DNA from: a virus
Reading direction: 5' to 3' (one strand)
Length of the DNA: 23,797 nt
IMG/VR virus record: IMGVR_UViG_3300032342_000436
Location: 1-23,797 of that record
Below, piece by piece: positions 1 to 23,797 of this stretch; the first letter of the stretch is position 1; the number at the start of each line of letters is the position of its first letter. A model generated the notes under the pieces. It ran no database searches. It worked only from the letters and a program-made list of their open reading frames with translations, and had not been told where the DNA came from. Position numbers and translations under genes: made by a program.

Positions 1-73
1 TCAGAATAATAGGCACAGACAACTCAAATGCGATAATCGCTAGAATAAACGCAGGTATCATCCACAATTCCAT
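1..73 (-). CDS. Membrane protein, N-terminus only (runs off left edge)
   Basis: An ATG at 71-73 on the minus strand opens a frame of 24 codons that stays open to the window edge. It begins MELWMIPAFILAIIAFELSV and is almost entirely hydrophobic, so the visible part is a membrane-spanning segment or an uncleaved signal anchor. A purine-rich GGGGAA sequence lies just upstream as a possible ribosome binding site, and a strong promoter-like sequence sits further upstream at 93-121. The rest of the gene is outside the window, so no function can be given. Confidence 0.5.
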   Translation of the reverse strand, partial: MELWMIPAFILAIIAFELSVPIIL

Positions 74-92
74 AGATTCCCCATTCCCTGAG

Positions 93-121
93 ATTCTAGC
101 ACATTGAGGGAAAGATGTCAA
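93..121 (-). promoter_or_regulatory. Sigma70-type promoter, leftward
   Basis: Read on the minus strand, a consensus -35 hexamer TTGACA (116-121) is followed by a 17-base spacer and a -10 hexamer TAGAAT (93-98, five of six consensus bases). It points at the partial membrane gene that starts at 73, giving a short leader of about 13 bases. This fits a host-polymerase (early) phage promoter. Confidence 0.6.
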
Positions 122-147
122 CTATATACTTAGAAAGGAGTAGAATT

Positions 148-678
148 ATGAACTGGCAATACAAAGGAACAGACTTCCTCGATTCCACTGGATACTTCGG
201 TTTCGTCTACCGAATAACATGCAGCCTCACTGGACGCATGTATATAGGGAAAAAACTCTTCACTAAAGCGAAAATCCAACAGAAAACAAAAACAAAGCGT
301 AAGAAGAAACTCCGTGTTGCGAATGATTGGCAATCCTACTTTGGGTCCAGTGAAGAATTGCTGTTCGATGTCAAGACATTCGGAGAAGATGAATTCCATC
401 GTGAAATCCTGCATCTCACTACGAAACGAGGAGAGACCAACTATTTGGAAACACTGGAAATTCTGACATCAGGAGCATTATTATCCGAAAAGTATTACAA
501 TAAATGGGTTTCTTTGAAATGTCATAAGTCTACTCTTGCTCACCTCTCATCAGTATCCCAATTATCATCCCGATCTGCTCCCTTGATCCCAGTTGCATCA
601 TCATACTCTGACAAGGAATCATCCAATTCTTCTCCACAAAAGGGGCAAAACGTAGGAGTCGAATCCAGTTCATCGTAA
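148..678 (+). CDS. GIY-YIG-like phage nuclease
   Basis: The 176-aa product has the two signature strands of the GIY-YIG fold: GFVY at residues 18-21 and MYIGKK at 31-36. A basic Lys/Arg patch (about 46-56), the segment DWQSYFGSS and a helix with ETNYLETLEIL around 101-106 follow. This matches a family of short T4-like phage proteins usually annotated as putative GIY-YIG or Seg-like nucleases, which cut DNA. I place the start at 148, not at the upstream ATG at 115, because AAAGGAG (134-140) is well spaced for it. The family normally ends near residue 130. The last 45 or so Ser-rich residues are unlike the rest and lie exactly antisense to the convergent zinc-ribbon gene, so they are probably a neutral read-on. 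It is the only rightward gene in the window. Confidence 0.75.
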   Translation: MNWQYKGTDFLDSTGYFGFVYRITCSLTGRMYIGKKLFTKAKIQQKTKTKRKKKLRVANDWQSYFGSSEELLFDVKTFGEDEFHREILHLTTKRGETNYLETLEILTSGALLSEKYYNKWVSLKCHKSTLAHLSSVSQLSSRSAPLIPVASSYSDKESSNSSPQKGQNVGVESSSS

Positions 679-728
679 ATGAGTGTAATCTTTCGATTAC
701 ACGACTGGCATTGTTGTGAAAATTTCAT
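540..728 (-). CDS. Small zinc-ribbon protein
   Basis: This 62-aa protein has two CxxC knuckles, CQSC (C7, C10) and CPFC (C28, C31), spaced as in a zinc ribbon, followed by a very acidic C-terminal tail rich in Asp and Glu. Such proteins bind zinc and often contact nucleic acid or a partner protein; the exact role here is unknown. The start at 728 has a good upstream AAAGG. The ATG region is reached 12 bases after the stop of the upstream gene, in the style of the rest of the operon. Its 3' half overlaps the tail of the convergent GIY-YIG gene by 139 bases. Confidence 0.65.
   Translation of the reverse strand: MKFSQQCQSCNRKITLIYDELDSTPTFCPFCGEELDDSLSEYDDATGIKGADRDDNWDTDER
683..702. other. Perfect 8-bp hairpin with tetraloop
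   Basis: GTGTAATC (683-690) and GATTACAC (695-702) are perfect inverse complements around a four-base loop. The loop reads TTTC on the plus strand and GAAA, a GNRA-type loop, on the minus strand. It begins five bases after the stop of the rightward nuclease gene and lies inside the coding region of the zinc-ribbon gene. There is no T-run after it on the plus strand, so it is not a standard intrinsic terminator. It could protect the 3' end of the rightward mRNA or mark a processing site. Confidence 0.4.
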
Positions 729-740
729 ATTAAATACCTT

Positions 741-986
741 TCATTTAACCAGTTTAGCAAGTTCAATGAGTCCCACCACCGCATCATGGATTGCCTTGTT
801 TAATTCGAGGTTATTCTTGAGAGCGATGATCTTCTTGAGTACTTCAACATCGGCCATCAAATCCGCATATTCAGACTCAGAAATCGTCTTATCCTTGAGT
901 CCTTTTGCAACTCCCTCAATCAATAGACTTATAGAAACTACATGCGGGTCTGTATTATATAAAGACAAATCAAAAAAAGGAATCAT
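741..986 (-). CDS. Conserved-looking small helical phage protein
   Basis: I do not recognise this 81-aa product. It opens with MIPFFDLSLYNTDPHVVS and continues as a mostly helical sequence of alternating Ala/Leu/Ile/Val and charged residues, with no cysteine and no membrane segment. The start at 986 overlaps the stop of the lipoprotein gene by four bases (ATGA), and a GGGAGGG ribosome binding site is well placed. It belongs to the same leftward operon as the lipoprotein and the coiled-coil gene. The position next to a lipoprotein hints at a cell-envelope or lysis-related role, but this is only context. Confidence 0.7.
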   Translation of the reverse strand: MIPFFDLSLYNTDPHVVSISLLIEGVAKGLKDKTISESEYADLMADVEVLKKIIALKNNLELNKAIHDAVVGLIELAKLVK

Positions 987-1402
987 TTCGTTTTCCCTCC
1001 CGCGGCTTCCGCTAACGACAACGACATCGTAGTAATTATGCTCAATTTTAACCTACAATAGGCGTCATCCAAAGATTGTTCAGAGTTAGGTGAGTTAGCA
1101 CGCTGATTTAGTGAGTTGATGGTTTTGTTCATTAAAGATGCCGCTTCCGCCATTAACTCATTATGAGGTAGAAACGTGGAATATAATACGGCCCTGTTAG
1201 ATAAATCTCGAAGTGTTCGAGTCGTTGCATGGTCGCAAGAACCGTGACTAGCTAAATCTGCAATATCAATGAACTGTGAATACTCAGTCTCATGATATGT
1301 TGGTGGGGTAATGATTGAGCACCCCGATATGATAAGGGCAAACACAAATTCTAGCGATATCACCACCCATATGAATGACCAAATTGCTTTCATTGTGCTC
1401 AT
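983..1402 (-). CDS. Small predicted lipoprotein
   Basis: The 139-aa product starts with a short N-terminus and a hydrophobic stretch (residues 7-26), then a lipobox-like ISGC with the candidate lipidated cysteine at residue 28. The rest is hydrophilic with three more cysteines (C56 region and beyond) and ends in a Ser/Ala-rich tail. This pattern predicts export and lipid anchoring in the outer membrane of a Gram-negative host. It could be an outer spanin or a superinfection/host-envelope protein. It is not Pro-rich like many o-spanins, and no inner spanin is adjacent. GGGGGAG precedes the ATG at 1402, and the gene overlaps its upstream neighbour by four bases. Confidence 0.65.
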   Translation of the reverse strand: MSTMKAIWSFIWVVISLEFVFALIISGCSIITPPTYHETEYSQFIDIADLASHGSCDHATTRTLRDLSNRAVLYSTFLPHNELMAEAASLMNKTINSLNQRANSPNSEQSLDDAYCRLKLSIITTMSLSLAEAAGGKTK

Positions 1403-1587
1403 ACTATCTCCCCCTGTTCTAATTCCATCAACTTCGACTCAAATTCTTCAATCAATTTCTGCACGGATTTTCGTAGGTATGCCCTCACTTCTTCTGATGA
1501 ATTCGCGGGGTTATCAATCATCAGTTTCAATTCATTCATTTGCTGAGTGTTGCGTTCAATAATTGCGGTGACTTCTGTACTTATCAT
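1399..1587 (-). CDS. Small coiled-coil protein
   Basis: The 62-aa protein is strongly charged, rich in Glu, Lys, Met and Leu, and has heptad-like spacing in both halves, with a break at the NPANSS segment (about residues 26-31). It looks like a short helical hairpin or coiled coil. No catalytic motif is visible. Its ATG overlaps the stop of the DUF4326-like gene (1584) and its own stop overlaps the lipoprotein start by four bases, so it is translationally coupled on both sides. Function unknown. Confidence 0.65.
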   Translation of the reverse strand: MISTEVTAIIERNTQQMNELKLMIDNPANSSEEVRAYLRKSVQKLIEEFESKLMELEQGEIV

Positions 1588-1886
1588 AATTTGTTAGCTA
1601 ACCTCCGTAAAGTTTCTGCATGACAGCGTTTTGGAAAACACCAACACGCGAGGTTCTGACCATGTAGAGGGACCAACCACTTCGGGTCCACTGTCAATCT
1701 CCATATCGCATAGGCTTCAAATAGATCACACACGCGGGCCCGCTCTTGTTCTGTCATTTGTGATATAATGACGAATGGATTGCCCCAATCCGTACCCCGA
1801 TCCACACGTATATAGGGAACACCAATTATCGGATGTCGCAAGTTAAGGATTGACAACTCTTCCGGCACTAAAAGACCAGTTTTCAT
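1584..1886 (-). CDS. DUF4326-family protein
   Basis: About 100 aa, carrying the DUF4326 signature: an N-terminal YIRVDRGTDWGNPF segment, a middle helix with ERARVCDLFEAYAIW, and a C-terminal block LHGQNLACWCFPKRCHAETL with clustered cysteine and histidine. The family is widespread in phages and bacteria but has no settled function. The Cys/His block may bind metal or act as a catalytic centre. The start is set at the ATG at 1886, which overlaps the nrdJ stop as ATGA; an in-frame GTG at 1910 would lie inside nrdJ. The coupling to nrdJ and thyX suggests a nucleotide-related role, but that is inference. Confidence 0.75.
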   Translation of the reverse strand: MKTGLLVPEELSILNLRHPIIGVPYIRVDRGTDWGNPFVIISQMTEQERARVCDLFEAYAIWRLTVDPKWLVPLHGQNLACWCFPKRCHAETLRRLANKL

Positions 1887-3667
1887 AATTGACAGACTCC
1901 CGAAGGACACTCCATCACGGCTTCTGTCCCTGTTGTGTGAGATTCTTTGAAACGCTTCTTAGCTTCTTTGAGAGGAATCGCGCACAACGGTGGTTCCGCA
2001 ACTTCCCCTGCTGCATTGACATATCCCCTTGTTTTCTCCCGATAGAATGTCGTGCCCTTGAGATGAGGGAGATATTCAAGCCACAGTTTCTCCATATCCT
2101 CAATGGAATAATCATGTGGCATATTGATTGTCTTTGACACAGCATTGTCCACATGCTTCTGTATGATCCTCTGGACTTCTAAGTGATCGCGCACAGTCAA
2201 ATCATGGGAACCCACAAAATGCTTCACGTCTTTTCCCTCAAGCATGAACTGTTCAAATAATGGATGAAAGACGAGTTCCACTTTCCGCTCATCCTTCTCC
2301 CAATAGCGACGTTCATATGCAGGAGCGAACATCGGCTCAATACCTGAACTACAATTGTTCGAGAGAATACTAACTGTTCCCGTTGGAGCTTGAGTGAGGA
2401 TTGCACAATTGCGAATCCCATGTTCAAGAATCAACGATTTTGTTTTCGCTGGCATACGCTTCATGAATCCCGATTCAACATGCTTTAACGGATCGCACAG
2501 AGGGAACGAACCCTTCTCAATTGCGAGTAGGACACTCGCTTCATAGGCAGCTTTGGAAATGAAACGATAGAGCTTATCAACAAACTTATTTCCTTCTTCT
2601 GATCCATAACTATATCCAAGCATCGCAAGCGTATCAGCAAGTGCAGTGGTTCCTAATCCAATGCGACGGAGACTGGCAGACTTGATCTTCATTTCATTCA
2701 GTGGGAAATGATTCACGCTGAGTGCATCGTCAAGGAATCGTACAGCAAGACGAATCGTATCTCCCAATGCAGGATAGTCAATCTCATCTCCCACAACAAA
2801 ACGAGACAGCACAAGATGTCCGAGACAACACGGTTCCATCGCTGCAAGGGCAAGCTCACCACATGGGTTTGTGGTAACGAGGTTTTCGATGTAGTAAATG
2901 TTGCTTTCATGCTCAACAAGCTCCCAATTAAGAAACCCGGGTTCCGCTGAATTGTACGCATTCTTGACAATTGTATCCCACAAGAGACGCGCCTTGATCT
3001 GTCTTTTGTATTTCCCCTTCCAATGCAACTCAATTTCTGTATCCTCTTTTACTGATTTGATGAACGCTTTAGTGTGCTTGCATTTTACAGAGACATTCGC
3101 ATGGGTGAGTTCACCCTTCACTAATTTCGCACTGAGAAATTCTTCAATGTCGGGGTGAGTAAGGTCGAGGCTGAACATAAGCGCAACACGCCGTTGTCCG
3201 CCGTTACGGATGGGCTGTGCACAACCATCGATGAGACGCATAAGTTCAACTGCACCAGGTGCGACTCCTCGTTGCCCTGCGATGGATGCACCTCTTGGAC
3301 GTACATCTGAGAAATCATCTCCACACCCACCTCCTGTCATGCTAGTGACAATCATATCATATGCCGACTTGCCCCATCCTTCTTTACTATCTTTGTTGGG
3401 GTCCAACACAAAGCAATTGAGTAATTGTGGATTCGTGCGCCCTGAGTTATACCATATACGTCCACCCGGAACAAACAGATTGCGAACGAGGACTTCATAG
3501 AATCGATCTACATAGCACTTTTGTTTCTCAGGTGCTTCTGCTATCGCCATCTGATGAGCCACGCGACTACATGCTTCTCGCCACGTCTCTTCGGGAGTAA
3601 ACGCATAACGATCTTTGAAAATCTTTAATGAGAACCCTGTGGGTGAATACTCTTGTATTACGTTCAT
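1883..3667 (-). CDS. nrdJ: Class II (B12-dependent) ribonucleotide reductase
   Basis: This 594-aa enzyme reduces ribonucleotides to deoxyribonucleotides using an adenosylcobalamin-generated thiyl radical. The family marks are present: a redox cysteine in LLNCFVL (C85), the active-site loop NPCGE (N267, C269, E271) with the radical-bearing cysteine, a second redox cysteine in MEPCCLG (C280/C281), QAPTGTVSI in the phosphate-binding region, and a C-terminal CPSGVC pair (C587, C592) that reloads the active site. No small subunit (nrdB) is nearby, which fits the class II type. Its ribosome binding site AAAGGA lies in the last codons of thyX, two bases upstream of the gene. Together with ThyX it supplies phage DNA precursors. 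It requires cobalamin from the host or environment. Confidence 0.92.
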   Translation of the reverse strand: MNVIQEYSPTGFSLKIFKDRYAFTPEETWREACSRVAHQMAIAEAPEKQKCYVDRFYEVLVRNLFVPGGRIWYNSGRTNPQLLNCFVLDPNKDSKEGWGKSAYDMIVTSMTGGGCGDDFSDVRPRGASIAGQRGVAPGAVELMRLIDGCAQPIRNGGQRRVALMFSLDLTHPDIEEFLSAKLVKGELTHANVSVKCKHTKAFIKSVKEDTEIELHWKGKYKRQIKARLLWDTIVKNAYNSAEPGFLNWELVEHESNIYYIENLVTTNPCGELALAAMEPCCLGHLVLSRFVVGDEIDYPALGDTIRLAVRFLDDALSVNHFPLNEMKIKSASLRRIGLGTTALADTLAMLGYSYGSEEGNKFVDKLYRFISKAAYEASVLLAIEKGSFPLCDPLKHVESGFMKRMPAKTKSLILEHGIRNCAILTQAPTGTVSILSNNCSSGIEPMFAPAYERRYWEKDERKVELVFHPLFEQFMLEGKDVKHFVGSHDLTVRDHLEVQRIIQKHVDNAVSKTINMPHDYSIEDMEKLWLEYLPHLKGTTFYREKTRGYVNAAGEVAEPPLCAIPLKEAKKRFKESHTTGTEAVMECPSGVCQL

Positions 3668-3669
3668 TG

Positions 3670-4449
3670 TTATCGTCCTTTTGCAATTGCGTCTACCTGT
3701 GAACCCATCGGCTCAATATCCTCATAGAATATGGGGATTCGTTCTTGGAAAATCTTGAGAAGAGGAATAGTAACTTCACGGCATTGTGGGTGTGTTTCGC
3801 GGGTCGTTCTCATCAATAAAAAATGTCTCCAATTGCGGAGGTTACAGGTCATGACGATCTTGGAGCCAAGGGCATTAGGAAGAATGGATCGTGCTTCTTG
3901 TGGCTTCCACCCCTTCCCAATCAACTTTTTATATGTATCTTCCACCACAGCAATACAATGTAACCAATCCTGATCGAACTGTTCGACAAACATATTTCTC
4001 GATTCTTCATTTACGGCTTTTACATCTGTGGCAATATGACTGATAGAGTCTACAGACCAATTATCCAAATCAATGACGGACTTCTCATCCCATCCCTCTG
4101 CATTCCACGTCTTAGGATACAAGAAACTCGGTGGCATTTTCTTTTCATAGTTCACAAAGCGGGTGGACTCCTGAGTGTAGGAGGCAAGACGGTGCCGTAC
4201 AATCTCATGAGTAATGCCACGGTCCACATAGAATTCCACAGAAATGCTGGCATGTTCTGTGACACTCCAATCTCCATGGCTCAAAACCACCGCACGGAGA
4301 AAACGATCCCATGATGTTTCTGTCTGTGCTTCTTCTGAACGGTGAGAAATACGAGCGATACGCTCAATCTTACGGAGCATTCTGATTCCTTGCTCACTAG
4401 AACCCAAATCATAATCATCCACCAGTACATACGGCTTCACAATGTTCAT
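3670..4449 (-). CDS. thyX: Flavin-dependent thymidylate synthase
   Basis: The 259-aa product methylates dUMP to dTMP with FAD, NADPH and methylene-tetrahydrofolate. The diagnostic ThyX motif RHR-x7-SxR is present at residues 85-97, and the C-terminal NLRNWRHFLLMR block that binds nucleotide and flavin is intact. The start is set at 4449, preceded by AAAGGAG; the longer frame starting at 4491 has no such site and adds residues unlike the family. It is followed after two bases by nrdJ, giving a two-gene dTTP/dNTP supply unit. ThyX in place of ThyA is common in phages of aquatic bacteria. Confidence 0.93.
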   Translation of the reverse strand: MNIVKPYVLVDDYDLGSSEQGIRMLRKIERIARISHRSEEAQTETSWDRFLRAVVLSHGDWSVTEHASISVEFYVDRGITHEIVRHRLASYTQESTRFVNYEKKMPPSFLYPKTWNAEGWDEKSVIDLDNWSVDSISHIATDVKAVNEESRNMFVEQFDQDWLHCIAVVEDTYKKLIGKGWKPQEARSILPNALGSKIVMTCNLRNWRHFLLMRTTRETHPQCREVTIPLLKIFQERIPIFYEDIEPMGSQVDAIAKGR

Positions 4450-4476
4450 ACTAAAGTTCTCCTTTGTTGATAAAAC

Positions 4477-4490
4477 TGTGGGGAACCACA
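4477..4490 (-). other. Short hairpin upstream of thyX
   Basis: In the 97-base gap between primase and thyX, TGTGG (minus strand) pairs with CCACA around a TTCC loop and is followed by GTTTTA. The stem is only five base pairs, so it could be a weak terminator, a processing site or chance. A poor sigma70-like arrangement (TTGTCT, then TTTTAT about 18 bases later) overlaps it. I see nothing else in this gap. Confidence 0.25.
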
Positions 4491-4546
4491 AATAGACAAT
4501 TTCTTATGTTCTGCGAAACGTACTTCAGGCTTCTTGTGGGTGAAAC

Positions 4547-5623
4547 CTATGTACCGCTTCCCATTCGTTGTGTTGCTAATTTGGTAGATTGTATACATTT
4601 CTTCCAATACGTCAAATGTGCTAATGCTGTTAATCCTGAAAATGTATTCTTATATATGATGTCTTGAATATCTGAGGGTGAATAACCCCCCAAGACCATT
4701 TCATTGATGTCCTTCGGAAGAAGCCAGGAAGGCCAAACTACCACTTTATGTCCTAACTTTATTGCTCGTTCCATTTGCCTGCATATTTCTCCGCTACGTT
4801 TTTCGTTGTCATAGACTAGAACAATCTGAGCGGCAGACAATCTTTGTGCGGTTAAGATTAAGTTTGAATCGCACGAAGCAATTGTATTACCAAGAAAAAG
4901 ACTATCTAGGGGTCCTTCAACAATCTGAACAAGTTTATTCTGATCTATTCTGTCCAACCCATAAATGAGCTTATCATCGTCCTGATTCGTCCTCACCGTG
5001 ATATAGCGCACCGCATTGTCCTCGAAAGCACGTCCAGAAACGGCGAGGAGGGCTTTGTAGGGGTCATAAAAGGGAATGACGAGTCTAGCTTCAGGTAACA
5101 GGGCTTTTCCATGTTCGGGGTAGATTTCCTTCAGGAATTCAGCATAGTTTTCCGTAAAATAAAGCTTGCTCCAAAACTCCTGCGGAATCATACGTTCCTT
5201 GACATAACGAATGCAATAATGAGTCTCCGGTAGGTGGGTTAACTTCTCGGCATTCTGAAAGATTGCTTGCTCCATCTTCCCGAATCGTATTGACGTGGAA
5301 GGACCCTCAAAGACATTGGGTTCCTTTATTCGACGTTTGAGACGTGGTGTATCTCCAAATGTTTCAAACAGATAGTCTTTATAAAGGGTAGGAGCAACCT
5401 TCAGGATGAGTTCCCCAAGCCATATAGCTTGCGTGCAGTTGTGACATTTGTAGGCAAGACGTTGCTTATCGCGGTAGATGTATCCCCGCATTTTGGTTTT
5501 TTTAGTTTCAGAATCCCCGCAGAGGGGGCAGCGCACATTGAAGAGATAATCGTTCTTGCGAACGAATTTATCAAAGTGAGTGGAGAGAAGTTGGGTGTAT
5601 TTCAAATCCGTGTATAATGCCAT
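4547..5623 (-). CDS. DNA primase, T4 gp61-like
   Basis: The 358-aa enzyme makes RNA primers for lagging-strand synthesis and would work with a gp41-type helicase encoded elsewhere. The N-terminal zinc finger has C32, C35, C60 and C63 (CPLCGD and CHNC) with the gp61-like segment MRGYIYRD between. The TOPRIM centre has EGPLDSLFL (E236) and the acidic motif VYDNE (D272). A basic C-terminal extension follows. T4 gp61 is about 342 aa, so the size fits. I choose the ATG at 5623; a GTG five codons upstream (5638) is possible, but it overlaps the -10 promoter element. Confidence 0.85.
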   Translation of the reverse strand: MALYTDLKYTQLLSTHFDKFVRKNDYLFNVRCPLCGDSETKKTKMRGYIYRDKQRLAYKCHNCTQAIWLGELILKVAPTLYKDYLFETFGDTPRLKRRIKEPNVFEGPSTSIRFGKMEQAIFQNAEKLTHLPETHYCIRYVKERMIPQEFWSKLYFTENYAEFLKEIYPEHGKALLPEARLVIPFYDPYKALLAVSGRAFEDNAVRYITVRTNQDDDKLIYGLDRIDQNKLVQIVEGPLDSLFLGNTIASCDSNLILTAQRLSAAQIVLVYDNEKRSGEICRQMERAIKLGHKVVVWPSWLLPKDINEMVLGGYSPSDIQDIIYKNTFSGLTALAHLTYWKKCIQSTKLATQRMGSGT

Positions 5624-5629
5624 CTCTGG

Positions 5630-5658
5630 ATTATACACGAATTGGAAGTGGAAATCAA
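5630..5658 (-). promoter_or_regulatory. Strong sigma70-type promoter for primase-thyX-nrdJ operon
   Basis: On the minus strand, TTGATT (5653-5658) and a perfect TATAAT (5630-5635) are separated by exactly 17 bases. The -10 element ends only six bases before the primase ATG at 5623, so the expected transcription start falls on or next to that ATG. The element also separates the structural/lysis genes upstream from the replication/metabolism genes downstream, as expected for an early promoter. No Shine-Dalgarno sequence would be present on such a transcript. Confidence 0.7.
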
Positions 5659-5662
5659 GTGT

Positions 5663-6040
5663 TTACTGCGCCCCAGTCCACGATACGCGACTATGAACGG
5701 GGTCAGTAATGTGTCCTCTTGGAAAGTTCTTTGCAGGAGTTTTCCAGCTTGCCGCTTTATAGATGTTTCCCTTTGGATCAATAAATGAATGAGCGGAACG
5801 TGAAGGACCGTGGGCAGTAACTACGCGAGTATATTTTGGACCATGCTCAAACGACACACTCATTCTATTATGCTCAGGAACAGGTTTCCCCTGATACTCT
5901 CGTTCATGATCGTTCACAATATGGTTTGCATAACGTGACAAATGCTCATCTCCATATTCACGCACTGCTGGCTTCTGTCCGAATGCTTCTTTCAGTTCGT
6001 GTTGTCCTTCTTCTGTGATGAAATCTCTAAAGTTTAACAT
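5663..6040 (-). CDS. Phage protein with KAASWKxPAK module, possible internal head protein
   Basis: The 125-aa product starts MLNFRDFITEE, which resembles the T4 capsid-targeting sequence (M-x-x-F/Y-x-x-F-I-x-E) found on internal head proteins and removed by the prohead protease. The C-terminal half (about 90-125) contains HSFIDPKGNIYKAASWKTPA, RGHI and SRVSWTGA. From memory, I recognise this as a small module common in unrelated phage proteins, function unknown. GGGAG five bases before the ATG at 6040 decides this start; the longer frame to 6151 would overlap the neighbouring gene. No enzyme motif is visible. Confidence 0.65.
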   Translation of the reverse strand: MLNFRDFITEEGQHELKEAFGQKPAVREYGDEHLSRYANHIVNDHEREYQGKPVPEHNRMSVSFEHGPKYTRVVTAHGPSRSAHSFIDPKGNIYKAASWKTPAKNFPRGHITDPVHSRVSWTGAQ

Positions 6041-6048
6041 AGTGCTCC

Positions 6049-6471
6049 CTATTGCCCACGAAATTGAATCGCTTTGAAGACCATTGTCCACTCCACATGA
6101 CCAAGAATATATCCTAGCACGATGAGTGCACCAATGAGAATCCACTTCCACCTCTCCAGCGTATGTAATGTCCTGGTTACCTTCTCTTCCTGTGTTAAAT
6201 CAACTGATGGCTTTTCCGAGAAGATACCATCAATACGTCCATGAACGGCTCGCATATCGGCGTCAAATTCCGCATGAATTTGTTGAGACGAATCGTGCTT
6301 CAATTCATGCAGCGCAATCATCTTACAAAGATTCGCATTCATCGCTTCAATTTTTTCCACAGCTTCGGTAAGTTTATCAATCACTTTTGCAGTGAGGAAA
6401 ATGTCCTTTTGTGCGAGGGCAACATCTATTTTCAATGCAGAAAGCATTTCTTCAATCGATAGCCCAGGCAT
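6049..6471 (-). CDS. Coiled-coil protein with C-terminal membrane anchor
   Basis: The 140-aa product is largely helical and charged for residues 1-105, with heptad-like Leu/Ile spacing, then has one clear membrane segment (WKWILIGALIVLGYILG, about 109-125) and a short tail. This is a tail-anchored topology. It starts two bases after the stop of the holin-like gene and has GGGAAG as ribosome binding site. The pairing suggests a lysis-timing or envelope role such as an antiholin or spanin-like part, but no motif proves it. Confidence 0.6.
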   Translation of the reverse strand: MPGLSIEEMLSALKIDVALAQKDIFLTAKVIDKLTEAVEKIEAMNANLCKMIALHELKHDSSQQIHAEFDADMRAVHGRIDGIFSEKPSVDLTQEEKVTRTLHTLERWKWILIGALIVLGYILGHVEWTMVFKAIQFRGQ

Positions 6472-6473
6472 AA

Positions 6474-7013
6474 TTACTTCCCGTTTCTAGCGTTAATAAC
6501 TGTTGTGAGTTGTTCTGTCTTAACTGCTGAACCCGTCGAAGAGCCAAAGTAATAAGATAACACTAATCCTACTGCTGCGTCAAGTGTTCCCATTGAACGC
6601 ATGACGAAATCGCGCATCGTAGGATCGACGACTGTATGAAATACTGCAACTTGTACACCAATGTACAATCCGATAATCAATCCTGCAATTATACGAGGAG
6701 TCCAGTCCTTTGTTTGAATCTCTCGATTTCGTGCATCTGCTGTATCTCCTGCTTTGATCTTGAGCACATCAACATCTAGTTTCTTGAGGTCCAAGACTAG
6801 CTGTGCGTCCACTTCCTTGATCTTGAGGAGTTGTTCAGGAGTCGCACCTGCGATAGCTTGCATCACTTGATCGTGGCTTGTATCAGGAGCTAATCCCAGT
6901 CCACTAATGAGGGCTGTGGTTGCCATCCCCGCAAGGGGTCCACCTAATGCTGACGCGATTGTTGGGGCAATTGTTGCGAGAATTCCCCCTGCTGCTTTAA
7001 GATAATCTGTCAT
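6474..7013 (-). CDS. Holin candidate, 3TM family
   Basis: The 179-aa protein has a small-residue-rich hydrophobic N-terminus (about 8-40, with ALGGPLAGMA), a central charged helix containing TPEQLLKIKE and DTADARNREI, then DWTPRIIAGLIIGLYIGVQV (about 102-121) and a third hydrophobic stretch (about 140-157). This order, especially ATPEQLL, DARNRE and DWTPR, matches the Holin_3TM family. In that role it would form lesions in the inner membrane at the end of infection. AAGGAG precedes the ATG at 7013. No endolysin is in the window, so the lysis cassette is either split or this protein is a virion component. Confidence 0.7.
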   Translation of the reverse strand: MTDYLKAAGGILATIAPTIASALGGPLAGMATTALISGLGLAPDTSHDQVMQAIAGATPEQLLKIKEVDAQLVLDLKKLDVDVLKIKAGDTADARNREIQTKDWTPRIIAGLIIGLYIGVQVAVFHTVVDPTMRDFVMRSMGTLDAAVGLVLSYYFGSSTGSAVKTEQLTTVINARNGK

Positions 7014-7026
7014 GCTTAACTCCTTC

Positions 7027-7962
7027 CTAACGATTCACTGCTTGATGATGAGCGTATGCTAATTCTGATGCAGACGCATCGACGTGTTGCGTCATATTTC
7101 TCCAATGTTGTCGGTCTTTATGTGGGACCGTATCCCAATATTTTTCATGAGCGGGTCGCGCTTCTCGGTCTCTTGCCATGTGATCGTCAAGATGCTGCTT
7201 GTACTGGCGGATGCTATGAATCGAATTATCTGGGGTTCGTGTTACATCTCCATATCCATACTTGCCATGATGATAGATTCCATGTCCCCTATGAAGACCC
7301 CTGAACACGGGATTTTTCATCGATTCTTCGATGTGTGACTTGAGTGAATACATTAGTTCCTCTTTGAGCCCACTTAATGTTTTGCGTCGTACCATCGGCT
7401 TCATAATTGAACCTTTCCTTTTCTTTGGAAGCACTCCCGGCTCCCCCTGTGGACCGATACCGATTCCTGCGACGTTCCCCGCTCCTGCGGAGTTGACGAT
7501 GCCCTCTTCTGCCATCGCAATGGGTCCTGTTGGACGTGTCGTGTCTGCACCCACAGCACCCTGTGATTCATATTCCTGTTCGCTTGCGTGATCGCTTCCT
7601 TCATCAGCACCATAGACTTCCGGGTGCAACTTATTCCAATCACGCATGAGCATTCCCGCCATCGCATTCGCTTCATACTCCAACTCATCCAACGGCATAT
7701 CAGGTGATCCATTCAAATGCTGTGCATCGTGGACAATTTCATGGGCAAGTGTGCGGAGAACGTCCGCCACATGCCGTCCTTCAGTCGCTACGATAATGCT
7801 TCCATCACCGGGGCGATAGGAACCGAAGGAAGTACTGCCTGTCTTATCCACCAATGTCAATTCAGGATGCTCCGTGATACCTAATTGCGTGCAGACGTGA
7901 GCACAGAAATCATGGATATAATCCTCTAAGAATGGACCTTCCGATTCAATAAGAAATTGCAT
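7027..7962 (-). CDS. Zincin-type metallopeptidase-like virion protein
   Basis: The 311-aa protein has a catalytic-type HEIVH zinc motif (H74, E75, H78) with a plausible third ligand in ELEYEANAMAG (E95/E97), preceded by a small beta-rich region (GSIIVATEGRHVAD). A linker then carries NSAGAGNVAGIGIGPQGEPG (157-176) followed by the basic run KKRK. From memory, the same motif recurs in otherwise unrelated proteins of marine T4-like phages. The C-terminal 90 residues are rich in His, Tyr and Arg. The N-terminus MQFLIESE is reminiscent of a short capsid-targeting peptide. A packaged protease or a cell-wall hydrolase is possible; the substrate is unknown. Confidence 0.7.
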   Translation of the reverse strand: MQFLIESEGPFLEDYIHDFCAHVCTQLGITEHPELTLVDKTGSTSFGSYRPGDGSIIVATEGRHVADVLRTLAHEIVHDAQHLNGSPDMPLDELEYEANAMAGMLMRDWNKLHPEVYGADEGSDHASEQEYESQGAVGADTTRPTGPIAMAEEGIVNSAGAGNVAGIGIGPQGEPGVLPKKRKGSIMKPMVRRKTLSGLKEELMYSLKSHIEESMKNPVFRGLHRGHGIYHHGKYGYGDVTRTPDNSIHSIRQYKQHLDDHMARDREARPAHEKYWDTVPHKDRQHWRNMTQHVDASASELAYAHHQAVNR

Positions 7963-7963
7963 G

Positions 7964-8341
7964 TTATCTACGTTTCCCTCTCATAGCCGCATCTTCCAGC
8001 CTATTGATACGATTTTCTAATGCAGCCGATTGACGCTCCAATGCTTCTCGTTCCTGATTATTCACACGTTCTGTGACACTTTTAAGCCACCCTCTCAATT
8101 TCTCAATATCCTCTTTGTGAGATTCAGATTCAGAGTGGAGCACACCAATCTGCACGGCGTATCCTTTAATCTGCTCATCACGAGCAGCCTTGGCTGTGCT
8201 GAGGCTGGACGACAAATCCGAATACATACCAGCGAGAGTGGCGCACAGAAGCAAGGTACTCAAAATGGTGCCCTTCTTCTCAGCTATCTTTGGAAAGAGT
8301 GTTGGGAATAGTTTCAGGAGAAAACTCAGAATCGCGTTCAT
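7964..8341 (-). CDS. Membrane-anchored coiled-coil protein, i-spanin-like
   Basis: The 125-aa product has an N-terminal amphipathic/hydrophobic stretch and a membrane segment (about 23-42, ILSTLLLCATLAGMYSDL), then a long hydrophilic helix with heptad repeats (45-115) and a basic end. This N-in, coiled-coil-out topology is that of Rz-type inner-membrane spanins. No overlapping lipoprotein gene is present here, and the only lipoprotein in the window lies 6.5 kb away. The start is the ATG at 8341; an in-frame TTG directly before it is possible. Its 5' end overlaps the upstream gene by about 60 bases in another frame, and it ends one base before the metallopeptidase start. Confidence 0.55.
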   Translation of the reverse strand: MNAILSFLLKLFPTLFPKIAEKKGTILSTLLLCATLAGMYSDLSSSLSTAKAARDEQIKGYAVQIGVLHSESESHKEDIEKLRGWLKSVTERVNNQEREALERQSAALENRINRLEDAAMRGKRR

Positions 8342-8738
8342 CAAATCTCAACTTTCGTAAAATATCAACAACAAATGGGTCGAGTTGACATTCATCAGAG
8401 AGAATGCTTCTTCCCCTAATTCCCACAACATGATTGGGCATATAGTTCAGAAATACCAGAAATGTCTTTAGGATGTCATAATCCTCTGTTCGAGTATGAT
8501 AGAACAACAAACGAGTCGCGGGGACTCTTCCGAAAATATTGTACAAAATAATCAAGTGATTCAGAATCAGACGCTCTTTCAGTTCCCCATATTGATTGTA
8601 GCGTCGAAACAATCGCCTCACATAACTCAGATGTTTCAAATCTTCTTTAAGTTCACTCTTGATAAGTGTAGGCTTATCATAGCACTTGATCGCATAGATC
8701 ATGACCGTGTCGTGGTTCAAATCAATCAAATCAATCAT
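8280..8738 (-). CDS. Conserved T4-like phage protein (DUF7207-like)
   Basis: This 152-aa protein has a composition and motif order I associate with a very conserved small protein of marine T4-like phages. The parts are an N-terminal MIYAIKCYDKP, a basic helix YVRRLFRRYNQYGELKER, the block LILNHLIILYNIFG, then ATRLLFY and LKTFLVFLNYMP. The family is of unknown function and is usually encoded among virion genes. I believe it corresponds to DUF7207, but the number is from memory. The C-terminal residues extend over the start of the next gene. AAGGA lies upstream of the ATG at 8738. Confidence 0.7.
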   Translation of the reverse strand: MIDLIDLNHDTVMIYAIKCYDKPTLIKSELKEDLKHLSYVRRLFRRYNQYGELKERLILNHLIILYNIFGRVPATRLLFYHTRTEDYDILKTFLVFLNYMPNHVVGIRGRSILSDECQLDPFVVDILRKLRFDERDSEFSPETIPNTLSKDS

Positions 8739-8751
8739 AGTAAATTAGTCC

Positions 8752-8997
8752 TTATGGTTTCTTTTCGGGAATCCTCTGCCCACCACGTTGACGGTATCCT
8801 AAAATGCTCGCGGCGTCATTCTGTTGATCTCCATATTTCCACATCGCACTCTTATCATGTTGCCCGATAGCTTTTTCTGCTTCTCCCGCATCCCTGAGAA
8901 TGTAATGCAGTTCGGCATCTGACTTATGATGATAGGGGTGACCAGGAAGTATATGATGCAATTTCTTCGCTTGTTCAAACAGTCTCAACATCTTCAT
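8752..8997 (-). CDS. Small phage module protein (SDAELHYI type)
   Basis: The 81-aa product carries HKSDAELHYILRDAGEAEKA, then MWKYGDQQNDAASILGYRQR. From memory this matches a compact helical module that occurs alone or fused to larger proteins in many T4-like phages, of unknown function. The N-terminus MKMLRLFEQAKK is short and basic. The start at 8997 has GGAG about ten bases upstream and overlaps the end of the next gene by 23 bases. Likely a virion-associated or head-internal small protein by context. Confidence 0.65.
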   Translation of the reverse strand: MKMLRLFEQAKKLHHILPGHPYHHKSDAELHYILRDAGEAEKAIGQHDKSAMWKYGDQQNDAASILGYRQRGGQRIPEKKP

Positions 8998-9394
8998 CGC
9001 TCAATATCTCCTCTAATTCGTTCTGGGTAACTATCTCAGAAAACACTTCGAATTCCCCATCTGTGACTTCATTCATCGTGAACGCAAAATATATAAACAG
9101 GAGGTTCGGGCCTTCAATAGTGGAGACAAGAGGAATAATGATTTCACCGTCATTTTCCAGGAATTCATCTGCATAGACGGAGACGGGGGGGAGTTCTATA
9201 TTGCGGCCTTGCAAAAATACCCGTACTTCCTCGTACTCCGCAGCCGGATGCCTCGCATAGTCCGTGATGTCGTCCAAATGATCGTTGAGTTCTCCGCGCA
9301 CCCCATAATCAGACAAATAACTGGATTCGGGGTCCCAGGTTGTCGCCGGAACCCCTTCCATACATTCTTTCACATGATCGCAAAAGTCCTGCAT
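8975..9394 (-). CDS. Acidic hypothetical protein
   Basis: I do not recognise this 139-aa product. It is very acidic throughout (many Asp/Glu, with a terminal EILSDEDVETV), alternates helix and strand, and contains a hydrophobic core strand around LLFIYFAFT (about 97-106). It has no catalytic motif or membrane segment. The ATG at 9394 shares a base with the stop of the upstream virion gene (TAATG) and has GGAG as ribosome binding site, so it is translationally coupled to that gene. It could be a chaperone or assembly partner of the neighbouring virion protein, which is speculation. Confidence 0.65.
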   Translation of the reverse strand: MQDFCDHVKECMEGVPATTWDPESSYLSDYGVRGELNDHLDDITDYARHPAAEYEEVRVFLQGRNIELPPVSVYADEFLENDGEIIIPLVSTIEGPNLLFIYFAFTMNEVTDGEFEVFSEIVTQNELEEILSDEDVETV

Positions 9395-10242
9395 TACGCT
9401 CCGACAATAGCATCATCGCTGTTGGCTACGTTATCGGTTGCCATTGATCCTGAAGCCACCAGCACTTCATAGTGTACGCGGTTAGCACGTCCACCCATTG
9501 TAATAGCAAACGTAGGAGTTGCATTATTCGTCGTCACAGTCCCCAATGTTGGAGTGTTCGTGTAGTTGCCCCCACGATCTGCAACAGTCACAGTGAGAAT
9601 CTGTCCTGTGTTACATGTTACGACAATCGTTGCGGTTCCTGTGTTCGTTCCCAATGGAGTCACACGAGGATTAGCGTCAAAGTTTCCACCACCGTTGTTG
9701 ATAACTAATGCGGCGACGTTCCCCGCTGCATTCTTCGTATAAGAGATGTTCGCAAGTTGGTTGTTGCCTGTTCCACCACCAACTATTTCACAGAATCCAT
9801 TCTGAGCGTATCCGACACCGTTTGCCACTGGTCCCGCTGCTGGTGTTACGGAATCAATTGATCCGTTTGCACGGACTGTGAAAGACGCATTCGCTGCAAC
9901 GTTCCACACTCCACCACCTGTGATTGATAGATATTTTGCTGTCGCATTTCCCGAAAATCCCTTTCCACCACTCACAACAGCAATGGACGCAATATCACCA
10001 GTTCCTTGTTTGCGTAGAACCCACCCGGAATGTGTAGCAATTGATCCTTCAAATTGGCTGTTGGATTTTTCTCTTGAATCAATACCAAATACACCTAATG
10101 CAGCATTGGCTTGAAATGCCCCAACCTGTGTGTTGCCGTATAACCAAAATCCGTTAGCTGAGTGACCCGCAGCATCACTTGTCGATTCTAAATTCTGCTT
10201 TGGAGCCCCAGTGTTAGCATCAACCATTTTCCACAAAGACAT
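9394..10242 (-). CDS. Beta-rich T4-like virion protein
   Basis: The 282-aa protein starts MSLWKMVDANTGAPK, then has NTQVGAFQANAALGVFGID and SGWVLRKQGTG, and ends with GGRANRVHYEVLVASGSM. I associate this frame of motifs with an abundant class of small virion proteins in marine T4-like phages. Between them lie two or three Gly/Asn/Thr-rich beta repeats (for example SIAVVSGGKGF, ALVINNGGGNF, VTVADRGGNYTNTPTL) like those on capsid-decoration or fibre proteins. An excellent AAGGAG precedes the ATG at 10242, consistent with high expression. It is probably exposed on the virion surface; whether head or tail is not visible. Confidence 0.7.
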   Translation of the reverse strand: MSLWKMVDANTGAPKQNLESTSDAAGHSANGFWLYGNTQVGAFQANAALGVFGIDSREKSNSQFEGSIATHSGWVLRKQGTGDIASIAVVSGGKGFSGNATAKYLSITGGGVWNVAANASFTVRANGSIDSVTPAAGPVANGVGYAQNGFCEIVGGGTGNNQLANISYTKNAAGNVAALVINNGGGNFDANPRVTPLGTNTGTATIVVTCNTGQILTVTVADRGGNYTNTPTLGTVTTNNATPTFAITMGGRANRVHYEVLVASGSMATDNVANSDDAIVGA

Positions 10243-10253
10243 ATAAATTCTCC

Positions 10254-10343
10254 TTAGTTACTGAATTGTTTCTTATACGGCCCGCGTTTCTGTCCTCTCA
10301 TCCTTATTAACTGAGCGAGCCTGGACTCCTCATTTCGTTTCAC
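10254..10343 (-). CDS. Possible 29-residue basic peptide
   Basis: A GTG-started frame of 29 codons fits exactly into the gap between the HAD gene (stop at 10348) and the virion protein gene (start at 10242). Its TAA lies inside the ribosome binding region of the latter. The product is very basic, starts MKRNEESRLAQL and ends QKRGPYKKQFSN, which is coding-like and resembles a nucleic-acid-contacting tail. AAGGG is close to the GTG, closer than ideal. It may be translated by coupling to the upstream stop, four bases away. Otherwise this would be the only unexplained gap of about 100 bases in the structural region. Confidence 0.4.
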   Translation of the reverse strand: MKRNEESRLAQLIRMRGQKRGPYKKQFSN

Positions 10344-10347
10344 ACCC

Positions 10348-10854
10348 TTAAAAATAACCCAATTCTTTAAGTTTTATAATCGTTGTCTTGGCGCTATGAT
10401 GCAAAATACCTACTCCCCCCGCCGCCTCAAATTCTCTGATATTATTCTCATGGTCGTCGATGAGAATGTTCCGTACCTGTCCGTTACGTGCGAAGTTTTG
10501 TTTATCCTGTCGTTCCACAATATGAATATGACTGTGGGGAATCGAGGGAATATTCTTTCGATACCATTCCCGCTTTCCCCGCTCTACTTGTTCCCACACA
10601 AAACCCCAGGGTGCACTAGGAACCGCGGTCAAAATTTGTGGATTGTATTTCTTTAAGAAACCCCAATACACATCCAAGTCAGGCATCGGTGGAAGTGTTT
10701 CCCAAAAATCATGCTGCTGACTCAGAACCGCTCCATCTCTGTCACGTACTGTCCCACCAATCCATTGGTGCCCCAGTAGCTTCTCTGCTCCCGTGTAGAA
10801 ATCACAGATAACTCCGTCACTGTCACTATAAATCACCGACCGTAGGTCTCTCAT
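10348..10854 (-). CDS. HAD-superfamily phosphatase, 5'-nucleotidase-like
   Basis: The 168-aa protein has HAD motif I as DSDGVICDF (D11, D13), motif II-like ILTAVP (about 74-79), a basic residue region around 92-99 and motif IV as ILIDDHENN (D133/D134). The short length and N-terminal DxDGVxxDF fit the small phage and bacterial deoxy-5'-nucleotidase type. Its substrate would be a nucleotide or sugar phosphate. No good ribosome binding site is visible before the ATG at 10854, where the sequence is A/T-rich and contains a late-promoter-like CATAAATA. It sits between virion genes, unlike the metabolic genes at the left. Confidence 0.75.
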   Translation of the reverse strand: MRDLRSVIYSDSDGVICDFYTGAEKLLGHQWIGGTVRDRDGAVLSQQHDFWETLPPMPDLDVYWGFLKKYNPQILTAVPSAPWGFVWEQVERGKREWYRKNIPSIPHSHIHIVERQDKQNFARNGQVRNILIDDHENNIREFEAAGGVGILHHSAKTTIIKLKELGYF

Positions 10855-10856
10855 TT

Positions 10857-10867
10857 TATTTATGTTA
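10857..10867 (-). promoter_or_regulatory. Late-promoter-like CATAAATA, copy 1
   Basis: TAACATAAATA on the minus strand begins with the stop codon of the 518-aa gene. The core CATAAATA differs by one base from the T4 late promoter TATAAATA. The identical 11-mer occurs at 17758-17768, also starting with a stop codon. Here it lies too close to the HAD start for a normal leader, so it might instead serve the small gene and the virion gene downstream. Confidence 0.3.
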
Positions 10868-12421
10868 TCTCACACCTTGACTACCGCTTCGTGGGGAGGC
10901 TGTGTCCGGCATAGTTGTAAGTGAAGTATAGATGGGTTCTGATTGAAATTTATCGTCCGCACCAGACCCTTTTACGTCAATTTTTCGCCCTTTTTTCTCA
11001 GGAGTCGGAGTATTGCTCTTTGCTACTGTTGGAATCGCACTTGCGGGCTTTCCTCCATCCTGCGTCGTTGTGGGTGCTGCTCCATCCTGTGGTTGTGGGG
11101 CGGGTGCATTGAACTTCTCTTTGTTCGGCTCATGGGCTCCCTCTTGATTCTGAGGAAGATTATCCTGCTTTTCACTCTTCCCGTTCTTCTTATCCTTCGC
11201 TGCTTGGAACGCTTCCTGCACAATCTTGTTATTGATCCCCTTATGACTTGCTTGGAATGCCGCAATCCTTCGCTCAGAAGTTTTCTGATGCTTCCCTGGC
11301 ATCCGTCTATGCTGTCCACAATCACTCGCTCCGTGTTCTCCAGGTCCCAAGTCCTTCCCGCACTGACTACAGAACGTGTGTTCAAACTTCGCGCCTCCGC
11401 TCTCATCAAATGCAATATTGAACGCTTCATCTAAGTCCTTGCGTCGGGGTTCCTCGTACTTCCTAGATTTCTTTCTCACATGCTTGATGAACTTCGCTGG
11501 GTCTTTCCTCTGTTGGTTCATATAGAACGTGCGACGAGTGGATGCTTCTTCCAGCTTTCTATTTACAGTCGCTCGCGCCACAGAATGTGCTCCCCATTTT
11601 GACTGTTTTTCTCCTATTTTCTCCGCTTCATGGGGCTCTGAAGCATGAGGCATATGGAAATCTCGGTCCTTTTGATCGATTACATGCCACTTTTGGGAGT
11701 TTGTTCCAAAGACAATCTTATGTCCTTTAGCTTTTGCATCCTGAATCGCTTGCTGGAATGACATACCAGGTGAAGAGGATTCCCCCAGTTGACTAAATGA
11801 CTTACTCTCTCGTCCTGTAATCACAGTCTTATGAGCCGCAGACGTTTCCCTTGCATTTGCTGTGCTGTTTGTCTGTCGTGTCAAATTCTTCTTCTGTTTC
11901 TCCGCTTGATCCACAGGGGGTCTCTTTGGAGTCGCAAGCCGTTCATGATGAGATTGTTCTTCGCGGGGCGTCAAGGATTCTTTGATGCCTGCAATAAATT
12001 TCTCAGGATGCTTGGTGCGGTACTTGGAGAACTTCTTATAATCAAACTTCTTCTTCGTTATACCTACACGGCGACGTTCAGCGGCCGTAGCATTGTAAAA
12101 GGACGTATTCCTTTTCTCTTCTTCCAGTCCAGCTTTATCCAACTTCGTGTAATAGTCTGGACGCTCTCCCAAGTGATCTAATGCAATCTCACGGGCTACG
12201 TCGAGCTTTGACGTGTGTTCCTGCTCAATCTTGATACCCCTTGCTAATTGATCGTGAATATACGAAACTGTCACACTATATTTCTTCGCAAGCGATTCGG
12301 GAGAATGAGTGGGCTTGTCCAGAAGATTTTCTGATAGTAAAGCCCTCTCACGGTACGCACGAAAGATGGACTCCCTGATGGGAACCACGATTTCTTCTTT
12401 GAACACTTTGAAGCGTTTCAT
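10865..12421 (-). CDS. Large mosaic basic protein with DUF5661-type and zinc-finger modules
   Basis: The 518-aa protein starts MKRFKVFKEE, like a T4-type capsid-targeting peptide. Residues 38-95 (SPESLAKKYSV, IEQEHT, AREIALDHLGERPDYYTKL) match the DUF5661 helical module. The middle is Lys/Arg-rich. Around 226-256 there is a module KGHKIVFGTNSQKWHVID. KDLDEAFN (329-335) resembles a prohead-protease site. C351, C354, C368 and H371 form a likely zinc finger. The tail (410-518) is disordered, rich in Pro, Gln, Thr and Lys. This suggests a head-internal or DNA-bound protein made of recurring phage modules. No enzyme core is visible. GAGGGGG precedes the ATG at 12421. Confidence 0.65.
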   Translation of the reverse strand: MKRFKVFKEEIVVPIRESIFRAYRERALLSENLLDKPTHSPESLAKKYSVTVSYIHDQLARGIKIEQEHTSKLDVAREIALDHLGERPDYYTKLDKAGLEEEKRNTSFYNATAAERRRVGITKKKFDYKKFSKYRTKHPEKFIAGIKESLTPREEQSHHERLATPKRPPVDQAEKQKKNLTRQTNSTANARETSAAHKTVITGRESKSFSQLGESSSPGMSFQQAIQDAKAKGHKIVFGTNSQKWHVIDQKDRDFHMPHASEPHEAEKIGEKQSKWGAHSVARATVNRKLEEASTRRTFYMNQQRKDPAKFIKHVRKKSRKYEEPRRKDLDEAFNIAFDESGGAKFEHTFCSQCGKDLGPGEHGASDCGQHRRMPGKHQKTSERRIAAFQASHKGINNKIVQEAFQAAKDKKNGKSEKQDNLPQNQEGAHEPNKEKFNAPAPQPQDGAAPTTTQDGGKPASAIPTVAKSNTPTPEKKGRKIDVKGSGADDKFQSEPIYTSLTTMPDTASPRSGSQGVR

Positions 12422-12432
12422 GGTTACCCCCT

Positions 12433-15400
12433 CTACTTGTTGTGACCCTTATCTTCTATTACTTCAAGGTCATGTGCTTTCACATTCTTTTCCATCCACA
12501 TATCTGGGTTATAATTTGCTAACCATTTATGGGCGTGTTCAGGTGAATGAAAGCCGCTGGCATAAACAGCGTTATGATTCTTTTTTTGTACGATTTTGTG
12601 TGTAACTTCCTTCAAATATACCTTCTCACCAAGAACTCGTCGAACAGTCTTATAGACATCTGAGTGCTCATGCAGCACAGTGTCATAGTGGGGAACATCA
12701 GAGTGTGAATCATATGTCAAATGCTTCTTGATCGCACGATGCACTTGGAGTGCGGTCTTGCCCCCCAGATCATTGAGATGGACTTTTCCATCCCCATGGT
12801 GTGCAATTCCACTTCCACCTAACCAGTTTCCATGTAGTGTCTTTCCGTCCGTGGACAGCTTCTTGCTGGATGCTGACTGCTTGTTCAAGAATGCTTTAAT
12901 GACTTTATGGGAACCTGCACCGATAGTCATTTCGTCGAGTTGTTCAGCTTCTTCATGGAACTTATATGTAGGAGCGTATGCAGTTCCGCGTCGTCCTTCC
13001 GGTCCAACAGCATCAAGTCTATTGTGCTTTCTTGTAATGAATCCACCCACTTTATCTGCTTTCGCATATTCTTGTTTCATCTTAGCTTGTGCCTGATTAT
13101 GATGAGGACCGCTGACTGCTTGGCGCTGATATTCGTCGCCTCGTTCGATTCTCGCATCATGCACCTTATGAGCAAGACCCAATGAGATTTCGTCGAGTTG
13201 TTCCACTTCCTCTGATACACCCTTCTTATGTGCGGAGAACTTCTTCATCGCTTCTCCGTGTGTTCGTGCAGTGTCCCAAAAGTGCTTTCCTTGTTTGAAT
13301 CCCTTAATATGGTAAACTCCATGCTCCTTATTCATATGGAAATGCGTGTTATCATCAACATGATGTGACAACTTTGCACCCACCGCAAAGTCATACGCAT
13401 CATAGGGCTTGCGTTCTTCTTCTAGCTTAGTAAAGCTACCCACTTTATCTGACAGCTTATCGGCTGCTTTCTTAATTCCTTGAGTGCGCTTCTTAGAGAC
13501 CATAGCAGTCTTTACATCACCCGTTCCAACATGCCGCACATTGTAATCAATGTCATTAGCAGATTTCTTGATATAGTTTGACAGTGTGTGTCTGCTGAGT
13601 TCGTCGATCTGTTCAACTTCCTCTAGCTTTTCCACGGCGCGACGAATACCCTTTGTGCGCTTGAAACTCTTTAGTTGGTACTTCTCTGCTTCTTTATCAT
13701 TTCCAACCATCCTCATATTACCAGACTTCACCATCAGAAGGTCCTTATTTCTTGCGGCACCCCGTACATAACTTCCGAGTGTCGCTTTACTGAGTTCGTC
13801 GAGTTGTTCAACTGCTTCAGTAACTTTCTTCGTGCCACACACTGGGCACGTCATACTTCCTTTTGTGAAAACACGCACTCTTCCACACTTCCCACAATGC
13901 TGTAAGTGCCCCTGTTCAAGTTCCTTTTCTCCCTTTGGATCATCCGTCAAGTGTGCAGGAAGTCGGCTTGTCATAGCAGTTTCATAGTTGTACTTAGACT
14001 CTGCGAGTTTCTTCGCTCTCGCTGTTGCAGTTGCATACATCATATTGTCGTATTTGTAGTTTTCTTCTAATTTTCTAAGATATTTATTGATAGTATAGCG
14101 GCCTTTTTGCGCTCCACCCAACTCTAGTTGCTTTTTGGTTTCTTTCGCGTCAGCCGCGGTCGCATGGATTGAATGAGCAACCCTCTTCTGTTCATCATAC
14201 ACGTGGTGCACGACGATCTTTCTAGATTCGGAGAGTTCCTTCGCTCTCGCTGTTGCAGTCGCATACATCACATTCTTGGCACGTTCACCATAATGTGACT
14301 TGAAACTCTTGATAGACTTCTTCATACCATGGACGATATCTTCCTTCTTCTCTGACTCAGCGGGAGTCAAAGTCTTTTCCTGCAACAGTGATTTTTCATT
14401 CATCAATACACTCTTCACTGCTTCACTCATGAGTGTCGGTTTCTTTGTCACCGTAATCTCTGGGTGGTAGTCGTGAGCTTGCACCAACATTTTCTTATAT
14501 TCAGTTGGGTCCAAATGAGTTGCGGTCCGAAGCGTATCAATCTTCTTACCATGCAAATGCACATCATACACATGTGGATAATTCTGCATTTTGGATTCTT
14601 CCAAGGATTTCTCCTTCTTCTCAACGCGAACTTTCGACCACAGGTGCATGGGGATTCCTTCGGGGTGCGAGTGGCTGCCCACGCTGACAGTTTTCTGCAT
14701 GGCTTCGGACCTGTCCTTAGCTTCTACTTCGTGTTTGTTGCCTAAGTGATCCGTAACATTCCAAACATGCTCTGAAACAAACTGTGCGTTTTCGTGTTGC
14801 TTAATCCTTTGATCGCTCCATCCCATTTTCTTGAGATGTCTGCGGGATTCCTCTTTGTCCATCCCACCCATCACGCCCACCATAGCATCGGGCATTCTAA
14901 GGGTTTTCTTGGCAATCTGTGTCTGGTGATAATCGAATACGTTTTTTCCTTCTCCTAGCATCGCGTCCTCCACTTTCTCTGGTAAAAATCCTTGTCTATT
15001 CTCAGGGCTGTGAGGAAATAATCTCTTCAACCATTTGCTCTTATTGGTGTCAGGGTGATGCTCCTTCTTCCCGTCCTTCTCCGCTCTCTTTACTGGGGCA
15101 GTTTCCTTGCTCTCATCCTCTTTTTCCGTGATGTGGTGTTTCTTTGCAAATGCTAGTGTGGCCGCTTTACGTGAGTTGAAAAGTTCATCATAACTTGCTG
15201 TATGCTCCGGCTCTGTCACCTTCGTCACTGGCACTTCTTTAGCAGCAGTTCTTTTCACCCCCAAATGAAGCGTCATCTGACGGGTTTCCTTCAACTGTTC
15301 CTCTTGGTGTCTCTTATCTACTTCAGCTTTCGCCCGTTCATATCCCAAATGAGGACCCGGTCCTTTTCCTATCGTCGCACATTTTACTGCCGCAGTTCCT

Positions 15401-15939
15401 TGATTGCGATATACTTCAAAGTGTCCTTTAGGGTGTGAACGAACAGTATAATTACCTTTTTCATAAAGTATATTCTCTGTGATAGATTCTTCCTTCAACT
15501 GATCCTCTTTAGACGCATCCGGCACAGTCAACTTCACAGACACGGCTTTGCTACCATGTCTCTTCTCGATCTTCTTATGAGCCTCAGACTCGGATTTTGC
15601 AGTCACATATTGACCCTGGTGACTACCCCCCATGTGATAGAAGTAGGATTCTTCGTCTAATTTTCCAGGATGAATGTCCTTAATATGCTGATTTACGCGA
15701 GCGATTTCTTCCGGCGACAACGTGGGATTATTGAACTGAACATGGTGAGGAGACACGACATGGTTATAGCGAATAGGAGTGACTTTCGTACCATGCAGGA
15801 CATCGTGATTACCATGAAAGGAGTGCGGAACGACATACGTTTTTCCGTTAATCGTACCCGTATAATGTGCGTCCGTTTTCGTGGCGCGTTGAAACTTCGG
15901 GACAAATTCTTCGTTACGCATTTGCTTAAAAGACTTCAT
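12433..15939 (-). CDS. Giant modular protein with repeated prohead-protease-like sites
   Basis: The 1168-aa protein starts MKSFKQMRNEEF, a capsid-targeting-like peptide, and is a string of small basic modules. Recognisable parts are NYTVRSHPKGHFEVYRN (163-179), IAKKTLRMPDAMVGVMGGM (342-360), VYDVHLHGKKIDTL (457-470), two copies of MYATATARAK (558-567, 634-643), a zinc ribbon (C682, C685, C698, C701), and two related modules of the LSKATLGSYV type (716-772 and 781-828). Four linkers of the form [VA]EQ[LI]DE lie at 709-715, 774-780, 911-917 and 997-1003. T4 prohead protease cuts after [LI]-x-E, so I infer a polyprotein cut into internal head peptides. AAGGAG precedes the ATG. No catalytic domain is seen. 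The reading frame is intact throughout. Confidence 0.75.
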   Translation of the reverse strand: MKSFKQMRNEEFVPKFQRATKTDAHYTGTINGKTYVVPHSFHGNHDVLHGTKVTPIRYNHVVSPHHVQFNNPTLSPEEIARVNQHIKDIHPGKLDEESYFYHMGGSHQGQYVTAKSESEAHKKIEKRHGSKAVSVKLTVPDASKEDQLKEESITENILYEKGNYTVRSHPKGHFEVYRNQGTAAVKCATIGKGPGPHLGYERAKAEVDKRHQEEQLKETRQMTLHLGVKRTAAKEVPVTKVTEPEHTASYDELFNSRKAATLAFAKKHHITEKEDESKETAPVKRAEKDGKKEHHPDTNKSKWLKRLFPHSPENRQGFLPEKVEDAMLGEGKNVFDYHQTQIAKKTLRMPDAMVGVMGGMDKEESRRHLKKMGWSDQRIKQHENAQFVSEHVWNVTDHLGNKHEVEAKDRSEAMQKTVSVGSHSHPEGIPMHLWSKVRVEKKEKSLEESKMQNYPHVYDVHLHGKKIDTLRTATHLDPTEYKKMLVQAHDYHPEITVTKKPTLMSEAVKSVLMNEKSLLQEKTLTPAESEKKEDIVHGMKKSIKSFKSHYGERAKNVMYATATARAKELSESRKIVVHHVYDEQKRVAHSIHATAADAKETKKQLELGGAQKGRYTINKYLRKLEENYKYDNMMYATATARAKKLAESKYNYETAMTSRLPAHLTDDPKGEKELEQGHLQHCGKCGRVRVFTKGSMTCPVCGTKKVTEAVEQLDELSKATLGSYVRGAARNKDLLMVKSGNMRMVGNDKEAEKYQLKSFKRTKGIRRAVEKLEEVEQIDELSRHTLSNYIKKSANDIDYNVRHVGTGDVKTAMVSKKRTQGIKKAADKLSDKVGSFTKLEEERKPYDAYDFAVGAKLSHHVDDNTHFHMNKEHGVYHIKGFKQGKHFWDTARTHGEAMKKFSAHKKGVSEEVEQLDEISLGLAHKVHDARIERGDEYQRQAVSGPHHNQAQAKMKQEYAKADKVGGFITRKHNRLDAVGPEGRRGTAYAPTYKFHEEAEQLDEMTIGAGSHKVIKAFLNKQSASSKKLSTDGKTLHGNWLGGSGIAHHGDGKVHLNDLGGKTALQVHRAIKKHLTYDSHSDVPHYDTVLHEHSDVYKTVRRVLGEKVYLKEVTHKIVQKKNHNAVYASGFHSPEHAHKWLANYNPDMWMEKNVKAHDLEVIEDKGHNK
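12925..13815 (-). repeat. Four VEQLDE-type linker repeats
   Basis: A near-identical stretch encoding [VA]EQ[LI]DE[LIM][ST] occurs four times in frame, at about 13792-13815, 13594-13617, 13183-13206 and 12925-12948. On the plus strand all share most of TTCGTCGAGTTGTTCA. Spacing between them is 65, 137 and 86 residues, so the modules between are not equal. Conservation is at the linker, not in most of the modules, which points to selection on the linker peptide itself. Confidence 0.75.
13456..13806 (-). repeat. Tandem pair of related 50-60 residue modules
   Basis: Residues 712-773 and 778-828 of the giant protein are diverged copies. Each begins with LDELS or IDELS, continues TLGSYVRGAA or TLSNYIKKSA, and ends KRTKGIRRAVEKL or KRTQGIKKAADKL. 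This is an internal duplication with the putative cleavage linker at the front of each copy. Copies of the same module type are, as I recall, frequent in T4-like phages. Confidence 0.65.
13996..14274 (-). repeat. Duplicated MYATATARAK segment
   Basis: Two segments of 17 codons, at 14224-14274 and 13996-14046, encode NVMYATATARAKELSES and NMMYATATARAKKLAES. They are nearly identical in DNA too (shared CTCGCTGTTGCAG core on the plus strand). They lie 76 residues apart, indicating a recent local duplication or gene conversion within the giant gene. Confidence 0.75.
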
Positions 15940-15948
15940 GGGCTCTCC

Positions 15949-17712
15949 TTATTTGATATCTGACTTAAATTTCTTCAACGTTTTCTTAGGTCCGGCAGTC
16001 GCCTTTCCATTATTCGTCGTGTCCTGTGTTTCTGAAGGGCTGCCTCCGAGAATAGGCGCTCCACCTTCCATGCTATCCACGACTGGCTCACTCTCCGCAA
16101 GCAAGCGTGATCGGAAGAGTCGGAAGTCAATGGGACCATGAGGAAGCGAAGCATCTGTATCAAACAGTTGCTCAAAATCCTCATTGAGCTTCTTCTTTGC
16201 GGACTTCTTCTCGTCCTTCTTCTCAGGAAGCGGCTTCAGTGCTTTCTCTTTTTCAATCAACCGATCATGCACAGTCAAGTGACTGACACGACCAGCTTTT
16301 CCATAACGTCCCTTACCATAATACTGCAATCCAAGCTTCTGTGCGTCTTCCTTCGCTTGCGAATCGGCTGGTGGAGGAGCAACTTTTGCTTGTTGTTTCT
16401 TGTTCCCCACAGGGGCTTTTGCAATCTTGCTCAAGTGCTTATGAATCCAGATCGCGGCATTCTCCGATTTCGGAGGTGTCTGGGTGAACTTCTTCACCGT
16501 CTTGTGCAAGTCGTCTAATTCTGCTGTTTTCTGTCCTGCAACGTCAGGGTCCGCATTCTGTCTCAAGTCCTCATCATTATTGAATTCGTGATAGTGTTCT
16601 CCACCGAATTCCTTTGCGAGCTTCACGCGAGAATCCTGTGCTTTGCGCCACTTTTCTGCACGAAGCTTCTCAGGAATGACACGTCCACCCCTTTGTCCTC
16701 GTTCAACGTTACGATTGCGGCTCACATTGTCGGAAGCGTCCACGAATACCATCTTACTGTCGTAACCCAACGCTTCCAGCTTATCTTTGATCTTCTTAAT
16801 ATGTGCGTGATCTGCGGAAGTACTGTTAATAATCAATCCGTTACGTCCATGAATCGCTAAGCGTTGGCGTAAATCCTGAAGGGACTTTGCTTTCTGACGA
16901 TGTACATTGCGTCGTTCCTGTTCACTTTCCGGCATCTTCTTGTCAAGATGTTCTTTCGTCGTCAAGTGATCCAATGCTGTATCAGAGTTGATCTCCGTCA
17001 ATCCATGTCCGTCAAGAGCTTTCTTGAGGACAATATCCTTACCAGAACCTGGGGCTCCTGCAAGGAACACCGCTTTGAAAATTCCTGCATCATTGACGTG
17101 TTCTGTGAGCAATTCTTCTTCCTTAATTGGTTTTAATTTTTTGATTAAGGCGTCAATCTGTTTTCGTGTTTCTTTTTGAGCCGGAGAATTAGGGAACTGT
17201 CTTAACGCTTTATTCTCCAATTTAGACAATTCTAGTGTACGCCATGAACTTTTCCACGGCTGTCCTTTCAAAGAGTATTCTTTTTTTTGGAAAAGAGACT
17301 CTGCAAAAGTTTCCGCAACATTTTTTCTAAAGGAGTTGGGATATTCTTTCGTTGCCGCCAATGCTTCAAGTACATTAGCATGGATTATGATAGCGGGAAT
17401 TGTTGACTCTGCACTAAGATTCAGTAAAGCTAAGAATCTGTGCTGTCCATCTATGATGTAGTGATCCTGGGACACCAAAATCGGTTCGTCGAGAGCATCG
17501 CTTTGTGGTCCCATGAGGTTTCTGATTTTAGACTCGTTGAAGTCCCCCTGAGTAAGAGAGAGGGAGTCCACCGGAATCTCTGCATAAGTGGAATCAATGT
17601 TCTTCTTAAGCCTAAGCCAATGGAGAAAATCGGGGATATCAGAGGATGTGACTTGAGGTAGAGACGAGCGTTCGATGTTTAGCCCGTTTTGTGGTAAATA
17701 CAGTGAATTCAT
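15949..17712 (-). CDS. ParB-like domain fused to P-loop kinase
   Basis: The 587-aa protein has a ParB/sulfiredoxin-type N-terminal domain (about 44-115, with EIPVDSL, PILV, and the nucleotide-site motif IDGQHRF at 87-93). A P-loop kinase of zeta-toxin-like type follows, with Walker A GAPGSGKD at 219-226, GLIINSTSADHAHI at 292-305 and SRNRNVERGQRGGR at 331-344. The C-terminal part has a module LGLQYYGKGRYGKAGRVSH (460-478), then LNEDFEQLF and LLAESEP, both with [L]-x-E sequences like prohead cleavage sites. ParB-type domains can hydrolyse CTP or act as nucleases; the kinase would phosphorylate a small molecule or sugar. A homologous arrangement is, as I recall, found in some cyanophage-like viruses. 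AGAGG lies upstream of the ATG. Confidence 0.7.
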   Translation of the reverse strand: MNSLYLPQNGLNIERSSLPQVTSSDIPDFLHWLRLKKNIDSTYAEIPVDSLSLTQGDFNESKIRNLMGPQSDALDEPILVSQDHYIIDGQHRFLALLNLSAESTIPAIIIHANVLEALAATKEYPNSFRKNVAETFAESLFQKKEYSLKGQPWKSSWRTLELSKLENKALRQFPNSPAQKETRKQIDALIKKLKPIKEEELLTEHVNDAGIFKAVFLAGAPGSGKDIVLKKALDGHGLTEINSDTALDHLTTKEHLDKKMPESEQERRNVHRQKAKSLQDLRQRLAIHGRNGLIINSTSADHAHIKKIKDKLEALGYDSKMVFVDASDNVSRNRNVERGQRGGRVIPEKLRAEKWRKAQDSRVKLAKEFGGEHYHEFNNDEDLRQNADPDVAGQKTAELDDLHKTVKKFTQTPPKSENAAIWIHKHLSKIAKAPVGNKKQQAKVAPPPADSQAKEDAQKLGLQYYGKGRYGKAGRVSHLTVHDRLIEKEKALKPLPEKKDEKKSAKKKLNEDFEQLFDTDASLPHGPIDFRLFRSRLLAESEPVVDSMEGGAPILGGSPSETQDTTNNGKATAGPKKTLKKFKSDIK

Positions 17713-17757
17713 GAATGCTCAACCTCTACAGTTGGTTTTTGAATGTGCGTCTTAGAG

Positions 17758-17768
17758 TATTTATGTTA
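17758..17768 (-). promoter_or_regulatory. Late-promoter-like CATAAATA, copy 2
   Basis: The same TAACATAAATA as at 10857-10867 overlaps the stop codon of the methyltransferase gene upstream, in the 53-base gap before the ParB-kinase gene. The leader to the ATG at 17712 would be about 40 bases and contains AGAGG as ribosome binding site. This placement suits a T4-type late promoter that drives the virion genes at 17712 and leftward. Confidence 0.4.
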
Positions 17769-18512
17769 CAGCGGCTTTTGGCAACGGACCCAAATCCACT
17801 GGGGGTGTAAGTCATGACACGGTTCAGTGAAGATGTGATCGAATCCCACAAACCCATTATCTTCGATGTCCTTCTTGAGGTCTGCGACGTTCTCCACACG
17901 GACATCTGGGTTGTCGCTCGCATCAAATCCATGGAAGTAATCAACTGAATGAGTGTGTCCGGGTCCAAATCCCATCTGAAAACAGAAGAACCCCCCCGGC
18001 TTGAGGATTCTGAGAAATTCCTTATATAAGTCCAGTCGCCATTCTCGGCACGAAATGTGCTGCATACAAATGACGGAGAAGACAACATCATAAGTGTCAT
18101 CGGCGACCATAGGCAAGGAATGTCCGTCTGTCAGATACAAATTGGGCACAGGAATGCCTGCGCTCCCCAAGTTCAGGGGAACTTTTGAGAGAATCCCAGG
18201 TGAACGATCTGCCCCGTCGATACGGGCAAAGTAATTCTTGAACTTAATCATGTTGCGACCTGGTCCGCAACCATACTCAAGAGCGAGCTTATTCTGCATG
18301 ATGGGGGTGCCGCGGAATAAGAGTTCTTCGTTCTTGTCTGCGTTGTGAGCGTCGTACCATCCCACAACAGGCTCCCGATTCTCCAATGACCATCTTGCTG
18401 CCTCACGTTCCAGAAGGTTCTGGAAATGATCCCCCGTTTCGGGTACTACAGGAGTCGCACTCACACTCTGCGTTTCTGTGTTGTATACGAATAACGACAT
18501 CTTCTCGTCCAT
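17766..18512 (-). CDS. Class I SAM-dependent methyltransferase
   Basis: The 248-aa enzyme has the SAM-binding loop LEYGCGPGRN (78-87), an acidic second motif IDGADRS (98-104), DVVFSVICMQH for motif IV, and LKPGGFFCFQMG in the late strand. This is a Methyltransf_11-type fold acting on a small molecule or sugar. Its ribosome binding site (GGAGGGAC) lies in the last codons of the FkbM-type gene upstream. It is the last gene of the right-hand island in transcription order. The substrate is not visible from the sequence; a glycan is likely by context. Confidence 0.8.
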   Translation of the reverse strand: MDEKMSLFVYNTETQSVSATPVVPETGDHFQNLLEREAARWSLENREPVVGWYDAHNADKNEELLFRGTPIMQNKLALEYGCGPGRNMIKFKNYFARIDGADRSPGILSKVPLNLGSAGIPVPNLYLTDGHSLPMVADDTYDVVFSVICMQHISCREWRLDLYKEFLRILKPGGFFCFQMGFGPGHTHSVDYFHGFDASDNPDVRVENVADLKKDIEDNGFVGFDHIFTEPCHDLHPQWIWVRCQKPL

Positions 18513-18515
18513 AAT

Positions 18516-19127
18516 CTAGTCCCTCCAATACGCAATATCGATTTCGGAATTGTCCTCATGCACATAATCTACACGCTGCTTGAATCCCGCACCTGCTAGG
18601 AACGTGGACATTGACGCGAACGTGTTGTCCACATCAGTTATATAGACAGGCACTTGATACGTGACTTCGCAACGTCCAGACTTCACATTCTGAATCCAAT
18701 CTCCCAAGCTCTTGAGTGCGAGCAAGTCATTACCCTGGCAGTCCGTCCACAGAAAATCGATATGATCGATCCCGTACAGTTCCAACAACTTTGCGAAGTT
18801 GATCGTATGGACTACGATCTTTCCAGTCATGCCACGCTGATACTGCCAATGCTTTTTGAGAGCGGTCTGAAGCAAGTCGGGGTGCAGAGGATAGAGGCTA
18901 TTGATCCCTCGTTCGTGATCCATGATGTGAAACTCTTTGATCGCATCAGTCGTATCGACGGCAAACGGCCAGAGCGTCACGCGAGGATCATCTTTGAATC
19001 GCTGCACCAACTTCGCAAAGAGGAACGGGTCAGGTTCCGCTGCATATAGTTTATCGGGATTGTGCGCGCCCAAGAGTTTTGCTGTATCATCTCCATTGTT
19101 CGCTCCGATTTCTACCACAATTTTCAT
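18516..19127 (-). CDS. FkbM-family methyltransferase
   Basis: The 203-aa product begins directly at the SAM motif VVEIGANNGDDT (4-15), with AAEPDPFLF for the ribose-binding acidic residue, PFAVDTTD, and the family mark FLWTDCQGNDLLALKSL around 124-140. FkbM-type enzymes O-methylate sugars or polyketides. The start at 19127 has AGGAG. It overlaps none of its neighbours but shares the ribosome binding context with the next gene. Two different FkbM-type genes lie in the same island, which suggests that two positions are methylated or two substrates used. Confidence 0.8.
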   Translation of the reverse strand: MKIVVEIGANNGDDTAKLLGAHNPDKLYAAEPDPFLFAKLVQRFKDDPRVTLWPFAVDTTDAIKEFHIMDHERGINSLYPLHPDLLQTALKKHWQYQRGMTGKIVVHTINFAKLLELYGIDHIDFLWTDCQGNDLLALKSLGDWIQNVKSGRCEVTYQVPVYITDVDNTFASMSTFLAGAGFKQRVDYVHEDNSEIDIAYWRD

Positions 19128-19135
19128 AATATCTC

Positions 19136-19229
19136 CTAATCGTTCCGCGTTTGGTTGATTGCTTCAGCACACAGTCGAGTTAATTCCTCGGTGTCGTGCA
19201 GCAAGAAGAATCTCAGCGTTGAGGTCCAT
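19136..19229 (-). other. Gap of about 100 bases with two overlapping short frames
   Basis: Between the two FkbM genes, one frame opens with an ATG at 19229 that shares bases with the stop (TGATG) and runs 21 codons, beginning MDLNAEILLAARHR and stopping at 19164. A second frame without ATG covers 19136-19228 and reads LHDTEELTRLCAEAINQTRN near its end, which looks more like protein. A one-base shift would join them into a small protein of about 30 residues. I cannot tell a real gene, a broken one or programmed frameshift apart. Confidence 0.3.
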
Positions 19230-19771
19230 CACATTCCCGGTTTCCAAAAAGTGATATCAGGAGTATAGCTCTTGTTCACTGTATAATCCCATGTGAAAGT
19301 GAATCCATGATCCAACAACCATCCGGCTACGTTCGATTTCAAATCCTGGTAAATAGCAATTCGTCCTCGTTCGACATCCTTGAAACGCTCCGCTAAACTC
19401 TCAAGACAATTCTCTTCACAGAATGGAGCATCAATGCGGAGATAATCAATCTTCTCAATCCCATACAGGTTCATGAAGGTATCGAGCCGCATCGTCCACG
19501 TCAATCGAAAGCTTTCGGGTTTATCCGTTCGGAAGAAGGGATTCACAAGAGTACTTTGTCCATTGGGATATTTGAACAATGGTTCTTGATTATCCCCCAG
19601 GTCGACCGCAAACGGAAGCAGCGTGAGTCGAGGATATGATCGTGACTTTATCTGCAAGTCTCGAAACTTCTCAACATCAGGTTCAAACGCATAGACATTC
19701 GCCTCTGCATTCGCAAGAAAATGAAACGTCTCAATCCCTTCATGCGCCCCGACTTCAACAATCGTACTCAT
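19229..19771 (-). CDS. FkbM-like methyltransferase, divergent
   Basis: The 180-aa product starts with the SAM loop IVEVGAHEGIET (4-15), has VYAFEPDVEKF, LLPFAVDLGD, and the late block YGIEKIDYLRIDAPFCEENCLESL, so it is an FkbM-type fold. The D-C-Q-G-N or D-x-E-G stretch of typical members is replaced by DAPFCEEN, so activity or substrate may differ. The start overlaps the stop of the upstream methyltransferase as ATGA, and GAGGG is upstream. Probably methylates a sugar or an acid in the same pathway as its neighbours. Confidence 0.7.
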   Translation of the reverse strand: MSTIVEVGAHEGIETFHFLANAEANVYAFEPDVEKFRDLQIKSRSYPRLTLLPFAVDLGDNQEPLFKYPNGQSTLVNPFFRTDKPESFRLTWTMRLDTFMNLYGIEKIDYLRIDAPFCEENCLESLAERFKDVERGRIAIYQDLKSNVAGWLLDHGFTFTWDYTVNKSYTPDITFWKPGM

Positions 19772-20421
19772 GTGTCCCTCTTAATGATCCAATACCTCCG
19801 CTGTCCCTGTCGGAAATATCCACTGTTCTTTTCCTCCCAATCATAGTAATGGATGCCTCCATTAGGGGGAATATTCAATTCAGGTACATCATAGCGATTC
19901 CATGTTGCGCCCAACGATTCAACACAATTCTGGAAGTTGTTTGCCGACATCACTGTACCGATACGATTCACTGCATGATCGTATTGATCCATCTCATGTT
20001 TCTTCTGCTCATATGTAGGATCGATCAAATCAATGATTTCCGTTTCAAGACATAGTATGGGGGCTAACTTCAAACAACACGCTAAATCCTGCTTCCAGTT
20101 ATCGAGGTGATAGAGCAATCCCCAATGAACGATTAAATCAAAGGGCCCCGGCACGGTCCACTCCTTATCCTGATCCACTAGATAGGCTTCAAACCCATCC
20201 TCTTTCATGAAGTCCACGAAGAATTGTCGTCCATCTGTAAAGACAGCTTCAGCCCCTAATTTTGCAAGCAATCGTCCGTTGTTCCCATGCCCACAACCCA
20301 CGTCAAGGATTCGTTTCCCTGGAAACCAATCTGCTCCCAATACTTGCACAAGTACATTGACCCGTGCAGCGTTCCATTGATCGCAACTCTCATGTTGAAA
20401 ATAATCATGCTTCGTCGTCAT
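19768..20421 (-). CDS. Class I SAM-dependent methyltransferase
   Basis: About 217 aa, with RILDVGCGHGNNGRLLAKLG as SAM motif I, AVFTDGRQFF for the ribose contact, and DLIVHWGLLYHLDN for motif IV, a Methyltransf_23-like pattern. I choose the ATG at 20421, which has GGAG eight bases upstream, rather than the ATG at 20433. It begins directly after the glycosyltransferase stop at 20423 and its ribosome binding site lies in that gene. The C-terminal YYDWEEKNSGYFRQGQRRYW is unusual and could bind the acceptor. A glycan or glycolipid substrate is likely by context. Confidence 0.8.
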   Translation of the reverse strand: MTTKHDYFQHESCDQWNAARVNVLVQVLGADWFPGKRILDVGCGHGNNGRLLAKLGAEAVFTDGRQFFVDFMKEDGFEAYLVDQDKEWTVPGPFDLIVHWGLLYHLDNWKQDLACCLKLAPILCLETEIIDLIDPTYEQKKHEMDQYDHAVNRIGTVMSANNFQNCVESLGATWNRYDVPELNIPPNGGIHYYDWEEKNSGYFRQGQRRYWIIKRDT

Positions 20422-20422
20422 C

Positions 20423-21229
20423 TTAAACTCCATCGTATGCCGTGATATTGTATTTGGTTGTCGACCAAGGGTACCAATCTATCTCTGGAAAACTGGGGGT
20501 GTATGTCGCAACTTCTGGCCCATTGTTATTCAGCGCATGCCCCCACTTCTTCTGATAGTACGCTTGAGCACGAAGCAACGTCTTGTTTCTGTCGCGTCCA
20601 TCTTCTGGTTGAATCCGTTCCATGTGCCAGTGGACGTTTTCATAGTTCGGGTCACACGCTTTGCTGTTCAGTTCTGTGCGAATCGCCTTCTGAACCCCGA
20701 TGGAGTTATGCATAAATCCCCAGTCATGCGTATCTTCAATACTCATTCTCATCTTGTCGTATCCCGAATGAAAGACTCGCTTCATGAAATCGGCATCCCC
20801 GCAATAGGGAGAACAGAATCGCTCATCCCAATACCCCGACTTTCTTAACACATCCAACGTGATATAGTAGAACTGATCTCCCGCTGGACCCCAAATAAAA
20901 TCGTAGTGCTTGCGCCATTCTCTCAACCATGTCGCAAACTCAGGATGAATGTATGTATCATCTTGAATACAGGCTATGTTGTTAGAATGTTGCAAGGCTT
21001 TGAGAAACACACTATTCCAACTTCGCGCATTCCATAAGTTCGATTCGTCTGTGTTCAAACTATTGACAACAACTCGATCCACATAACTTTCTGACTCAAG
21101 GGAAAGAGATACGAGAGAATGGTTCGACATGACATTGGAACGAATGCCCTGTCGTCCTAATTCTGTCACTAGACGATTGAGTGCTACAGGACGATTGAAC
21201 GTCAGAATCCAGGTTGATAGATTATCCAT
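20423..21229 (-). CDS. Glycosyltransferase-like protein (GT-A type)
   Basis: The 268-aa product starts MDNLSTWILTFNRPVALNRL, typical of the first strand of a GT-A fold. It has the acidic CIQDDTYIHPEF (QDD in place of DxD, for metal and nucleotide-sugar) and a second acidic stretch PYCGDADFMKRV. Motif spacing resembles family 2-like or tailed-phage glycosyltransferases. The start is set at 21229; the longer frame up to 21466 lies inside the RuBisCO-like gene and has no sense. The ATG overlaps that gene's stop by eight bases (AATGGATAA). It would transfer the sugar made by the upstream genes to an acceptor. Confidence 0.75.
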   Translation of the reverse strand: MDNLSTWILTFNRPVALNRLVTELGRQGIRSNVMSNHSLVSLSLESESYVDRVVVNSLNTDESNLWNARSWNSVFLKALQHSNNIACIQDDTYIHPEFATWLREWRKHYDFIWGPAGDQFYYITLDVLRKSGYWDERFCSPYCGDADFMKRVFHSGYDKMRMSIEDTHDWGFMHNSIGVQKAIRTELNSKACDPNYENVHWHMERIQPEDGRDRNKTLLRAQAYYQKKWGHALNNNGPEVATYTPSFPEIDWYPWSTTKYNITAYDGV

Positions 21230-22424
21230 TGATGAGCCCCCATTCCTTGATTGCTTCGTGATACTCTTTCCCGTATGTATGATCGATGGCCTGACGCATC
21301 GCGTGACACCCCGCAAGCGTTCCCCCTGGATGCCCGTGCAGTGCGCCTCCAACATTTGCCATATAATCATTACCAACATTCTTTGTGACATGATTGACAA
21401 GTCCTGGGTGCATTCCACACGACAACGCGGGAAGCACATTATGGGAGTGCAGCAAGTCCATGACACTTTTCAATTCCTTGGTATCTTCTTGCATGTATCC
21501 ACCAAACATCCCCGCATGGATAGAGTCAACTCCCGCAAGGGCAGCAAGTTGACACATCGCATACCATGACATACCAAACGCATTTTTGCTATGGGTGATA
21601 ACTTTATCCCCGCTCTTTTGATAGTGCAGGAACAATGGAAGGTTCAGTCGGCGAATGGAATGATACGCACCCAATCCACTCCAGAAATTGATATGCACCC
21701 CATTCGCACCTTCTTCAGCAAGGAACAACGCTCGCTTCTCAATCACATGTGGGTCTCCGTTAATCGAGAAGCAATAGACAACTTTACGACCACACTTATG
21801 TAAATAGCTTGTGATGATCGGCACTCGTTCTTCCAAGCTACAGAATGCGGGATTGGAAAGGATTTCATCTTCCTTGATGAAGTCCACGCCACCATCCACC
21901 AACTCTTTCACCATGTCTAGCAATTGATTCGGGCGTAACCCAGTCTTGGGCTTGATGATTCCTCCGAAGATGGGCTTATCGTATTGCCCGGTGAGCGCAC
22001 GGATACCACGGATACCGTACTTAGGTTGCTGGAAATGTTTACGCACCGATTCAGGAATTTGTAATGACTCAATGCGACAATGAGTGATATGGGCAATGTC
22101 GGCTTGCCCACCAAGAATTTGGCACATGAGATGGGCAATACCATCCCCCTCCCAATCGGTGTTGATGATCGGGAAAGCAATTTTTATCGTTGGTCGTTCT
22201 TCTCGGTATTCTGAATCGAAGTCGGTATGTAATACCAGACACGCATGGTTCTCAAACAGTTCATCCGTTTCCCAGTGATTGCGGATATTGGGGTTGCCCA
22301 TGCTCTGCCCGATAGCCAAATCAAATGCTGACTTCTTGACGCTGTGAGTGCTATCAAGTTGATAGGAAACAACTAGATACTTCTCAGGGTCAATAGAACT
22401 CTCATCACGAAAAATATTAAACAT
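21222..22424 (-). CDS. RuBisCO-like protein (form IV)
   Basis: The 400-aa protein has the large-subunit TIM barrel with most active-site elements: GGIIKPKTGL (K158, K160), the carbamylation/metal motif FIKEDE (K184, D186, E187, equal to K201, D203, E204), H267 (H294), SIHAG (H303, equal to H327), SCGMHPG (S335, equal to S379) and NVGGALHGHPGG for the phosphate. The loop-6 lysine K334 is replaced by Y310, and N123 by H98, by eye alignment. Such proteins do not fix CO2; relatives enolise, isomerise or decarboxylate sugar-like phosphates (methionine salvage, isoapionate pathways). The start at 22424 has AAAGGAAA. It precedes the glycosyltransferase with coupled translation and follows the cupin. 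I know of no characterised phage member. Confidence 0.9.
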   Translation of the reverse strand: MFNIFRDESSIDPEKYLVVSYQLDSTHSVKKSAFDLAIGQSMGNPNIRNHWETDELFENHACLVLHTDFDSEYREERPTIKIAFPIINTDWEGDGIAHLMCQILGGQADIAHITHCRIESLQIPESVRKHFQQPKYGIRGIRALTGQYDKPIFGGIIKPKTGLRPNQLLDMVKELVDGGVDFIKEDEILSNPAFCSLEERVPIITSYLHKCGRKVVYCFSINGDPHVIEKRALFLAEEGANGVHINFWSGLGAYHSIRRLNLPLFLHYQKSGDKVITHSKNAFGMSWYAMCQLAALAGVDSIHAGMFGGYMQEDTKELKSVMDLLHSHNVLPALSCGMHPGLVNHVTKNVGNDYMANVGGALHGHPGGTLAGCHAMRQAIDHTYGKEYHEAIKEWGLING

Positions 22425-22467
22425 TGCAAATTTCCTTTCCGCTTTTCTTATAGATCACATAACTCAT
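22417..22467 (-). CDS. Possible 16-residue peptide between cupin and RuBisCO-like gene
   Basis: An ATG overlapping the cupin stop as ATGA opens a 16-codon frame encoding MSYVIYKKSGKEICNV and ends at a TAA that lies within the RuBisCO-like start region. Its placement mimics the overlaps of real neighbours. It may only be a coupling ORF that keeps ribosomes on the message. Its size makes chance a fair alternative. Confidence 0.2.
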   Translation of the reverse strand: MSYVIYKKSGKEICNV

Positions 22468-22784
22468 ACCAAATACTTATCTCCTATCACAGAAGGCACT
22501 TTGACCACAACGATAGTGCTCTTTTCATGCACAACGCAGTCACTTATTTCGTCTACGCCAAAAATGAAAATATCCCCAGGCACTAAGAGTCGTCCGTTAC
22601 ACGTCATGGACCCACTCACAAACACATTCATCTCTTCAACCAAGTGATGATAATGTAATGGTATATAGGCACCCTTCTCATGGATCATCACAGAAATTTC
22701 AAACTCAGTCGTGCGAATCAGTGAAGGCTCAAAGTCACCGATGATCCATCCATTCTTAAATTCTTCCAACCGACGCATTCTCAT
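22464..22784 (-). CDS. Small cupin, sugar-binding or isomerase-like
   Basis: The 106-aa product has the first cupin motif as GAYIPLHYHHLVEEMNVFVSG: G, then H-x-H four residues before Glu, then Gly, which gives metal ligands H44, H46 and E51 in the usual count. The second motif is VPGDIFIFG without the usual second His, so the metal site may be incomplete or altered. I choose the ATG at 22784, which overlaps the stop of the nucleotidyltransferase gene as ATGA and has GAGGGAG; the longer frame starting at 22838 would overlap that gene. Cupins in sugar clusters often epimerise, isomerise or dehydrate nucleotide sugars. Confidence 0.75.
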   Translation of the reverse strand: MRMRRLEEFKNGWIIGDFEPSLIRTTEFEISVMIHEKGAYIPLHYHHLVEEMNVFVSGSMTCNGRLLVPGDIFIFGVDEISDCVVHEKSTIVVVKVPSVIGDKYLV

Positions 22785-23797
22785 GTATGATGCTCCCTCA
22801 AATAATGATTCAAGTCCTCTGGTGTTCCAAGGGACCACATTTTCTGAATGTTCTTCACACGAATCTTCTTCCCATCAGCAATCGCTTCATTGTAGACAGG
22901 ACACACATAGAATTCATTATTGACACGAATGTTCTTCGTCATCATTTGTTCTGCGTACTTCACAAAGTCTGATCCATGCGTCCAGTAATAGAGTCCCACT
23001 GTCGCATCATCGGAAATGACTTTCTTCTCCGCAACTTCACTGACAAATCCTTGCTCATCCACTTTCGCAAACGAATATTGAGGATGGACGGACTTAAACG
23101 TGATAATGCCTCCATCGATCCCTGCTGCGGAGAACGCATATAAGCATTCATTGGAGTTCCATTCTACCGATTGATCGGAGTTCGCAATCAACATGGGCTG
23201 CTCGTTGTCGATGAGTGACTTCGCAAGGAGTACCGTACACGCGGCTCCCTCTGTCACTCCATCTGCTTGCACGATATCGCACCCAGGAGCGACCATGTTC
23301 AGCATGTACTTGAGTTGATACTTCTCATAGTGCGCTTTCTGCACGATGAATATATAGTGCGCATCAATATTGAGACTTTCCTTAACAACTTGGATCATTG
23401 GTCGTCCGTTGACTTCAATCAGGGGCTTCGGGAATGTATATCCCGCTGTAGCAAAACGCGACCCATGACCCGCCATTGGTACAATAACGTTCAACTTCTT
23501 GTCACGCCAGGGAATCGTCTTATGAACAATCCCCCTGAAGTAGTCAGCAATAGTCTCACCGAGGGCATGGTTGACTTCAGAGGGGTCACAAACGGGAATC
23601 AAGTGTGCGCCCGAGGCTATCGCTCCCTCACGTCCTATATGCGAATCCTCCACAACGACTGTGTTATTCACGTCCGTCTTGAGGGCAATCATGCACTTCC
23701 AGTACATCTCAGGAAACGGTTTAGGGTGTCGTACATCTTCATTGGACACAAAATAGTCTACTTGTTCCATCACTCCTAGACGACTGAGGGCCATCAC
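22781..23797 (-). CDS. HAD phosphatase-nucleotidyltransferase fusion, 5' end missing
   Basis: 338 residues are visible; the frame is open at the right edge. Residues 1-95 are the end of a beta-phosphoglucomutase-like HAD domain (HPKPFPEMY with the motif III lysine, VVVEDSHIG with E50/D51); motif I lies outside the window. Residues 102-338 are a sugar-phosphate nucleotidyltransferase: VPMAGHGSRF (106-115), FPKPLIEVNGRPMI (K124), the metal site NSDQSVEW (D208), and the C-terminal EKKVI/GLYYW segment. It should activate a sugar or related phosphate with an NTP. The fusion couples phosphate handling to activation. It is the first visible gene of the island, with the cupin start overlapping its stop. 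Confidence 0.85.
   Translation of the reverse strand: MMALSRLGVMEQVDYFVSNEDVRHPKPFPEMYWKCMIALKTDVNNTVVVEDSHIGREGAIASGAHLIPVCDPSEVNHALGETIADYFRGIVHKTIPWRDKKLNVIVPMAGHGSRFATAGYTFPKPLIEVNGRPMIQVVKESLNIDAHYIFIVQKAHYEKYQLKYMLNMVAPGCDIVQADGVTEGAACTVLLAKSLIDNEQPMLIANSDQSVEWNSNECLYAFSAAGIDGGIITFKSVHPQYSFAKVDEQGFVSEVAEKKVISDDATVGLYYWTHGSDFVKYAEQMMTKNIRVNNEFYVCPVYNEAIADGKKIRVKNIQKMWSLGTPEDLNHYLREHHT

Follow-up and report, generated by a model that had tools for sequence, protein, structure and literature searches.

Relatives of RuBisCO with tested functions act in CO2 fixation, methionine salvage and sugar-acid catabolism. The RuBisCO-like protein (RLP) family described here resembles the known form IV RLPs in keeping the RuBisCO fold and the Mg2+/carbamate residues and in having lost the residues of CO2 fixation, and ketose-phosphate enolate chemistry is expected of it as of them. 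The MTA-isoprenoid shunt is a pathway that uses both an RLP and a cupin (PMC6302742). The GOS survey described RuBisCO homologues from the sea that belong to none of the known forms (PMC1821046). Two earlier papers describe viral 'rbcL' genes and list them under carbon fixation: one on landfill viruses, in which the genes cluster with 'RbcL-like' proteins and are also found in IMG/VR (PMC12607003), and one on viruses of the Great Salt Lake (PMC8506154). A preliminary description of our locus knew of no phages with such genes in sugar-modification islands, which has to be qualified: viral 'rbcL' was already on record, though it had been read only as carbon fixation. We found no paper joining an RLP with a nucleotidyltransferase, a cupin, nucleotide sugars or viral auxiliary genes.

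The window (the whole stretch of DNA analysed) corresponds to one IMG/VR record, 23,797 bases long and even in GC. Its RLP gene is read on the minus strand from 22424 to 21222 (400 codons, giving a 400-aa protein; Pfam RuBisCO_large, 1.6e-42). The coordinates given earlier for this reading frame stand and the strand is minus; the plus-strand reading of 21222-22424 was rejected, its frame being full of stops. As had been proposed, the gene lies in a phage genome and not a bacterial one: the window encodes a phage-type primase (phrog_47, 2.8e-60) together with ThyX, a class II ribonucleotide reductase and a structural-protein-like gene. Relatives of the RLP are encoded by 301 viral contigs, all of metagenomic origin, and the best 80 of the 301 were analysed as loci. 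Among 28 longer viral contigs with an RLP, the T4-type capsid protein Gp23 (E <1e-94) was found on six and a terminase above the cut-off on six. The RLP is carried mostly by tailed phages. The 50,697 INPHARED phage records gave no RLP match, and the window RLP has no match in PHROG.

Some other features of the window are recorded here. The ribonucleotide reductase, a B12-dependent enzyme, adjoins ThyX (1883-3667 and 3670-4491) and has at most 37% identity to the best phage matches listed. A small protein at 115-678 matches phrog_447 'NAD synthetase' and also homing-endonuclease families, and the PHROG label is doubtful. The 1168-aa protein at 12433-15939 contains repeated 'VEQLDELS'-like stretches and has no PHROG match. 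Two contigs from other samples (L002 and L003) encode an RLP 100% identical to that of the window; the glycosyltransferase genes upstream in these contigs diverge at the start, a hint that the island has undergone mosaic exchange.

An AlphaFold2 model of the window RLP, built from a 32-row alignment, reached pLDDT 90.2 and pTM 0.89. Its best fold match is the form III RuBisCO 2cwx (Z 42.8, 381 residues aligned, rmsd 2.2 A); other matches include MtnW (Z 42.6) and the RLP 3nwr (Z 40.4), which is also the best PDB sequence match (2e-46). On the IV-Photo side, fold-alignment identity is 24% to 1ykw and 23% to 2qyg. No RuBisCO-fold match was seen in the viral structure library BFVD. According to this model the protein has the RuBisCO large-subunit fold over its whole chain, placing it in the superfamily. 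With this fold and with the CO2-fixation residues replaced, it is a form IV RLP in the broad sense, which bears out the class first assigned to it.

The active site was compared with forms I and III, MtnW and OiaX, and then across 81 viral and 23 cellular members of the family. Five RuBisCO positions are invariant in all 104 members, namely K175, K177, K201, D203 and E204 (K158, K160, K184, D186 and E187 in the window). Replaced and equally invariant are E60 (G39), T65 (N44), N123 (G106), H294 (Q269, 104/104), K334 (Y310) and G380 (C336), where the counts for Y310 and C336 leave out one truncated cellular row; Y310 at the loop-6 lysine position is thus found in 81/81 viral and 22/22 readable cellular members. 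All four of the catalytic residues E60, N123, H294 and K334 are therefore replaced. In the P1 phosphate loop of the window RLP, S335, G337 and G360 are kept, and G404 is Ala361. The R295 position (K270 in the window) is K in 64 and S in 17 of the viral members, and the H327 position (H303 in the window) is H in 57 and Q in 24 of the same 81. The pairs observed at positions 270/303 of this distal site in viruses are K/H, K/Q and S/Q, so the substrate may differ between RLP subgroups. All 17 viral RLPs with S270 also carry Q303 and A273, replacing K/D/H at 270/273/303; since these residues change together, they point to a viral subgroup with an altered distal (phosphate) pocket.

The preliminary description was right about the metal motif (K184-E-D186-E187, joined by the 'KPK' lysines K158 and K160) and about the lost loop-6 lysine, and largely right about the phosphate loop, with the exception of Ala361. 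It had placed a His at the N123 position, where the residue is Gly106, and had counted both catalytic histidines as present, of which H294 is Gln269 and only the H327 equivalent is a histidine here. The changes E60>Gly39, T65>Asn44, R295>Lys270 and G380>Cys336 were absent from it. Judged by its residues, the RLP may be taken as excluded from CO2 fixation in practice. Between close viral RLP pairs dN/dS is 0.03-0.11, indicating purifying selection, although the ratios are rough because some dS values are near saturation; with relatives on 301 viral contigs, this puts the family far beyond chance.

NCBIfam models for RuBisCO and RLPs match the window protein, all far under their curated cut-offs. 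The RuBisCO models gave 120-190 bits against cut-offs of 438-497, including 190 against 497 for form III and 179 against 438 for a further catalytic-RuBisCO model, so that by score the protein is not a catalytic RuBisCO. Nor is it by score an OiaX (171 bits, cut-off 700) or an MtnW (124 bits, cut-off 514; second MtnW/DeepYkr model, 163 bits, cut-off 409). The tree references comprised form I, form III, presumed IV-Photo, OiaX and sister RLPs, MtnW and DeepYkr-type rows, with labels resting on NCBIfam scores, record annotation or, for IV-Photo, sampling and size. In the second tree, from which the long-branch rows L195, L147 and L196 were left out, the RLP family forms one clade (34 rows, support 100/100), as it does in an earlier tree with 40 family rows (SH-aLRT 100); three rows (L100, L095 and L317) are still long-branched in the second tree and their exact placements are unsure. 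This clade lies apart from forms I/II, III and IV-Photo and from the MtnW/DeepYkr and OiaX-type proteins: the window RLP is in a clade separate both from MtnW/DeepYkr, in agreement with the earlier statement that it is not of the methionine-salvage group, and from OiaX and its sister RLPs, and the presumed IV-Photo rows (putative Chlorobia) branch away from it. A family model separates members (at least 280 bits) from other fetched superfamily proteins (at most 213 bits; 37-168 in a second set).

The distinct viral clade that had been foreseen is real as a clade, but it is not purely viral. Cellular contigs with members come from SAR11, an alphaproteobacterium, Azospirillum, Legionella, DPANN archaea, Elusimicrobia, Verrucomicrobia, Bacteroidota and Patescibacteria. 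Legionella, Azospirillum, Elusimicrobia, Verrucomicrobia, DPANN and one SAR11 group fall outside the viral rows in the tree, and the remaining cellular members are interspersed among them. Some cellular members may be viral contigs in bins. The RLP on a Crocinitomicaceae MAG contig (L082) is identical to that of a viral contig (L016), so this contig may itself be viral and is poor evidence for a bacterial carrier. Only 2 of 197 SAR11 genomes have the RLP, both of them the seed genomes, which marks it as an accessory gene and not a core SAR11 trait.

Compared with other form IV RLPs, the viral family thus differs in forming its own clade with E60G, N123G, H294Q, R295K, K334Y and G380C, with K177 kept, in being mostly viral, and in its operon with a nucleotidyltransferase. 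MtnW (2,3-diketo-5-methylthiopentyl-1-phosphate enolase) is similar in fold and metal site, and a single phosphate on the substrate is likely for both; it differs in clade, in its Lys at the N123 position (two MtnW-clade rows, L198 and L193), where the RLP family has Gly106 throughout, and in that the viral loci are without salvage genes. The isomerase RLP group has KDH where others have KDE, and the viral family has KEDE. As to OiaX (3-oxo-isoapionate-4-phosphate decarboxylase) and its sisters, the nearest PDB sequence is an RLP, 3nwr, and OiaX shares the Gly at N123, but it has H294, R295 and K334 and lacks K177, opposite to what the viral family shows; OiaX-type loci, moreover, are catabolic, with kinases, dehydrogenases and transporters. 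The IV-GOS/GOS homologues, compared here by their published description (PMC1821046), are likewise marine metagenome groups outside the known forms, with N123 and H327 not conserved. Our clade may be one of these groups; the survey linked them to no viruses and gave neither an operon nor a function for them.

In the window, the RLP adjoins a nucleotidyltransferase and a cupin within a glycosyltransferase/methyltransferase island, as the preliminary description had it, and all of these genes are on the minus strand. A HAD phosphatase-nucleotidyltransferase fusion (22781..23797; Pfam HAD_2 and NTP_transferase) is cut by the window end and is complete, at 457 aa, in L002/L003. Its stop overlaps the ATG of a small 106-aa cupin (22464..22784; phrog_24762, 6.4e-27) by 4 bases (ATGA); a homologue of this cupin (in L076) matches Pfam Cupin_7 at 4.6e-4. 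The RLP stop overlaps by 8 bases the ATG of a probable glycosyltransferase of 268 aa (20423..21229), which has a weak PHROG galactosyltransferase match (2.9e-4) and no Pfam match. Further along are a SAM-dependent methyltransferase (19768..20433; Methyltransf_23, 1.1e-10), two FkbM-type methyltransferases (19229..19771 and 18516..19127; Methyltransf_21, 4e-7 and 1.9e-10) and another SAM-dependent methyltransferase (17766..18512; Methyltransf_11, 3.4e-13).

With the viral RLPs collapsed at 90% identity into 40 distinct types, and with ORFs called mechanically and clustered by BLAST (the module counts rest on this simple clustering), one nucleotidyltransferase family has a member no more than three genes upstream of the RLP in 38 types, and within five genes in 39. 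A cupin of about 107 aa is within five genes in 33/40 types, missing in the other 7 and in many cellular loci, and a protein of about 155 aa is within five genes in 27/40, being absent from about a third. The nucleotidyltransferase of the window and of its closest relatives is fused to a HAD phosphatase. Of 23 cellular contigs, 20 have a member of this nucleotidyltransferase family next to the RLP or close by, and the pairing persists in SAR11, DPANN, Legionella and Azospirillum; the three others are short or end near the RLP. The SAR11 loci L088-L093 have the order GDPD-like protein (mostly adjacent), nucleotidyltransferase-like gene, RLP, nucleotidyltransferase. Three Legionella loci have LicD, RLP and nucleotidyltransferase (LicD Pfam 1e-42 in the one scanned). 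LicD proteins move phospho-groups from CDP-activated donors onto glycans, so their presence fits an NDP-activated product. None of the ten RLPs of other clades that we inspected (Bacteroidota) has neighbours of the nucleotidyltransferase, cupin or GDPD type. Both the phylogeny and the search of viral contigs for homologues beside nucleotidyltransferases and cupins came out as predicted. A 706-aa ORF in Azospirillum (L099) that looked like an RLP-nucleotidyltransferase fusion was discarded, because it is in a different frame from the RLP and matches no Pfam family. A supposed cupin at L061:9001-9327 proved to be a nucleotidyltransferase and was set aside. In one viral group (L034:2121-4812, L036 and L040-L047) the RLP is followed by a fructosamine-kinase-like gene, a dehydroquinate-synthase-like sugar phosphate cyclase and a short-chain dehydrogenase, which suggests a further sugar or cyclitol branch.

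The neighbour of about 155 aa (family c3; L069:11235-11699 and 56 more viral copies, L085:8778-9206, L099:3939-4403) is a compact GDPD-like phosphodiesterase (mini-GDPD). It has no Pfam match, shares homology with a protein on a Nanoarchaeia contig that is a full Pfam GDPD, and keeps an invariant HRG / E-D / GHD motif (H6 R7 G8, E35, D37, H49). Its model (pLDDT 93.9) reaches Z up to 11.6 to GDPD structures, and nearly all top fold matches are GDPD or the related phospholipase D. Cultured cyanophages have the mini-GDPD as well (phrog_34507), and the family goes with glycan islands. Cyanophages Bellamy, SynMITS9220M01, S-CAM9, B23 and S-PRM1 have homologues of both the nucleotidyltransferase (44-64% identical to the SAR11-locus enzyme) and the mini-GDPD, and Bellamy and SynMITS9220M01 also have the cupin. 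Their islands place the HAD-nucleotidyltransferase among glycosyltransferases, epimerases, an aldolase and phosphoheptose isomerase, and, unlike our loci, are without an RLP. The sugar-nucleotide module would therefore stand alone, with the RLP adding a step or an alternative substrate route.

What, then, does the RLP do? That it is a carbon-fixing RuBisCO, an auxiliary metabolic 'rbcL' raising host CO2 fixation, is how its RuBisCO_large match, its closest fold (form III) and the listing of viral rbcL in PMC12607003 and PMC8506154 might be read, but we find this scarcely credible: E60, N123, H294 and K334 are replaced in all readable members, the RuBisCO model scores are far too low, and the clade lies outside forms I-III, with the gene in glycan islands. 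That phages recruited an enzyme of methionine or MTA salvage (MtnW enolase or methylthioribulose-1-phosphate isomerase) would suit the MtnW fold match and the adjacent cupin, the RLP-cupin pairing being that of the MTA-isoprenoid shunt (PMC6302742). Against it stand the low MtnW scores, the separate clade, the window's Gly and KEDE in place of the Lys of MtnW and the KDH of the isomerase group, and the presence of a nucleotidyltransferase and a GDPD, which have no role in salvage, making it highly improbable. Neither PF00485 (phosphoribulokinase) nor PF01008 (MtnA) was matched on the 28 viral contigs, which also speaks against fixation and salvage respectively, weakly so because these contigs are fragments.

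The loss of several RuBisCO catalytic residues would also be expected of a non-catalytic or scaffold RLP riding along in glycan islands; we consider this very unlikely, as the metal triad, K158, K160, Q269, Y310 and C336 are invariant across viruses, bacteria and archaea and dN/dS is low. An OiaX-like sugar-acid decarboxylase, turning a keto-acid phosphate into a ketose phosphate that is then activated, is an unlikely alternative. It agrees with the 3nwr sequence match and the shared Gly at N123, and decarboxylation yields the same enediolate; the OiaX score is far under its cut-off, the pattern of H294, R295, K334 and K177 is reversed, and the module is without the acid-sugar kinase, dehydrogenase and transporter of OiaX-type loci.

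Our best reading is a putative Mg2+/carbamate enzyme that converts a ketose phosphate (as isomerase, enolase or decarboxylase) for the nucleotidyltransferase, and we predict that the reaction is new for an RLP. An RLP unable to fix CO2, in an operon with a sugar-activating enzyme, probably makes a surface-sugar building block. The fold, the clade, the invariant metal site with K158/K160, the loss of CO2 residues, the selection and the operon linkage together make it reasonably probable that this own-clade member of the RuBisCO superfamily is a dedicated step in a short pathway to an activated glycan building block. In the mechanism we envisage, K184 would be carbamylated and would bind Mg2+ with D186 and E187, a ketose or keto-acid monophosphate would be held at the P1 phosphate site (S335, G337, G360), and K158 would act as acid/base, taking the proton next to the substrate carbonyl. 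The enediolate could be reprotonated elsewhere (isomerase, epimerase, enolase) or be formed by decarboxylation; guilt by association cannot separate isomerase, epimerase, enolase and decarboxylase, and we judge an isomerase or enolase about twice as likely as a decarboxylase within this best explanation. The product, directly or after cupin and HAD steps, would be the substrate of the nucleotidyltransferase, which would make an NDP-sugar or NDP-polyol, and a transferase (LicD in Legionella, the adjacent glycosyltransferase in the window) would place it on a surface or virion glycan. Because the cyanophage modules work without an RLP, the link could also be co-location in one glycan island and not one pathway. 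On a wider view, we are evenly divided on whether a RuBisCO-fold clade with a new reaction supplies the sugar- or polyol-phosphate substrate of the nucleotidyltransferase. It would then be the first relative of RuBisCO at work in the building of surface glycans, and T4-like and related phages would be its main vehicle, using it to remodel host or virion glycans.

With relatives on 301 viral contigs, this RLP branch is common, and the viral 'rbcL' genes earlier annotated as carbon fixation may in part belong to it. If our reading is true, an 'rbcL' gene in a virus should not be taken as a matter of course for a gene of carbon fixation. The operon offers a directly testable substrate chain, in which the RLP product is the substrate of the nucleotidyltransferase, and a branch wired to a nucleotidyltransferase would bring the RuBisCO fold into anabolic glycan chemistry.
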